Of a DNA stretch of 64,000 bases, positions 1 to 64,000 are shown in pieces. Every line of letters starts with the position of its first letter. Position 1 is the first letter of the stretch. The DNA comes from Candidatus Thiosymbion sp. Its GTDB lineage: Bacteria; Pseudomonadota; Gammaproteobacteria; Chromatiales; Chromatiaceae. The notes below the pieces were generated by a model, which worked only from the letters and a program-made list of their open reading frames with translations, was not told where the DNA came from and searched no databases. The position numbers and the translations under genes were made by a program. The stretch is taken from the NCBI GenBank assembly GCA_018435665.1, contig JAHDND010000051.1, positions 1 to 64,000 of the forward strand. Direction: 5' to 3'.

Positions 1-2
1 AC

Positions 3-110
3 CTCATCACCATCAGCTATCTGGTCGCGGGTCAGCTCACCCATCTGCCGGTCTCACCCTTCAAGCTCAAAGGGACCTCGGCGGTCGCCACTGGCGTCCA
101 GGGAGTCTGA
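3..110 (+). CDS. C-terminal end of an unidentified protein (cut by window edge)
   Basis: An open frame runs from the left edge to a TGA at 108-110 and gives 35 residues, including LVAGQLTHLPVSPF. The mix of hydrophobic and polar residues looks coding, and the next gene starts 44 bases later on the same strand. I do not recognise the family; too little is present to assign a function. Confidence 0.4.
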   Translation, partial: LITISYLVAGQLTHLPVSPFKLKGTSAVATGVQGV

Positions 111-153
111 CCCCTTGCCCACACTAAACGTAAGAGAGCCGGAATCACATGCA

Positions 154-1092
154 ATGAAGATGATTCATGTCGTCGCCGGCGCGATCGCGGACGGACAAGG
201 CCGGATTCTCATTGCCCGACGGCATGCGGGGACGCACCAGGGCGGCCTGTGGGAATTTCCCGGCGGCAAGCTGGAGCCAGGTGAGACCCCCCGGCAAGGG
301 CTGGAGCGGGAGCTGGCGGAAGAACTGGGCATTCGCGTCCTGGCCAGCCGGCCGCTGATCCGGGTCCATCACGACTATGGCGACCGGCGGGTGTTGCTCG
401 ATGTCCATCGGGTGACGGCCTTTACCGGCACGCCGGTGGGTCGGGAGGGTCAGCCCTTGGACTGGCGGCAGCCGGCGGACATGGACCCGGTGGACTTTCC
501 CGCCGCGGACCGGCCCATCATCACCGCCCTGCGGTTGCCGACCCTCTATCTCATCACCGGTGAGGACCCGACGAGACCGCCCGTCTTCCTCTCGCGCCTG
601 GAGCGGGCCCTGGCAGCCGGGGTGAGGCTGGTGCAACTGCGGGCTCATGGCCTGCCGGCGGCGGATTTTGCCCGGCTGGCCGCGGCGGCCCATATCCTCT
701 GCCGGCGTCAGGGGGCGCGTCTAGTCATCAACCGCGGGCCTGGGGAGGCGCGGGGGCTGGTCGCCGATGGCCTGCACCTGGCCAGCCGTTACCTGCACGA
801 ACTGCGCCGGCGGCCGGAGGATTGGGCCTTGGTGGGGGCCTCCTGTCATGGGGTGGCTGACCTGGCCCGGGCCGCGGCCTTGGGGTTGGACTATGCCCTG
901 CTCTCGCCGGTCATGCCCACCGCCAGTCATCCGGGGGCCCCGCCCCTCGGTTGGGAGCGCTTCGCCGCCCTGGCGGAGGAGGCCACGCTACCGGTCTATG
1001 CCTTGGGCGGATTGGGTCCCGGGGAGGTGGAGCAGGCCATTGACCATGGCGCCCAGGGGGTGGCGGCGATTCGGGAACTCTGGCCCATCTGA
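154..1092 (+). CDS. Nudix (MutT-type) hydrolase fused to a ThiE-like domain
   Basis: 312 residues from ATG 154; an in-frame TTG at 115 would add a tail unlike the family. The N-terminal half is a Nudix domain with a complete Nudix box at about residues 37-60 (GGKLEPGE, then REL.EE.G), as in 8-oxo-dGTP diphosphatase MutT. From about residue 129 a thiamine-phosphate-synthase-like TIM barrel begins (LYLITGEDP, QLRAH, GASCH, LSPVMPT, ALGGLGPGE). This MutT-ThiE fusion is known in gammaproteobacteria. In the ThiE half the usual Thr-Lys after the FPT motif is replaced by Ser-His, so thiamine synthase activity is doubtful and the domain may only bind a ligand. Predicted role: sanitising oxidised nucleotides. 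It converges on zapD, a usual neighbour. Confidence 0.88.
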   Translation: MKMIHVVAGAIADGQGRILIARRHAGTHQGGLWEFPGGKLEPGETPRQGLERELAEELGIRVLASRPLIRVHHDYGDRRVLLDVHRVTAFTGTPVGREGQPLDWRQPADMDPVDFPAADRPIITALRLPTLYLITGEDPTRPPVFLSRLERALAAGVRLVQLRAHGLPAADFARLAAAAHILCRRQGARLVINRGPGEARGLVADGLHLASRYLHELRRRPEDWALVGASCHGVADLARAAALGLDYALLSPVMPTASHPGAPPLGWERFAALAEEATLPVYALGGLGPGEVEQAIDHGAQGVAAIRELWPI

Positions 1093-1125
1093 GCGCTTGC
1101 CCTGATCTTGATTACCCCGGGGACC

Positions 1126-1893
1126 TCAGAGCACGCAGCAGGCCAGGCTGAATTCCAGGTCCTCGCGGACGGGCTCGGGAGCGGCCTGGTCATTGGTCCG
1201 CAGGAAGCGGATGGCAAAGCGATTCTTATGGCCGCTGATCTCAGGGTAGAGCAGGGTATCCCCCGGCACCGCGATGCGGATCAGGTGAGCGGGTGCCTTG
1301 CCTTCCAGCGATTCCTGGTAGAGCCCTTCGCGTGCCTGAACCCGGCGGGGGGTGGCGCTGCCGCGGATGTAGGAGAGCAGCAACTGGATGGCGTCGCGGA
1401 CGGCGATCAGATCCTCCATCCAGAGGCTGACCTCGCGGTTGCGGTCCCGGAAGGCCAGGGATAGCCAGAGGTGGTACTGAGGCAGGTCGAAGCTGCACAT
1501 GCCGCCGGGCAGACTGCCGCGTTGGGCGACCCCTTTGAGGAATTCATTCTCACGAATACGTTGGCCGACCGGGCCTTCCAGGGTGCGCAGGGACTCCGCG
1601 GCGGCGGCGAGTTCGCTCAGGGAGGTATCCAGGGCCTTGCTTTTGACTCCCGGCTGGTTGCGAAACCGCTCCAGATTGAGGGACTGGCGATCCAGTTCCT
1701 TGATCAGCTCGGTCTTGATGTCGGCACGGGAACTGGCGGCCGCGATATCCAGTAGGGTTTCCACCATCGCCCGGGCCGCCCAGGGGTTGTCCTGGGGCTG
1801 GAAGAAGGCCAGCTTCTCGAAGAGGTGTTCCAACCGCATCAGGGTGCGGGCCCGTTCATTGAGCGGATGTTCGAAGGTGAGGGTGGTGGCCAC
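1126..1893 (-). CDS. zapD: Cell division protein ZapD
   Basis: 255 residues, the usual ZapD (YacF) length. The start MATTLTFEHPLNERARTLMR is the typical opening: a short beta strand, then the helical domain that binds the FtsZ C-terminal peptide. An alpha-helical first half is followed by a beta-rich domain (PGGMCSFDLPQYHLW, then LLYPEISGHKNRFAIRF). ZapD cross-links FtsZ protofilaments into the Z ring at mid-cell. In gammaproteobacteria the gene commonly lies beside mutT, as here, with the two genes convergent and 33 bases apart. No sign of disruption. Confidence 0.93.
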   Translation of the reverse strand: MATTLTFEHPLNERARTLMRLEHLFEKLAFFQPQDNPWAARAMVETLLDIAAASSRADIKTELIKELDRQSLNLERFRNQPGVKSKALDTSLSELAAAAESLRTLEGPVGQRIRENEFLKGVAQRGSLPGGMCSFDLPQYHLWLSLAFRDRNREVSLWMEDLIAVRDAIQLLLSYIRGSATPRRVQAREGLYQESLEGKAPAHLIRIAVPGDTLLYPEISGHKNRFAIRFLRTNDQAAPEPVREDLEFSLACCVL

Positions 1894-1953
1894 GGAGATT
1901 CCAGCAGTTATGGAGGATGAAGTACCGCCAGGAGGTTCGCGCCGTCGCGGGGA

Positions 1954-2964
1954 TCAGTTCCCGCTGGGCTTGGCGTATTCGAAGGCGTCGGAGTACATAT
2001 GATCATGCGAGAGGCCGGCGGCGGCAAAGGCCTGACTGCCGCTCTGGACCATGATCGGCGGGCCGGCCAGGTAGACATCGAAGCCGCTCATGTCCGGGTG
2101 ATCCGCCAGCACTGCCTCGTGGACGAAGCCCCTGCGCCCCGTCCAGCCGGTGTCCGGTTCCGACAGGACCGGGGTGTAACTGAAGTTGCCATGCTCCCGC
2201 GCCCAGGCCAGGGGCAGGTCCGGCAGGTAGAGATCCGCCTGCTGGCGGACGCCCCAGTAGAGGTGCATGGGCCGGGTGATGCCGATATGAAAGGCGTGTT
2301 CGATGATGCCTTTGATCGGGGCCAGGCCGGTCCCGCCGGCCACGAGGATGATGGGACGGGTTGAGGCCTCGCGCAAGATGAAGGTGCCCAGGGGGGCCTG
2401 GATGCGCAAGATGGCCTTCTCTTCCAGGGCGTCGAAGATGAAGCTGGTGAACTGGCCGCCCGGCACATGACGCACGTGCAGTTCGATGAACTCATCGTCA
2501 TGGGGGGCGTTGGCGATGGAGAAGGCCCGGCGCTTGCCCCCCTCCAGCAGGAAATCCAGGTACTGGCCGGCGAGGAAGGGCAGGCGCTGGTTTTCCGGCA
2601 GCTTGATGAGCAGTCGCATCACGTCGTGATTCAGGGCCTGTTTGTCCACCACCCGACAGGGCAGGGTACGGACCTCGATCTGGCTGGCGGTCTTGATCTC
2701 CATGACCTCGAGGACAAGGTCGGTCTCGGCGACGGCTTGGCAGGTCAGGCAGGCCCCGGGGTCGCGGCCCTCCAGGGCCTGGGTGTTGCCGGAGGGGTAG
2801 CTGACCTTTCCGGACACCAGGGTGGCCACGCAGGAACCGCACATGCCACCACGACAGCCGTAGGGCAGGACCACGCCCTGACGCAGGGCCGCCGCCAGCA
2901 GGGTTTCACCCGACTCGGCCTGGAAATGAATGCCACCGGGTTGCGTCTGGATGTCGAAGGTCAT
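1954..2964 (-). CDS. 2Fe-2S ferredoxin-type NAD(P)H/flavin oxidoreductase (AscD/phenol-hydroxylase-reductase type)
   Basis: 336 residues. The N-terminal plant-type ferredoxin domain has CRGGMCGSC and a later CLTC, supplying the four Cys ligands of a 2Fe-2S cluster. It is followed by an FAD-binding barrel (RAFSIANAP) and an NAD(P)-binding domain (GGTGLAPIKGIIEH). This order is that of CDP-6-deoxy-3,4-glucoseen reductase and of phenol/methane monooxygenase reductases: electrons pass NAD(P)H to FAD to 2Fe-2S to an acceptor. No oxygenase or sugar-dehydrase partner is nearby, so it is probably a general reductase whose acceptor cannot be read here. It lies 60 bases upstream of zapD on the same strand and may be cotranscribed with it. 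Confidence 0.85.
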   Translation of the reverse strand: MTFDIQTQPGGIHFQAESGETLLAAALRQGVVLPYGCRGGMCGSCVATLVSGKVSYPSGNTQALEGRDPGACLTCQAVAETDLVLEVMEIKTASQIEVRTLPCRVVDKQALNHDVMRLLIKLPENQRLPFLAGQYLDFLLEGGKRRAFSIANAPHDDEFIELHVRHVPGGQFTSFIFDALEEKAILRIQAPLGTFILREASTRPIILVAGGTGLAPIKGIIEHAFHIGITRPMHLYWGVRQQADLYLPDLPLAWAREHGNFSYTPVLSEPDTGWTGRRGFVHEAVLADHPDMSGFDVYLAGPPIMVQSGSQAFAAAGLSHDHMYSDAFEYAKPSGN

Positions 2965-3245
2965 GGCGCGCTGGGCCTCGTCAGCAGGAGGGGTGTCGCG
3001 AGGGGCTCATGCCGTCTTGCTCGCGGTCATAGGGGGACTGTCCCGGGGGATTGGGAATTATGCCCCTTGCGGTGGTAATTGGCCAAAAGATGCGCCCCGG
3101 GACGGGGAATTGCAATAAACTCCTGGTCGGACCTTATAGGCATCGCACATCGATCTCCGGTTTCTCCGCTCCTCCCCATCGATGCCGAAAACCGGGAGGC
3201 GATCCCTACGATTCCCCATCGCGAGTTTACAGTGAGGTCAGGGCC

Positions 3246-4112
3246 ATGTGGATATTGGGCTGCGGTTATGTCGGGCAACGCCTGGCGCGCCATTATCTGG
3301 GCGCGGGCCAGTCCCTCGTCGCCCTGACGCGCACCCCGGCCAGTTGCCAGGCCCTGATCGCGGCGGGGATCCCGGCCCAGGCGCGGGATCTGGCCGTCGC
3401 GCCGCTGGGGGATCTCGCCTGGGCGGGCGAGGCAGTCTTTCACCTGGCCCCGCCCCCCGCCGAGGGGGTCGAGGATCGGCTGACCCGCCACCTGGTGACC
3501 GCCTTCCGCCAGACCGGCCATCCGCGCCGCCTGGTCTACATGAGCACCACCGGGGTCTACGGCGATTGTGGCGGCGACTGGGTGGACGAGACCCGGCCAA
3601 CCGCCCCGGCCGTGCCCCGTGCCTGGCGGCGCTGGGATGCGGAGGAGACCCTGCGGGCCTGGAGCCGGGAGTCCGGCGCCGAGTTGGTCATCCTGCGGGT
3701 GGCGGGGATCTACGGCCCGGACCGCCTGCCGTTGGAGCGCCTGCGTCAGGGGCTGCCCCTGGCCCGGGAGGAAGATTCGCCCTGGTCGAACCGCATCCAT
3801 GTCGACGACCTGGTGTCGGCCTGCGTCGCGGCCATGGCGCGGGGCGTCCCCGGGGCCGTCTATAACGCCTGCGATGGCCACCCCTCCACCATGACGGATT
3901 ATTTCCTGCGGGTCGCGGACCTCGCCGGCATCCCCCGTCCGCCCCTATTGCCGCTAGATGAAGCCGCGGGGAAACTCTCCCCGGGCATGTTGTCCTACCT
4001 CGCCGAGTCCCGGCGGCTGAGTAACCGGCGGTTGCGTGAGGAATTGGGTCTGCGCCTACGCTATCCGGACCTGGCCAGCGGCCTGCCGACTTGTCTACCG
4101 ACTCTCCCTTAA
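3246..4112 (+). CDS. NAD(P)-dependent epimerase/dehydratase-like protein (atypical extended SDR, YeeZ type)
   Basis: 288 residues from ATG 3246. The start WILGCGYVGQRLARHYL carries a glycine-rich Rossmann motif at residues 4-10. MSTTGVYGD sits in the position of the SDR active-site strand, but the classical YxxxK pair is not evident (WDAEETL follows), as in atypical SDRs such as YeeZ. RIHVDDLV and YNACDG in the C-terminal half match sugar-nucleotide epimerase-like proteins. A cytosolic NAD(P)-binding protein is secure; the substrate is unknown. The upstream in-frame extension to 3051 shows no domain and is not used. Confidence 0.8.
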   Translation: MWILGCGYVGQRLARHYLGAGQSLVALTRTPASCQALIAAGIPAQARDLAVAPLGDLAWAGEAVFHLAPPPAEGVEDRLTRHLVTAFRQTGHPRRLVYMSTTGVYGDCGGDWVDETRPTAPAVPRAWRRWDAEETLRAWSRESGAELVILRVAGIYGPDRLPLERLRQGLPLAREEDSPWSNRIHVDDLVSACVAAMARGVPGAVYNACDGHPSTMTDYFLRVADLAGIPRPPLLPLDEAAGKLSPGMLSYLAESRRLSNRRLREELGLRLRYPDLASGLPTCLPTLP

Positions 4113-4278
4113 CGGCGCCTCGTTCGTACCCGGAACCGGCGGTCCAGGCCAGGCTGGACGCCACGAAAGGGGGGGTCGATAATCCAGCCTGAGTTATCAC
4201 CCCCAACCCATCCATACCCCCCTGCCTCCGGCGGCCCACGCGGCGGCGCCGGAACCTAACCACCACGAGACCAAGCCC

Positions 4279-4686
4279 ATGCGCCTGATGAACCGGTCCC
4301 TGACCACGTCTTTAGCGGTTGCCACCCTGTCGGGACTCCTGTCCGGCTCCGCCCTCGCCGTGACCAACGAGGATTTCAATTTCGACCATACCAGCGATCT
4401 GCTCCATGTCTGCTCGGTGCCCGTGGAGGCCCCGGAGCATGTCGCCACCGCCCTCGCCTGCACGGCGTTCCTGGAGGCCACCGTTCAGTATCACGATCTT
4501 TCCACCGCCCGGAAGAAAGGCAAGGCCCTGGTTTGCATTCCCAGCGGCGTTACCGTTGGGGACGTCCGCGGTATCTTCCTCGCATGGGGCGAACAGCATA
4601 AGAACGATAAAAAGTTAATGGCGGAACTGCCTGTCAATGGCGTGATGCGCGCCCTGTATATCAAGTATCCCTGTAAGCAGAAATGA
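4279..4686 (+). CDS. Secreted small protein of the Rap1a/Tai immunity-like family
   Basis: 135 residues with a clear signal peptide (about residues 1-27, ending SGSALA). The mature part has four cysteines (HVCSVP, ALACTAF, ALVCIP, KYPCKQK), which suggests two disulfides in the periplasm. Pattern and length resemble the Rap1a/Tai family, which includes immunity proteins against type VI secretion amidases, and the wider HdeA-like helical proteins. No amidase effector or T6SS gene is adjacent, so an immunity role is only one possibility; a general periplasmic helical protein is equally compatible. Confidence 0.62.
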   Translation: MRLMNRSLTTSLAVATLSGLLSGSALAVTNEDFNFDHTSDLLHVCSVPVEAPEHVATALACTAFLEATVQYHDLSTARKKGKALVCIPSGVTVGDVRGIFLAWGEQHKNDKKLMAELPVNGVMRALYIKYPCKQK

Positions 4687-4697
4687 ACCGCCTGTTT

Positions 4698-4768
4698 AAG
4701 AAACCGTCCATCAAGTTGGTTCTCGCCTAGTGAACGCGCCCGCCAAGAAACCGTCCATCAATTGGTTC
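4698..4768. repeat. Direct repeat pair, about 24 bp, 47 bp apart
   Basis: Two copies of AAGAAACCGTCCATCAA followed by (G)TTGGTTC, at 4698-4722 and 4745-4768, differing by one base. They lie between a secreted protein gene and a lipoprotein gene. GAACC at 4685-4689 can pair with the GGTTC closing the first copy. No ORF covers them. Confidence 0.75.
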
Positions 4769-4881
4769 GCGGATCGGGCAACAACCCCCCAGGGGCAAAG
4801 CGGGAAAGGATAACGGACGCTTTCTAACCACCACTTTTACGGCCCCCCGGGCCACGACAGCCTTTGGAGATCCCTGTGACC

Positions 4882-5112
4882 ATGAAAAAGACCCTTGCCG
4901 TTGGTATCTTGACCCTCTCCGCCCTGACCCTTGCGGGTTGTGGCACCACCACCGGGGAGCGCGCCGGCAGTGGCGCCCTCATGGGCGCGGCGGGTGGCGC
5001 CCTCATCGGTTCCCTCAGCGCCCAGGCCGGCGCGGGCGCCCTCATCGGTGCCGGTGCCGGCGCCCTTGGCGGTTACCTGTATGACCAGTACCAGAAGGGC
5101 AATATCGACTGA
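4882..5112 (+). CDS. Glycine-zipper lipoprotein
   Basis: 76 residues from ATG 4882 (MKKTLAVG), preferred over an upstream in-frame start at 4864 because it gives a clean lipoprotein signal peptide. The lipobox is LAGC with Cys at residue 20. The mature part is almost entirely Gly/Ala repeats (GALMGAAGGALIGS, GAGALIGAGAGALGG), a glycine-zipper segment like YmgG/Rcc01693-type outer-membrane lipoproteins, then a short polar tail (YDQYQKG). Predicted envelope protein of unknown detailed role. Alone on this strand between noncoding gaps. Confidence 0.85.
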   Translation: MKKTLAVGILTLSALTLAGCGTTTGERAGSGALMGAAGGALIGSLSAQAGAGALIGAGAGALGGYLYDQYQKGNID

Positions 5113-5270
5113 TGCCTGACAGGCCGGATCCCTTCCCAGCCTTTCGCATCGGCAGGGATCCGGTCGCTCCCGACCCGCTTGGCTTGACCCGCCGCTTTAC
5201 CCCGGTTCGGCAAACCCTCTCTCCTCCCCGGAGCCCGTGCCTTAGTCCCTAACCCCAGGAGTTCAGCGCC

Positions 5271-6272
5271 TTGAAGGGCTCAGCCAAACAGAATCCAGGA
5301 CCGGCGCTGTCGGTGATCATTCCCCTGATGGATGCCGAGAGGGGCCTGCAAGGTTTTTGGGACGAGCTTTATCCCTTTCTCAACAGCCTGAACCGTTCCT
5401 ACGAGGTGGTGTTCGTCGATCAGGGCAGCCTGGACCGCACCTCAACCCTTTTATATCAACAGCATAAGCTGTGGCCAGAACTGACTCAGGTCCTGCTGGC
5501 CCACGGCCGGGTTAGCGAGGATACCGCGGTCCTGGCGGGCCTCAAGGCCTGCCGGGGCAAAGCCGCCATCATCCTGCCCTTCCGCACCGGGGCACCATCC
5601 AAGGTGATCGCCCAGTTCCTCGACTCCCTGGATCTTGGGCACGACTTTGTCGCCGGCGCCACCTCGAGATCAGAGGGTTCAGGCTGGCACCGACGACTGT
5701 TTCAGGCGGAAACCTGGCTGAGAACGCGCGTGTCCGGGTTCAGGCTCAATGACCCGGATTTTGGGCTCTATGGTTACGATCGAAGCCTCATCACGACCTT
5801 GAACCAGGCGGGTGTCGGTCCCTTACCCGTACCCGAGGTACTTCCCGCCCTGGCCCTCAGTCTGGCGCTCAATCCGGAAGAGATAGCGGTTCCGGATATG
5901 CCAAAACCGGCCAGAAAATCCCCCTCGGGACGAATCGATCAGGCTTACCGCCATCTCCATCTCTTGTTTGGGGCCTCCAGATTGCCCCTGCGGTTATATG
6001 CCGTACTGTCCTTTGGGCTCGCCCTCCTGGCTTTTGCCTTGGCCTTAATCGTGGCGCTGTTCGGACTGCTGGTAGCGGACGCCGGCGTTGGCGGGATACT
6101 GCTGGGTCTGGTGCTGGCAAGCCATCTTGCCTTGGGCCTTGGGCTCTTCGCCCTCTATCTCGATCGCCTTCCCGGTGGCCTGGGTGGCGATGCTGGCTTT
6201 CAACTCAAGCTCCATTTGGCCCCAAGGGTGAACTTAGAGGGCGCCGCGACGGTAGCCAATCATCGAGGCTGA
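5271..6272 (+). CDS. Degenerate family 2 glycosyltransferase with C-terminal membrane segments
   Basis: 333 residues, TTG start at 5271 preceded by CAGGAG. The N-terminal GT-A fold resembles DPM/ArnC-type GT2 enzymes (ALSVIIPLMDAERGL, then YEVVFVDQGSLDRT). The usual VDDGS motif reads VDQGS, and the region where DAD or DxD should stand reads ILPFRTGAPSK, so the metal/nucleotide-sugar site looks lost. Two strongly hydrophobic segments follow at about residues 240-300, as in undecaprenyl-phosphate transferases. Likely a membrane protein derived from an ArnC-like transferase that has lost or changed its chemistry; a non-catalytic partner role is possible. No polysaccharide genes flank it. Confidence 0.68.
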   Translation: MKGSAKQNPGPALSVIIPLMDAERGLQGFWDELYPFLNSLNRSYEVVFVDQGSLDRTSTLLYQQHKLWPELTQVLLAHGRVSEDTAVLAGLKACRGKAAIILPFRTGAPSKVIAQFLDSLDLGHDFVAGATSRSEGSGWHRRLFQAETWLRTRVSGFRLNDPDFGLYGYDRSLITTLNQAGVGPLPVPEVLPALALSLALNPEEIAVPDMPKPARKSPSGRIDQAYRHLHLLFGASRLPLRLYAVLSFGLALLAFALALIVALFGLLVADAGVGGILLGLVLASHLALGLGLFALYLDRLPGGLGGDAGFQLKLHLAPRVNLEGAATVANHRG

Positions 6273-6330
6273 CGGAGTACCTGAAATCCGGTGCGAATGA
6301 TCTCCATGGCATCTGTCGCGAATGACTTCG

Positions 6331-6822
6331 CTATCTCGTGGCAAGTTCGCTCCTGAAACTGGTGATCAGAAGAAAGACGATACCGATGCTGATGGCGCTG
6401 TCGGCCACGTTGAAGGCGGGCCAGTGCCAGGTGCCAACATAGAAGTCGATGAAGTCCACCACCCGTCCGGTCTGGACGCGGTCGATGAGGTTACCGATGG
6501 CGCCGCCGATGACCAGGCTGAGGGCGGCGGCGGTGGCGCGCTCGCCCTTGTCCAGGCGCAGCAGCCAGAATGTCAGGGCCAGGGTCATGACCAGGGCGAA
6601 GCCGGCGAACAGCCAGCGCTGCCAGCCGCCGGCGTTGGCCAGGAAGCTGAAGGCGGCGCCCTCGTTATACATGAGGGTGAAGTTGAGCAGGGGCATGAGG
6701 GGCACGGGCTGGAAGGGCAGCAGCAGGGCCTCCGCCAGCCACTTGGTGGCCTGATCAAGGATGACGATCAGCAGCGATAGCCAGAGCCAGCGGGCCATGG
6801 TGGGGTGCGTGATGAGCTTCAT
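6331..6822 (-). CDS. lspA: Lipoprotein signal peptidase (signal peptidase II)
   Basis: 163 residues with four membrane helices. The two catalytic aspartates are visible in GNLIDRV and FNVADSAI, the family signatures. The enzyme cleaves prolipoproteins N-terminal to the diacylglyceryl-cysteine in the inner membrane. It lies 156 bases downstream of ileS on the same strand, the standard ileS-lspA order in proteobacteria. The gap between them contains a GC-rich hairpin of the type CCTCCCCC...GGGGGAGG. Confidence 0.96.
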
Positions 6823-6978
6823 CCCCCTCTCCCCAGCCCTCCCCCGCCAAGGGGGAGGGAGTTGTTCGTGAACCCTCTCCCATCATGGGGCAGGGGGTGA
6901 CGGGTGAACCCTTCCTCGTTAGAAGGGCGGGAGTGGTTTGTGGCTACCATCCCACCCTGGAAAGGGGGAAGAATCCCT

Positions 6979-9810
6979 TCAGGCATAGCGCCGCACCTCG
7001 CCAGGCCCGGCGACGTTGTCGACGCAGCGCCCGCACAGCTCCGGGTGCGCCGGATCGGCGCCCACGTCCGGGCGTAGGTGCCAGCAGCGCACGCACTTGG
7101 GGTGTTCGGACTTGCGCACCCGCACCGCCAGGCCGGCCAGCTCGGTGTCCTGGGCCTCGGCCGGGCGTTCCGCCAGGGGGTGGACCGGGGCGGCGGAGGT
7201 GATGAGGGCGAAGCGCAGCTCGTCGCCCAGGCGGCCCAGGGTGGCGGCCAGTTCCGGAGCGGCGTAGAGATCCAGCTCCGCGTCCAGGCCCGAGCCGATG
7301 AGCCCGGCCTGGCGCGCCGCCTCCAGGGGTTTGGCCACCGCTAGGCGTACCGCCAGGACCTGGTCCCAGAAGGCGCGATCAAAGGGATCGGCCGCATCCA
7401 GGGCGAACAGGCCCTGATACCAGGTGCCCAGAAAGACCGACGGCCCCCGCTCGCCCGGCAGGTAGCGCCAGATCTCGTCGGCGGTGAAGCTGAGGATCGG
7501 CGCCAGCCAGCGCACCATGGCCTCGGCAATGTGGTACATGGCGGTCTGGCAGGAGCGCCGCGGCAGGCCCTCGGTCGGGGTGGTGTACTGGCGGTCCTTG
7601 ATGACGTCCAGGTAGAAGCCGCCCAGGTCGACCACGCAGAAGTTGTGGATCTTCTGGTAAATCAGATGGAACTGGTAGTCGCGGTAGGCGGCGACGATCT
7701 CCTCTTGGAGTTGGTAAGCGCGGTCCACCGCCCAGCGGTCGAGCTCGATCATCTCCGCCGGGGCGACGAGGTTCACCGCCGGGTCGAAGCCGTTGAGGTT
7801 GGCGAGCAGGAAGCGCGCCGTGTTGCGGATGCGCCGGTAGGCGTCGGCGGTGCGCTTGAGGATCTCGTCGGAAACGCTCATCTCGCCGCGGTAATCTGTG
7901 GCCGCCACCCAGAGGCGGATGATGTCGGCGCCCAGGGTCTTCATCACGTCCTGGGGGCTGACCACGTTGCCCTTGGACTTGGACATCTTCTCGCCCTTGG
8001 CATCGACGGTGAAGCCGTGGGTGAGGACGCCCCGGTAGGGGGCGCGGTCGTACATGGCCACCGAGGTGAGCAGGGACGACTGGAACCAGCCGCGGTGCTG
8101 GTCGGAGCCCTCCAGGTAGAGGTCCGCCGGCGACCTCAGCCCCGCCCGCTTCTCCAGACAGCAGGCGTGGGTGACGCCCGAGTCGAACCAGACGTCCAAG
8201 GTGTCGTGGACCTTCTCATACTCCGCCGCCCCGGCGACGCCGATCAGGTCTGCCGCGTCCAGGGCGAACCAGGCCTCGACGCCCTGGGCCTCCACCCGCC
8301 GGGCGACCTCCTCGATCAGTTCCGGGGTGCGCGGGTGCAGCTCCCCGGTCTCCTTATGGACCAGCAGGGGAATGGGCACGCCCCAGGTGCGCTGACGGGA
8401 GATGCACCAGTCCGGGCGGTTGCGCATCATGGCCTCGATGCGCGATTGGCCCCAGTCCGGGGTCCAGGTGACGCCCTCGATTTCGCGCAGGGCGGCGGCG
8501 CGCAGGCCCTGCTTCTCCATGCCGATGAACCACTGGGGGGTGGCACGGAAGATGATGGGCGTCTTGTGGCGCCAGCAGTGGGGGTAGCTGTGGCTGAAGC
8601 GGAAGGCCTGGACCAGGGCGCCGCGGGCCTTGAGGGTCTCCACCACCTTGTCGTTGGCGGTGAAGACGTGCTCCCCGGCGAAGAGGGGGGTGTCGGGCAG
8701 GAAGCGGCCGTCGCCGCCCACCGGGTTGTCCACCGGCAGGCCGTAGCGGTTGCCGATGATATAGTCCTCCAGGCCATGACCGGGGGCGGTGTGGACGGCG
8801 CCGGTGCCGGCCTCCAGGGTGACGTGCTCGCCGAGGATGATGGGCACCTCCCGGTCATAGAAGGGGTGCTGGAGCTTGAGGCCCTCGAAGGCATGGCCCT
8901 GACCATAGGCGAGGACGCGGTAACGCTCGATGCCCCAGCGGTCCAGGGTGTCGCGCATCAGGCCCTCGGCCAGGATCAGGCGCTCGCGACCATGGTCGCC
9001 GTTGGTCTGGATGAGGACGTATTCCAGCTCGGGGTTTAGGGCCACCGCCTGGTTGGCGGGCAGGGTCCAGGGGGTGGTGGTCCAGATGACCACCGACAGG
9101 GGGCCCTCGCCGCGACCGTTGGGCACTGAGTGGCAACGGGTGAAGAGGGACTCCTCGTCCAGGACCGGGAAGCGCACGTCGATGGAGATGGACTCCTTGT
9201 CGGCGTACTCCACCTCGGCCTCCGCCAGGGCCGAGCCGCAGTCGATGCACCAGTGCACCGGCTTGTAGCCCTTGTGGACATGACCATTGGCCAGGATCAC
9301 CCCCAGGGCGCGGATGATGTTGGCCTCGAAGGCGAAGTCCATGGTCAGGTAGGGATTGTCCCAATCGCCCAGGACCCCCAGGCGCTTGAAGTCGCGACGC
9401 TGGCCGTCCACCTGGCGGGCGGCGTAGGCGCGGCAGGCCTGGCGGAAGGCGGCGGCGCTGATCTTGGCGCCGGGCTTGCCTTCCTTTTTCTCCACCTGGA
9501 GCTCGATGGGCAGGCCGTGGCAGTCCCAGCCCGGCACATAGGGGGCGTCGAGGCCGTCCAGGGTGCGGGATTTGATGATCATGTCCTTGATCACCTTGTT
9601 GACGGCGTGGCCGATGTGGATGTCGCCGTTGGCGTAGGGGGGGCCGTCGTGGAGGATGAATTGCTCCGCCCCGGCGCGGGCGGCGCGGATCTGGCCGTAA
9701 AGGTCCATGGCCTCCCAGTGGGCGAGCAGCTCCGGTTCCCGCTGGGCCAGGTTGGCCTTCATGGGGAAGCCGGTGTTGGGCAGGTTGAGGGTGTTCTTGT
9801 AATCGCTCAC
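6979..9810 (-). CDS. ileS: Isoleucyl-tRNA synthetase
   Basis: 943 residues, normal for bacterial IleRS. The class I signatures are present: HIGHAVNK near residue 67 and KMSKSKGN around residue 605. The large editing (CP1) domain lies between them. The C-terminus has a zinc finger (KCVRCWHLR, later CGRCVDN). It charges tRNA-Ile with isoleucine and edits valine. It probably heads the ileS-lspA transcript; a T-box is not expected in this group and none is seen upstream. Confidence 0.98.
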
Positions 9811-10004
9811 GGGGCTGAATCCTGAGGGGTACGGCGAGAAAGGAGGAAGTTTACCCTGTTTGCCGTGGCGCGGTTGAGTGGCGGTTTTTGATGCGGTTTA
9901 CGGCAGCCCGGTTAGTGTCCTGGCCGCTTTATCCTGGAAATTTGAGAGGCCACCGAGGCCGGGCGGTTAGTTCCTCCTCCGGCAGTGGCTCAAAACACAG
10001 CGGT

Positions 10005-11747
10005 TCATGATGTGAGCAGTCGACAGTGAATCTGATAGCCCTGGCGTCCGGCGGCCGGATCTGAGGTCAGCGTCACCCGAGCCCCCGCGAGGTCTGATAG
10101 CCATTGGAGATACGGACGGGGCGCGGAATCTGGATTATTGGGCCCCGCCGGGTGGCTGCTCCCCTCTAAAAAGACTACTGGCGATGAGTCGTGGGTTTGC
10201 ATGTGTAGCCGAATGTCTTTGCACCCTGCGCCAACCAGATGCTCGAGCAGGGTGGTCAGCAGGTCCTGGAAACGTTCGCGGTCCATGACCACCGACGGGG
10301 CTGAGGGGGGCTTGACCAGATCGACCTGCACCGCGTCTAAAAGCGGCCGTCGTGCGATACGGCCGAGCAGCCAGGTGTCGAAGTCGGTATCCTCCGTCAC
10401 CGCTCGAACACAATCCGCCAAGGTCTCCGGGGGGTGTTGGTGAGCGGCCAACCCGGCCGCAAGCACGTCCTGTAGATCCTCGGCCTGCCATTCCCGAAGG
10501 GGCTCGAAGCCCCGCACGAGGAGTTGGTAGTCCGTCAGGAGACGCTCGGCGCGACGGAGCAGACTGGGGTCCAGGAGCAGGCCCAGACCCTCGCGGTCAA
10601 AGGCCGTTTGCAGTCGCTCGATGACCCCGACGGCCTTGTGGGCCACCAGTATCGGGGTGGGCGACGCCTCGGCGCCTGCCTGGCTAAAGGTCGAGAATCC
10701 CTCCAGGAGTTGGTCGACCAGGTCGGCCCTGATCAGCCCCTGAAGCCGCGCTTCGGTGCCATCGACACCCAGTTCGGCCATCAGGTGAGACACCATGTAG
10801 AGTCGCCCTGCCATGATCCGGAAGAGCCGGCCCACCTCGGGCAGGGCCATCGCGGCTACATCCGCCAGCCGACGGGCACGCTCCGGGTTGAGCGCGGCGA
10901 TATCCCGCAACGGCCTGACGGCGTGCGCGACCTTGATGAGTGAGGCGCTGGCGACGTTGGGGGGGAGAGCCGGTCCATGACCAGGGCAGACGACACGGAT
11001 CCCCTCGCCGTCGATGATCTTTGTCATACCTGCCAGGGACCTGAGCAAGGCCTTTTGGTCCCAGCCGATCACCCCGGGCACGTTGGCGGCGAGCAGGAGG
11101 TCGCCGAGCAGCACCAGGTCGCCCAGACGCAGGCAGCAATGATCGGGGCTGTGGCCCGGGGTATGGATCAGATCCAGGGCGAGCCCCTCGACCCGCAAGC
11201 GTTGAACGACTAGCCCCGCCTCCCGCCAGGGTGCCGATTGCTCCAGCCGTAGCCCGTTCATGCAGTTCAGGGATCGGGGCCCCTCATCCTCACCCGCCGC
11301 CAGGAGGGGCAGGTCCACGTGCAGGGGCGGAAAGCTCAGTTCCAGGAGAGCCGCCTGGGTCTGGGCCAGATCGGCAGCAGTCAGGGCCCGGGCCCCCGCC
11401 GCTTGCACGGCCACCACCGTCAGTCGGCTATCCAGAAGTTCAGGCTGGGCGCAAAGGCCAATAAAGTGGTCGAAATGGGCGTGGGTCAGGAGCACCAGGA
11501 GGGGTCTGGGGCGTTCCCGCCTCAGTTCGCGGATTTGATCCGCCACCAGAGCCGCCTGCTCGGCCTGACCCCCGATATCGATCAGGATCAGGGCACGTGC
11601 GGTTTCGATGAGAAAGGCATTGGAGCACAGGCCAGAGAAGCGGGGGATCCAGGGGTAAAGGCGCGCCTCACCCCCGCCGGGCAGGGCTTGCCATTGTTTG
11701 GCAATCATTTCAGCAGGTTCGGAGGCAAAGACATCCAATTGATCCAA
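10005..11747 (-). CDS. Metallo-beta-lactamase-fold hydrolase with a C-terminal degenerate histidine-kinase-like region
   Basis: 580 residues, about twice the length of a simple MBL protein. The MBL domain covers about residues 25-290, with the metal motif HAHFDH at 89-94, then HTPGHSPDH, GDLLLAANVPG and CPGHGP, so it should bind two metals. Beyond about residue 360 a helical stretch with a DHp-like look (RRAERLLTDYQLLVRGFE) leads to a segment reminiscent of HATPase_c (MDRERFQDLLTTLLEHLVGA, later LQWLSDLAGARVTLTSD). The histidine-kinase ATP lid and G boxes are missing. Likely a hydrolase or sensor whose output is fused to a kinase-derived scaffold. Monocistronic; substrate unknown. Confidence 0.72.
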   Translation of the reverse strand: MDQLDVFASEPAEMIAKQWQALPGGGEARLYPWIPRFSGLCSNAFLIETARALILIDIGGQAEQAALVADQIRELRRERPRPLLVLLTHAHFDHFIGLCAQPELLDSRLTVVAVQAAGARALTAADLAQTQAALLELSFPPLHVDLPLLAAGEDEGPRSLNCMNGLRLEQSAPWREAGLVVQRLRVEGLALDLIHTPGHSPDHCCLRLGDLVLLGDLLLAANVPGVIGWDQKALLRSLAGMTKIIDGEGIRVVCPGHGPALPPNVASASLIKVAHAVRPLRDIAALNPERARRLADVAAMALPEVGRLFRIMAGRLYMVSHLMAELGVDGTEARLQGLIRADLVDQLLEGFSTFSQAGAEASPTPILVAHKAVGVIERLQTAFDREGLGLLLDPSLLRRAERLLTDYQLLVRGFEPLREWQAEDLQDVLAAGLAAHQHPPETLADCVRAVTEDTDFDTWLLGRIARRPLLDAVQVDLVKPPSAPSVVMDRERFQDLLTTLLEHLVGAGCKDIRLHMQTHDSSPVVFLEGSSHPAGPNNPDSAPRPYLQWLSDLAGARVTLTSDPAAGRQGYQIHCRLLTS

Positions 11748-11915
11748 CTAAAAAAATTATGGAAACCACGGTTTAAGGCGTTTCCTTATGAAGTTTCACG
11801 GTCAGAGTCATCGCTCTCCCCCCGAGCTTGGTCAAGTCGGCGGACTAAGCCTAGTCGGCGGGGGTGCGGTGAGCAAGTTATCGCTTGGTCATCGATGGTC
11901 AGGGAGGAAAGGCGC

Positions 11916-13109
11916 TCATGGCGTGATCAGTTGTTGTTGGCTAGGGGGCAGTGCCCAGGTGGTCAGAAGCACGGCGGCGCCGAGGGCGCAGCTTGCGGAA
12001 AAGGCGAAGGCGGTAGCCGCTCCGACCCACTGGTAGAGGGTGCCGAACAGCAGGGAGGCCGGCAGTAAGACGATCCCGGCGGTCAGGTTGAACCAGCCGA
12101 AGGCGGTGCCGCGTAGCTCCGGCGGGGCCAGGTCCGCCACCAGGGCCTTTTCCGCTCCCTCGGTTGCCGCCATGAAGAGGCCGTAGCTCGCGAAGAGCCC
12201 ATAGAGTGCCAGCGGGCTGTCAGGCGGCAGCAGCCCCATGCCGAGATAAAAGGCGGCATAGGCCAACCAGCCGGCACGGATCAGCCTTGCCCGTCCGATT
12301 TTGTCGGAGAGCGCGGACAGGGGCGTGGAGAGCAGCATGGCCACCAGCGCGACGGCGGCCCAGGCGAGCGGGACCTGGACCTCCGGGAGGCCGAGCTCCC
12401 GCGCTCGCAGCAGCAGAAACATGTTCGAGGCGTTGCCGAGCGTGAAGAGTGCCACTACCAGCAGGTAACGCTTGAACGCGCTTGGCAGGCCCTCTAGGCG
12501 CCAACTGAAGGCGGGGGACGCGGGCCGGACCACCACACGCGGTTCGCGCAGCCCGAGCGACAGCAGCAGGCAGAGGATGGCTGGCACCAGGGCGAGCAAT
12601 ATGACCTGGCGCAGGGACCAGCCCAGCCCGAGCAAGAGGGTCGCCGCCAGGGGTCCCACCAGGGCCCCGGCGTTGTCCATGGCGCGATGCAGACCGAAGG
12701 CCAGGCCGCGTACATCTGGCGCCACGCTGGCCGCGAGTAGGGCATCGCGCGGCGAGGTGCGCAGCCCCTTGCCTATCCGATCGGCGAGGCGCAGGACCAG
12801 CACGACCGGCCAGCTTCCAGCCAGCGCGATCAGGGGTCGGGCAAAGCCGGCCAGGGCATAGCCCCAAAGGATCCAGGGCTTGGCGCGCCCGGTGCGATCC
12901 ACGATCACGCCCGAGAATAGCTTCAACAGACTCGCGGTGGCCTCGGCGATCCCCTCGATCAGGCCCAGGACCCCCGGCCCCGCCATCAGCACCGCGGCGA
13001 GATAGAGCGGGACCAAGGGATAGATCATCTCGGAGGCGGAGTCGTTGAGCAGGCTGATCAGTCCGATCAGCCAGACGGTGCGCGGCAGGGAGGCAAGTCC
13101 GGTGTGCAT
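11916..13109 (-). CDS. Major facilitator superfamily transporter
   Basis: 397 residues from ATG 13109 (MHTGLASLP), chosen because the family body starts right after it. About 12 hydrophobic helices are visible. The MFS loop motif between helices 2 and 3 reads SGVIVDRTGRAKPW, and its repeat in the second half SDKIGRARLIRAGW. An inner-membrane secondary carrier or drug/metabolite exporter; the substrate cannot be read. The open frame continues upstream to 13358, but that part comes from an unrelated ATPase gene and is treated separately. ATG 13202 is an alternative start that would add one hydrophobic segment. Confidence 0.85.
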   Translation of the reverse strand: MHTGLASLPRTVWLIGLISLLNDSASEMIYPLVPLYLAAVLMAGPGVLGLIEGIAEATASLLKLFSGVIVDRTGRAKPWILWGYALAGFARPLIALAGSWPVVLVLRLADRIGKGLRTSPRDALLAASVAPDVRGLAFGLHRAMDNAGALVGPLAATLLLGLGWSLRQVILLALVPAILCLLLSLGLREPRVVVRPASPAFSWRLEGLPSAFKRYLLVVALFTLGNASNMFLLLRARELGLPEVQVPLAWAAVALVAMLLSTPLSALSDKIGRARLIRAGWLAYAAFYLGMGLLPPDSPLALYGLFASYGLFMAATEGAEKALVADLAPPELRGTAFGWFNLTAGIVLLPASLLFGTLYQWVGAATAFAFSASCALGAAVLLTTWALPPSQQQLITP

Positions 13110-13253
13110 GCGTGGCTGGATCCCCTCGGCTCTCGTGAAACGTGGCCGCTTGGCTAAAAACACCAACGGGATGACGAACGATAAGAACGATAACTCCAGC
13201 ATAGTCGCTGACAGGTAATGCGCGGCCGAGCGGTTGAAAATTCCATCGCCGCC

Positions 13254-13370
13254 ACCTGGTCTGGAGTTGGCAAAGGTGGCGCGCGCCAGGGTGGTCTTGC
13301 CGGACTGGCGTGGGCCGGTAATGGCCAGGACGGGGAAGCCCCGGCTCAAGCGCCGCAAAGTCTCGCAGGA
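13254..13370 (-). pseudogene. N-terminal remnant of an AAA_14/DUF4143-type ATPase
   Basis: After a TAG at 13371-13373 the frame reads LRRLSRGFPVLAITGPRQSG then KTTLARATF. This is the Walker A region that opens AAA_14/DUF4143 ATPases (typically FPV..LTGPRQ.GKTTL). About 35 residues match; homology then stops and the frame runs on into the MFS gene. There is no ATG start and no Walker B. The rest of the gene has been lost, probably by deletion joined to the MFS promoter region. Confidence 0.66.
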
Positions 13371-13544
13371 CTATTGATTAATTATAACAATAGGTTAACG
13401 GCTATCGTGCAAATTGGAAATTGAATTTCCAATCTTCAAGGGATCATCAAGGACCAGGTGTTTACCCGCCCACCCAGTGGATGCGGGTGGCGGTGGGGCA
13501 AAGTGATCCCTTGCTTCCCGCCACCCTCGGGTGAAGAACTGATC

Positions 13545-14944
13545 TCAGGTGAAGAGCTGATCGTAGATGCGGAAACCCGCCACATAGGTCCCGGTGGCGG
13601 CCCCGAGGTTGGAGAACAGGAAGACCAGCAGGATGCGCAGCACCCGGTTGCGCCACCAGGCCCCGACCCGGGTGGCGTCCTGGCGCAGCCGGCCGAAGTC
13701 GCCGACGTTGGGTTTGCGCAGCCAGAGCTCCACCATGGCCGTGACCATGCCGGCGCCGATGGCGGGGTGCAGGGTGGTAAGGGGCGCGGCGAGGAAGCCC
13801 GACAGGATCGTCAGGGGGTGACCGGCGGCCAGCAGGGTGCCCAGGGCGCAGAGACCGCCGGTGATCAGGACCCAGTCGACCACCACCCCCCAGCCAAGCT
13901 GGGGGCTCTGGGCGAAGCCGTAGCCGAAACCGCCGAGGATCAGGGCCAGGATCAGCCAGGAGATGGCCTTGGGCCAGGGGCTGGGCGGTGGCAGGCGCTC
14001 TAGTTCTTCGATGATCTGGCGGGGCTGAGGGCGGGTATCGGAGCTCTCCCAGGTTTCGGCCGGGACGGCCGCCGCCGCCAGGTAGCGGGCCACCCCCTTG
14101 AGGTGGCCGGCCCCCAGCACCGCCAGGACACGGCCGTGGCCCTCGCGCTCGATCTCTTCCCGCAGGCGGGCGGCCATGTAGCGGTCGCGCTCGTCGATCA
14201 GGGGCAGGAAGAGGTCCTGGCGGTCGCGGGCGAACTCGGCGAAGCTGGTCTCCAGGACATCGCCCTCCTTGAGCCGCTCGACCTCCGCCTCGGAGACCTT
14301 CTCCTGGGAGATCAGGGAGGCCAGGAGGCCGGAGAAGAGCTCCAGCCGTCGCCACCAGCCGAGGTTGGCGGCGACGCGCTTGAGGGTGACCCCGATCTCC
14401 CGGTCCACCAGCAGCACCGGCAGGTGGCGCTCCCGGGCCTGGGCGATGGCCATGCGCTGTTCGGCGCCGGGCTCGATGCCGAACTGGTCGGCCAGGCGCT
14501 GCTGGTAGGCCCCCAGCGCCAGGCTGGCGACCACCATGGCCACCCGCCCCTGGCGGATGACGCGGAAGAGGTCCATGCGCGCCAGGGCGTCCGGGTCGAG
14601 AAGGGCCTGGTAGCGGCTGGGGCAAAGCTCCACCGCCACGGCGTCGAAGGGCTCCGTCTCCAGGAGCCGTCGCACCTGGTCGGCACTGGCCTTGGAGACG
14701 TGGGCGGTGCCCAGCAGGGTCACCCGGGTGGCGCCCACTTGGAGGTCGATGCGGGGTTCGCTGGAGTTTAGATCGGCCGGGGGCGAAGTATCACTCGCGG
14801 CCGCGGCCGCGGCTGCGGTCGCCCCAGGCGGCGGCCCCTCCTGCCTGGGTAGGCCTCCCTGGCCAGAGGGCCCGGACGGCGGGTCGGCCGCGGCAGGTTG
14901 GTCCCCTAGCTGGTCCGGGGCCGGGACCTGCCCCTGGTCAAGGC

Positions 14945-14948
<4 letters not shown>
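13545..14948 (-). CDS. TraB/PrgY family membrane protein
   Basis: 467 residues. After a low-complexity Ala/Pro/Gly N-terminus (about residues 1-65) the TraB domain starts ([13 protein letters not shown]). The two conserved GxxH motifs are GTAH and GAGH (LGAGHLKGV), with the conserved acidic and basic residues in AVELCPSRY and [12 protein letters not shown]. About four membrane helices fill the C-terminal 130 residues. TraB/PrgY proteins resemble TIKI-type metalloproteases; PrgY restrains pheromone signalling in Enterococcus. A membrane-bound peptidase is plausible but unproven. Its ATG overlaps the stop of the HerA-like gene (ATGA), so the two are translationally coupled. Confidence 0.87.
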
Positions 14949-16402
<1,454 letters not shown>

Positions 16403-16696
16403 GGCGGCAATCTCCGGGGGAAGCAGGATAAAGCGGGTTGACCCTTCACCCCTGCTTGACGGTTTTCCCGACCCTTGCGGGCCTGACCGGAAAGCGAGGA
16501 CTTTGGGTCAAATGTGGCGCGACTTGGGGGCATGCTACCGATTCACCACCCAAGGGCCAAGCCGGGAATAATGGCCGGGGCTTGTCGAAGCGCAATGACA
16601 AGGCCAGTCTTTTTCGCTAAAAACATCATTACAAAGCCTCCGTGACTTCCTTCGTTACCGACCCCTCCCATTCGCCTCTACCCTGGGACCCCGGCC

Positions 16697-17269
16697 ATGT
16701 TCTTCCCCATCGCCAGCGCCATCCGCCGTCAGGCCAAGTCAGCCCATGAATTGGCCATGGTCAACCTCATCCTGGTCAACCTGCTGATGCTGATCGCCCT
16801 GCTCGCGGGTAGCTTCCTCCAGCACGGTTCCCCCCTGGCCGATTACAAGCTGGTCGGGGTGCTCGTGCCCTTCCTCATCTCCCTGGGCATCATCCTGGTC
16901 ACCTTCGTCAAGGCCGCCAGACTGGCGGGGACCGGCCCCTGGTTCGTGGCCGCTCATTGGCGGCTGGCCACCCTCCGCTACCGGATCCTGCTCATTGCCT
17001 ACGCGGTGGGCGCCGGGCTCATCGGTGGGGGCTGGCTCTTGTCCACGGCGCAGAAGAGCGCTGGGATGCAGGAACTCATGTTCGTCGCCCTGCAGCGGGT
17101 CGCCATCGCGCCGGTGCTGATCGTCCTGATGGTGCTGATCATGCTGGAGTCCGGCGCCCTCTATCAGGCTGGCCGGGGTGAGATCCCCGACAGCCTGCTC
17201 AAGCGTTATCCAGCCCCGCCGGACCTCCAGGGCGGGGATGCCGAGTTTTCCCCCGAGGATCCCTCCTGA
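16697..17269 (+). CDS. Four-helix membrane protein of unknown function
   Basis: 190 residues with four predicted membrane helices (LVNLLMLIALLAGSFL, LVPFLISLGIILVTFV, ILLIAYAVGAGLIGG, VLIVLMVLIMLESGALY) and a short acidic cytoplasmic tail. Charge distribution and absence of a cleavable signal suggest an inner-membrane protein. I do not recognise the family. It is followed 105 bases later by pcm on the same strand. Confidence 0.75.
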   Translation: MFFPIASAIRRQAKSAHELAMVNLILVNLLMLIALLAGSFLQHGSPLADYKLVGVLVPFLISLGIILVTFVKAARLAGTGPWFVAAHWRLATLRYRILLIAYAVGAGLIGGGWLLSTAQKSAGMQELMFVALQRVAIAPVLIVLMVLIMLESGALYQAGRGEIPDSLLKRYPAPPDLQGGDAEFSPEDPS

Positions 17270-17374
17270 CGCCGGCCAGGCCGGCTAGGGCTGGCGCCCC
17301 ATACTCGGCCCAGCCTTGCCCCTGGCACACCCGCCCACCGCGCTGAGAGGGGTCAAACCTAAGAGAGGATGGCC

Positions 17375-18037
17375 ATGCGACCTGACGCTGTCCAGATGCT
17401 GAGTGACATCGAGGACGAGGTGCGCTACACCCGCACCTTCATCGGCCGTGACGCCCTGGCCCCCCAGGTCATGGCCGCCATGGCCGTGGTGCCGCGTCAC
17501 CACTTCGTCCCCGCGGACGAACAGGCCTTCGCCTACGTCAACGGCCCCCTGCCCATCGGCTGGGGCCAGACCATCTCCCAGCCCTACATCGTCGCCCTCA
17601 TGACCGACCTGCTGGGTTGCGGCGCCGGGGACCGGGTGCTGGAGGTCGGCACGGGCTCTGGCTATCAGGCGGCGGTACTCTCGCGCCTGGTCGACCAGGT
17701 CTACAGCCTGGAGATCGTGCCCCAACTGGCGACGGCGGCCGCCGAGCGGTTGCAAAGCCTGGGTTACGCCAATGTCACCGTCCGTCTGGGCGATGGTCAC
17801 CGAGGTTGGCCGGAGCAGGCCCCCTTCGATGGCATCCTGGTCACCGCCGCCGCCCCGGCGATTCCCCCGGCCCTGATCGAGCAGCTCCGCCCCGGGGCCC
17901 GGCTGGTGATCCCGGTGGGTCAGGCCTATGGTCATCAGGAACTGGTGACCCTCGACAAGGCCCTTGACGGCGCCCTGTCCCTGACCAAGGTGCTGGATGT
18001 GGCCTTCGTGCCCCTCACCGGGGGGGCTGCCGCTTAG
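17375..18037 (+). CDS. pcm: Protein-L-isoaspartate O-methyltransferase
   Basis: 220 residues from ATG 17375. An ATG six bases upstream abuts the GAGAGG ribosome binding site, so the second is better spaced. The SAM motif is EVGTGSGYQAAVLS, and the substrate-binding start of the family is present (PRHHFVP, GWGQTISQPYIVALM). The enzyme methylates L-isoaspartyl residues to start repair of damaged proteins in the cytosol. It stands alone before the rnf operon; the C-terminus (VAFVPLTGGAA) is typical. Confidence 0.95.
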   Translation: MRPDAVQMLSDIEDEVRYTRTFIGRDALAPQVMAAMAVVPRHHFVPADEQAFAYVNGPLPIGWGQTISQPYIVALMTDLLGCGAGDRVLEVGTGSGYQAAVLSRLVDQVYSLEIVPQLATAAAERLQSLGYANVTVRLGDGHRGWPEQAPFDGILVTAAAPAIPPALIEQLRPGARLVIPVGQAYGHQELVTLDKALDGALSLTKVLDVAFVPLTGGAAA

Positions 18038-18163
18038 CCCCCCTCCCCCTACTGTCTGATCGTTGTCAAGGTATCGCCATCCGCCGTGCGCTAGTATGAT
18101 ATTTGCCATATCCGAGTGCTTTCCTGGGCCATCCCGTCCCTCCTGGCCGACGCCACCGCCACC

Positions 18164-18745
18164 ATGACAGAGTTCGCCCTCATCCTGATCGGCACCGTGC
18201 TGGTCAATAATTTCGTGCTGGTCAAGTTTCTTGGCCTCTGCCCCTTCATGGGGGTCTCCAAGAAACTGGAGTCCGCCATCGGCATGGGGATGGCGACCAC
18301 CTTCGTCCTCACCTTGTCTTCCATCTGCACCTGGCTGGTGAACCAGTATCTGCTGGCGCCCCTGGGTATCGAGTACCTGCGCACCATCGCCTTCATCCTT
18401 GTCATCGCCTCGGTGGTCCAGTTCACCGAAACGGTGATGCGCAAGACCAGCCCGGTCCTCTACCAGGTACTGGGCATCTTCCTGCCGCTGATCACGGTCA
18501 ACTGTGCCGTCCTCGGCGTCACCATTCTCAATCTCCAGGCCGACCTGGATCTGCTGCGCTCCGCCGTCTACGGCTTCGGCGCCGCCACCGGCTTCTCCCT
18601 GGTCCTGGTCCTCTTCGCCGCCCAGCGGGAGCGCATCGCCGTCGCCGATGTCCCCGAGCCCTTTCAGGGCAGCGCCATCGCCCTGGTTACGGCGGGCCTC
18701 ATGTCCCTGGCGTTCATGGGCTTCGCGGGTCTGGTCTCCAAATGA
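18164..18745 (+). CDS. rnfA: Rnf electron transport complex subunit A
   Basis: 193 residues from ATG 18164 ([18 protein letters not shown]), the standard RsxA/RnfA start; the frame is open upstream but unlike the family. Six membrane helices, with the conserved [12 protein letters not shown] near residue 25 and [10 protein letters not shown] in the middle. RnfA and RnfE are mirror-image homologues that hold an Fe-S cluster in the membrane. First gene of rnfABCDGE. The complex couples ferredoxin and NAD(H) to an ion gradient; in phototrophs it is linked to reductant supply for nitrogenase. Confidence 0.96.
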
Positions 18746-18747
18746 CC

Positions 18748-18838
18748 GCGACCCTATCTACGATCCTGATCCTAACCCTGACCCTGACTTAGCGCTGACC
18801 CTGGCACTGACCCCGAACCTCACCCTGATCAGGCCCCG
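18748..18838 (+). repeat. Degenerate hexanucleotide tandem repeat between rnfA and rnfB
   Basis: About 15 consecutive six-base units of the form GACCCT (GATCCT GATCCT AACCCT GACCCT, then variants GGCACT, GACCCC, GAACCT, CACCCT) directly after the rnfA stop. One unit is five bases long. Nothing is annotated in it; it forms most of the 131-base rnfA-rnfB gap. No stable hairpin is obvious. Confidence 0.7.
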
Positions 18839-18876
18839 CTGAATCCTCGTTCTCCCGCCCTACCCTTCTCGTCACG

Positions 18877-19476
18877 ATGATCGCCATCCTCGCCATCGCC
18901 ATCCTCGCCGCTGTCTTTGGTCTGCTGCTGGGCTACGCGGCGATCCGCTTCCGGGTCGAGGGCAACCCCATTGCCGAACAGATCGACGCCCTGCTGCCCC
19001 AGACCCAGTGCGGACAGTGCGGTTACCCGGGCTGTAAGCCCTACGCCGAGGCGATCGCCAAGGGCGAGGCGCCGATCAACAAGTGCGTCCCCGGCGGCGC
19101 CACGACGGTCATCGCCCTGGCCGAACTCCTCGGCCGGGAACCGGAGCCGCTCGACGGGGCTGCCGCCGAGAAACCCAAGGCCATCGCCGTGATCGATCCC
19201 CAAGAGTGCATCGGCTGCACCCTGTGCATCCAGGCCTGCCCGGTGGACGCCATCATGGGCGCCGCGAAGCAGTTGCACGCCGTGATCGCCAGCGAATGCA
19301 CCGGCTGCGAGCTGTGCCTCAAGCCCTGCCCGGTGGAATGCATCCACATGATTCCGATCCAGACGGACACCAGCAACTGGAAGTGGCCCTTCCCCGCCGC
19401 GGTGGCCGCTCCCGAGGTCCCGCAAACCCAAACCCCCGCCGACCCCGCCGCCGCGTCCGGCCGGGCCACTGTCTGA
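18877..19476 (+). CDS. rnfB: Rnf electron transport complex subunit B
   Basis: 199 residues. An N-terminal membrane anchor ([20 protein letters not shown]) is followed by the four-Cys cluster motif [16 protein letters not shown] and two ferredoxin-type 4Fe-4S motifs, [14 protein letters not shown] and [14 protein letters not shown]. The C-terminus is Ala/Pro-rich. RnfB is the entry point for ferredoxin electrons at the cytoplasmic face. It follows rnfA after an unusual hexamer-repeat spacer and precedes rnfC by 17 bases. Confidence 0.96.
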
Positions 19477-19493
19477 TCCGAGGGAGACCCCGC

Positions 19494-21437
19494 TTGGCTT
19501 CCCCCCCACTCGCCTCCCCGCGCCGTCCCGCGCCGCGCCCGCTGTGGACCTTTCACGGCGGCCTGCATCTGCCCGACGAGAAGGCCCTGTCTAGCGGTGC
19601 GCCTCTCGCCACCGCGCCCCTGCCGCCCCTGCTGGTCATTCCCCTCCAGCAGCACATCGGCGCCCCGGCCAAGCCACTGGTCGGCGTCGGCGACCTGGTG
19701 GGCAAGGGGCAGTTGATCGGCGAGGCCCAGGGGGCCGTGAGCGCCACGGTCCATGCCCCCAGCTCCGGGACCGTGGTCGCGATCGAGGAGCGTCCCGTCC
19801 CCCATGCCTCCGGGCTCAGCGCCCCCTGCATTCTCATCGCCACCGACGGCCGGGATGCCTGGGCCGATCTCCCCCCGTCCCTGGGACCCAGACCCGATCC
19901 GGAGGCCCTCCGGGAGCGCATCCGCTGGGCGGGCATCGTTGGCCTGGGGGGTGCAGCCTTTCCCAGCAGCGTCAAGCTGCGTGTCCCCGCCGGCCAGCGC
20001 ATCCGCACCCTGATCCTCAACGGCGCCGAGTGCGAGCCCTACATCAGCTGCGACGATCGCCTGATGCGGGACCGGCCCGGGCGCATCCTGGCCGGCGTGC
20101 GCCTGCTGCGGGACCTGCTCCAGGTGGAGGAGTGCCTGATCGCCGTCGAGGACAACAAACCCGAGGCCATCGCCGCCTTGCGTCAGGCCCTCGCCGACGG
20201 GGCGGACCTGGAGGGCATCGAGCTCGTCGTCATCCCCACCCTCTACCCTTCCGGTGGCGAGAAGCAGCTCATCCGCATCCTCACCGGCCAGGAGGTCCCC
20301 AGCCGCGGCATCCCCGCCCAGCTCGGCATCCTCTGCCAGAACATCGCCACCGCCGCCGCCATCGCCGATGCCGCGGAGGAGGGCAAGCCCCTGATCTCGC
20401 GGATCATCACCCTCACGGGTCGCGCCATGGGCCAGCCCCGCAACCTTGAGGTGCTGGTCGGCACCCCCATCCAGGACCTGCTCGCCCTGGCCGGTGGCCT
20501 GGGGCCCGGGTTGCGGCAACTGCTGATCGGTGGCCCCATGATGGGCTTCGCCTGCGACGACCTGGCCATGCCGGTCACCAAGGGGGTGAACTGCCTGCTG
20601 GCCCTAAGCGCGACCGAGGCCCCGGATCCGGGGCCGGCCCTGGCCTGCATCCGTTGCGGCGCCTGCGCCGAGGCCTGTCCCGCCAGCCTGCTGCCCCAGC
20701 AGCTCTATTGGCATGCCCGCGCCCGTGACCTGGACCAGGCGCGCGCCTACCACCTGTTCGACTGCATCGAGTGCGGCTGTTGCGCCGTGGTCTGTCCCTC
20801 CCACATTCCGCTGGTCCAGTACTACCGCTTCGCCAAGGCCGAGTGCCTGGCCCAGGAGCGGGAAAAACGCCAGGCCGAGCACGCCCGTCAGCGCCACGAG
20901 GCCAAGACCGCCCGGCTGGAGCGGCTGGAGGAGGAGCGCAAGGCCAACCTGCGGAAGAAGAAGGAGGCCCTGGCAGAGAAGCCGGCGTCCGCCCGCGGCG
21001 CGCCATTGGCCGGGGCTGGCTCCCCACCGGCGCCCAAGGCTCCACCGGCGCCGACTGAGTCAACCACGTCGACGGCGTCGACTTCACCGACCGAACCGAC
21101 CGCGCTCGCCGGCCATCCTCCTCCCGCCGCGGCGGGGGCCGTCGCCCGGGGCGAGGCCGATGCCGCCGTCCCGCCAGCGGTCGCGGGGACCACACCGACG
21201 GTTCCGGGGGCCACGCCGGCGGATAGTGGCGCGGAGGACCCGAAAAGGGCCGCCATCGCCGCCGCCCTTCAGCGCGCGGCCGAGAAGAAGGCGGCCCTGG
21301 CTCGACAGGGTCAGGCCCCAAAAAACACCCAGGACCTGACCCCGGCCCAGCGCCGCCAGGTGGAGGCGGCGGAGGCCCGCCGTCGTGAACTCCAGGCGGA
21401 GGAAGCGGCCGCCTCGTCCGGGAGGGAGCAGCCATGA
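19494..21437 (+). CDS. rnfC: Rnf electron transport complex subunit C
   Basis: 647 residues with a TTG start at 19494, chosen because AGGGAG lies seven bases upstream and the family begins just after (RPLWTFHGGLHLP). The NADH/FMN-binding core is GLGGAAFPSSVKL and LILNGAECEPYISCDDRLM. Two 4Fe-4S motifs follow (CIRCGACAEACPASLLP, CIECGCCAVVCPSHIP). The last 200 residues are a charged coiled coil and then Ala/Pro/Thr-rich sequence, as in long proteobacterial RnfC. It carries the NADH site of the complex. The stop overlaps the rnfD start (ATGA). Confidence 0.96.
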   Translation: MASPPLASPRRPAPRPLWTFHGGLHLPDEKALSSGAPLATAPLPPLLVIPLQQHIGAPAKPLVGVGDLVGKGQLIGEAQGAVSATVHAPSSGTVVAIEERPVPHASGLSAPCILIATDGRDAWADLPPSLGPRPDPEALRERIRWAGIVGLGGAAFPSSVKLRVPAGQRIRTLILNGAECEPYISCDDRLMRDRPGRILAGVRLLRDLLQVEECLIAVEDNKPEAIAALRQALADGADLEGIELVVIPTLYPSGGEKQLIRILTGQEVPSRGIPAQLGILCQNIATAAAIADAAEEGKPLISRIITLTGRAMGQPRNLEVLVGTPIQDLLALAGGLGPGLRQLLIGGPMMGFACDDLAMPVTKGVNCLLALSATEAPDPGPALACIRCGACAEACPASLLPQQLYWHARARDLDQARAYHLFDCIECGCCAVVCPSHIPLVQYYRFAKAECLAQEREKRQAEHARQRHEAKTARLERLEEERKANLRKKKEALAEKPASARGAPLAGAGSPPAPKAPPAPTESTTSTASTSPTEPTALAGHPPPAAAGAVARGEADAAVPPAVAGTTPTVPGATPADSGAEDPKRAAIAAALQRAAEKKAALARQGQAPKNTQDLTPAQRRQVEAAEARRRELQAEEAAASSGREQP

Positions 21438-22498
21438 TCCGCGGCGCCGTCATCTCCTCGCCCTTCGCCGGGCGCGTCAACCGGACCGATCGCCTCATGC
21501 TCCAGGTCATCCTGGCCCTGATCCCGGGGACCCTGGCCATGGTCTGGTACTTCGGCTGGGGGGTCCTGATCAACATGGCCCTGGCCAGCGTCCTGGCCCT
21601 GGGATGCGAGGCCCTGGTGATGCGCCTGCGCGGCCGCCCGGTCCTGCCGGCCCTCGGGGACCTCAGCGCCCTGGTCACCGCCCTGCTCTTCGCCATCACC
21701 GTGCCCCCGACCCTGCCCTGGTGGATGACACTCCTCGGCATCGCCTTCGCCATCCTCATCGTCAAGCAACTCTATGGCGGCCTGGGCTACAACCCCTTCA
21801 ATCCGGCGATGGCGGGCTATGTCTTCCTGCTCGTCTCCTATCCCGTCGAGATGACCAACTGGCTGGCGCCCGAGATCCTGGAGGTGCTGGCGGCCCATGA
21901 CCTGGTCACCCTGTCCTTCGTCGATTCCCTGCGCCTGATCTTCACCGGCGCCCTGCCCCCCGGTCTGACCTGGGACGCGGTCAGCGCGGCGACGCCCCTG
22001 GATGAGATGTTCTCCCAGCTCGATCACAACAGCACCATCCCGGAGATTCTCCAAAGTCCCCTCTGGGGGGACTTCGGCGGGCGCGGCTGGGAGTGGGTGG
22101 GCAACTGGTTCCTCCTCGGCGGCCTGTGGATGATCTGGCGCGGGGTCATCAGCTGGCGCATCCCGGTGGCGGTGTTGGTCGGCATCCTCTTGCCGGCGGG
22201 GCTCTTCTGGCTCTTCGATCCCCAGGCCTTCCCCTTCCCGGCCTTCCATATCTTCGCCGGTGGCACCATCCTGGGCGCCTTCTTCATCGCCACGGACCCC
22301 GTCACCGCCTGCACCACGCCCCGGGGCCAACTCATCTACGGGGCCGCCATCGGGTTCATCACCTTTGTTATCCGTCACTGGGGTGGCTACCCGGATGCGG
22401 TGGCCTTCGCCGTCTTGCTGATGAATATCGCCGCCCCCATGATCGACCACTACACCCAGCCCCGGGTCTTTGGCCATGGCCGGAGGGAAGAGACATGA
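21434..22498 (+). CDS. rnfD: Rnf electron transport complex subunit D
   Basis: 354 residues, about nine to ten membrane helices. The FMN attachment site is in ATDPVTACTTPRG, where the second Thr of the TT pair is the expected covalent residue. GGLGYNPFNPAMAGY is the other conserved loop, homologous to NqrB. Translationally coupled to rnfC and to rnfG by four-base overlaps. RnfD is the main ion-conducting and flavin-carrying membrane subunit. Confidence 0.96.
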   Translation: MIRGAVISSPFAGRVNRTDRLMLQVILALIPGTLAMVWYFGWGVLINMALASVLALGCEALVMRLRGRPVLPALGDLSALVTALLFAITVPPTLPWWMTLLGIAFAILIVKQLYGGLGYNPFNPAMAGYVFLLVSYPVEMTNWLAPEILEVLAAHDLVTLSFVDSLRLIFTGALPPGLTWDAVSAATPLDEMFSQLDHNSTIPEILQSPLWGDFGGRGWEWVGNWFLLGGLWMIWRGVISWRIPVAVLVGILLPAGLFWLFDPQAFPFPAFHIFAGGTILGAFFIATDPVTACTTPRGQLIYGAAIGFITFVIRHWGGYPDAVAFAVLLMNIAAPMIDHYTQPRVFGHGRREET

Positions 22499-23166
22499 TC
22501 AAACATCCCACTCTCGTTGCCGGGGGCATCCTCGGCGCCTTCGCCATCGCCGGCGTGGGCCTGGTGGTGCTCACCAACACCCTGACCACCGAGCGGATTG
22601 CGACTAACCAGCGCGAGGCCATGCTGTCCAAGTTCCGGGCCATCCTCCCCACCGAACCGGTCAGCGGCGCCCCGTTGATGGACAACGATCCTCTCCAGGA
22701 CCGTATCCAGGTCAGCGCCCCGGACCTGCTGGGCGCCCCGAGCACCGAGGTCTACCGGGTGCGGCAGGCCGGGCAGCCGGTGGCGGTCATCCTCACCCCC
22801 GTGGTCCCCGATGGCTATTCGGGGCCCATTCGTCTCCTGGTGGCGGTCAAGCCTGACGGTACCCTGGGCGGGGTGCGGGTCATCGAGCACCATGAGACCC
22901 CGGGCCTGGGGGACAAGATCGAGGAACGCAAGAACGATTGGATCAAGGTCCAGTTCGATGGCAAGGGCCTGGGCCAGCCGGCGGAGGAGCGCTGGCTGGT
23001 GAAGCGTGATGGCGGCGATTTCGATCAATTCACCGGCGCCACCATCACCCCCCGCTCCATCGTCAAGGCGGTGAAGAACTCCCTCAAGTTCGTCGCCCGC
23101 GAGGGGACGGCCCTCTATGACCGGCCCGCCATGGCCGCCGACGCGGCGGGCAAGGAGGCCTCCTGA
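22495..23166 (+). CDS. rnfG: Rnf electron transport complex subunit G
   Basis: 223 residues from ATG 22495, which overlaps the rnfD stop and follows GGAGGGAAGAG; the longer upstream frame is a shadow of rnfD. One N-terminal membrane helix is followed by a periplasmic FMN-binding domain. The covalent flavin motif is FTGATITPRS, with Thr in SGAT-type context near residue 180. ETPGLGDKIEERKNDW is the family signature. It passes electrons between periplasmic and membrane flavins. No apbE flavin transferase gene is in this window. Confidence 0.95.
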   Translation: MIKHPTLVAGGILGAFAIAGVGLVVLTNTLTTERIATNQREAMLSKFRAILPTEPVSGAPLMDNDPLQDRIQVSAPDLLGAPSTEVYRVRQAGQPVAVILTPVVPDGYSGPIRLLVAVKPDGTLGGVRVIEHHETPGLGDKIEERKNDWIKVQFDGKGLGQPAEERWLVKRDGGDFDQFTGATITPRSIVKAVKNSLKFVAREGTALYDRPAMAADAAGKEAS

Positions 23167-23873
23167 TGGCGAATCCCTCCTATGGGGCCCTGATCGGCGA
23201 CGGTCTGTGGCGCCAGAACCAGGCCCTGGTCGCCCTGCTGGGCCTTTGCCCCCTCATGGCGACCACCACCTCGGCGACCAATGGCCTGGGCATGGGGCTG
23301 GCGACCACCACGGTGCTGCTCCTGGCCAACCTGGTCATCTCCCTGATTCGCAACCTGGTGAGTCCGGTGGTCCGCCTGCCGGTGTTCGTGCTGGTCATCG
23401 CCGCCTTCGTCACGGCGGTCGAACTGGTGATGCAGGCCTACTTCTACGAACTCTACCTGGTCCTCGGGCTCTTCATCCCCCTCATCGTCACCAACTGCAT
23501 GATCCTTGGCCGCGCCGAGGCCTTTGCCTCCCGCCACTCGCCGGCCCCGGCCCTGGTGGATGGCCTGGCGATGGGGGTCGGCTTCACCCTGATCCTGACG
23601 CTGCTCGGTGGCATCCGGGAATTCCTCGGCCAGGGGACCCTCTTTTATCAGGCGGACCTCCTCTTTGGGGAGGCCGCCAGGCACTTGAGCCTGTCCCTCG
23701 GCGAGGGCTTCCACGGCGCCTTGCTCGCCATCCTGCCCCCAGGGGCCTTCATCGCCCTGGGCCTGCTGATCGCGCTGAAGAATGTGATCGACAAGGCCCT
23801 GGCGCGCCGCAAGGCCGCGTCCACCCTGAGGGTCACGCCGGGTCCGCAAGGGGGGCTTGCCCTCGGCGGATGA
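23166..23873 (+). CDS. rnfE: Rnf electron transport complex subunit E
   Basis: 235 residues, homologous to RnfA and NqrD, six helices. Signatures: LCPLMATTTSATNGLGMG and VTNCMILGRAEAFAS. The ATG shares one base with the rnfG stop. Downstream the stop overlaps the start region of an alkaline phosphatase gene, so that gene is probably cotranscribed. The usual next genes nth or rnfH are absent. Confidence 0.95.
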   Translation: MANPSYGALIGDGLWRQNQALVALLGLCPLMATTTSATNGLGMGLATTTVLLLANLVISLIRNLVSPVVRLPVFVLVIAAFVTAVELVMQAYFYELYLVLGLFIPLIVTNCMILGRAEAFASRHSPAPALVDGLAMGVGFTLILTLLGGIREFLGQGTLFYQADLLFGEAARHLSLSLGEGFHGALLAILPPGAFIALGLLIALKNVIDKALARRKAASTLRVTPGPQGGLALGG

Positions 23874-25465
23874 TGCCAATGAATGGCGCATGGCAGGCGG
23901 GTCAGGGCTGGGCCCCAGGCCCGACGCGCCCTTGGCTCATGCTGATCCTGGCCGGATTGCTCAGCTTCCCGCTGCGGGTGGCGGCCAGCCCGGCGGAGGC
24001 CACAACCGCGCCGGTCAGGCACCTCATCCTGTTCATTGGCGATGGCCGGCACCTGGCCCATGACATCGCCACCAGTCGCTATCTCTTCGGCCACGACGAG
24101 GGGCTCTCCTACCAGCGTCTGCCCTGGCGCGGCCAAATGGCGACCTGGGATATCACCACCTATGACCAGTACGCGGCCGAGGCGGGTGCGGCGCCCTACG
24201 ACCCGCAGGCCATCGAGCCCAATTTGGGCTATGACTGGCGGCTGGGCGGCCGGGCCCCCTGGCCCCTGGACGATCCCGCCACGGCGGTTGATTATTTCCT
24301 GCCATTCGACGGGCCCCATGCCACGGACTCCGCCTCGGCTGCCACCGCCATGGTCACTGGCTACAAGACCGTGAAGGGTGCTATTGCCTGGGGACCTAGG
24401 ACCCCCGGGGGGTCCAGTACCACCGGGGAGGGACCGTTGCCCACCCTCGCCGAGCTGCTGCGCGCGCGTCTGGGCTTTGCCATCGGCATCGTCAGCACCG
24501 TCCCCTTCAGCCATGCCACTCCCGCGGCCCTGGTCAGCCATGGTCCCAAACGCGACGATTATCCGGCCCTGGCGGCGCAGATTCTGGGCGAGACAGGCCC
24601 GGAGGTCGTCATCGGTGGCGGCTTTCCGGGGCCATCCGGCACCGCGGACTACCAATACCTCGCCCGTGAGACCCATGACCGGGTCAGGGCCGATCCGGAC
24701 TACCAGGTGGTGGAACGCCAGCCGGGCGTCGATGGCACGGTCAGCCTGCTGGAGGCGGCCCAGGCCGCGGCCAACGGCGGCAAGAAACTGTTCGGCCTCT
24801 TTGGCGGCCCCCAGGGCAACTTCGAGTCGCCCCTGGCCCATGACCTGCCCGGCACGCCTCTCCTGACCCGGGCGACGGTCGAGAACCCCCTCCTCAAGGA
24901 CGCCGTGCTCGCCGCCCTGCGGGTCCTGACCCAGGACCCCGAGGGCTTCCTGCTTCTGGCGGAACAGGGGGATATCGATTGGGCCAACCATGCCAATGAC
25001 TTCCGGCGCCTGATCGGCACCGTCTGGGATCTGCACGAAGCCGTCCAGACGGTCATCGACTACGTCAACCGGCCGGGTGACGGCATGACCTGGGACAACA
25101 CCCTGCTGCTGGTCGTCGCGGATCACGCCACGGGGTATACCCGCCTCGTCAGCCCCCTGGGGCCGGGGGACTTGCCCCGGCAGGAGGGCCTGGGGGCCTG
25201 TGGCTACGAGCGTCGTGAGTCCTGCACCTATCCCGACGGCGAGGTGAGCTACGGGGCCACCAATCACACCAACGAACCCGTCCCCCTCCATGCCGCCGGG
25301 GCTGCCGCCCCGCTGCTCGCCGCCGTCGCGGGGACCTGGTACCCCGGCACCGAACTCATCGACAACACCCAGCTCTTCCAGGTCATGGCCGCCGCCGTGG
25401 GCTTGCCTCAGGCCTCGCCCTTGAAGCTGAAGGCCAGGGCGCCGACCGCGCCCGCGAAACCCTAG
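23870..25465 (+). CDS. Alkaline phosphatase family protein
   Basis: 531 residues from ATG 23870; ATG 23873 and 23879 are alternative starts in the same frame. Signal peptide to about residue 42 (SFPLRVAASPAEA), so periplasmic. The alkaline phosphatase core is present: nucleophile Ser in HATDSASAATAMVTGYKT, metal ligands in EQGDIDWANHAND and VVADHATG, and GATNHTNEPVPL near the end. The first metal motif is unusual, GDGRHLAH where most family members have GDGMG. It releases phosphate from monoesters. Overlap with rnfE suggests expression with the Rnf complex, an unexpected partner. Confidence 0.88.
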   Translation: MMPMNGAWQAGQGWAPGPTRPWLMLILAGLLSFPLRVAASPAEATTAPVRHLILFIGDGRHLAHDIATSRYLFGHDEGLSYQRLPWRGQMATWDITTYDQYAAEAGAAPYDPQAIEPNLGYDWRLGGRAPWPLDDPATAVDYFLPFDGPHATDSASAATAMVTGYKTVKGAIAWGPRTPGGSSTTGEGPLPTLAELLRARLGFAIGIVSTVPFSHATPAALVSHGPKRDDYPALAAQILGETGPEVVIGGGFPGPSGTADYQYLARETHDRVRADPDYQVVERQPGVDGTVSLLEAAQAAANGGKKLFGLFGGPQGNFESPLAHDLPGTPLLTRATVENPLLKDAVLAALRVLTQDPEGFLLLAEQGDIDWANHANDFRRLIGTVWDLHEAVQTVIDYVNRPGDGMTWDNTLLLVVADHATGYTRLVSPLGPGDLPRQEGLGACGYERRESCTYPDGEVSYGATNHTNEPVPLHAAGAAAPLLAAVAGTWYPGTELIDNTQLFQVMAAAVGLPQASPLKLKARAPTAPAKP

Positions 25466-25578
25466 CGGGGCCTGGTGGGGGCACCCTAGGGCGCGATCCT
25501 CTGCGCGCTGAGCCTCGCGATCCGAGGACCGCCACGGCGGATGGGGAGAGGAGCTGGAGGGCGGGTCGAGGCCCGGAG

Positions 25579-25619
25579 CCAGCGGCCAATCTGGACTCTC
25601 GTTCCAGATTGGCCGCTGG
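25579..25619. terminator. Perfect 17-bp hairpin between convergent genes
   Basis: Arms at 25579-25595 and 25603-25619 (CCAGCGGCCAATCTGGA and its exact complement) with a seven-base loop. It lies between the phosphatase (rightward) and the symporter (leftward), ten bases from the latter's stop. No T-run follows on either strand, so termination may be Rho-assisted, or the hairpin may protect the 3' ends. Confidence 0.55.
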
Positions 25620-25628
25620 CGGGGAAAG

Positions 25629-26981
25629 TCATTTCAGCGTATTGAAATAGCGGTCCGTCTCCTGCTTGATCACCTTGGACAGGAGCAGCAGGGCGATGAG
25701 GTTGGGGATGGCCATGAGGCCGTTGGCTAGGTCGGAGAAGTTCCAGACGAAGTCCAGTTGCATCATGGCGCCCACGATAACGACGCTGGTGAAGACCAGC
25801 CGGTAGCCATGGATGGCGTGGCGGACGGCGCCGCGGCCGCCCAGGGAATTGGTCAGGTATTCGATGGCCTTTTCGCCGTAATAGCTCCAGCCGAGGATGG
25901 TCGAGAAGGCAAAGAGGGCGGTGGCGATGGCGACGATGAGCTCGCCGGTGTGGCCCAGGGTCTCGGCGAAGCTCTGGCTGGTCAGGCTGGCGGCGCCCAC
26001 GCCCTGGGTCCAGGGGGTGGCGGTGAGGATGACCAGGGCCGTCATGGTGCAGACCACCAGGGTGTCGATGAAGGTCTGGGTCATGCTGACCAGGGCCTGC
26101 TTGACCGGGTCCTTGGTGCGGGCGGCGGCGGCGGCGATGGGGGCCGAGCCCAGGCCAGACTCGTTGGAGAAGACGCCGCGGGCCACGCCGTAACGGATGG
26201 CCGCCGCGACCGCCGCGCCGGCGAAACCGCCCCCGGCGGCGATGGGGTTGAAGGCATGGTAGAAGATCAGGGACAAGGCGCCAGGGATCTCGCTGGCGTT
26301 GAGTGCCAGCACCACCCCGGCGGCGATGACGTAGCACAGGATCATGAAGGGCACCAGGAAGGAGGTGAAGTTGGCGATGGAGCGGATACCGCCGAGGATG
26401 ACGACGCCGGTGAGCAGGGTCAGGACGACGCCGGTCATCCAAGGCTCGATGCTGAAGGTGGAATGGAAGATGCCCGCGACGGCATTGGCCTGGGTCATGT
26501 TGCCGATGCCGAAGGTGGCGAGGGCGGTGAAGAGGGCGAAGAGCCAGGCCAGGACCGGCAGGTTGGCACCCTTGGCCAGGTAGTACATGGGACCACCGCG
26601 CATGCCGAAATCGCCACGCTCGCGGTATTTCTGGGCCAGCACCGCCTCGGCGTACTTCGTGGCCATGCCCACCAGGCCGGTCATCCACATCCAGAAGACG
26701 GCCCCCGGCCCGCCCAGGGTGATGGCCGTCGCCACGCCGACGATATTGCCGATGCCCACCGTGGCCGCCAGGGCCGTCATCAGGGCGCCGAAGTGGCTGA
26801 TATCGCCTTCATGCCCGTGGTCCTTCTCCAGGATCAGGCGAAAGGCATGGCCCAGGGCGCGGAACTGGAGGCCACGGAGGAGGAAGGTCAGGTACACGCC
26901 GGTGCCGACCAGCAGGATCAGCATGGGCGGGCCCCAGACCCAGCCCGAGAGGGTGGAAATCAGCGATTCGATGCTTTGCAT
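25629..26981 (-). CDS. Sodium:alanine/glycine symporter (AGCS family)
   Basis: 450 residues, about 11 helices. Family signatures are visible: ALAATVGIGNIVGVATAI, GPGAVFWMWMTGLVGMATKYAEA and GMRGGPMYYL. These proteins import alanine or glycine with sodium. Transcribed leftward; it is the last gene of the block 27.4-25.6 kb, 61 bases after an ArsR-type regulator that may control it. No regulatory RNA is evident upstream. Confidence 0.93.
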   Translation of the reverse strand: MQSIESLISTLSGWVWGPPMLILLVGTGVYLTFLLRGLQFRALGHAFRLILEKDHGHEGDISHFGALMTALAATVGIGNIVGVATAITLGGPGAVFWMWMTGLVGMATKYAEAVLAQKYRERGDFGMRGGPMYYLAKGANLPVLAWLFALFTALATFGIGNMTQANAVAGIFHSTFSIEPWMTGVVLTLLTGVVILGGIRSIANFTSFLVPFMILCYVIAAGVVLALNASEIPGALSLIFYHAFNPIAAGGGFAGAAVAAAIRYGVARGVFSNESGLGSAPIAAAAARTKDPVKQALVSMTQTFIDTLVVCTMTALVILTATPWTQGVGAASLTSQSFAETLGHTGELIVAIATALFAFSTILGWSYYGEKAIEYLTNSLGGRGAVRHAIHGYRLVFTSVVIVGAMMQLDFVWNFSDLANGLMAIPNLIALLLLSKVIKQETDRYFNTLK

Positions 26982-27042
26982 GGGCAGCCCCTAGTGGCCT
27001 GGAAGGTAGTGACACAAGAAAGTCTTTGCCGTGACTTTCACG

Positions 27043-27378
27043 CTAACGCGGATAACGGTCGTCCAGGTTCGCCGGACAGAGGACGTCGCGCATGATACCG
27101 ATAAGATCCAGCAACTGATGGTTGCGGATGCGGTAGAAGATGCGGTTGGCCTCCTTGCGGGCGACGACGATGTTCTTGTTACGCAACTGTTCCAGGTGCT
27201 GGGAGATATTGCTCTGGGAGGTGCCGGTACGCTCCACGATCTCTCCCACCGACAACTCGCGGTCCCCCAGGGAGCAGATGATCTTCCACCGCAGGGGGTG
27301 GGCCATGGCCTTGAGGGCGTTGGCGGTGAGGGCGCTTTCCTCATCCTCCGGCAGGGACGGTTGGTCAGGCTCGGTCAT
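27043..27378 (-). CDS. ArsR-family regulator of the SqrR/BigR/YgaV persulfide-sensor type
   Basis: 111 residues, winged helix. The recognition helix region is VGEIVERTGTSQSNISQHLE, followed by the wing RKEANRIFYRI. It lacks the ELCVCDL metal motif of ArsR. Instead Cys35 (KIICSLGD) and Cys101 (RDVLCPAN) are 66 residues apart, the spacing of the sulfide/persulfide-sensing pair in SqrR and BigR. Predicted role: repressor that releases DNA when the two cysteines form a polysulfide bridge. It sits between a symporter and a response regulator gene; targets are not evident. Confidence 0.82.
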   Translation of the reverse strand: MTEPDQPSLPEDEESALTANALKAMAHPLRWKIICSLGDRELSVGEIVERTGTSQSNISQHLEQLRNKNIVVARKEANRIFYRIRNHQLLDLIGIMRDVLCPANLDDRYPR

Positions 27379-27387
27379 GGGCTGCTC

Positions 27388-28278
27388 CTAGGTGGGTTCC
27401 GGGGTGGGTTCCGGGCCGGTCCCGGCCGGCTCTTCTTCGTCCTGCTCGACGCGGACATATCCCGTCATGTCCTTGGCGATGCAGATGATGTCGCTGATGC
27501 CGCCGGCCGGGTCGCGCACGGCGGTGCGGGAAAAGAGGATGGGCACCCGCCGGCCGTCGCTGGCGATGAAGCGGGCCGCGATTTTGCTCAGGGCCCCGGT
27601 GCGGATCAGCGCCTCCAGCCACAGGCCCATGAAGGCCCCGGCCTGTTCGTCGCCCTCCTCCTCGAAGACGTCGCCGATGGACATGCCCAGCAGTTGGGGC
27701 TCGGGATAGCCCAGCATCCGGCAGGCGGTGGGATTGGCGGACTTGATCTCGCCCTCCGGGTTCAGCACCAGCAGGGCCTCGCCCATGTAGGCGATGATGT
27801 TCTCCAGGTACTGCTTGGCCTGGGCGAGTTCGGCGGTGCGGGCGGCGACCTGCAGCTCCAGCTCCTGGTTGAGGGCCCGCTCCTTCTCGATCAGCCGGAA
27901 GTAGGTGCTGATCTTATTGATGAGCTGGTTGTCCTCGATGGGCTTGAGGAGGTAGTCGACGGCGCCGATGGCGTAGCCGCGCTGCTGGAATTCCTCGGAT
28001 TTGAAGGCGGCGGTAAGGAAAATGATCGGGATGTCCCGGGTGCGCTTGCGCATCTTCAGCAGGGAGGCGGTCTGGAACCCGTCCATGTCCGGCATCTGCA
28101 CGTCGAGGATGATGAGGTCGACATCCGGATGGTTCAGGGTCAGATCGATGGCCTGCTGGCCGGAACTGGCCTCCAGGATGGCGATCTCCATGTGCGCCTC
28201 GAGCAACGCCCGCAAGCTGAAGAGGTTGTGGGGGTTGTCGTCGACGATCAGGATCTTGAAGCCGGAATAGCGGTTCAT
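27388..28278 (-). CDS. Response regulator with C-terminal PAS domain
   Basis: 296 residues. The receiver domain (ILIVDDNPHNL, phosphorylatable Asp in LIILDVQMPDMDG, Lys in YLLKPIED) covers about 1-125. A coiled-coil linker (RALNQELELQVAARTAELAQ) leads to a PAS domain from about residue 155 (VLNPEGEIKSANPTACRMLG). There is no DNA-binding, GGDEF or kinase domain, so output must be by protein contact. The start overlaps the stop of the hybrid kinase gene (ATGA), making that kinase the likely partner. Confidence 0.88.
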   Translation of the reverse strand: MNRYSGFKILIVDDNPHNLFSLRALLEAHMEIAILEASSGQQAIDLTLNHPDVDLIILDVQMPDMDGFQTASLLKMRKRTRDIPIIFLTAAFKSEEFQQRGYAIGAVDYLLKPIEDNQLINKISTYFRLIEKERALNQELELQVAARTAELAQAKQYLENIIAYMGEALLVLNPEGEIKSANPTACRMLGYPEPQLLGMSIGDVFEEEGDEQAGAFMGLWLEALIRTGALSKIAARFIASDGRRVPILFSRTAVRDPAGGISDIICIAKDMTGYVRVEQDEEEPAGTGPEPTPEPT

Positions 28279-30629
28279 GCCGTCTTTTGCGGGTTCCGAG
28301 GTTCGGCCGGGCCCAGGGTGGCGGAGAGGACCGCCGCCAGCCGGGCGGTTGTCATGGGCTTGGCGATCAGGTCGTCGGCGCCGGCGGCGAGATAGCTGCC
28401 ATGGGCCTCCGGCGATCCGGCGCGCCCGATGACGACCAGCGGCAGGTGCGCGGCGGTTGCCCAGGCGCGAAATGCCTTGATCGTATCACAGGTATTCTCC
28501 GGGGACACCCTCTCGGCCAGCAGGATCAGGGCGCAGCCGGACTCCTCGCCGAGGGTCTCCTGGGCCTCCTCGAAGTCGGCGGCCATCTCGATCCGCAGGC
28601 CGAAGGTCGCCAGCAGACGGGTCTCGGCGACCAGGCTGGCGGCGTCCCGCTCCACCAGCAGCACCCAGCGGCCCGGGTAGTCGGGCCCCACCGGGGGCGT
28701 GGCGGGGGGGTGGAGGAGCGGCGAGGACGGGGTTGGTACTGGCGCCGGCGCCGTGGCGACCGCCGTCTTTGGCGTCGCCTCGCCGCTGGCGACGGCATCC
28801 ACCGGCAGCCAGAGGGTGAAGCAGGCCCCCTGCCCCTCCTGGCTGGCGACGCGGATCCCGCCACCCAGGCAGCGGGCTAGTTCCCGACTGATGGACAACC
28901 CCAGCCCGGTCCCGCCGTAACGGCGGCGGGTGGAGCCATCCGCCTGCTGGAAGGCCTCGAAGATCAGGGCGTGCTTGTCGGCGGGGATGCCGATCCCGGT
29001 GTCGGTGACGCTCAGGCTCAGGTCGCCGTTGGCCTCCCGACCGATGGTGACGGTCGCCCCGCCGGTCTCGGTGAATTTGACCGCGTTGGCGAGGAAATTC
29101 TTGAGGATCTGTCTCAACTTGTCCCGGTCGCTGTGGATGCGCGCCGGCGCGTCCGCCGCCACCTCCAGCCGCAGAGCGAGGCCCTTGTCGGCAAACTGGG
29201 GCCCCATCAGTTCCAGGACCTCCGCGGCCATGTCCCGGGGCTCCAGCCAGCCCAGGTTGAGATTGAGCTTGCCGGCCTCGATGCGCGACAGGTCGAGGAT
29301 GTCATCGATCAGGGCGCGCAGGTCTCGGCCCGCGGCATGGATGATCCGCGCCTGACGCTGCTGGTGGGGGGGCAGGGCGGCCTTGTCCTCGGCCAGCATC
29401 TTCGACAGCAGCAGGATGGAGTTCAGCGGGGTGCGCAATTCGTGGCTGACGTTGGCCAGGAATTCGGACTTGTAGCGATTGGAGCGCTCCAGTTCCTCGG
29501 TATGGGCGCGGGCATCGCGCAGGTACTCGGCATGATTGTGGGCCAGGGCGGTCAGTTTGGCGCCGAAGGCCTGCACCTCCTGGGGGCCTTGCCAGGCGAA
29601 GCGGATCTCCTCCCCGGAGCGCACCACCCGGTCCACGCCCGCCGTCAACTCCCGGCCCATGCGCTCCAGGCGGCGGGCGATCCAGCCGGCGGTGATCATC
29701 ACCGCCAGGATCAGCACCAGGATGACCCCAGCCACGCGCAGCACCAGGGCGTTGCGAAAGCTGTCGAGGGGGGAGGGGTCCACCGCCCGCCCCACCCAGA
29801 GGGGGCGGCTGTCCTCGGTGACGAACATGGGCACCCAGAAGATCTGGGCGCCCCGCTCGCCGCGCCAAAGCCCGGGCAGTTGCTGGGCGAAGATCTGCTC
29901 CAGCCCCGGAAAGTCGGTGAAGGCCAGGGCCTCGTCCTGCCAGGGCTGACCTGGGCGCAGGTAGCGCCCCCGGTCGGTGACCCAGAAGGTGTCCCGATAG
30001 AATTGGGCCATGCCGCCGACGTCGATATTCATCACCACCAGGCCCTCCGGGGCGGAGCTGGGGTCCCGGCCGATGGCGCTCACCAGGCTCAGGCGCATGA
30101 ACTGGCGGGGGTCCCGGGCCCCGGCCGCGGGATCGATGCGGATGCGGCTGACCAGGACCTCGCCAGGGGGGAGGCGCAGGCCGGCGCCGAGGAGCTCCTC
30201 CGGCGGCCGGTCCGGCAGCCGGGCCGTGGGGCGCCACTCGCGGGACTGGGCATCGCGTTCTAGCCAGAAGCGCTCCTGGGCCAGGTTATCCAGAAAGAGG
30301 AGCTGCACGATGTCCTGTTGTTCGGCCAGGATCTGGTTGATCCAGCCGGTGTAGCGGGCCCGGGCCTGGTCGATCTCCGCCTCGTTGCCTTGCTCGCCGA
30401 GGATCAGGCCCGGCTCCGGCAGCTTGGCCAGGAGGCGGATCATCTCGTGCCGACTGGCCAGGTGCTGGTCCAGGTCACGGAAATCCGCGCGCAGGTTTTG
30501 CAGATAGGCCTTCTGATAAAAGAGTCCGACCCGATCCAGAACCAGGGGGAGATTGATGGCCACCGCCATGACCAGCGGGGTGAGGCCGAAGAGCAGGAGA
30601 AAGAGCAGGATGGCGCCGCGCAGTTTCAT
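28275..30629 (-). CDS. Hybrid sensor histidine kinase with a pseudo-receiver
   Basis: 784 residues. Two membrane helices (near 10-25 and 300-320) bracket a large periplasmic sensor region of the double-CACHE type. DHp follows with H in FLANVSHELRTPLN, then HATPase (NFLANAVKFTETG, DTGIGIP, GGTGLGLSISREL). After a Pro/Ala linker comes a receiver-like domain in which the acceptor Asp is gone: the strand reads CALILLAERVSPEN, although DDLIAKPM keeps the Lys. It probably cannot be phosphorylated and may instead be regulatory, with the coupled response regulator taking the phosphate. Confidence 0.88.
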   Translation of the reverse strand: MKLRGAILLFLLLFGLTPLVMAVAINLPLVLDRVGLFYQKAYLQNLRADFRDLDQHLASRHEMIRLLAKLPEPGLILGEQGNEAEIDQARARYTGWINQILAEQQDIVQLLFLDNLAQERFWLERDAQSREWRPTARLPDRPPEELLGAGLRLPPGEVLVSRIRIDPAAGARDPRQFMRLSLVSAIGRDPSSAPEGLVVMNIDVGGMAQFYRDTFWVTDRGRYLRPGQPWQDEALAFTDFPGLEQIFAQQLPGLWRGERGAQIFWVPMFVTEDSRPLWVGRAVDPSPLDSFRNALVLRVAGVILVLILAVMITAGWIARRLERMGRELTAGVDRVVRSGEEIRFAWQGPQEVQAFGAKLTALAHNHAEYLRDARAHTEELERSNRYKSEFLANVSHELRTPLNSILLLSKMLAEDKAALPPHQQRQARIIHAAGRDLRALIDDILDLSRIEAGKLNLNLGWLEPRDMAAEVLELMGPQFADKGLALRLEVAADAPARIHSDRDKLRQILKNFLANAVKFTETGGATVTIGREANGDLSLSVTDTGIGIPADKHALIFEAFQQADGSTRRRYGGTGLGLSISRELARCLGGGIRVASQEGQGACFTLWLPVDAVASGEATPKTAVATAPAPVPTPSSPLLHPPATPPVGPDYPGRWVLLVERDAASLVAETRLLATFGLRIEMAADFEEAQETLGEESGCALILLAERVSPENTCDTIKAFRAWATAAHLPLVVIGRAGSPEAHGSYLAAGADDLIAKPMTTARLAAVLSATLGPAEPRNPQKTA

Positions 30630-30668
30630 GGCCCTGGCCCTAGCGCGGCGGACTTATCCGGCGGGGGG

Positions 30669-31133
30669 TCACAGGGACCGGAGCAGTTCCAGGATCTGGG
30701 CGGCGTGCCCCTTGGGCTTGATGTCGTAGAGGGCCTGACGGATGGCGCCGGCCTCGTCGATGACGAAGGTGGAACGGACGATGCCGAAGCGCTTCTCGCC
30801 CTGGCGCTCCCGCTCCTGCCAGACGCCATAGGCCTGGCAGACCTCGCCCTCGGTGTCCGCCAGCAGCCGGACGTTGATGCCATGCTTGTCACGGAAGGCG
30901 CCGTGGCTGACGCAATTGTCCCGGCTGATGCCGATGATCTCCGTCCCCAGGGCCTCGAACTCGGGCTGGAGGTCGGTGAATTCCAGGGCCTCCAGCGTGC
31001 AGCCGGGGGTGTCGTCCTTGGGATAGAAGTACAGGACCAGTTTTTTCCGGCCCTGGAGGCTGTCCAGATGGAAGCGGTCCATGTCCGCGTCGGGCAGGGA
31101 GAAGAGGGGGGCGGGATCGCCGGGCTGCAACAT
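30669..31133 (-). CDS. bcp: Peroxiredoxin, bacterioferritin comigratory protein type
   Basis: 154 residues, thioredoxin fold. The peroxidatic Cys is in PKDDTPGCTLEALEF; the resolving-Cys position five residues later is Leu-Glu-Ala-Leu, so a 1-Cys or distal resolving mechanism is likely (another Cys lies in DTEGEVCQAYG). It reduces hydroperoxides in the cytosol. Located between two sensor-kinase operons on the same strand. Confidence 0.94.
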   Translation of the reverse strand: MLQPGDPAPLFSLPDADMDRFHLDSLQGRKKLVLYFYPKDDTPGCTLEALEFTDLQPEFEALGTEIIGISRDNCVSHGAFRDKHGINVRLLADTEGEVCQAYGVWQERERQGEKRFGIVRSTFVIDEAGAIRQALYDIKPKGHAAQILELLRSL

Positions 31134-31252
31134 CTCGTGAGGCTCCGCTGGGTGGTAAGGTCAGTCGTGGTCCGGCCAGCGGGTCGCGGTCGCGAGGGCT
31201 GGCCGGGGTCGCGCGGCGTCCGTCTTGGCGCGGATTCAGGGTCGAGCGGAAT

Positions 31253-32608
31253 TTAGGCAGTGCCGGCGGTGGCGTCAACCGGATTCGCTGTCGCGCCGGT
31301 GTCGGCTGGCGTCCCCGCGGTTGGTCCGCCGAGCACCAGCCAGGCGACGAGGCCCCCACCAGGACGCTCCATCAGGCGCAGATCGATGCCGTTGGCCTGG
31401 GCCAGTTGGCGGCAGATGGCCAGCCCCAGGCCGCTGCCCCCCGTGGCCCGGCTGCGGGAGCCCTCCAGGCGGTAGAAGGGGCGGAAGACCGCCTCGAGCT
31501 CCGCGGCGGGGATGCCGGGGCCGCGATCCAGGACGCGGATCTCGGCTTGGGGGCCACAGGCCAGCTCGATCTCCACCAACCTGGTGCTGTAGCGCTGGGC
31601 GTTCTCGATGAGGTTGCCGAGGATGCGCCGCAGGGCGAGGGGGTCGACGCACTGGCGGCAGGGCGCGCCACCGGACCAGCGCAGGCGGGGGTTGCCCTGG
31701 CACAGATCGCCGATCAGCCCGGCCAGGTCGACCCACCGCGCCTCGCCCCGGCCCAGTCCCCGACCCAGCTCCGCCGCCTGGCCCAGGAGGGCGTTCATCT
31801 CCTCCAGGTCCCGCTCCATCCGCTCGGTCAGTTCCCGCCAGGTCGGATCCGGGGGCAGCATCTCCAGGGCCAGGCGCAGGCGGGTCAGGGGGGTGCGCAG
31901 GTCGTGAGAGATCCCCGCCAGGAGCAGGGTGCGGTTGGCGAGGAGTTCCCGGACCTGCCGGCTCATGTGGTTGAACTGGCGCGCCAGACGGGCCAGTTCC
32001 TTGGGACCCGTCTCGGGCAGTGGCTGAGGGGAAAAGCCCTGGGCGACGGCCTCCGCCGCCGTGGACAGCCGTTCTAGGGGCTTGGTCACGCGGCGCGCCA
32101 GGAGGGCGGCGGTACCGATGACGAGGACGAGGGCGGTGAGAATCACCAGGGTCAGGCCCTCGAAGGGGCGGCTCTGCACCCGTTCCCGCGGGAAGCCGAT
32201 CCACGGGGCCTGGTCCTGGCCCGGCAGGCGCACCCAGAACCAGCGTTCACCGGCCTGCCAACTGCTGCCCGTGGCGACCGGTCCCCCCGTCCGCTCGACC
32301 AGGGCCAGGTGCAGGCGTTCCAGGTACGGAAAGTAAAAGTGACTGAAGCCCTTGGGGTCCTCGCCCGGTGGGAGCATCCAGAGGCCATGCTCGCGGGCCA
32401 TGGCGTCCCGATACTCCTGTTGCCGGTCCGCGTCCAGTTGGGCCAGGGACCCGGTGGCCAGCATCATCAGGGCCGCCAGGTCCCGGGTCCCCCGGTCCGC
32501 CACCGGCACCAGGGCGAACTGGACCACGGTGGCGAAGGCCAGGAAGGCGAAGAGCCCGAAGGTGATGATCAGGGTGAGCAGGGCCCGGGTGAACAGGGAG
32601 AGGCGCAT
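31253..32608 (-). CDS. EnvZ-type sensor histidine kinase
   Basis: 451 residues. Two transmembrane helices flank a periplasmic domain of about 125 residues. HAMP domain, then DHp with His in LLAGISHDLRTPLTRLRLALEML, matching EnvZ closely. The HATPase boxes are NLIENAQRY, DRGPGIP and GGSGLGLAI. The start overlaps the stop of the OmpR-type gene (TGATG), so they form one coupled two-component pair. The overall pattern (EnvZ/OmpR order, DHp sequence) suggests osmotic or envelope sensing, but no porin target is nearby. The tail is Thr/Ala-rich. Confidence 0.9.
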   Translation of the reverse strand: MRLSLFTRALLTLIITFGLFAFLAFATVVQFALVPVADRGTRDLAALMMLATGSLAQLDADRQQEYRDAMAREHGLWMLPPGEDPKGFSHFYFPYLERLHLALVERTGGPVATGSSWQAGERWFWVRLPGQDQAPWIGFPRERVQSRPFEGLTLVILTALVLVIGTAALLARRVTKPLERLSTAAEAVAQGFSPQPLPETGPKELARLARQFNHMSRQVRELLANRTLLLAGISHDLRTPLTRLRLALEMLPPDPTWRELTERMERDLEEMNALLGQAAELGRGLGRGEARWVDLAGLIGDLCQGNPRLRWSGGAPCRQCVDPLALRRILGNLIENAQRYSTRLVEIELACGPQAEIRVLDRGPGIPAAELEAVFRPFYRLEGSRSRATGGSGLGLAICRQLAQANGIDLRLMERPGGGLVAWLVLGGPTAGTPADTGATANPVDATAGTA

Positions 32609-33393
32609 CAGTCGGGGGCGGAGGAGGTCGGGAGGGGCTGGGGCGTGAAGAGGTAACCCCGGCCCCAGACGGTGCGGATGTAGGCGGGGTGCTTGGTGTC
32701 GGGTTCGATCTTGGCCCGCAGCCGCGCCACCAGGACGTCGATACTGCGGTCAAAGGGCGAGCGCTCGTAACCCCGCAGCAGATCCAGGAGTTGGTCGCGA
32801 CTCAGCAGCTCGTTGGGATGGGCCAGGAAGACCTGTAGGATGTCGTACTCGCTGCTGGTCAGGGGGACCGGGCCCTGATCGCTGGACAATTCCCGATGTT
32901 GGGGATCGAGGCGATAGGGGCCGAAGGTCAGGACCGGGCCAGGCGCGGTCTCCGCTTCCTCCTCCGGGCGCCCCTGGGGACAGCGGCGACGGAGGATGGC
33001 GCGGATGCGGGCCAGGAGCTCCCGGGGGTTGAAGGGCTTGGCCAGATAGTCGTCGGCGCCGACCTCCAGGCCGACGATGCGATCGATATCGTCCCCCCGG
33101 GCCGAGAGCATGAGGATGGGCAGCGCCGACCCCCGGCGTAGCCGGCGGACCAGGGAGAGCCCGTCCTCGCCGGGCAGCATCAGGTCGAGGATCACCAGGT
33201 CCACCGGGTGGTGGGTCAGCCACTCATCCATGGCGGCACCGTCCTCCACCCCGGCCACGGCGAAGCCCTCCCGGGTCAGGTAGCGGGTCAAGAGGGAGCG
33301 GATCTGCTCGTCATCGTCCACGATCAGGAGGCGTGTCGGTGGATCCTTGATCACGGGTGGCGGCCTCTGGTTAGGGAATGGGTCCCGATCCAC
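32608..33393 (-). CDS. OmpR-family response regulator
   Basis: 261 residues. Receiver with LLIVDDDEQIRS, phospho-acceptor Asp in LVILDLMLPGEDG and conserved Lys in YLAKPFNPREL, then a winged-helix Trans_reg_C domain (LTSSEYDILQVFLAHPNELLSRDQLLDLL, quoted in part: SRDQLLDLLRGYE; RTVWGRGYLF). Upstream gene of the pair with the EnvZ-type kinase. A GTG at residue 14 (VIKDPP) is an alternative start. The AT-rich segment 33440-33520 just upstream is the likely promoter region. Confidence 0.92.
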   Translation of the reverse strand: MDRDPFPNQRPPPVIKDPPTRLLIVDDDEQIRSLLTRYLTREGFAVAGVEDGAAMDEWLTHHPVDLVILDLMLPGEDGLSLVRRLRRGSALPILMLSARGDDIDRIVGLEVGADDYLAKPFNPRELLARIRAILRRRCPQGRPEEEAETAPGPVLTFGPYRLDPQHRELSSDQGPVPLTSSEYDILQVFLAHPNELLSRDQLLDLLRGYERSPFDRSIDVLVARLRAKIEPDTKHPAYIRTVWGRGYLFTPQPLPTSSAPD

Positions 33394-33651
33394 TCGGGGT
33401 GGCCGCGCGCTCCGCCATTTGCATGGCGGCTAAGGCGTCGGTCTGAGATAACGATTTGTTACAATATAAGTCTATACCGAAATACTAAATAAAACCTTGC
33501 TTATTACAATCATGTCCGCGGCATAGGGCCGCTGTAACCGTTCAGACCCCATGCGCGAGAGGCCGCTTTAGTAGCACAAGTTGCTGATTTACAATCCCCC
33601 TCACCCTGGTGGGGGAGAGTTGGGGAGAGGGGACTGAACGGTTTCAGGCCG

Positions 33652-33677
33652 CTTAACGGCGCTTCACCGCCGTTAAG
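33652..33677. repeat. Perfect 10-bp palindrome (operator- or REP-like hairpin)
   Basis: CTTAACGGCG at 33652-33661 and CGCCGTTAAG at 33668-33677 with the six-base loop CTTCAC. No T-run follows. Flanking sequence contains GTTCAG/CTGAAC complementarity (33540 and 33633), which could extend pairing over a larger structure. Confidence 0.7.
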
Positions 33678-33732
33678 ACCGGCCCTGATTAATCTCGGCG
33701 TTTGGTCGATTTCTGGGCAGCAAGCCAGTTAG

Positions 33733-33774
33733 GCCGCTAGGGTGGCAACACACCCCCTCTAGCGGCTTTTTTTT
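33733..33774 (+). terminator. Intrinsic terminator with no annotated gene upstream
   Basis: Stem GCCGCTAG (33733-33740) with CTAGCGGC (33759-33766), extendable by GGG/CCC pairing inside, followed by eight T at 33767-33774. It acts on rightward transcripts, but the nearest upstream genes on that strand end about 8 kb away and the neighbouring genes point left. This implies a short untranslated rightward transcript starting somewhere in 33480-33700. Confidence 0.78.
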
Positions 33775-34093
33775 GGCGGGCCGATTGGCTGGCCGTGCCG
33801 TGCCCCCTGTTCCGCGTCCTACCGCTACGCCTAAGGGTCCTGGTCCAGGTTCGCAAGGGCAGTGGCTAGGATCGCCAGCACCTCCTCCAGTTCGGCTCGC
33901 AGCGCCGCTACCCGCTCCCCCATGGCCGGGTCCACCTCCTGTAGCCGGAGGTGACCGGTCGGGGACTCGGGTTCCGGCACCCGCCCAGCGGATAGACCGA
34001 GGACGGTCAGGTCCCGGTTTCGGAGTTGTCGCAAGTGGATACCACGCCTCCTGGGCTCTGCCTCAGGGATCGCTTGGGCATGAGGACCAGGCT

Positions 34094-34483
34094 TCAGGAC
34101 GCTAGCCGGTCGCGGACCCGTTCCAGCACCGCCCTGGCCTCGGCGGCGATGGCATCGACCTCCGGCACCCCGGCCAGGCCCAGGACCGTCACTGGGTCCA
34201 TGAAGTCGACCGCGGTGCTGGCCTCGTTGAGGGCCCGCACCACGACATTGCAGGGCAGCAAGGCCCCGGCGGCGGGCTGGGCCGCGATCACCCGGCTGGC
34301 CAGGGCCGGGGCGCAGGCGCCCAGGATGCAGTAGGCGCCGATGTCCTCCCCCAGCTTGGCCTTGAGAATGCCACTCACGTTCACCTCGCTGACCAGGCCC
34401 AGCTTTTCGGCGCCCAGGGCCTCCTTGACCCTGGCCAGCGCTTGCTCATAGGGGGCCTCGATGATGACGCCGAAGACATACAT
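34094..34483 (-). CDS. DUF302 family protein
   Basis: 129 residues from ATG 34483, preceded by AGGAG; an in-frame upstream extension to 34558 is not family-like. DUF302 fold: MYVFGVIIEAPYEQALARVKEAL, the conserved GAYCILGACAPALASR with two Cys, and LLPCNVVVRAL. Several family members occur in sulfur-oxidising bacteria and may bind haem or metal, but function is not established. Divergent from the AMP phosphorylase gene with 157 bases between. Confidence 0.88.
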   Translation of the reverse strand: MYVFGVIIEAPYEQALARVKEALGAEKLGLVSEVNVSGILKAKLGEDIGAYCILGACAPALASRVIAAQPAAGALLPCNVVVRALNEASTAVDFMDPVTVLGLAGVPEVDAIAAEARAVLERVRDRLAS

Positions 34484-34640
34484 GGTCAGTTCTCCTGTGA
34501 TGAAAGGGATGCCGGGTATCCGACCGCTGGTCAAGCAGCGACAGGGTAAAATATACAAGAAGCCGTTCAGTTTCGGTCTGGCCCGGGAAAAGCTTCATGG
34601 TCTAGCCCGGGCCACCATTCACCCACAGTAACAGACGCGG

Positions 34641-36209
34641 ATGGACACCCTCAAACTCAGGCGCATCGCCATCGACACCTACCGGGAGAACGTGGCCTTC
34701 CTCCATCGGGATTGCCCGCACTATCGCAGCGAGGGCTTCCAGGCCCTGGCCAAGGTGGAGGTCCTGGCCGGTCGCGGGGCCATGCCGGTGCTGGCGGTCC
34801 TCAACGTGGTGGACGACGTGGCCATCGTCGGCCCGGACGAACTGGGCCTGTCCGAACAGGCCTTCGACCAGATTGGCGCCCCCGAGGGCTCACCGGTCAC
34901 CGTCAGCCAGGCTCAGCCCCCGGCATCCCTGGGCGCCGTCCACCGCAAGATCCGCGGCGAGCGTCTTCAGGCCTGGGAGTATGCCGATATCGCCCGGGAT
35001 ATCGTCAACAATCGCTATTCCAAGATCGAGATGTCGGCCTTCATCGTCGCCTGCGCCCAGGTGGGCCTGGAGCGCGAGGAGGTTCTCTACCTGACCCAGG
35101 CCATGGTCGAGAGCGGCGAGCGCCTGGACTGGGGCGCCGACCTGGTGGCAGACAAGCACTGCATCGGCGGGGTGCCGGGTAACCGTACCACCCTCATCGT
35201 CATGCCCATCGTCGCCGCCCATGGTCTGCTGATCCCCAAGACCTCCAGCCGCGCCATCACCTCCCCCGCCGGCACCGCCGATACCATGGAGGTCCTGGCC
35301 CGGGTGGACCTGTCGCCGGACCAGCTCCACGACATCGTCCGCCGCGAGCGTGGCTGCCTGGCCTGGGGGGGCACCGCCCGCCTGGCCCCGGCGGACGACG
35401 TCCTCATCTCGGTGGAGCGGCCCCTGTCCCTGGACTCCCCGGGGCAGATGGTCGCCTCCATCCTGGCGAAGAAGCTCGCCGCCGGCTCCACCCATCTCCT
35501 CATCGACATCCCGGTGGGACCGACGGCCAAGGTGCGCCATCATCAGGATGCCCTGCGCCTGCGCAAGCTCTTCGAATACGTCGGCGACAGCCTGGGGCTG
35601 CACCTGGAGGTGGTGATCACCGACGGCAGTCAGCCCATCGGCCGCGGCATCGGCCCCGTCCTGGAGGCCCGGGATGTCATGGCCGTGCTGGACAAGGACC
35701 CCGGGGCCCCGGTGGACCTGCGGGACAAGGCCCTGCTGCTGGCCGGCCAGATCCTGGAGTTCGACCCCGCCGTGCGCGGGGGCACCGGCCAGGCCCTGGC
35801 CCGGGAGATCCTGGAGTCTGGCCGTGCCGCCGCCAAGCTGCGCGCCATCATCGCCGCCCAGGGCGCCAATCCGGAGCCGCCGCCCCTGGGCAGCCTGCGC
35901 CACGAGATCCCGGCCCCGGTGGATGGCGTGGTCACCGCCATCGACAACTTCCAGATCGCCCGCATCGCCCGCCTGGCGGGGGCCCCCCTGGACCCTGGGG
36001 CCGGGGTCGAACTGCACCGCAAGCTGGGTGACCCGGTGCGCCAGGGCGAGACCCTCTATGCCATCTATGCCCGCTTCCCCGCCGATTATCGCTTCGCCCG
36101 CGCCCTCGCCGGTCAGGACTCGGGCTATGCTATTGCCGAGCCCCTCGGCGATCATGGGCCAGGGAGTAACAACTGGCGCGTCCCCATCCGCGTCGGTCGC
36201 CGGGAATGA
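34641..36209 (+). CDS. AMP phosphorylase / thymidine-phosphorylase family protein
   Basis: 522 residues, about 80 longer than DeoA because of an extra N-terminal domain (about 1-85), the architecture of archaeal-type AMP phosphorylases. The family signature [18 protein letters not shown] is intact, with [13 protein letters not shown] and [14 protein letters not shown] before it and [12 protein letters not shown] after. AMP phosphorylase converts a nucleoside 5'-monophosphate plus phosphate to ribose 1,5-bisphosphate and base; a plain pyrimidine phosphorylase role is the alternative. A PRPP-synthetase homologue lies 229 bases downstream on the same strand, which favours a role in nucleotide/PRPP turnover. 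Confidence 0.87.
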
Positions 36210-36438
36210 GCGTCGCCGGAAAGAGACGGCCATGCCCCGCGGCCAAGGGGACGCGGACCAGCACCACGGAGTCGAAAGGCCTGGACCTCCCGATCCTGCT
36301 GACCGATAACGAAAGCCCGGATGCGTCGTCCATGCCATCAGTCAACGCCGACTGCGGATGCTTGGCTGGATGGGGTCAGGCCCGCGAGGCCCCGAAAACG
36401 CCACCCAGGGATGGATTCTCCCTCCAGCCAGTTCAGGT

Positions 36439-37332
36439 ATGCACGTGAATGAGACCTCCCATCCAACCCTTGTGCTCGGCTTCGCGGATTATCGTGAACC
36501 CGCCCGGCGCCTGGCCGCCGCGGCGGGTATGGGCTACGCGGAGGTGGAGGTCCATCGCTTTCCCGATGGCGAGAGCAGGGTCCGGCTGCCGGCAGGGCTG
36601 GGGGAGCGGGTCATCCTCTGCCGCAGCCTCGACCACCCCAACGACAAGCTCGTCGAGCTCGCCCTGACCGCCAGCGCCGCCCGCGAATTGGGCGTGCGTC
36701 ATCTGACCCTGGTCGCCCCCTATCTCTGTTACATGCGCCAGGACAAGGCCTTCAACCCCGGCGAGGCCATCAGCCAGCCCATCATCGGCGGCCTGCTGGC
36801 CCAGTGGGTGGACGCCTTGGTCACCGTTGATCCCCATCTGCACCGGGTGGCGACCCTGGCGGAGGCTATCCCGGTGCGGCAGGCCGAGTGCCTTACCGCC
36901 GCGCCCCTGATGGCGGATTTTCTGGCGCGGGAACTGGAGGCCCCAGTGATCATCGGCCCCGACGAGGAGGCCAGGCAGTGGGTCGCCGCCATCGCCGGCC
37001 ATGCCGGTCTCGAGTACCGCGTCGGGAACAAGCAGCGTTTTGGTGACCGCGAGGTCCAGGTGGCCTTCCCCGACCCGCCGCCACCCGGGCGCCATCTGGT
37101 CCTGGTGGATGACATCGCCAGTACGGGGCGGACGCTGGAGTCCGCGGTGGCGCTGCTGGCCGGTACCCGGCCGGCCTCCCTCTCCGTTCTGGTGACCCAT
37201 GCCCTCTTCCTGGAAGGGACCCTGGAGCGCTTGCGCCAGGCCGGGGTTACCCACGTCTGGAGTACCGACAGCATCCCCCACCCCAGTAACCGCCTGGAAC
37301 TGGCACCCTTGCTAGCCAGTGCCCTAGTCTAG
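36439..37332 (+). CDS. Ribose-phosphate pyrophosphokinase family protein
   Basis: 297 residues from ATG 36439; the longer frame from 36358 has no homology. Motifs: HRFPDGESRVRLP, PYLCYMRQDKAFNPGEAISQ, VTVDPHLHR and the PRPP-binding loop LVDDIASTGRTLES. It is shorter and more divergent than housekeeping Prs, and the regulatory flexible-loop residues differ, so it is a paralogue probably specialised to the preceding AMP phosphorylase. Predicted reaction: ribose 5-phosphate plus ATP to PRPP plus AMP, or use of a related pentose phosphate. Confidence 0.86.
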   Translation: MHVNETSHPTLVLGFADYREPARRLAAAAGMGYAEVEVHRFPDGESRVRLPAGLGERVILCRSLDHPNDKLVELALTASAARELGVRHLTLVAPYLCYMRQDKAFNPGEAISQPIIGGLLAQWVDALVTVDPHLHRVATLAEAIPVRQAECLTAAPLMADFLARELEAPVIIGPDEEARQWVAAIAGHAGLEYRVGNKQRFGDREVQVAFPDPPPPGRHLVLVDDIASTGRTLESAVALLAGTRPASLSVLVTHALFLEGTLERLRQAGVTHVWSTDSIPHPSNRLELAPLLASALV

Positions 37333-37425
37333 GGGGCACAGCTCCCGCATGCGCTCATACACCGCCCGTTAGGGTTTCACGGGCCGGGGGCTGTCTGGCG
37401 GGGGACGCATTTCTTTGGAGTCACA

Positions 37426-37926
37426 ATGGAACATTGGTACGCCGTTCACACCAAGGCCCGGGACGAGCAACTGGCGGAAGAAAACCTCCAGCGGCAGGGC
37501 TTCAACACCTTTCTGCCCCGCATCAAGGCCGCCCGCCGTCGTCGTGGGCGCTGGCACGAGGTCATCGAGCCCCTTTTCCCGGGGTACCTGTTCATCCGCA
37601 TCGATATGCTGCTCCAGGACAGCTCCCCCATCCGCTCCACCCGCGGCGCCCTCGGTCTTGTCCGCTTTGGCACCGACCCGGCTGTCGTTCCGGATGAACT
37701 GGTCGCCCAACTCCTCGCCAACGCCAGCGACGAGGCGGGTGTGGTGCGCCAGGAATACCTCTTCCAACCCGGCGACCAGGTCCAGATTCTCAGCGGACCT
37801 TTCACCGGTCTCCCCGCCAGGATCCTTGCCGAGACCGGGGAGGAGCGCGTGCAACTCCTTCTCGACCTGTTGGGACGCGCGAACAAGGTGCTGATCTCCC
37901 GCCATCAGCTCGCCCCGCTGGATTGA
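37426..37926 (+). CDS. rfaH: RfaH/NusG-like transcription elongation factor
   Basis: 166 residues. The N-terminal NGN domain starts HWYAVHTKARDEQLAEENL and contains LFPGYLFIRID and TRGALGLVRFG. The C-terminal domain has the KOW-like segment FQPGDQVQILSGPFTGLPAR. Small size and lack of NusG insertions fit RfaH, which recruits to ops-paused polymerase and relieves Rho-dependent termination of long envelope operons. I see no ops element in the window. The upstream gap carries GTCTGGCGGGGGAC, related to an inverted repeat element near 54.7 kb. Confidence 0.88.
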   Translation: MEHWYAVHTKARDEQLAEENLQRQGFNTFLPRIKAARRRRGRWHEVIEPLFPGYLFIRIDMLLQDSSPIRSTRGALGLVRFGTDPAVVPDELVAQLLANASDEAGVVRQEYLFQPGDQVQILSGPFTGLPARILAETGEERVQLLLDLLGRANKVLISRHQLAPLD

Positions 37927-38058
37927 TGGCGGAAGGGCGGGATATCAGGAATTCAAGCCAAGCCCCTGGAGATCATCAAGCTCCTCGGCGGCATGCCCGC
38001 CTATCTCGCCGCCGTGCGCCAACTCGAAACCGCTCTGTACCAGAAGGTCGCCTAGCCC

Positions 38059-38364
38059 ATGCCGATCATCTACAACCACAAGGGTAAGTCCATTCGTATC
38101 GAGGAGTTCGAGGCCGACCGCGCCTGGTTGGGCGAGGAGCAGGACGGCTTCAAGTCCCGGGTGGAAAACGAGCAAGCCTGGCGCGTCTCCGTCGACACCA
38201 TCAATGCCGGTAACTTCAACCTCGACCTCAAGAACCCGCAAAGCCCCGACACCGGACCGGGCGACCTGGACCACCTCCTGCCCGAATACGAAAAACTCCT
38301 CGCCCAGATCGCCGAGACCCGCGCGCAGTTGAAGGCTCAGCTCATGGAGGCGTTGACGCGATGA
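38059..38364 (+). pseudogene. 3' remnant of a type I restriction-modification hsdM gene
   Basis: 101 residues matching only the end of HsdM N6-adenine methylase subunits: SIRIEEFEADRAWLG, SRVENEQAWRVSVDTI, NFNLDLKNPQ and a helical tail. The SAM-binding NPPY part is missing. In the same frame, upstream of an in-frame TAG at 38053, 37963-38052 encodes EIIKLLGGMPAYLAAVRQLE and a short tail, a second relic I cannot place. The stop overlaps the next gene start (ATGA), the junction seen in intact hsdM-DUF1016 operons. No hsdS or hsdR is present. Confidence 0.75.
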
Positions 38365-39518
38365 AGGCCCAGGAGCTCGCTGACTATCGCGACCTGCTTG
38401 GGGACATCAAGGCCCGTGTCCGCCAAGCCCAGCATCGCGCGGCCCTGTCCGCCAATGCCGAGATGATCCGCCTCTATTGGGATATCGGCTACCTGATCGC
38501 CGCGCGGCAGGAGCGGGAAGGCTGGGGGGCTGGGGTGCTCCCCAGGCTGGCCATCGATCTCAAGAACGAGTTGCCCGAGGAGAAGGGTTTTTCGCTCAGG
38601 AATCTAAAACTGATGGTCCAGTTCTACCGGGCCTATCCCGAGCGCCTCGCGATAGGGCAACGGACCGTTGCCCAATTGATGGAGATGTCGTCATCGACGG
38701 AAATTGAGCAACCAGCCTTTGCCCAAACTGGAGCGCAGAGCGTGCCTGAAACCGAGCAACTCAGGGTCGCCGCGATGTTGCAGCGGGCCGCCGTTCAACT
38801 GAGCTGGGCTCACAACGTCATCCTCATCCAGAAGATCAAGCATATCCCCACCCGCCTCTGGTATGCCCGGCAGGCACTGGAACAGGGCTGGAGCCGAGAC
38901 ACGCTTGCCGTTCAGATCAAGAACCGCGCCCACGAATGCCAGGGCGCCGCCGTATCAAACTTCGCCACCACGCTGCCCCAGCCCCACGCCGCGCTTGCTC
39001 AAGGGTTGCTGAAAGACCCCTATCTCTTCGACTTCCTGACGCTGGAAGAGCCCTTCCATGAGCGCGAGCTCGAAACCGGCCTGCTTGCACACATCCAGAC
39101 CTTTCTGATCGAACTTGGACGTGGCTTCGCCTTCGTGGGCCGTCAGTATCGGTTGGAGGTCAGCGACCGCGACTTCTATCTCGACCTGCTCTTCTATCAT
39201 CTCCACCTACGCTGCTTCGTCGTGGTCGATCTCAAGAAGGGTGATTTCAAGCCCGAATTTGCGGGGAAGATGAATTTCTACTGCTCGGTCGTCGATGACC
39301 AACTCCGCCACCAACAGGACGCACCTACCATTGGCCTCATCCTGTGCCAGACAAAAGACCGCATCCTTGCGGAATATGCCCTGCGCGATATCAATAAGCC
39401 GATTGGTGTTGCGGACTACGAATTGACTCGGGCGCTACCGGCGGCATTGGCGAGCAGTTTGCCAACTATCGAGGATATTGAGGCGGAACTTTCCTTTAGT
39501 CTGAAGGATGAAGGTTGA
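38361..39518 (+). CDS. DUF1016 (YhcG) family protein with PDDEXK nuclease domain
   Basis: 385 residues. The N-terminal DUF1016_N domain (about 8-165) includes NAEMIRLYWDIGYLIAARQE, LPEEKGFSLRNLKLM and LPWAHN-type SWAHNVILIQKI. The C-terminal PDDEXK nuclease domain has DFYLDLLFYHLHLRCFVVVD then LKKGDFKPEFAGKM, so the catalytic Asp/Lys residues are kept. YhcG-type proteins are commonly carried inside type I restriction loci, where their role is unclear. The gene appears intact while its restriction partners are gone. Confidence 0.9.
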   Translation: MKAQELADYRDLLGDIKARVRQAQHRAALSANAEMIRLYWDIGYLIAARQEREGWGAGVLPRLAIDLKNELPEEKGFSLRNLKLMVQFYRAYPERLAIGQRTVAQLMEMSSSTEIEQPAFAQTGAQSVPETEQLRVAAMLQRAAVQLSWAHNVILIQKIKHIPTRLWYARQALEQGWSRDTLAVQIKNRAHECQGAAVSNFATTLPQPHAALAQGLLKDPYLFDFLTLEEPFHERELETGLLAHIQTFLIELGRGFAFVGRQYRLEVSDRDFYLDLLFYHLHLRCFVVVDLKKGDFKPEFAGKMNFYCSVVDDQLRHQQDAPTIGLILCQTKDRILAEYALRDINKPIGVADYELTRALPAALASSLPTIEDIEAELSFSLKDEG

Positions 39519-39574
39519 AGTATGAAAGCCGATGCCGCTGCCCCTTCACCACACATGCTTCAGCCTTCATCCTT
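39504..39574. repeat. Inverted repeat of 17 bp with one mismatch after the DUF1016 gene
   Basis: AAGGATGAAGGTTGAAG at 39504-39520 faces CTTCAGCCTTCATCCTT at 39558-39574. The left arm overlaps the end of the DUF1016 gene. Such CTTCATCCTT-type spacers are common between bacterial genes and may act in termination; here it borders the broken qmoB copy. Confidence 0.7.
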
Positions 39575-39589
39575 GTCATCGCATTCTTT

Positions 39590-39868
39590 AGGCAGCGTAC
39601 CGGAATGGCTCGAGCGAAGGGTGAGATCTGACCGCCGGACTGGGCGGCCATGTTCAGGGCCGGGTAGGCGTCGTTCTCGCAGGCCAGGGTCAGGATGCGG
39701 GGCTTCTCGGAGAACTCATCCGGCATGTCCACGGCCTTGATCTGCCGACCGATGCTGTCGACGGAGTCGTTCTCGAAGGAGATGACGCGCAACGGGCAGG
39801 CGCCCATGCAGGTGCCGCAGCGGTGACAACGGGAATCGTTGAACTGCGAGTAACGTTGTTTGTCCTCG
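39590..39868 (-). pseudogene. Partial duplicate of qmoB
   Basis: This 279-bp stretch is nearly identical to 43940-44220 inside qmoB, in the same orientation. It encodes CHRCGTCMGACPLRVISFEN, KAVDMPDEFSEKPRIL and AYPALNMAAQSGGQISPFAR, differing at a few residues. Homology stops abruptly at both ends, leaving only the second ferredoxin motif and the first part of the MvhD-like domain. Read in frame it is joined to unrelated residues at both ends. It is a dead copy, not a second gene. Confidence 0.85.
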
Positions 39869-39929
39869 TGTATCGAAAGGCCAGGCACCCCAAGGGGCGT
39901 CAGGGCAGAGGATGGAATGGAGCAATGCG

Positions 39930-40835
39930 ATGATCACCGACGATAAAACCCCAATCATCTCTCATCAGGCAGAGGGCACGGGGCTGGACCTGGAGGCTAT
40001 TCGTGCCCGATTAATAGCCAACCAGGATCAGCTCAAATTACCATTGGGGGAAACACTTAACCTCCTTGACCAACTCGCGGCATTCGAATTGGGTAGGTTT
40101 TTGTTGCGCCATCGCGGGCTGAACGGCTACTGGACGGCCTATCTGATTCTCCAGGGTCCGCACCGGCAGGACCTTTCACCGTTGGAACAGTGGATACTCC
40201 ACCGTGCGCCGGTCTTTCGCGCGACACGGGAACGCTTTTTTATATTTCAGCGCTTGATTCAGGAACGGCTGCGCCCTGACATGTCCTTGGCATCGATTCC
40301 CTGTGGATTGATGGATGACCTGCTGTCGCTTGATTATTCGATGACTCCGAATGTCCGACTGACCGGCATCGACCTGGATGCCGAAACCCTATCCCAAGCC
40401 CAGACTCAGGCCGCCGCCAAAGCGAACCCTCCAGCCGTATCCTTCCTGCAGAGAAACGCCTGGCAGCTGGAAGTGATGGCAGCCTTCGATTTGATCGCCA
40501 GCAACGGATTGAATATCTACGAGCCGGATGACCCGACCGTGATCAAACTCTATCGTCAGTTTCAGCGAGCCCTGAAACCCAAAGGCGTTTTGATCACCAG
40601 CTTTTTGACGCCGCCACCGGTCCTGACCAAGGACTCTCTCTGGAAAGACACCCCTGTCGAGGACCTGCGCCAGCAAGCCGCCATTTTTGGGGATATCATC
40701 GGGGCAAAATGGCAGGTCTTCAGAACCGAGCCCCAAATGCGGGAACATTTCGATCAGGCGGGGCTGGATGTTCAGGACATCATCTATGATAGCCAGGCCA
40801 TGTTTCCAACCATCATAGCGGAGAAAAGGGGATAG
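39930..40835 (+). CDS. SAM-dependent methyltransferase-like protein
   Basis: 301 residues from ATG 39930, with GGAG seven bases upstream; ATG 39912 would add six residues. The SAM-binding Rossmann region is divergent: SIPCGLMDDLLSLDY replaces the usual motif I, then LTGIDLDAETLSQAQ gives the acidic residue of motif II and FLQRNAW, FDLIASNGLNIYEPD follow. The N-terminal 100 residues are helical. The substrate is unknown. GC content is visibly lower than in neighbouring genes, as for the next gene, so the pair may be acquired. Ends at a bidirectional terminator. Confidence 0.75.
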   Translation: MITDDKTPIISHQAEGTGLDLEAIRARLIANQDQLKLPLGETLNLLDQLAAFELGRFLLRHRGLNGYWTAYLILQGPHRQDLSPLEQWILHRAPVFRATRERFFIFQRLIQERLRPDMSLASIPCGLMDDLLSLDYSMTPNVRLTGIDLDAETLSQAQTQAAAKANPPAVSFLQRNAWQLEVMAAFDLIASNGLNIYEPDDPTVIKLYRQFQRALKPKGVLITSFLTPPPVLTKDSLWKDTPVEDLRQQAAIFGDIIGAKWQVFRTEPQMREHFDQAGLDVQDIIYDSQAMFPTIIAEKRG

Positions 40836-40873
40836 GCGCAGCGCCTTGGGCGCCCAATCCGCGCACCGATACG

Positions 40874-40902
40874 AAAAAGGGCGTCATGAGGGCGCCCTTT
40901 TT
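40874..40902. terminator. Bidirectional intrinsic terminator
   Basis: AAAAAGGGCG (40874-40883) pairs with CGCCCTTTTT (40893-40902), nine-base loop; T-run follows on the plus strand and the A-run gives a T-run on the minus strand. It serves the methyltransferase gene (rightward) and the binding-protein gene (leftward). Confidence 0.88.
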
Positions 40903-40927
40903 TTAATTTGGCTTGGTTATCGACCGA

Positions 40928-41935
40928 TTAAAACGGATACTCAGTCGCGTTATGCTTGTCGACAATGATCCAGGCGGACCCATACCAGGTTGTTGGATTC
41001 TCGGGGCTTTGTCGCAGGCTTTCGTAACCCGGAAGGCCAAGATCCATGCCGGGCTTCAAGGCCTTGCCATCAACCAGCAGGTCAGCGACCGTCATGATCG
41101 CTTTGCCCGCGACTACCGGATCCCAGAAGAAAATCTTGTCAATTGCGCCCGTCTTCAAATACTCCCCCGCCAGTGACGGAATGGAGGTCCCCATGACGCA
41201 AATCCTGTCGTTCAGACCCAGTTCTTCAACCGCGCGACCAACACCGACGACACTGGCGGCGGATGAGCTTTGAATACCCTTCAAATCTGGGTGACGCTTG
41301 AGCAGTTCCTTTGCCTTCTCATAGGCGGTATCCGTATTTTCCAGGGACTCAATGGGGTCCTCAACCCGTGAGATATTTGGATACCGAGCCTGCGCCCTTG
41401 CCAGGGAACTCGTGACCCATTGCATATGGCTTTCCGCAGTTACATGTCCCACGAAGGCTGCATACTTGCCCGAACCACCCATACATTCAGCCAAGTGGTC
41501 CATCATGGTTTCACCATAAGCCACATTGTCGAATGCCTCGATATCCGCATCGGCGTTCTTTTGACTTGGCGCCTCATGGGTGACAACCTTGATCGCTGCC
41601 GCCTGGGCCTTCGCGAAAGCGCCTTCAAGGGATTCGGGTGAGTTGGGGATTACCGTGATCGCGGTTACGCTCTGATCAATAAGCTCTTCAACGAGCTTTA
41701 CCTGCTTTTCCGGGGTCGCGTCGTCCGCGCCTATCTGCCTTGCCTTGATACCCGTCTCGGCTGACCATTGGGCAATACCCTCTTCCATAAGCTCAAACCA
41801 GCCGATACCCATCAGTTTCACGACGTTGACATATTGCTTGTCACTATCCGGAATGGCGTCTTCCGCGGATACCGCCCAAACGGCTGGAGTCAAGGCGGCC
41901 ACAACGGCAAGGGCAATCAAGCGGGTATATTTCAA
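40928..41935 (-). CDS. Periplasmic sugar-type binding protein (LsrB/RbsB-like)
   Basis: 335 residues with a Sec signal peptide (MKYTRLIALAVVAALTPAVWA). Periplasmic binding protein type 1 fold: VVKLMGIGWFELMEEGIAQW, VTAITVIPNSPESL, KVVTHEAPSQ and a C-terminus ending ATEYPF. The order of motifs resembles AI-2 binding protein LsrB. There are no ABC permease, ATPase or kinase genes nearby, so it is either a scavenged orphan or a sensor-associated binding protein. GC is below the window average, matching the adjacent methyltransferase. Confidence 0.82.
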   Translation of the reverse strand: MKYTRLIALAVVAALTPAVWAVSAEDAIPDSDKQYVNVVKLMGIGWFELMEEGIAQWSAETGIKARQIGADDATPEKQVKLVEELIDQSVTAITVIPNSPESLEGAFAKAQAAAIKVVTHEAPSQKNADADIEAFDNVAYGETMMDHLAECMGGSGKYAAFVGHVTAESHMQWVTSSLARAQARYPNISRVEDPIESLENTDTAYEKAKELLKRHPDLKGIQSSSAASVVGVGRAVEELGLNDRICVMGTSIPSLAGEYLKTGAIDKIFFWDPVVAGKAIMTVADLLVDGKALKPGMDLGLPGYESLRQSPENPTTWYGSAWIIVDKHNATEYPF

Positions 41936-42001
41936 AACAGCCTCCGATGAAGACGTTTTATTCGATGGTTTGAAAACGGTAATTCCAATGCCCTAAAGAA
42001 T

Positions 42002-42020
42002 AGGCCCGCTTGCGCGGGCC
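42002..42020. terminator. Short GC hairpin at the end of the qmo-hdr operon
   Basis: GGCCCGC (42003-42009) pairs with GCGGGCC (42014-42020), loop TTGC. A second small hairpin (TTCCGG/CCGGAA) lies next to it at 42025-42040. On the leftward strand the hairpin is followed by TATTCTTT, a weak U-tract. Confidence 0.6.
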
Positions 42021-42049
42021 TTATTTCCGGAATGCCGGAAAGGACAAAT

Positions 42050-42949
42050 CTACTTAGCCGCCAGGTCGTCCAGGGCCTTGGCGGGGATGATCTGGGCGTT
42101 GAGGGCGGCGTCCTTGGCGCTGCGGCCAAAGGCGACGGCCATCAGGTTGGAGTAGTAGACCACCGGCATCTTGAACTGGGTGCCATAGGTGGCGTTGATC
42201 TCGTCCTGATAGACCTCGACGTTCATCTGGCACACCGGGCAGGGGGTGACGATGAGGTCGGCGCCGTGGTCGTAGGCGGCCTCGATGATGCCCTTGACCA
42301 TCTCCTGGGACTTGGCGGGCTCGGAGAAGGCGAGGGCGCCGCCGCAGCATTGCACCTTCTTCTCGTAACCAGTGAGGGCGTCGCCACCCAGGGCCTCCAC
42401 CAGCTTGTCCAGGTAGCGGGGGTTCTCGTAGGACTCGCCGGCGATGCCGAAGGGCCGGTTGGTCTGGCAGCCGACATAGCCGGCGATCTTGATGCCGGAC
42501 AGGGGCTTCTTGACCTTGGCGGCGATGGTGTCGTAGCCGATGTCCTCGACCAGGACCTCCGCCATGTGCTTGATGGGCGTGGCGTTCTTGAGCTTGAGCC
42601 CGGCCTCCGCCAGGGCGGTGTTGCACTCCGCCAGCAGGGACTGATCCTCATGGAGGCGCTCGGCGGCCTCGCGGGTGGACAACCAGCAGGCGGCGCAGGT
42701 GGCGACGATATCCTGGCCAGCGTTGTGCTGCTCGGACAGGGCGATGTTGCGCGCCGACAGGGTCAGGCGTGGCAGCTCGCCGCCGCCGGCATAGCCGATG
42801 GAGGCGGCGCAGCAGTTCCAGTCCGGGATCTCGTTGAGCTGGATGTCCAACTCCTCGCACATGGTCTGCACCGAGACCAGGTAGTTGGAGGAGGAGGCGC
42901 CCTTCTGGGAGGAGCAGCCGGGATAGAAGGAATATTGTTTCTTGGCCAT
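42050..42949 (-). CDS. hdrB: Heterodisulfide reductase subunit B-like protein
   Basis: 299 residues from ATG 42949. Two CCG-type cysteine domains: NCCAASIGYAGG near residue 47 and QCCGGALAFSEP near residue 200, plus CPVCQMNVE; these hold the noncubane 4Fe-4S clusters of HdrB. Start MAKKQYSFYPGCSSQ is typical. Last gene of qmoA-qmoB-hdrC-hdrB. In sulfur oxidisers lacking a fused QmoC, HdrCB takes its place and is thought to pass electrons from APS/sulfite oxidation to the quinone pool via a membrane partner. Confidence 0.93.
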   Translation of the reverse strand: MAKKQYSFYPGCSSQKGASSSNYLVSVQTMCEELDIQLNEIPDWNCCAASIGYAGGGELPRLTLSARNIALSEQHNAGQDIVATCAACWLSTREAAERLHEDQSLLAECNTALAEAGLKLKNATPIKHMAEVLVEDIGYDTIAAKVKKPLSGIKIAGYVGCQTNRPFGIAGESYENPRYLDKLVEALGGDALTGYEKKVQCCGGALAFSEPAKSQEMVKGIIEAAYDHGADLIVTPCPVCQMNVEVYQDEINATYGTQFKMPVVYYSNLMAVAFGRSAKDAALNAQIIPAKALDDLAAK

Positions 42950-42962
42950 GGGTCTCTCCTCC

Positions 42963-43601
42963 TCAGGCGCCCTGACGGGCGCCATGCTGGGCGATACGGG
43001 CGTCTTCCAGCTCCTGGGCCTTCTGGATGACTTTCTGGAAGCCGCTCAGGTCCTTGACGGCATGGCCGCCGAGGATCTCCATGGGATTCATGCGGCCGGT
43101 CTTCATCATGTTCATGCCCAGCTTCTGCTTCTTGAGGGCGGTCTTGACGCCTTCGCCGAAGCCGTTCATGAAATAGAGGGCCAGGCCCAGCTTGAGCTCG
43201 TTGACGCGCCCCTTCTTCATCAGGTTGTCCCAGAACAACTGGGCGAACTTGGCGGTCGGCTGGTTCTGCGGCACCAGGCCCAGGCGTTTGGCGTAGGTGG
43301 CCAGGCCGTGCATGATGTGGGTGATGGGCAGTTCCCGCGGGCAGCGCACGATGCAGTTGTAGCAGGAGGTGCACATCCACATGGAGTCGGAGGACAGGAC
43401 CTCCTCGCGCTTGCCGGCGCGGATCATCATGAAGATTTCCTGCGGGGGGTGGGCCCAGAACTTGCCGAGGGGGCAGGAGCCGGAGCACACGCCGCACTGC
43501 ATGCACATCTTGACCCACTCGCCCTCCTCGACGTTCGCCTCCACCTCCTTGAGGAAGTTGGTGCGATAGCGTTCGACCATCGCCGTGTTCAGATCGCTCA
43601 T
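42963..43601 (-). CDS. hdrC: Heterodisulfide reductase subunit C-like protein
   Basis: 212 residues. Two 4Fe-4S ferredoxin motifs, CMQCGVCSGSCPLGKF at about residues 38-53 and CTSCYNCIVRCPREL at about 87-101. Soluble; it lacks the haem-b membrane domain fused to this part in QmoC of sulfate reducers. Spaced 13 bases from hdrB and 48 from qmoB, so cotranscribed. Predicted electron relay between QmoAB and HdrB. Confidence 0.93.
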   Translation of the reverse strand: MSDLNTAMVERYRTNFLKEVEANVEEGEWVKMCMQCGVCSGSCPLGKFWAHPPQEIFMMIRAGKREEVLSSDSMWMCTSCYNCIVRCPRELPITHIMHGLATYAKRLGLVPQNQPTAKFAQLFWDNLMKKGRVNELKLGLALYFMNGFGEGVKTALKKQKLGMNMMKTGRMNPMEILGGHAVKDLSGFQKVIQKAQELEDARIAQHGARQGA

Positions 43602-43649
43602 TGTCGGTATTCCTCTCTCCTGGGGCGCGCCGGGGCGCGCCCCAGCTCG

Positions 43650-45935
43650 TCAGAACTTGAAGGGGCTCATGCCGATCTTTTCGACCGTCGCGGCCATGTC
43701 GTTGATGATTTGCGGGGCCCGCTGGACGTCGGTGATGGCGACCTCGTAGACCTGGATGCGCTCTTGCTCCAGGTTGAGCTGCTGGAGGGTGTCTCCCACC
43801 TTGCTCAGGCGCTCGGCGGCCATCTTGGAGCCGCGCACGAAGTGGCACTGGTAGTCGTCGTCACGGCGGCAGCCCATGAGGACGATGCCGTCATAGCCCG
43901 AGTTGAGGGCGTCGGTGATCCAGGACAGGCTAACCGAGCCCAGGCAACGCACCGGAATGACACGGGCGAAGGGCGAGATCTGACCGCCGGACTGGGCGGC
44001 CATGTCCAGGGCCGGGTAGGCGTCGTTCTCGCAGGCCAGGGCCAGGATGCGCGGCTTCTCGGAGAACTCGTCCGGCATGTCCACGGCCTTGATCTGCTGG
44101 CCGATGCTGTCGATGGAGTAGTTCTCGAAGGAGATGACACGGACCGGGCAGGCGCCCATGCAGGTGCCACAGCGCCGGCAGCGGGACTCGTTGAACTGCG
44201 GATACTTCTGCTCGTCCTCGTTGATGGCGCCGAAGGGGCATTCCACGGTGCAGCGCTTGCACTGGGTGCAGCCTTCCTTGCGGAAGGTGGGATAGGAGAG
44301 GTCGCCGACGCGCGGGTGGGCGGCGGCGCCGCGGGCGGCGTTCTCGGCGGCCTGGATGGCCTTGAGGGTGGCGCCGGCGGCATCGTCGATGGCCTGCTTC
44401 ATGTCCATGGGCCGGCGCACGGGACCGGCGGCGTAGATGCCGGTGCGGCGCGTCTCATAGGGGAAGCAGATGAAGTGGGAGTCGACGAAGCCGTGCTTCA
44501 GGTGCGGCAGGTCGGTGCCCTGGCGATAGTCGAGATTGAGGATGGAGGGCGGGGCCACTTCCAGGGCCTTGCGCGCGGCGGCCTTCTCCTCCTCGGTGGG
44601 GGCCTCGTCCACGGCGAGCTGGGCGTAGGGGTCCGGACCCGAGTTGGGCACCTGGCCGGTGGCGAGCACCACCAGGTCGCAGTCCATGGCGGTGTCCTCG
44701 TCCAGGATCAGGTCCTTGAACTTGACCGTCAACTGGCCACCGTTGATGTCCACGGCGCTGGCCTTGCCCTTGGAGAAGGTGACCTGGGCCTGCTGACCGG
44801 CGCGGTAGAAATCCTCGCCGGCGGCCCCGGGGGTGCGCAGGTCATCGAACAGCACGGTGGCGTCGCAGCCCGGGTTCTGGGCCTTGAAGTACATGGCCTG
44901 CTTGATGGACTCGGTGCAGCAGAAGCCGGAGCAGTAGGGCAGGTGCCCCTCCTGGTCCGAGCGTTGGCCGGCGCACTGGATGAAGGCCACCGCCTTGACC
45001 TCCTTGCCGTCGGAGGGGCGCTTGAGGGGCCCGCCGTTGGCGGCCTTGGCCAGGCGCTCCAGCTCGAAGTTGGTGACCACGTCCGGCGACTTGCCGTAGG
45101 CGAATTCCGGCAACTGGCTGGCGTCGTAGGGCTTGTAGTCCGTGGCCTGGACGATGGCGCCGAAGTTCTCGGTGGCCGTGCTGCCGGACTCGACGCTGAT
45201 GTCGGCGGAGAAGCGCCCCGGGGCGCCACTGGTCTTGGTGACTTTGGCGTTGAGATGGACCTTGATTTTTGGATTGCCCTGGACGGCGGCGATCATCTCC
45301 GCCACGCCCGGGTCTTCCGGCTGGGGCAGGGGCGCGGTGCGGGCGTTGGACACCCCGACCGGGGCGGCGCGGAAGGGGACGCGCTTGTAGAGGTCCTTGT
45401 AGACCCCGCCCAGTTCGCCCTCGTCGCACACCAGGTGGACGCCATAGCCGGCCTTGGCCGCCTCCAGGGCGGAGGTCATGGCGGTGACGCCATTGCCCAC
45501 CACCAGCAGGGTGCGGTTGAGGCTCTGCTCGCCGGACCCCGTGGGCTGGGTCATGAAGCGGACCTCGGCGCAGGCCATGCGCACATAGTCGTCCGCCATC
45601 TCCTGGGTGGTCTCCTGGTGCTCGTCGCCCTCGGGACGCAGCCAGATGACGCCCTCGCGCAGGTTGGCGCGGGACATGGCGACCTCGGGGAAGCTGAAGG
45701 CCTCGACCTTGGCGCGCCGCGAGCAGGCGGCGATCATGATGTGGGTGGCGCTGCCGGCGGCGATGTCGTCGCGGATCAGTTGCACGCCCTCGGCGGAGCA
45801 CAGCATGGGGTGCTGCTTGCAGGCGGCCATCTTGCCTTCGCGGGTGGCGATCTGGGTGAGCTGCTTGGCGTCCAGGCGGTCGCCGATGCCACAGCCGGTG
45901 CACAGGTAGCCGGCGAATTTCTTGTCTGCTGCCAT
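43650..45935 (-). CDS. qmoB: QmoB, HdrA-like flavoprotein with ferredoxin and MvhD-like domains
   Basis: 761 residues. N-terminal HdrA-type cysteine segment (GYLCTGCGIGDRLDAKQLTQ), FAD-binding Rossmann motif VVGNGVTAMTSALEAAKAG near residue 150, two 4Fe-4S motifs (CTQCKRCTVECPFG, CRRCGTCMGACPVR) around 560-600, and a C-terminal MvhD/FlpD-like domain (GYDGIVLMGCRRDDDYQCHF). This is the QmoB architecture. With QmoA it exchanges electrons with APS reductase. A partial duplicate of residues around 575-665 lies at 39.6 kb. Confidence 0.95.
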   Translation of the reverse strand: MAADKKFAGYLCTGCGIGDRLDAKQLTQIATREGKMAACKQHPMLCSAEGVQLIRDDIAAGSATHIMIAACSRRAKVEAFSFPEVAMSRANLREGVIWLRPEGDEHQETTQEMADDYVRMACAEVRFMTQPTGSGEQSLNRTLLVVGNGVTAMTSALEAAKAGYGVHLVCDEGELGGVYKDLYKRVPFRAAPVGVSNARTAPLPQPEDPGVAEMIAAVQGNPKIKVHLNAKVTKTSGAPGRFSADISVESGSTATENFGAIVQATDYKPYDASQLPEFAYGKSPDVVTNFELERLAKAANGGPLKRPSDGKEVKAVAFIQCAGQRSDQEGHLPYCSGFCCTESIKQAMYFKAQNPGCDATVLFDDLRTPGAAGEDFYRAGQQAQVTFSKGKASAVDINGGQLTVKFKDLILDEDTAMDCDLVVLATGQVPNSGPDPYAQLAVDEAPTEEEKAAARKALEVAPPSILNLDYRQGTDLPHLKHGFVDSHFICFPYETRRTGIYAAGPVRRPMDMKQAIDDAAGATLKAIQAAENAARGAAAHPRVGDLSYPTFRKEGCTQCKRCTVECPFGAINEDEQKYPQFNESRCRRCGTCMGACPVRVISFENYSIDSIGQQIKAVDMPDEFSEKPRILALACENDAYPALDMAAQSGGQISPFARVIPVRCLGSVSLSWITDALNSGYDGIVLMGCRRDDDYQCHFVRGSKMAAERLSKVGDTLQQLNLEQERIQVYEVAITDVQRAPQIINDMAATVEKIGMSPFKF

Positions 45936-45939
45936 GGAA

Positions 45940-47223
45940 TTAACCCTCCACTCCGGCGGCGCCGTGTACGGCCTGGATGGCGCGCAGCGCCGCGCCGGTG
46001 GCGTGCTGGACCGCCCGGTTCACGTCCAGGGCGTCCGAGGCGCAGCCGGCGGCGAAGACGCCACCGTTGGCCTCGTCGGCCTCGATGAAGCCCTCGCGGT
46101 TCAAGACGATGTCGACCGGGAAGCTGGCCCGGTCTACCGAGGGCGCCATGCCCACGGCCAGGACCACCAGGTCGAAGGTGTCGGCGTAACGGTTGTAGCC
46201 CTCGGTGTCCACGCCATGGACCACCGGGTTGCCCTCCTTGTCGGCGACGATGGAGGCGGGTTTGGACTTGATGAACTTGACCTGCTCGATACCGCGCACC
46301 TTGGCGTAGAAGTCCTCGAAGCGGTCGATGGCGCGCAGGTCGATGTAATAGACGCTCACGTCCGCGTCCGTGCCCCAGGCGTCCGCCACGTAGGTGCATT
46401 GCTTAAGGCTGGCCATGCAGCAGATGCGCGAGCAATGCAGCAGGTGGTTGCGGTCGCGGGAGCCGGCGCACTGGATGAAGGCGACCCTTTTCGCCTCCTT
46501 GCCGTCAGAGGGCCGTACCAGCTTGCCGCCGGTGGGACCCTGGGGATCGGCCAGGCGCTCGAACTCCACCGAGGTGATGACATTGGGGAAGCGGTCATAG
46601 CCGTAGGGCTGAATCTTGGCGGCATCGTAAGGCTGCCAGCCGGTGGCCCAGATGACGGCGCCGCAGGGGAAGTCGACGCTCTCCTCCCGCATGTCCAGGT
46701 CGATGGCGTCATACTTGCAGGCGGCCTTGGCCTGCTCGGCCTCGGGGGTGCCGATCAGGCGCGGGTCGAGGACGTACTGGGCGGGGTGGGCCATGCGGTA
46801 GGGCAGGTAGGCGCCCTTGCGCTTGCCCAGGCCGTAGTTGTACTCGTCGTCGAACTCGCTGCTGACGGCCTTCTCGCACTCGCCGCAGGCGGTGCAGTTG
46901 CCGTTGACGTAGCGCGGGGAAATCCTGACGGTGGCGGTGTAGTTACCCTTCTCGCCCTTGAGCCCCGTGACCTCGGCCATGGTGAGGACGCGCAGGTTGG
47001 GGTTCGTCTTGGCGCGGCGCTGGTTGATCTCCAGGCCACAAGTGGGGAAGCAGAGCTTGGGGAAATACTTGTAGAGCTGGGAGACGCGGCCACCCAGATA
47101 AGGACGCTTTTCAACGAGGACGACCTGTTTGCCAGTCTCGGCGGCCTCGAGGGCGGCGGTCATGCCGCTGATGCCACCACCGACCACCAGAATGGTCTCG
47201 TTGGTTGCGACGACTTCCGTCAT
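45940..47223 (-). CDS. qmoA: QmoA, HdrA-like flavoprotein of the quinone-interacting membrane-bound oxidoreductase complex
   Basis: 427 residues from ATG 47223, preceded by GGAGGAAAG; an in-frame start 13 codons upstream is poorer. FAD motif ILVVGGGISGMTAALEAAE at the N-terminus, then YFPKLCFPTCGLEIN, CTACGECEKAV, and CAGSRDRNHLLHCSRICCM. Shorter than QmoB and without ferredoxin domains, as expected. First gene of the operon qmoA-qmoB-hdrC-hdrB. In purple sulfur bacteria this complex serves sulfite oxidation through APS; aprBA is not in this window. Confidence 0.95.
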   Translation of the reverse strand: MTEVVATNETILVVGGGISGMTAALEAAETGKQVVLVEKRPYLGGRVSQLYKYFPKLCFPTCGLEINQRRAKTNPNLRVLTMAEVTGLKGEKGNYTATVRISPRYVNGNCTACGECEKAVSSEFDDEYNYGLGKRKGAYLPYRMAHPAQYVLDPRLIGTPEAEQAKAACKYDAIDLDMREESVDFPCGAVIWATGWQPYDAAKIQPYGYDRFPNVITSVEFERLADPQGPTGGKLVRPSDGKEAKRVAFIQCAGSRDRNHLLHCSRICCMASLKQCTYVADAWGTDADVSVYYIDLRAIDRFEDFYAKVRGIEQVKFIKSKPASIVADKEGNPVVHGVDTEGYNRYADTFDLVVLAVGMAPSVDRASFPVDIVLNREGFIEADEANGGVFAAGCASDALDVNRAVQHATGAALRAIQAVHGAAGVEG

Positions 47224-47827
47224 GGACTTTCCTCCGTCTAGCGGAATAGGTTTGGCGAACAACCGGACGGTGGCGAGCGAGTGGCCTCCGCCGTTGCCGT
47301 TTTAGCGGACCCCTTGAAAACCGCCCTCCTGGTGATCACTTCAAGGCGCATGGCCAGACCCGGATCTGGTCATGTCTGAAACCAACCTGTCAGAGGTTGC
47401 TCTGGCGCCTTATTCCCGCGGTGCCTTTCATGGATAAAATCCCGCGTCAGGGCGGAATTTTCGCGGGGGCAGGATACCCCTTACCCCCATCAGTCGCTAC
47501 TATCCTTCCGGGATAATTCCCAGTAAGCCAGCCGACTACTCAGTGTTCACAAGGGCATGGGGAGGGCGTATCGGGGTCGGACCGCCTGGCGACGGATGCC
47601 GGGGTCAGAAAAGCGCGTCACCGGGAGTGACTGTCCCCGAGACGGATGTGACCGTGTCGGCTGACCCGGGGCCTTTGGGTTTGCCGCCCCGGCCGCCGGG
47701 AGGATGAGGGTGACCCGGTCAAGCAAGCGGTAAGCGCGCTTGACCGGGTGAGGAGGTGAAAAGGGGCGGGGTTCAACCCCGGTAAGGGATTGCAGCCCGG
47801 GGCGACGGTGAAGCCCCGGCCGTGGTC
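47224..47827 (-). promoter_or_regulatory. 604-bp upstream region of the qmo operon with hairpins
   Basis: No acceptable ORF. It contains TATCC-TTCCG-GGATA (47502-47516), a perfect 12-bp inverted repeat ACCCGGTCAAGC / GCTTGACCGGGT at 47713-47724 and 47738-47749, and shorter stems CGGGGTTCAACCCCG (about 47769) and CCGGGGC...GCCCCGG (about 47797). The promoter of qmoA must lie in the left part. The right part follows the DUF465 stop on the same strand's downstream side, so the 12-bp hairpin may instead belong to an element separating the transcription units. Confidence 0.5.
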
Positions 47828-48067
47828 CTATCCCTTGCGCAGGCGGACGTAGATTTCGTCCTTGAGCTCCGCGCGGCGGAATTTCATGGACTCGATGCTT
47901 TCATCCGCGATGGGGGAACCGCGCTCTTCGAGTTCGCGGATTTCATCATCGAGGGTGTCGTGTCGCTTGACCAGGTCGGCGAAGGTGGCGTCGGTCGCGC
48001 ACAGGGCCTCGAGCTTCTGGTGATATTCCGGAAATTCGTGATCGATGTCGTGGTGCTCGGAAAGCAT
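47828..48067 (-). CDS. DUF465 (YdcH-like) small protein
   Basis: 79 residues from ATG 48067 (MLSEHHDIDHEFPEYHQKL), the usual opening of the family. The rest is a two-helix coiled coil (VKRHDTLDDEIRELEERG, MKFRRAELKDEIYVRLRKG). Function unknown; widespread in proteobacteria. It follows fusA by 122 bases on the same strand. Confidence 0.88.
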   Translation of the reverse strand: MLSEHHDIDHEFPEYHQKLEALCATDATFADLVKRHDTLDDEIRELEERGSPIADESIESMKFRRAELKDEIYVRLRKG

Positions 48068-48189
48068 TTCGCCTCTCACTCAGGTTCAGGGGTGGCAACG
48101 GACCCGATGCGCGAGGCCGGTGCCAGCGGGAGATGAGTCACGCTCGCCGGGCAGGCCGGCGAGCATCCAGCGGAGTCGGGGAACGGGTG

Positions 48190-50271
48190 TCAGCCCTTCT
48201 TGCGCTCCTGCACCTCCTTGATCACGGCCTCGGCCACCTGTTTGGGGCAGGGGGCGTAATGGGAGAATTCCATGGAAAATTGCCCGCGGCCGGAGGTCAT
48301 GGTGCGCAGGTCGCCGATGTAACCGAACATCTCGCTCAGGGGGCAGTCGGCCTTGACGCGCACCCCGTTGGGCCCCGATTCCTGCGCCTTGATCATACCC
48401 CGACGGCGGTTGAGATCGCCAATGACGTCACCGACGTGGTCCTCCGGGGTGAAGACGTCGACCTTCATGATCGGTTCCATCAACTGCGGCGCGGCCTTGG
48501 GCACCGATTGGCGATAGCCACCCTTGGCGGCGATCTCGTAGGCGATGGCCGAGGAGTCCACCGGGTGGTAGCTGCCGTCGATGAGGCTGACCTTGACGTC
48601 CAGGAGGGGGAAGCCGGCCAGGACGCCCTCCTTCATGCTGTCCTTGAAGCCCTTGTCCACCGCGGGCCAGAACTCGCGGGGCACGGTACCGCCGGTGACC
48701 AGGGACTCGAACTGATAACCCGCGCCAGGCTCGCCGGGCTCGATGGCATAGTCGATGCGGGCGAACTGGCCCGAGCCGCCGGTCTGCTTCTTGTGGGTGT
48801 AGCTGTCCTCGACCCGCTTGGTCAGGGTCTCGCGGTAGGCCACCTGGGGCTTGCCGACCTCGACCTCGATGCCATGGGTCCGCTTGAGGATGTCGACCTT
48901 GATGTCCAGGTGCAGCTCGCCCATGCCCTTGATGATGGTCTCACCGCTCTCCGGATCGGTCTCGACGCGGAAGGAGGGGTCCTCCTGGATCATCTTGTTG
49001 AGGGCCACGCCCAGCTTGTCGGCGCCATTCTTGTCGCGGGGGGCGATAGCGATGGAGATGACCGGGTCGGGAAAGACCATGGGCTCCAGGGTCGCTGGAT
49101 GCTTGGGATCGCAGAGGGTGTGACCGGTCTGGGTGTTCTTCATGCCCAGCAGGGCGACGATATCGCCGGCCTGGGCCGAGTCCAGTTCCTCGCGGGAGTC
49201 GGCGTGCATCTCGACGATACGGCCGATGCGTTCCGTCTTGCCAGTGAAGGTATTGAGTACCGAGTCACCCTTCTTGATCTTGCCGGAATAGATGCGGGTG
49301 AAGGTCAGGGCGCCGAAGCGGTCGTCCATGATCTTGAAGGCCAGGGCGCGCAGGGGCCGCTCGGGATCGACGATGGCGTATTCGCCGGTCTCGTTGCCCT
49401 CCAGATCGACCTCGGGCTGGGGCTTGACCTCCATGGGATTGGGCAGATAATCCACCACGGCGTCGAGCACCAGTTGCATGCCCTTGTTCTTGAACGAGGA
49501 GCCGCAGTAGGTGGGGAAGAAGTCGAGGTTGATGGTGCCCTTGCGGATGCAGGTCTTCACTGTCTCGAGATCAGGTTCCTCGCCCTCCAGGTATTTCTCC
49601 AAGGCCACGTCGTCTTGCTCCACGGCCATCTCGATCAGCTTTTCCCGCCACTCCTCGACCTGGTCGGCCATGTCCGCCGGCACGTCCTGGATGCTGTAGT
49701 TCTCCGGCGCGCCGGAATCGTCCCAGACCCAGGCCTTGCGGGTCAGCAGATCGACGACGCCGACGAAGCTGCTCTCCAGGCCGATGGGCAGGACCATGAC
49801 CAGGGGGCGGGCGCCCAGCACGTTCTGCACCTGGTCGACGACGCGGTAGAAGTTGGCGCCGATGCGGTCGAGTTTGTTGACGTAGATGATGCGGGAGACC
49901 TTGGAGTCGTTGGCGTAGCGCCAGTTGGTCTCTGACTGGGGCTCGACGCCGCCGGAGCCGCAGAAGACGCCGATGCCGCCGTCCAGGACCTTGAGGGAGC
50001 GATAGACCTCGATGGTGAAGTCCACGTGGCCGGGGGTGTCGATGACGTTCAGCCGGCAACCCTTCCACTGGCAGGAGGTGGCGGCGGATTGGATGGTGAT
50101 GCCGCGCTCGGCCTCCTGCTCCATGAAGTCCATGGTGGACTCGCCATCATGCACCTCACCCAGGCGGTGAATCTTGCCGGTGAGCTTGAGAATGCGCTCG
50201 GTAGTCGTCGTCTTTCCCGCGTCCACGTGGGCGAAGATACCGATGTTTCGGTAGTTTGAGAGGTCAGTCAT
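48190..50271 (-). CDS. fusA: Elongation factor G
   Basis: 693 residues. GTPase motifs: G1 [12 protein letters not shown]3 DTPGHVDF, G4 NKLDRIG. All five EF-G domains are present, ending with the domain V sequence [20 protein letters not shown]. It drives translocation on the ribosome. It stands outside the str operon (no rpsL, rpsG or tuf here), so it may be a second EF-G copy of the genome. [17 protein letters not shown] and the loop sequences differ slightly from the str-operon type. Confidence 0.96.
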
Positions 50272-50601
50272 TGTTGCTTCCAGGGGTTACCAAACCGGGC
50301 CTGGTGGGGTTTGGAACGAAACCGCGCCAAGGATCGGGGGGACGGGAGGAGACGGGGGTTGCGAGGCCCGACTCTAAGAAACCCTCAATTATAGGCATGC
50401 TTAGCAACTTCAGACAAGAATTGCCGGCCAAAATGGAGTCGACGCAACTAATTGTTCGGTTTCCCCGGCTCGGGTGGTGTCTGGGGGGGACGCCATGAAC
50501 AAGGTCCGGTAGGCTTGACCGCCTCCTTGCGGCCGACACCCCCGCCCAATGGGAGGGAGTATGCTTTACGCTCCGCTTCGCTCTCAGGATTGATCCAGGA
50601 C
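50272..50601. promoter_or_regulatory. 330-bp divergent intergenic region between fusA and the DUF1343 gene
   Basis: Both flanking genes start here and point away. A lower-GC stretch at 50380-50460 is the likely promoter zone. GTCTGGGGGGAC at 50479-50490, followed by GGCTTGACC at 50511-50519, resembles one arm and the core of the large inverted repeat at 54702-54766. No hairpin with T-run is seen. Confidence 0.45.
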
Positions 50602-51819
50602 ATGCTACCCGGTATCACCGCACTCCTCGCCCGCCCGGATCTGCTCGCCCGCCTGCGCGGCCAACGCCTGGCCCTGCTCGGGCATCCAGCCTCCCTGACC
50701 GCGGCGGGCGAGCATAGCCTCGATGCCCTGCGGGCGACCCCAGGCCTCGAACTGGTCGCCGCCTTCGGTCCCCAGCATGGGATGCGGGGTGACAAGCAGG
50801 ACAACATGATCGAGAGTCCGGACTATCGCGATCCGCTCCATGGCATTCCCGTCTTCAGCCTCTATGGCGAGGTCCGCCGGCCGACAGCCGCGATGCTGGC
50901 GACCTTCGACCTCCTGCTGGTGGACCTCCAGGATATCGGTACCCGCATCTATACCTACGTGACCACCCTGGCCTATCTACTCGAGGCCTGCGCCCGGCTC
51001 GGCAAGCCGGTTTGGGTGCTGGATCGGCCCAACCCCGCCGGTCGTCCCGTGGAAGGGACGCTCCTGGAACCCGGCTGGGAGAGCTTCGTCGGGGTTGCCC
51101 CCCTGATCATGCGCCATGGCCTGACCTTCGGCGAACTGGCCCAGTGGCTGGCGGCCTGGCTACGCCGGGACCAGGGGCTGACCGTCGAACTGGAGGTCAT
51201 CCCCATGAGCGGCTACCGCATCCACGCCGCTCCCGGTCATGGCTGGCCATTGCATGAGCTGCCCTGGGTCAATCCCAGCCCCAATGCCTCCAGCCTCAAC
51301 ATGGCCCGCTGCTTCCCCGGAACCGTGCTCCTCGAAGGCACCACACTGTCCGAGGGCCGGGGGACGACGCTGGCCCTGGAGATCCTGGGGGCGCCGGATA
51401 TCGACGGTCGGCGCCTGCTCAGCCGCATGCGCGACTGGCGCCCGGACTGGCTGGCGGGGGCCCTGTTGCGGCCCTGTCACTTCGAGCCGACCTTTCACAA
51501 GCACGCCGGCCAACTCTGCTCGGGCATCCAGATCCATACCGACCTGGCCAGCTACGACCATGCACGTTTCCGCCCCTACCGGTTGGTGGCCATCTTCCTC
51601 AAGACCCTGCGCCGGGAATATCCGGATTATCCGCTGTGGCGGGTCTTCCCCTACGAATACGAGACGGAGCGCCTGGCCATCGACCTCCTGGCCGGCGGCA
51701 CCCTGCTGCGCGACTGGGTTGACGACCCTCAGGCCACCCCGGAGGATCTGGAGACGCGCCTGGCCGCGGACGAGGCCGTCTGGAGCGAGGAGCGCAAGCC
51801 CTATCTGTTTTATGATTGA
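50602..51819 (+). CDS. DUF1343 protein, NamZ-type exo-beta-N-acetylmuramidase family
   Basis: 405 residues from ATG 50602 (MLPGITALLARPDL); the frame is open upstream but without homology. Family signatures: LLGHPASLTAAGEHSLD, FGPQHGMRGDKQDNM, LLVDLQDIGTRIYTYV, VLDRPNPAGRPVEG and LEGTTLSEGRGTTLALE. Characterised NamZ releases terminal MurNAc from peptidoglycan fragments. No signal peptide is visible, so it would act on imported muropeptides in the cytosol. A short GC hairpin (CCCGCTCCGAGCGGG, 51830-51844) follows the stop. Confidence 0.87.
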   Translation: MLPGITALLARPDLLARLRGQRLALLGHPASLTAAGEHSLDALRATPGLELVAAFGPQHGMRGDKQDNMIESPDYRDPLHGIPVFSLYGEVRRPTAAMLATFDLLLVDLQDIGTRIYTYVTTLAYLLEACARLGKPVWVLDRPNPAGRPVEGTLLEPGWESFVGVAPLIMRHGLTFGELAQWLAAWLRRDQGLTVELEVIPMSGYRIHAAPGHGWPLHELPWVNPSPNASSLNMARCFPGTVLLEGTTLSEGRGTTLALEILGAPDIDGRRLLSRMRDWRPDWLAGALLRPCHFEPTFHKHAGQLCSGIQIHTDLASYDHARFRPYRLVAIFLKTLRREYPDYPLWRVFPYEYETERLAIDLLAGGTLLRDWVDDPQATPEDLETRLAADEAVWSEERKPYLFYD

Positions 51820-51882
51820 CCACTAGGTACCCCGCTCCGAGCGGGTTCCTCAAAAAAATCCACTCTTGAGGAGGTTATCGCC

Positions 51883-52137
51883 ATGATCGAGCCCATGATC
51901 GCCGCCACCGTCCCCGCCGCCGTCGAACTCAAGGCCGGCCAGACCATTTATTGGTGCAGTTGCGGCCTGTCGGCCAACCAGCCCTATTGCGACGGCTCGC
52001 ATACCGGGGACTTCAATCCCCTGCCCTTCACCCCCGAAACCGACGGCACCTATTACCTCTGCCAGTGCAAGCAGACCGCCACCCCGCCCCTGTGCGATGG
52101 CGCCCATAACCGCTTTGCCGAGGGCGGCCAGGGCTAA
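51883..52137 (+). CDS. Small protein with two CDGSH iron-sulfur motifs
   Basis: 84 residues. Two CDGSH-type motifs: CSCGLSANQPYCDGSH at about 25-40 and CQCKQTATPPLCDGAH at about 60-75, each giving three Cys and one His for a 2Fe-2S cluster. The tandem arrangement matches the MiNT/CISD3 class, usually soluble monomers involved in Fe-S or redox handling. Strong ribosome binding site GAGGAGG lies upstream. Confidence 0.93.
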   Translation: MIEPMIAATVPAAVELKAGQTIYWCSCGLSANQPYCDGSHTGDFNPLPFTPETDGTYYLCQCKQTATPPLCDGAHNRFAEGGQG

Positions 52138-52245
52138 GGTTATTCCGGTCACAACCTACAGACATCGCACAATTGTCTAGCCCCCACCTGATCCCATTCA
52201 GGCCCCGCCCCGCCGTGTCCTCATCCGAACGAAAAGGCATGGCCT

Positions 52246-52872
52246 TTAGGGATAAATGCCTAGATCGGTGGTCGCTACCAGGGTGGCCCCGGAACCCGCC
52301 ATGCGCCGCAGGGCCTGGCCCTCGTCGTCCGGATCGAGATTGACGGCGCGACAGGCATCGGTCAGGACGATGACCCCATAGCCTGCCCGCCGCAGGTCAA
52401 GAGTGGTGTTTTGCACGCAATAGTCCGTTGCCAGGCCGGCGACGAAGAGCCGACGCAGATCCTGACGGCGCAGGGTGGCGCTCAGGGGGTGCCCCGCCCC
52501 GTCCTCGGCCAGGAAGGCGGAATACTGCTCCTCCGCCTGATGCTGGCCCTTGGAAAAGATCAGGGGCCTGGGTGCCAGGTGCAGCCGGGCATCAAACGCC
52601 GCCCCGGAGCTGTGCTGGACGCAATGGGGTGGCCAGGGACCGCCCTGGGCCTGAAAGGAGCAGTGTTCCACCGGGTGCCAGTCGCGGGAGTAGAGGACGG
52701 CTAGATGCTGGCGGAGGAAGGCGGTGATGACCCGGTTCAAGGGGGTGATGATGCGATCTCCATCCGGGATGCCGAGGGCGCCGCCGGGCATGAAGTCGTG
52801 TTGCACGTCGACCACCAGCAGGGCATCGCCGGTTTTCAGGGTCACGGAGGGCATGAGGAGGGCTGGATTCAT
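52246..52872 (-). CDS. pncA: Nicotinamidase / isochorismatase-family hydrolase
   Basis: 208 residues from ATG 52872. Catalytic triad positions are visible: Asp in LLVVDVQHDFMPGG, Lys in IFSKGQHQ and Cys in GLATDYCVQNT. Metal-ligand context SRDWHPVEHCSF matches nicotinamidases (D..H). Predicted to hydrolyse nicotinamide to nicotinate for NAD salvage. Divergent from the photolyase gene. Confidence 0.88.
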   Translation of the reverse strand: MNPALLMPSVTLKTGDALLVVDVQHDFMPGGALGIPDGDRIITPLNRVITAFLRQHLAVLYSRDWHPVEHCSFQAQGGPWPPHCVQHSSGAAFDARLHLAPRPLIFSKGQHQAEEQYSAFLAEDGAGHPLSATLRRQDLRRLFVAGLATDYCVQNTTLDLRRAGYGVIVLTDACRAVNLDPDDEGQALRRMAGSGATLVATTDLGIYP

Positions 52873-52952
52873 GGCTGGCCACCTTGCATTACCTGGCTCT
52901 AAAGTATCGGTGAAAACCAACGGTCCTCGCCAACTTTCTCCGCCAACTTGCC

Positions 52953-54638
52953 ATGTCGACCCATCCTGGCTCCCCTCAGCGTCACAGTCCAGGGCCCGCT
53001 TCCGGTGCCAACCCGGACCCTGGTCCCGGTCCCGGTTCAGGACCGGGTACCTGCTCACCCGCGGCGACAGTCACCAGTGACCCGGGTCCAGGCGCGAAGG
53101 CCGGCTCCGGGCCCGCCTTGCGCCTGATCCTGGGTGATCAGCTCAACCCTCGGCATTCCTGGTTCGACGCCACCAGCCCGGCCGTGGTCCATGTCCTGAT
53201 GGAGATCCGTCAGGAAACGGACTATGTGCTGCATCATGCCCAGAAGGTGCTGGCCATCTTCGCCGCCATGCGCGAGTTTGCCCGCCAGCTCAAGGCCGCC
53301 GGCCACCGGGTGCGCTACATCGCTATCGACGACCCCGCCAACCGCCAGTCCCTGACCGCCAACCTGGAGGCCCTGATTAGCCACTACGGGGCCCGCGCCC
53401 TGGAGTACCAGGCCCCGGATGAGTGGCGGCTCGACGCCCAACTGGCCGCCTGGGCGGCCCGCCAGACCATCCCCTGCCGGATGGTGGACAGCGAGCACTT
53501 CTACACCGGACGCAACGCGGCCGCCGAGATCTTCGCGGGTCGCCGGCAATGGCTGCTCGAACACTTCTACCGCACCCTGCGCCGGCGTCACCAGGTCTTG
53601 CTGGAGGCCTCCGGTGAGCCCGTGGGCGGCCAGTGGAATTACGACAGCGAGAACCGCAAACCCTGGCCCGGCAGCCCCCCCGAGCCCGTCGATCGGCGTC
53701 CCCTTCACGACCATTCCGCTCTGTGGCGCGCCATCCAGGCCGCGGGCGTCACGACCCTGGGCGACCCCCAGGCCGCGGCCTTGCGTTGGCCCCTCCATCG
53801 CGCCGAGGCCCTGGCGCAGCTCGAGGCCTTCATCACCGAGGCCCTGCCCCATTTCGGCGACTTCCAGGACGCCCTGTCCTCCCGCGGCTGGCGCCTCTTC
53901 CATTCCCTGCTGTCCTTCGCCCTCAACACCAAGATGCTGCATCCCCGGGAAGTGGTCCAGGCCGCCGAGGCCGCTTGGCGGGAGGGCCAGGCGCCCCTGG
54001 CGGCGGTGGAGGGCTTCATCCGCCAGATCCTCGGCTGGCGGGAGTATGTGCGCGGGGTCTACTGGGCGAACATGCCGGGCTACATCGAGGTCAACTACTT
54101 CGATCACCATCGCCCCCTGCCCGGCTGGTTCTGGACCGGCCAGACGCGCATGGCCTGCCTGGCCAGCGCCATCGGCCAGTCCCTGGCGCAGGCCTATGCC
54201 CATCACATCCAGCGCCTGATGGTGATCGGGAACTTCGCCCTGCTCGCCGGCCTGGACCCGGCGCAACTGCACCGCTGGTACCTAGGCATCTACATTGACG
54301 CCTTCGAGTGGGTGGAGGCGCCCAACACCCTGGGCATGAGCCAGTTCGCCGACGGCGGCCGCATGGCCACCAAGCCCTACGTCAGCAGCGCCGCCTACCT
54401 GGACCGGATGGGCGATCATTGTCGGGGCTGCCCTTACGACAAGAAGGCCAAGGAGGGCGAGCGGGCCTGCCCCTTCAACCTCCTTTACTGGGACTTCTTC
54501 GCCCGTCACAAGGATCGGTTGGGGCGCAATCCCCGCCTGGGACTGGTGTATCGCAACCTGGAGCGGATGGACCCGGTGAGCCTGGCGCGGTGGCGGGCCC
54601 AGGCCGCAAGGATGCTCGACAGGATAGAGGCATTGTGA
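52953..54638 (+). CDS. Cryptochrome/photolyase family protein with Fe-S cluster (DPRP / FeS-BCP type)
   Basis: 561 residues. The first 50 residues are a low-complexity Pro/Gly/Ser run (ANPDPGPGPGSGPG); the true domain starts LRLILGDQLNPRHSWF. FAD-binding helical domain: GWRLFHSLLSFALNTKMLHP, QILGWREYVRGVYW, ALLAGLDPAQLHRWYL. The C-terminus has the Fe-S cysteines (GDHCRGCPYDKKAKEGERAC in sequence around 480-500). This is the bacterial (6-4) photolyase class exemplified by PhrB. A later start nearer 53110 is possible if the low-complexity leader is untranslated. Confidence 0.9.
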   Translation: MSTHPGSPQRHSPGPASGANPDPGPGPGSGPGTCSPAATVTSDPGPGAKAGSGPALRLILGDQLNPRHSWFDATSPAVVHVLMEIRQETDYVLHHAQKVLAIFAAMREFARQLKAAGHRVRYIAIDDPANRQSLTANLEALISHYGARALEYQAPDEWRLDAQLAAWAARQTIPCRMVDSEHFYTGRNAAAEIFAGRRQWLLEHFYRTLRRRHQVLLEASGEPVGGQWNYDSENRKPWPGSPPEPVDRRPLHDHSALWRAIQAAGVTTLGDPQAAALRWPLHRAEALAQLEAFITEALPHFGDFQDALSSRGWRLFHSLLSFALNTKMLHPREVVQAAEAAWREGQAPLAAVEGFIRQILGWREYVRGVYWANMPGYIEVNYFDHHRPLPGWFWTGQTRMACLASAIGQSLAQAYAHHIQRLMVIGNFALLAGLDPAQLHRWYLGIYIDAFEWVEAPNTLGMSQFADGGRMATKPYVSSAAYLDRMGDHCRGCPYDKKAKEGERACPFNLLYWDFFARHKDRLGRNPRLGLVYRNLERMDPVSLARWRAQAARMLDRIEAL

Positions 54639-54701
54639 TGCCCAGCGATCCGGGTGAGCCGATCTCCAGCCATCAAACATCCTGCAATTTAGGCTTGGGT
54701 C

Positions 54702-54766
54702 GGGTTACGTCTGGGGGGACCGTAAAGCCATCCCTGGTGGCTTGACGGTCCCCCCAGACGTAACCC
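54702..54766. repeat. 65-bp inverted repeat with perfect 22-bp arms
   Basis: Left arm 54702-54723 (begins GGGTTACGTCTGGGGGGACC) is the exact reverse complement of 54745-54766. Inside, AAGCCA and TGGCTT can pair around TCCCTGG, so nearly the whole element folds into one hairpin. It sits in the 247-bp gap between the photolyase and UPF0126 genes. The size and structure resemble a REP/MITE-type element; no transposase is nearby. Confidence 0.88.
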
Positions 54767-54885
54767 CGTCACCCGTCACCCGTCGCGCACTCCCCAACCC
54801 CAACCGAAAAGGCCCAGTTCGGCGATATGATGACCATCCGCCGGGTCGTACCCCGGAGACACCGCACGGGAACCGCTCCAGAGCC

Positions 54886-55506
54886 ATGCTGACCTTCATC
54901 GAAATCAGCGCCATCATCGTCTTTGCCGTCTCCGGTCTGATCGTGGCCGTGCATAAGGGCATGGATATCGTCGGCGTCTTCACCGTGGCCTTCGTCGCCG
55001 CCTTTGGCGGCGGCACCCTGCGCGATGTCCTGCTGGACCGTCGCCCCCTCTTCTGGGTGGAGCATCAGGAATACGTCTGGCTGGTGATGGCCCTGACCCT
55101 GGTGGTCCCGCCCTTCACCAAATTCCTCGGCCATCGCTGGGCGGAGCGGGTCATGCAGACCACCGACGCCCTGGGGCTGGGACTGTTTGCCGCCTCCGGC
55201 GCCGCCCTGGGACTGGCGGCGGGTCTGCCACTCCTCCCGGTGGTCCTGATCGGGGTCATCACTGGCGTCTTCGGCGGGGTATTGCGCGACGTGCTGTGCA
55301 ACGAGATCCCGGTGGTCTTTCACGACCATCGCCCCTATGCCCTCTGCGCCTTCGCCGGCTGCTGGGTGTTCGTGGGCCTGGAAAGCCTGGGGCTGGTCTC
55401 CTGGCTGCCCCTGCTGGCTGGCACGGCCACCACCGCGGGACTGCGTCTCCTGGTGCTGGCGGCCGATTGGCGCATCCCGCCCTGGCCGCCGGCATCACGC
55501 CAATAA
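54886..55506 (+). CDS. UPF0126/TRIC family membrane protein
   Basis: 206 residues from ATG 54886. Two repeated halves of three helices plus a seventh, with the family motifs FGGGTLRDVLLDRRPLFW and FGGVLRDVLCNEIPVVF. Bacterial TRIC-type proteins form trimeric cation channels; glycine transport has been suggested for some relatives. The upstream in-frame region from 54742 lies in the inverted repeat and is not coding. Confidence 0.92.
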   Translation: MLTFIEISAIIVFAVSGLIVAVHKGMDIVGVFTVAFVAAFGGGTLRDVLLDRRPLFWVEHQEYVWLVMALTLVVPPFTKFLGHRWAERVMQTTDALGLGLFAASGAALGLAAGLPLLPVVLIGVITGVFGGVLRDVLCNEIPVVFHDHRPYALCAFAGCWVFVGLESLGLVSWLPLLAGTATTAGLRLLVLAADWRIPPWPPASRQ

Positions 55507-55610
55507 GTATCTTTTTTATCAGTCTCTTAAGTCCCCTCCGCCAGGCGTAAGGGCACCCGGTCACCCTGCGCCAAAGCTGGCAAATGGCCCTTGCAGTCCG
55601 GCCAGGAAAA

Positions 55611-55718
55611 TGGCTTTGTTTCGCAAAACGATGCTATTTGGTCGGCCCGGCCAAATGGGTTCGTTTCGCAAAACGACCCTTTCAGCACGGGCGGCCAATT
55701 GGGTTCGTTTCGCAAAAC
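55611..55718. repeat. Three imperfect repeats containing GTTTCGCAAAAC
   Basis: Copies at 55611-55629, 55656-55674 and 55700-55718 share TGGGTTCGTTTCGCAAAAC (the first is TGGCTTTGTTTCGCAAAAC), spaced 45 and 44 bases. Each is preceded by GGCC-A-rich sequence. The core is nearly palindromic. Spacing is too short and only three units exist, so it is not a CRISPR array; it is more like a dispersed multi-copy element. Read on the minus strand it encodes the repeated peptide SFCETxPF, which is unlikely to be a protein. Confidence 0.8.
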
Positions 55719-55733
55719 CATTCTTTTCTCGCG

Positions 55734-56082
55734 GGCTATGCCGCGGCGGCCACTAGCGTCAGCGGCACGGTCGGCACCTTCGGCGCCCTGGATATTCCCC
55801 CCGTGACCCAGTTCATGGCGGGCTTCACGGGCGGGGTCGACTACTACAACGACCAAACCGGCGCCGCGGTGGCCGTCCTGGGTTGGGACCGTGAGAGTGG
55901 CGCGGGGCACTTTACCGGCAACTTCACCGTCGAGGCGGAAGGCTATGCCTTCGCTCAGGACCTGGTGGCGGCCGGGGCCGATGTGCTCCTCCCGGTCGCG
56001 GGCCGCCAGGGCCATGGCGCCGCGGCCTATTGCCAGGAAAGCCAGCGGTGCCGGGTGATCCGGGTGGACACCGACTGGACGC
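55734..56082 (+). pseudogene. Fragment of a BMP-family (Med/PnrA-type) ABC substrate-binding lipoprotein gene
   Basis: An open frame encodes the middle of a BMP-family protein: GTVGTFGALDIPPVTQFMAG, GGVDYYNDQT, VLGWDRESGAGHFTGNF, AQDLVAAGADVLLPVAGR and VIRVDTDW. The N-terminal half with the lipobox and the C-terminal lobe are missing. The left end coincides with the GTTTCGCAAAAC repeats and the right end runs into the lipocalin-like gene on the other strand. Family members bind nucleosides or similar ligands. Confidence 0.8.
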
Positions 56083-56095
56083 CCGTTGCCGACAC

Positions 56096-56527
56096 TCAGC
56101 CCTGCTTGACCGCCCTTTCCCAGGTCAGCTTTTGGTTACCCAGCTGAATGATCAGCCGGTCCTGGTCAAACTGGAAGGGGCGCCGCTGATCCGTGTCGGT
56201 CCAACTGGGGATCAATCCCGCTATCACGTGATGGATCAGGATATTGCCCTCCACCCGGTAGGTGCCGCAATAGGCGAGATAGGTACTGTAGGCCCGCGCC
56301 CGATCCGGTTCCGAAAGGCTCTGGGCGGCGGCCGGTTCGAGCGGGACATGCGGATCGCTCTGCTGGCGATCCGGATCCATGAGTTGGGCGGACATGTAGC
56401 CATCGGCGGTATAGAGCAGATAGCCAACGGCGTCCTGGCCATAGGGATACTGAAGCGTGCCATCGGGCAGCGTGGCTTCCCAGGCAATTAGCTTCCAGGC
56501 GCCAACAAAAGGAGTTGCGTCGGTCAT
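56096..56527 (-). CDS. Lipocalin-like domain protein
   Basis: 143 residues, no signal peptide. Lipocalin-like fold pattern: FVGAWKLIAWEATLPDG at the start (the GxW motif), GYLLYTADGYMSAQLM and YCGTYRVEGNILIHHV, QFDQDRLIIQL near the end. Such cytosolic lipocalin-like proteins probably bind small hydrophobic ligands; none is defined. Divergent from the Old Yellow Enzyme gene, 221 bases apart, possibly sharing regulation. Confidence 0.82.
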   Translation of the reverse strand: MTDATPFVGAWKLIAWEATLPDGTLQYPYGQDAVGYLLYTADGYMSAQLMDPDRQQSDPHVPLEPAAAQSLSEPDRARAYSTYLAYCGTYRVEGNILIHHVIAGLIPSWTDTDQRRPFQFDQDRLIIQLGNQKLTWERAVKQG

Positions 56528-56748
56528 GGGGTGGTCCTCCAGGAGAAAAATGGCCTGTTACCCGACTTGGGACCGTCTTTGAGGCCCAGGTCTCGGGCTT
56601 CAGGAAACCGCCGGCGACACAGAATTTCAACGGCATGGAGCCGAAGGTGCCACTATACCGGCCCTTGGGCGTGGCGGAGCCGGGGATGCCGTCCCGGTGA
56701 ACCCGACGCCAGGCCCCCCGAGCAACTCACCCGCTTCTGGAGAATCCC

Positions 56749-57825
56749 ATGCTCTTCGAACCCGTTCGTATCCGCTCGCTGCCATTGCGCAACCGCATCG
56801 TCATGGCCCCCATGACCCGCAGCCGCGCCGTCGCCGCCAATACCCCCAACGCCCTGATGGCGGAGTATTACGCCCAGCGCGCCGCGGCGGGTCTGATCAT
56901 CAGCGAGGCCACCTCCCCCTCGCCCAACGGGCTTGGCTATCCGCGCATCCCGGGGCTCTACACGGATGAGCAGGTCCGCGGCTGGCGGCTGACCACCGAC
57001 GCAGTCCATGCCCAGGGCGGAAAAATCATCCTGCAACTGATGCATACCGGGCGCGTCGCCCAGGTGGCGAATCTGCCGGCAGGCGCGGAAGTGCTGGGGC
57101 CCGTCGCCGGGGTCTGTCCCGGGGAGATGTACACCGATGCCCTGGGCCTGCAACCCTTCAGCCCCGCCCGGGCGATGACCGAGGACGATATTGCGCAGGC
57201 CGTCGCGGAGTTCGCCCACGCGGCGCGTCTGGCCATCGAGGCCGGCTTCGACGGCGTGGAACTCCATGCGGCGAATGGGTACCTGATCGAGCAGTTCCTC
57301 AATCCCCTCGTGAACCAGCGGACCGACGGCTACGGGGGCGACATTCCGGGGCGCAACCGCTTCGCGCTGGAGGTGACGCAAGCGGTCTGCGCGGCGATTG
57401 GCGCGGACCAGGTCGGCATCCGCCTGTCCCCCTACGGGGTGTTCAACGGCACCGGGGCCTTCGCGGATGTCGATGCCCAGTATCTCGCCCTGTGCGAGGC
57501 CTTGTCGGCCCTCGGACTGCTCTATCTGCATGTCCTCGATCACGCGGCGATGGGCGCGCCCCCGGTGCCGGAGGCATTAAAAGTGCGACTGCGTGAACGC
57601 TTCGACGGGCCCTTCATCCTGGCGGGCGGTTTCGATTGGGCGACCGCGGAGGCGGCGCTGGCCGAGGGGCGGGCCGACCTCATCGCCTTCGGCCGACCAT
57701 TCCTCGCCAATCCCGACCTGGTCGAACGAATGCGGGTCGGGGCCGCCTTGAACCAGCCCGACATGGCGACCTTCTACACCCCGGACGCCAAGGGTTACAC
57801 CGACTATCCAACCCTGGGTTCTTGA
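56749..57825 (+). CDS. NADH:flavin oxidoreductase, Old Yellow Enzyme family
   Basis: 358 residues, FMN TIM barrel. Start PVRIRSLPLRNRIVMAPMTRS is typical. Catalytic pair in the family position: VELHAANGYLIEQFLNPLVN contains the conserved His-Ala-Ala-Asn-Gly, and RTDGYGGDIPGRNRFALEV the phosphate loop. Closest in pattern to NemA/xenobiotic reductases that reduce activated C=C bonds and nitro-esters with NAD(P)H. Cytosolic. A lipocalin-like gene is divergently transcribed. Confidence 0.94.
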   Translation: MLFEPVRIRSLPLRNRIVMAPMTRSRAVAANTPNALMAEYYAQRAAAGLIISEATSPSPNGLGYPRIPGLYTDEQVRGWRLTTDAVHAQGGKIILQLMHTGRVAQVANLPAGAEVLGPVAGVCPGEMYTDALGLQPFSPARAMTEDDIAQAVAEFAHAARLAIEAGFDGVELHAANGYLIEQFLNPLVNQRTDGYGGDIPGRNRFALEVTQAVCAAIGADQVGIRLSPYGVFNGTGAFADVDAQYLALCEALSALGLLYLHVLDHAAMGAPPVPEALKVRLRERFDGPFILAGGFDWATAEAALAEGRADLIAFGRPFLANPDLVERMRVGAALNQPDMATFYTPDAKGYTDYPTLGS

Positions 57826-57996
57826 ACCGGCAGCGAGAGGCGCCGGCGGTAACCGTGGGCCCGTCTCCTGGACCAGCCGAGGATGACTAGGATGCCGAGG
57901 AAGACAAGTACAAGTCCAAGCACAGCCAGAGCCCCAAGAGGTCTGGGAAGACCTCGTTGGGCATGAAAACAAGCCAGCCGACATGGAAATCTCCGG

Positions 57997-58746
57997 TCAT
58001 GATTGCACCATCACCCGCTCGTAGATCTCCCGCAACACCAACCGGCACGCCATCGATTCCAGATGGATGCTGTCATCGGGATCCTGATACTCGGTCAGCA
58101 GCCAGCGATGGTCAGCCTGGCGGGCGTAATGCGCCACACGGCATACGTCTTGCGCGACCAGCAGATAGTCCTGCAACGACGGCAAGGTGCGGTAATGCAG
58201 GAACTTGGTGCCGCGATCGTAGCGTTCGGTCGAGTCGGACAGCACCTCGATAATGAGCACCGGATTGAGCAAGGTATCCACCGCGGCGTCCTCGAACGCC
58301 GGGCTTTCACAGGCAGCCACGATGTCGGGATAGGTGTACATGCCGGTCTCGCTGACCTTGACACGCATGTCGTTGACGTAGACCTCGCATGGCTGTCCGC
58401 GCAACTGCGCATGGAGCGACGAGAAGACATTGCCACACAGCAAATTATGCTTCCGGCTCGCCCCGGTCATGGCGAAAATCTCGCCATCAAAATACTCATG
58501 ACGGGTGTCTTGCTGCCGTTCCCAGTCGAGATATTCCTGGGCGGTGAACATTGGCTTTACTTGCAAGCTCATGCGGCGTTTCTTCGTGGTTGGAGCGGGG
58601 CGTTTCTCGGCACTGCGCTCAGGTACAGGCGGTTGCGCCAGGGTCAGACGGTCTTGTTCGTAGAGCATGAACGCCAGTTCCTGTTTCATCGCGGTGGCGG
58701 TCAGATGCGTGGCATGCAGCGTGGCGTCCGGAATAACGACGGCCAT
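57997..58746 (-). CDS. Uma2 family putative restriction-type endonuclease
   Basis: 249 residues from ATG 58746. About 60 N-terminal residues are extra; the Uma2 core starts FTAQEYLDWERQQDTRHEYFDGEIFAM. The PD-(D/E)XK-type residues are in YPDIVAACE and LIIEVLSDSTERYDRGTKFLHY. The C-terminal DYLLVAQDVCRVAHYAR matches the family. Uma2 proteins are abundant in cyanobacteria and some proteobacteria, of unresolved role, often seen near mobile DNA. MSLQVKP at 58573 is an alternative start. Confidence 0.88.
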   Translation of the reverse strand: MAVVIPDATLHATHLTATAMKQELAFMLYEQDRLTLAQPPVPERSAEKRPAPTTKKRRMSLQVKPMFTAQEYLDWERQQDTRHEYFDGEIFAMTGASRKHNLLCGNVFSSLHAQLRGQPCEVYVNDMRVKVSETGMYTYPDIVAACESPAFEDAAVDTLLNPVLIIEVLSDSTERYDRGTKFLHYRTLPSLQDYLLVAQDVCRVAHYARQADHRWLLTEYQDPDDSIHLESMACRLVLREIYERVMVQS

Positions 58747-59189
58747 GGGGACTCCTTCAGTACTGAAAATGCCTCCAAGTTGCGCACAGGGTAGGCCAAA
58801 AGGCGCGCGGGATGTCAAGTGGTGGTAAGCAAGGTTATTGGTATCGACATAACACATTGTTATGAATGAATAACATTCTAGGTGGCCAGTCTGTGGCCAC
58901 AACCGCGCCGGCCCTTGTCTGGCGCGGCCTCGCCGCGATTCCCCCCGCCTTATCGACAACCTTATCCACAGACGCTGGGGATAAATTGGCGATCAAGGGC
59001 ATAGGTGGCGCCAACCCGCGTGGCTTGAACGCGAGGGGACGGGTAGATCCGGCACGGACCAGGCCGTAGTGGCCACCGGGCCCCGCCTGGTCCCGATCGG
59101 CCCCCTTCCCAACTCTCGCGGCTCGGTGGATGAGGTTGTCACCGGACACCACCTGGCCGATGGACCCTCACGACCCACCAAAAAAGCGC
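58747..59189. other. 443-bp intergenic region with palindromes
   Basis: Upstream of the Uma2 gene. It contains CATAAC-ACATT-GTTATG (58848-58864) and GTGGCCA...TGGCCAC (58882-58900), which could be operator sites for the Uma2 promoter, and two adjacent DnaA-box-like sequences, TTATCGACA (58950-58958) and TTATCCACA (58962-58970). No coding frame with a ribosome binding site is seen. Confidence 0.4.
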
Positions 59190-59220
59190 TTGACGCCTCC
59201 CTCAGGGTCGGGCCTATGAT
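59190..59220 (+). promoter_or_regulatory. Sigma-70-type promoter of the tandem riboswitch leader
   Basis: TTGACG at 59190-59195 and TATGAT at 59215-59220, spacer 19 bases, slightly long. Transcription would begin near 59227, exactly at the first aptamer. Confidence 0.6.
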
Positions 59221-59226
59221 TTGCCC

Positions 59227-59282
59227 CAGCGCCGATTTGAGCCTCAGCTTGCGGGCGCTTAACAAATGCAGCTAAAGCGGAC
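59227..59282 (+). promoter_or_regulatory. SAM-II riboswitch aptamer, copy 1
   Basis: Matches the SAM-II (SAM-alpha) pseudoknot as I know it. P1 is GCGCC (59229-59233) with GGCGC (59254-59258); loop 1 starts GATTT and ends CTTGC; the 3' part is AAATGCAGCTAAAGCGG (59264-59280), whose reference counterpart reads AAAUGUAGCUAAAAAGG. P2 can form between TTGC and GCAG and between CC in loop 1 and the final GG. The 3' strand GCTAAAGCGG can alternatively pair with CCGCTTTGGC (59291-59300), which overlaps the 5' arm of the terminator that follows. This gives a clear on/off choice: bound SAM favours termination. Confidence 0.82.
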
Positions 59283-59286
59283 CTCG

Positions 59287-59321
59287 AAACCCGCTTTGGC
59301 CCCCAGCCCAGCGGGTTTTTT
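59287..59321 (+). terminator. Intrinsic terminator controlled by SAM-II copy 1
   Basis: Perfect 9-bp stem AAACCCGCT (59287-59295) with AGCGGGTTT (59310-59318), then T to 59321. Its 5' arm overlaps the partner of the alternative helix with the aptamer 3' strand, so it can be antiterminated. Confidence 0.88.
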
Positions 59322-59328
59322 GTTGGGC

Positions 59329-59380
59329 GTCGCCACGTTAACGACAACTTGCCGGGCGACTGAGAAATGCGGCTAAAGCG
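59329..59380 (+). promoter_or_regulatory. SAM-II riboswitch aptamer, copy 2 (divergent)
   Basis: Exactly 100 bases after copy 1. P1 GTCGCC (59329-59334) with GGCGAC (59355-59360) is a compensated change from copy 1. Conserved CTTGCC and AAATGCGGCTAAAGCG (59365-59380) are kept, but the GATTT box is replaced by ACGTT, so ligand affinity may differ. The 3' strand GGCTAAAG can pair with CTTTGCC (59390-59396). If it is held by the aptamer, TGCCCCCG (59393-59400) is free to pair with CGGGGGCA (59425-59432), directly beside the ribosome binding site GGAG (59433-59436). This implies translational control. Confidence 0.72.
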
Positions 59381-59443
59381 TCACCGCCTCTTTGCCCCCG
59401 CGAGGCCGGTTACGCCGGACCAGCCGGGGGCAGGAGCATCGCC

Positions 59444-59563
59444 ATGGTCATCACCGATCCCATCGCCCTCCCCCCAGGTCCCCGCACGGCGGAAGCCAGC
59501 GGCCGTTTCGTCATCCGCCTCCCGACCCCGACCTCGCCCGCGCGACCACCTCACACCCCGTAG
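59444..59563 (+). CDS. 39-codon ORF downstream of the tandem riboswitch (truncated gene or leader peptide)
   Basis: ATG 59444 follows AGGAG with seven bases spacing, so translation is well supported. The peptide opens with MVITDPIALPPGPR, contains SGRFVIRLP and stops at TAG 59561. It shows no complete domain. SAM-II elements usually control methionine or SAM genes such as metX or metA, and the SGRFVIRLP segment could be the N-terminus of a metX-type acyltransferase whose body has been lost, but this is a guess. No homologous continuation was recognised in any frame up to 59913. Confidence 0.4.
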   Translation: MVITDPIALPPGPRTAEASGRFVIRLPTPTSPARPPHTP

Positions 59564-59913
59564 CAGCCCCCGCCCCTTCCGGAGATCCCGCTGCGCCCCC
59601 GCTGGCTGGGGTGGCGTTAGCCTTACCATCAGGGCAAGCCTCTCATTTTCAGAGAGGGTGGCGGGCCCGCCATGAGGGTCAGCACCTCCTCTGATCAACC
59701 GGTCTGGCCCAAGCGCAGTGAACCTGGCCCCTTCCCCGACCGCGTCAGGGGCAGTTATTGACGGCACCTGACCTTAGCTCCAGTCTCGTGGTGGACGATG
59801 CGCGGGAGGCCATGAACGTTTCAGGTGATGGGCCGCGGAGGGCAGGAATCAGGCGATGAGGAGGGCGTCGATGAGCAGGATAGATACTGTGAACAACATA
59901 TGAAAAGGAACCG
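59564..59913. other. 350-bp region with no recognised gene
   Basis: GC-rich, no convincing frame, no terminator with a T-run. A short AT-rich stretch at 59875-59910 (GATACTGTGAACAACATATG) could be the promoter of the following broken gene. Confidence 0.4.
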
Positions 59914-60689
59914 ATGAACAGCCGGTGGGGTGGCCGTGGCGAGCCCGTGCCTGACTGCGACCGGGTGGCGAACGCGGGTCCGCTGCTCTACCTGCTCTGC
60001 CTGGACTCGGCCGCGCACGCCGCACGCTGTCGGGACAGCCTGGCCATTCCCCAGGAACGCGCCAAGGAACTGGGCCTGACCGCAGTGGTGGCCGCCGCGT
60101 CCGGCCACTACCGCGCCTCCAGGCCGCGGGTCAGCGGGTACTGGCTCTCAACTTCGCCAACGGTGTCCAGCCCGGGGGCGGCTTCCTCAACGGCGCCCGC
60201 GCCCAGGAGGAGGGGCTGTGCCGTTCCAGTGCCCTGCCCGCCACCCTGCACGGTGATCCCATGTACCAAGCCCACCGCCAGCGGCCCCTGGCGGACAGCA
60301 GCGACTGGGCCATCCTCTCCCCCCGGGTGCCGGTCTTTCGCGCCGACGATGGCACCCCGGAGGATGCGCCCTGGGAGTTGTGCTTCCTGACTTGCGCCGC
60401 GCCCTATGCCCCGCACCTGGGCCAACCACAGGCCGGGGACCTGTTGCGCCAGCGCATCCACCGGGTCCTGGCGATCGCCGCGGCTTACGGCTACCCATCC
60501 CTGGTCCTGGGGGCCTGGGGCTGTGGGGCCTTCGGCAACGACCCGGCGCGCACGGCGGGGGACTTCCATGCCGCCCTGGCGGGTGACTTTGCTGGCGCCT
60601 TCGCGGAGGTGGTCTTCGCCATCGCCGACTGGTCGCCGGAGCGGCAATTCCTGGGACCCTTCGCGGCGCAATTCCGGCCGAGGGCCTGA
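59914..60689 (+). pseudogene. Microbial-type PARG (TIGR02452 family) gene broken by frameshift/deletion
   Basis: The C-terminal two-thirds (about 60105-60689) encode a TIGR02452-type macro-like domain: VLALNFANGVQPGGGFLNGA, RAQEEGLCRSSAL, ILSPRVPVFRADDG and SLVLGAWGCGAFGNDP. The N-terminal part (ERAKELGLTAVV, SGHYRAS) lies in a different frame, 59914 to about 60120, and the segment that normally joins them is missing. The ligand-binding GGGF and GARAQEE motifs are intact, but no start codon with a ribosome binding site precedes them before ATG 60261, which would remove them. Intact homologues are thought to remove ADP-ribose. Confidence 0.7.
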
Positions 60690-60729
60690 CTGCTGGTGAA
60701 AATTCCCCCTCCTCCTAGGTTAAGATTCG

Positions 60730-61731
60730 CTATCCGGTTGTTATCCCAGATTCCCAACTTACGCCAAGCTGATAGGCGCCGAGGCCAAAGGTCGTGCTCT
60801 TGCCAGCGTGGACCCATTGCCCATGCCAGAGGAGAGGCCAGAGTGACGCAAGCCCGGGACCAGACAACTCGAAGGTGCCCAGGAGGCCACCCAGTTCCAT
60901 CGCGGTGCTTTGGCGGGAGGAATATCGGGTCCACTCGTGCCAATGCAGGCGCGCGTGGGACAGCACCAGCGACTGCGACTGCGCCGCTGGATAAAGCCTC
61001 GGCCAGTCCAGCGGCTCCGGGTTTCCGCCATGATGGCTAGCCAGCAGGCGCAGCCGCCCGACCAGGTTGAACAGAAAATCCTCGGGGGTGAAGCGCTCCG
61101 GGCCGGTGAGGTGGCCGTGCCGCTTCAGACGCAGGGGCGTGAGTAACCGCACCTGGACCCGCTCCGGCACGGCGGGCAGGACGGTGGCCGCCAGCGACAG
61201 CGGCACATAGCGCCCCTCTGCCGCGCTATAGACCGATCGCCAGTCGTCGCTACCCGGGGCCGCTTCCTGGTCCAGGCCGACGACGGCGAACCGCCCCTGC
61301 TCCCGGCCCAGCCCGCGTTGACCGGCCAGTTGCAGGGCATGGATCAGGTAGGGCACCTGGCGGATGGCCTCGCCCAGCAGGGTCACGCCCAGGGTGAGGG
61401 GGTCCCCGGGGGCATGGTCCCGCCCGGCCCGGGGGTCGATGCCGAGCAGGTAGGGGCGCGGTGGCGCGGCAAAGCGCCGCCCCCCCTCACCCGACGGCGC
61501 CGGTGGCTCGAAGAGCCGGGTATAGGTGCAGTGCGTCTGCAACAGGCAGCCGTCGCAGGTGCGGGCACGGGTCACGCAGGCCGCCTGGCGCAAGGCATGC
61601 CCCAGCACCCCGCGCCACGCGGAGCCGGCGTAGGGCGGCAGACGGATCGGGTCCAGGGCCTGCATGCGCGCCCGCAGGCGAATCAACGGCGGCATGAAGG
61701 GGGTTGAGAACTCCTCTACGCATGCGTCCAT
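60730..61731 (-). CDS. cas6: CRISPR pre-crRNA endoribonuclease Cas6 (RAMP superfamily)
   Basis: 333 residues from ATG 61731, which has GGGAG at good spacing; an upstream ATG at 61737 or 61755 lacks it. The C-terminal glycine-rich RAMP loop HAGKSTTFGLGAYQL and the two ferredoxin-like folds fit the Cas6 C-terminal family. A Cys cluster near the N-terminus (CVTRARTCDGCLLQTHC) is common in Cas6 proteins found with type III systems. It should cut CRISPR repeat RNA. Last gene of the leftward cas block, 184 bases after cas2. Confidence 0.85.
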   Translation of the reverse strand: MDACVEEFSTPFMPPLIRLRARMQALDPIRLPPYAGSAWRGVLGHALRQAACVTRARTCDGCLLQTHCTYTRLFEPPAPSGEGGRRFAAPPRPYLLGIDPRAGRDHAPGDPLTLGVTLLGEAIRQVPYLIHALQLAGQRGLGREQGRFAVVGLDQEAAPGSDDWRSVYSAAEGRYVPLSLAATVLPAVPERVQVRLLTPLRLKRHGHLTGPERFTPEDFLFNLVGRLRLLASHHGGNPEPLDWPRLYPAAQSQSLVLSHARLHWHEWTRYSSRQSTAMELGGLLGTFELSGPGLASLWPLLWHGQWVHAGKSTTFGLGAYQLGVSWESGITTG

Positions 61732-61915
61732 GGTCATCTCCCAGAAATTGGCCAAAGAAAGCCGACGATTTCACCGCATCGCCGTGCGGATAGGATACTG
61801 CCCCCGCCAGGTGGAGCTGACATAACCCCGCGTCCAATGGGCCGGATAATGCCACCTTCCCTCCCCAAGGCCGTCGGACTGGACCGCACTGGCGGGCAGC
61901 GCATCAGCGCGAGCG

Positions 61916-62278
61916 TCACGGCTGAGCCTCGCTGCCCAGCGCGCCACCTGGGCGGGCCTGCCCCACCAGGGCACCCAGCCGATCCCGGTCCTCATCGCCG
62001 ATCAGCCGCACCCCTTCCGGCAGGAACTGGCGCCCATAGTGCTCGGCGTCCAGATGCCCGGGCAGGGGGTAGACGCGGATATCGTCCTCGCGCTGGTCGA
62101 TGATCCGGTCCAGATCCCGCAACAGATCCTCCAGCCCGGCGGGGGTGTTGAGAATCAGAAAGACGGAATACTGCAACGCCAAGCCGCGTTGACGGACCTG
62201 GCGATGGACCTTGACCAGGCGCTTGGGATTGGCGATGTCGTAGGCCAGCAGGAAGAGTTGCGGGGCATGGATGGCCAT
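61916..62278 (-). CDS. cas2: CRISPR-associated protein Cas2
   Basis: 120 residues, ferredoxin-like fold. The start AIHAPQLFLLAYDIANPKR has the conserved Asp at the end of strand 1, followed by VKVHRQVRQRGLALQYSVF. It ends in a Gly/Ala-rich tail. Cas2 forms the central dimer of the spacer-integration complex with Cas1. It follows the Cas1-like gene by 93 bases and precedes cas6 on the same strand. Confidence 0.92.
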   Translation of the reverse strand: MAIHAPQLFLLAYDIANPKRLVKVHRQVRQRGLALQYSVFLILNTPAGLEDLLRDLDRIIDQREDDIRVYPLPGHLDAEHYGRQFLPEGVRLIGDEDRDRLGALVGQARPGGALGSEAQP

Positions 62279-62371
62279 GGGGTTTCCGGTCGCTCCAGGT
62301 CTGGTCAGGGGGGGGTAACCGCGGGTCCTCGGGCTCGCCGGCGGCTGGCGGGTCTGACCGATCGCGCCGCC

Positions 62372-63232
62372 TCAGGTCTCGTGGATCAGCCAGCGGTGCA
62401 GGCTGCCGGTGATCTCGCGGCCATGGTGGGCGGCCCGGCTGGCCTTGCTCTCGAACAGGCGCACCACCTCGGCGTGGACCGCTGGCCGCAGGGGCTCCCC
62501 TTTGTCCTCAGCCGCCAGCCAGCGCCGCCGCAGCCATCCCAGGCGCACCGGCTCCAGGTACCACATCATCAGCCCCGACAGATCGCGGGCCAACGCCGGG
62601 GCGCCCACCTGTGCCAACTCGGTGTTCGCCCCCAGCCCCAGGTCCTGCAAATGGGACTGCATCCAGCCATGGGCGATCCCCCGCAGCCATTGGCGGCAGC
62701 GGCCCTCCTCGCGCTCCCCGACATAGCGCACGGCCCGCGCCCGGAGGTGAGCCCGGCACGCCGCCGGCTCCCACTCGCCAAGGGGCACGTTCAAGCGGGC
62801 GCCGGCCCACCGGGCCACCCGCTGCTCATAGCTCAGCCGCCAGTGCTCATAGCGCCCGAGGGCCTGGGGGAGCAGCAGAAAATCCAGCAGGCGACCGGCG
62901 AGATCGTCCACTCCGCCCGGGTGGCCCAGTAGCCGCGCCACCACTTCGCCTACCTCGTCGACGAAGAGCACCCCGATGCCCTGGCGGGCGCAGGCCAGCA
63001 GGGCCTCGGTGGACCAGCGAGCCGCCTCGGTGCAATGGATGCGCGACAGCCGGCGCAGGGGGAAGAGCTGCTCCGCCTGCTCCCCGCGCTGCACGCACAG
63101 GGCGGGGCCATCCAGGCAGACATGCGTCTCCGCCCCCGGGGCGATGTAGAGCGGCCGGGCATCGGCGGCCAGCGGCGGCAAGGGGCGCGTGGTGCCCGTG
63201 GGCCGCGCGCGCTTGGTAGTGGTGACGATCAT
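62372..63232 (-). CDS. Cas1-like protein lacking catalytic residues
   Basis: 286 residues from ATG 63232, which overlaps the stop of the upstream cas1 (ATGA). The N-terminal beta domain is Cas1-like: RPLYIAPGAETHVCLDGPAL, LFPLRRLSRIHC, ALLACARQGIGVLFVDEVGE. The helical C-terminal domain is divergent and shorter. The GVEGAAAAAYF-type glutamate region is missing and the GFFHDLDHG histidine position reads GANTELAQVG. Only the last acidic position (ALARDLSG for LACDLVE) remains. Predicted not to catalyse integration; probably a structural partner of Cas1 and Cas2. Confidence 0.8.
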   Translation of the reverse strand: MIVTTTKRARPTGTTRPLPPLAADARPLYIAPGAETHVCLDGPALCVQRGEQAEQLFPLRRLSRIHCTEAARWSTEALLACARQGIGVLFVDEVGEVVARLLGHPGGVDDLAGRLLDFLLLPQALGRYEHWRLSYEQRVARWAGARLNVPLGEWEPAACRAHLRARAVRYVGEREEGRCRQWLRGIAHGWMQSHLQDLGLGANTELAQVGAPALARDLSGLMMWYLEPVRLGWLRRRWLAAEDKGEPLRPAVHAEVVRLFESKASRAAHHGREITGSLHRWLIHET

Positions 63233-64000
63233 GCTCCCTCCTGCAGGAAGGCGGATTGGCCCCGACCCGCCAACACTTGGGCCAGGCGGTTCGTCAGACG
63301 GCGCAACAGGCGACGTTGCGGCCGGGCAAAGGGCTCGAAGCCAGTATAAAAATGCTCGCGGCCGGCCTTGCCGAGCAGGCAGGATTCCCCCGTTTGCTCG
63401 AAGTGATCGGCGGTCAACTGGCGCTCGCGAAACAACGACCAGACCCAGAGGTCCACCCAAGGCCGCAAGGGCTCCACCAGGTCGCAGGCCAGGGACTCCC
63501 GCCCATGGTCCAGGTCATGGAAAAAGCCGATCAGCGGGTCCAGGCCGGCGTTATGGCAGGCACGCACCGCCTCGAAGTGCACCAAGGTATAGGCCAGCGA
63601 TAGCACGGCATTGACCGGGTCCCGCGGCGGCCGGCGGTTGCGACCGCTGAAGTTCAACGCGGGGGGAAAGAGCGCGGTCAGGGCCTGAAAATAGGCCGCC
63701 GCCGCCGCGCCCTCCACCCCGCGCAGGCTCTCCAGGCTCAGGCCCGGGTCACCGGCGAGATGGCTCAGGGCCTGATTCAGCCGCTCCAGGCCGACCGTCA
63801 AGGACCGATGCTCATCCGGCCGCGCCTCCCGCGCCTGGCGCAACAGGCGCGCCTGGCCCTTGAGCTTGGCCCGCACCAGCAACCGCGACCACCGGCGGCG
63901 CCAGTCCCCGTCCACGTAGGCCCGATACTGGCCGATGCGCCGCGCGGCGTCCCCGTGTCCCTTGCCATGGATCAGGGCGATGGCCCCGCCAAAGCGGCCG
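63229..64000 (-). CDS. cas1: CRISPR-associated endonuclease/integrase Cas1 (N-terminus beyond window)
   Basis: 256 residues are visible; the gene enters from the right edge. The frame is open to 64000 and the first residues seen (ALIHGKGHGDAARRIGQYRA) are still Cas1, so the GTG at 63915 is internal. All three metal residues are identifiable: Glu in GVEGAAAAAYF, His in GFFHDLDHG and Asp in LACDLVEPLRP. NFSGRNRRPPRDPVNAVLSL is the family signature. It should integrate spacers with Cas2. Its stop overlaps the start of the second Cas1-like gene, so the two are made in a coupled way. Confidence 0.93.
   Translation of the reverse strand, partial: GRFGGAIALIHGKGHGDAARRIGQYRAYVDGDWRRRWSRLLVRAKLKGQARLLRQAREARPDEHRSLTVGLERLNQALSHLAGDPGLSLESLRGVEGAAAAAYFQALTALFPPALNFSGRNRRPPRDPVNAVLSLAYTLVHFEAVRACHNAGLDPLIGFFHDLDHGRESLACDLVEPLRPWVDLWVWSLFRERQLTADHFEQTGESCLLGKAGREHFYTGFEPFARPQRRLLRRLTNRLAQVLAGRGQSAFLQEGA

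Follow-up and report, generated by a model that had tools for sequence, protein, structure and literature searches.

The canonical spacer integrase of CRISPR systems is a heterohexamer in which two Cas1 dimers sit on a Cas2 dimer, with the repeat channel lined by the inactive Cas1 subunits and the active ones placed at its ends (PMC8102632, PMC12259127). That such C2-symmetric integrases must insert spacers one way round has been raised as a problem (PMC12259127). The type III-A locus of Methylobacter sp. KS41 has been described as having "two copies of cas1/cas2" (PMC6119699).

The stretch of DNA analysed here (the window) makes up the first 64000 of the 68128 bases of contig C201, from a genome of 5.0 Mb in 263 contigs. 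Read along the minus strand, the gene order of its adaptation module was found to be a CRISPR array, a lipoprotein-like ORF, cas2A, cas1A, cas1B, cas2B and cas6 (Table 1). The preliminary description of this DNA had reported two Cas1-fold genes overlapping by ATGA and followed by cas2 and cas6, an arrangement that was confirmed. The second cas2 gene and the array lie beyond the window and were not visible at that stage. With cas2A, the idea of a heteromeric Cas1 widens to that of a four-part integrase. Cas2A and Cas2B belong to separate families, the former with a QKS motif and the latter with QYS. The small lipoprotein-like ORF, which carries a PT repeat, occupies positions 4571-5125 of locus L003 (C201:64571-65125), between the degenerate last repeat of the array and cas2A. 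No Rfam match was obtained around the module. It is proposed that the products of the module assemble into a hetero-oligomeric spacer integrase that works for a type III-A system, with Cas1A as the catalytic and Cas1B as the non-catalytic protomer, probably on a core of Cas2A and Cas2B, and we regard this reading as reasonably likely.

Table 1. Features of the adaptation module. Coordinates are positions in the window unless given with the contig name.
Feature	Position	Strand	Description
cas2A	C201:64218-64502, beyond the window	-	Cas2, 94 aa
cas1A	63229..64000 in the window; whole gene C201:63229-64200	-	Catalytic Cas1, 323 aa; first codons outside the window
cas1A stop/cas1B start overlap (ATGA)	63229..63232	-	
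cas1B	62372..63232	-	Cas1-fold protein, 286 aa; catalytic Glu and His absent; proposed non-catalytic protomer
Cas1B N-terminal beta domain	62921..63157	-	Residues 26-104; strands of the predicted structure
cas2B	61916..62278	-	Cas2, 120 aa, QYSVF motif
cas6	60730..61731	-	333-aa CRISPR RNA endoribonuclease; a TTG at 61755 is an alternative start

The Glu-His-Asp metal-binding triad of a catalytic integrase is present in Cas1A (E163/H228/D240), where it is kept in 85 of 85 aligned loci, whereas Cas1B lacks it: the GxEG motif is absent from all 85 aligned Cas1B proteins. Alignment of Cas1B against Cas1A with hhalign (probability 99.5%, E 3e-21, nearly the whole protein aligned) showed that the Glu segment and the RPP-DPVN stretch are deleted. 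In the column aligned with the His, the window protein has Gln, and just two of the 85 Cas1B proteins have His, while the column aligned with the Asp contains Asp both in the window protein (D217) and in 66 of 85 relatives. The match of Cas1B to Pfam Cas_Cas1 was limited to residues 35-104 (32.5 bits, E 7e-8). The residues had been read in the same way in the preliminary description, which had the upstream protein retaining Glu, His and Asp and the downstream one missing the Glu segment and the His, and the profile-profile alignment placed no intact Glu-His-Asp triad in the second protein. The most divergent quartets were those of two Acidobacteriota loci (L171 and L172), in both of which Cas1B is without the Glu segment. 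As judged by eye, Cas1B of L171 seems still to possess the His, in a GL..GIIH context, although its Glu segment is gone, and for this reason these two sequences suggest that the Glu segment was lost first and the His later.

The AlphaFold2 model of the window Cas1B, built with 76 natural sequences, reached a pLDDT of 90.3, with strands at residues 26-101 and helices at 111-285. Comparison of this model with the PDB gave 149 matches at E<=0.001, the best 50 of which were all Cas1 entries or Cas1 complexes, including those of E. coli; the structural alignments span both domains with TM-scores of approximately 0.3-0.6. A search of PDB sequences with Cas1B returned chance matches only. The predicted structure is thus that of a Cas1 fold with a different angle between the domains and a shortened helical domain, and it bears out the earlier suggestion of a retained N-terminal domain followed by a reduced helical one. 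In locus L062, cas1A and cas1B are in frame, and a single-chain model of Cas1A-Cas1B that ignores the stop codon separating them had a pLDDT of 86.7 and a pTM of 0.59. This pTM was judged to be somewhat above what two unplaced halves would probably give and is only suggestive of contact between Cas1A and Cas1B. Residue covariation between the two proteins showed no enrichment for the pair of N-terminal domains, the 66 effective sequences being too few.

The set cas2A-cas1A-cas1B-cas2B was complete in 88 of 96 loci from Gammaproteobacteria, Betaproteobacteria and Acidobacteriota, these 88 including a few genomes present in two collections (e.g., L034/L077, L036/L075, and L037/L116). The 96 loci consist of the best 80 of 304 relatives found by searching species genomes with a Cas2A alignment, together with 16 from a class search. 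Of the other eight, five run off the end of a contig, and the remaining three are decayed, with a truncated Cas1A in L067, no Cas1 of either kind in L107 and only Cas2A in L113. The commonest type of junction between cas1A and cas1B is a 4-nt overlap (32 of 88 loci). Methylotuvimicrobium buryatense 5G and Thiocapsa sp. KS1 are among the carriers. One rearranged quartet was seen, with the order cas1A-cas2A-cas1B-cas2B (L090). Later strong Cas2A matches, in Acidobacteriota and further Gammaproteobacteria, mostly lay within the four-gene set. Weak Cas2A matches in Acidobacteriota (below approximately 65 bits) were rejected, being ordinary loci without Cas1B. Genome contigs searched with a single Cas1B sequence gave no match, while the Cas2A alignment did succeed as a query; no relatives were found on viral contigs and no Cas1B on plasmids. 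The genome survey for the same gene pair that had been called for thus returned a four-gene set, and its recurrence in 88 loci argues that the pairing of Cas1A with Cas1B is due neither to chance nor to decay.

Among the four proteins, Cas1B has diverged furthest, with a mean identity of 29% compared to 42% for Cas2B, 49% for Cas1A and 56% for Cas2A. Such fast divergence, together with two broken copies of cas1B (a stop codon in L059 and a frameshift in L101), could be taken to indicate that it is a functionless, decaying duplicate. We hold this to be highly improbable given a dN/dS of about 0.19 in close pairs, the intact gene in 86 of the 88 loci, the conserved N-terminal domain and the confidently predicted fold. 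Median dN/dS was 0.19 for Cas1B and 0.21 for Cas1A and approximately 0.2 for all four genes, these figures being taken from close pairs since the values over all pairs are saturated. A pseudogene without conservation, against which the preliminary description had also cautioned, was rejected on the selection and conservation data, which show that the Cas1B family is conserved and subject to purifying selection. The divergence is concentrated in one part of the protein. Mean pair identity in the N-terminal domain was 0.423 for Cas1B vs. 0.442 for Cas1A, and in the C-terminal domain 0.23 for Cas1B vs. 0.51 for Cas1A. The N-terminal domain of Cas1 is the dimerisation domain of the family. A dimerisation domain that is kept under purifying selection while the catalytic domain drifts makes Cas1B look like a structural partner.

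The distance matrices of the four proteins agree with one another (Mantel r 0.80-0.87; best permutation 0.18), the top pair being Cas1A-Cas1B. Synteny and co-inheritance demonstrate a functional linkage of the four proteins and not their contact. These data also bear on the idea that Cas1B joins Cas2B in a complex of their own that is not an integrase, for example for DNA capture or as a competing decoy, apart from Cas1A and Cas2A. The position of cas1B next to cas2B, through junctions equally tight as those between cas1A and cas1B, is what such a complex would predict. However, the four genes co-occur and co-evolve with Cas1A-Cas1B as the best correlated pair, and cas2B stays beside cas1A where cas1B has been lost (L137 and L213), so that a separate complex appears improbable.

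These two loci consist of cas2A-cas1A-cas2B with an intact Cas1A and no cas1B; in a third (L211), cas1B is missing and cas1A is broken. L137 is on the Sphaerotilus sulfidivorans plasmid NZ_CP035707.1, where the triple (8986-10693) adjoins BREX genes and an array of three repeats is found. In L213 (G151:C34:3000-12356) the triple lies at 6110-8016, the catalytic motifs of Cas1A are present, and no array was found in the sequence examined. In a tree of Cas1A the family forms one clade against other Cas1 proteins (SH-aLRT 99), within which both L137 and L213 are nested (the smallest starred sets containing them have SH-aLRT 98), and because of this nesting they are most simply explained as secondary losses of Cas1B. 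Some lineages can thus do without Cas1B, although L137 is the only one of the two loci that has an array. The earlier suggestion of a dedicated non-catalytic subunit stands as regards the absent triad, the conservation and the purifying selection, and is qualified by the loss of Cas1B in these two lineages.

Loci without Cas1B are also what would be expected if Cas1B were an accessory or regulatory subunit. A homodimer of Cas1A with one or both Cas2 proteins would then be the integrase, and Cas1B, perhaps with Cas2B, would limit, target or process prespacers, a role like that of Cas4, DnaQ-like or RT domains in other systems. The diverged C-terminal domain of Cas1B could carry such a new role, and an unsystematic inspection of modules revealed no neighbouring cas4 or RT gene. 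However, the strongest conservation in Cas1B is found in its dimerisation domain, a pattern more in keeping with a dimer partner than with a peripheral factor, and loss is rare, with two intact loci lacking Cas1B as against 86 with an intact copy. An accessory function is accordingly viewed as rather unlikely.

The array adjoining the cas1 and cas2 genes, as is characteristic of a CRISPR adaptation module, contains 41 repeats of 36 nt and 40 spacers with a mean length of 34 nt, and the module is the only source of Cas1 in this genome. The identical 36-nt repeat occurs on contig C149, together with a type III-A operon encoding cas10, csm2, csm3, csm4, csm5 and three CARF proteins; the assignment to type III-A is thus supported by the operon itself, and the two contigs are linked by their common repeat and not by one continuous sequence. 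Both the HD and the GGDD motifs were seen by eye in this cas10. The three CARF proteins of the operon (L136, 137-11311) are different, being of the PD-(D/E)XK, HEPN and CARF5 types, and the operon is accompanied by an array of this same repeat. Every effector recognised near the relatives is of type III-A or III-B: among the 88 loci, 24 were III-B, 15 III-A and one mixed, with none recognised in the sequence examined for 48. Arrays of at least three repeats adjoin the module in 47 of the 88 loci. The repeats of these 47 loci nearly all have the 3' end GGGATTAAGAC, or one close to it, across phyla, with a variable 5' half. In five further genomes that were searched, the module was again the only Cas1 source; two of these, G122 (a single contig) and G275 (a complete chromosome), have 54 and 32 repeats beside it, respectively. 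As the sole source of Cas1 in searched genomes that have arrays, the module can presumably build them, and no catalyst other than Cas1A would then be available, the less likely alternative being that the arrays predate the loss of another module. Spacers common to related strains, which would be a sign of recent acquisition, were not found except in one genome that is present twice.

In the hetero-oligomeric integrase proposed above, the catalytic sites would be contributed by Cas1A, and Cas1B would serve as its permanent non-catalytic partner through the N-terminal dimerisation domain. The central dimer would be formed by the two distinct Cas2 proteins, as Cas2A-Cas2B. We infer for the complex a stoichiometry of approximately (Cas1A-Cas1B)2-Cas2A-Cas2B, which would have no two-fold symmetry. 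It would be the Cas2A-Cas2B core that removes the two-fold axis and that could fix polarity, which is the most speculative step. Put in its strongest form, with Cas1A-Cas1B heterodimers on Cas2A-Cas2B as an asymmetric integrase, the polarity of insertion (i.e., which end meets the leader) would be set by the subunits and not by the PAM or a processing factor; this is put forward tentatively, as a possibility that we hold with less than even confidence. A four-part integrase, if true, would help to explain how a normally symmetric enzyme achieves correctly oriented insertion. The split between catalytic and non-catalytic subunits, and likewise the Cas2 pair, would then lie on separate genes, so that each position could be mutated alone, which is impossible in one-gene systems. 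It would also be of relevance to type III systems, in which spacer acquisition is less well understood.

Some of this module has been encountered before. Cas1B matches (E 1.7e-12) a PADLOC profile, PDLC01185, whose description is "Cas1, diverged variant, second in the loci", and the presence of this profile in PADLOC-DB means that the gene had already been seen by curators. The description fits the position of cas1B directly after the catalytic cas1, and relatives match it as well; the match is full-length in some lineages and covers residues 33-144 only in the window Cas1B, and no mechanism is stated. The two-copy locus of Methylobacter sp. KS41 is very likely the same module, as one of the loci collected here (L070) is from that organism. 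Its report remarks on the copy number, with the loss of the active site, the gene order and the conservation left undiscussed (PMC6119699). Beyond the library profile of Cas1B and this copy-number remark, no functional account was found in the open-access literature, to which the search was confined, nor any description of the inactivation of Cas1B, the conserved quartet or its mechanism. The Cas6-RT-Cas1-Cas2 proteins of type III systems are similar in being an adaptation module attached to type III, but in them a single type of Cas1 chain is joined with RT and Cas6, a fusion that is not present here (PMC8102632). With the canonical Cas1-Cas2 integrases of E. coli type I-E and P. aeruginosa type I-F (Cas1-2/3), the likeness is that Cas1A is an ordinary catalytic Cas1 and that those systems have active and inactive protomers within each homodimer. 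They differ in that the canonical systems employ one cas1 and one cas2 in a C2-symmetric complex, whereas the module described here has two of each, with one Cas1 that has lost its active site.
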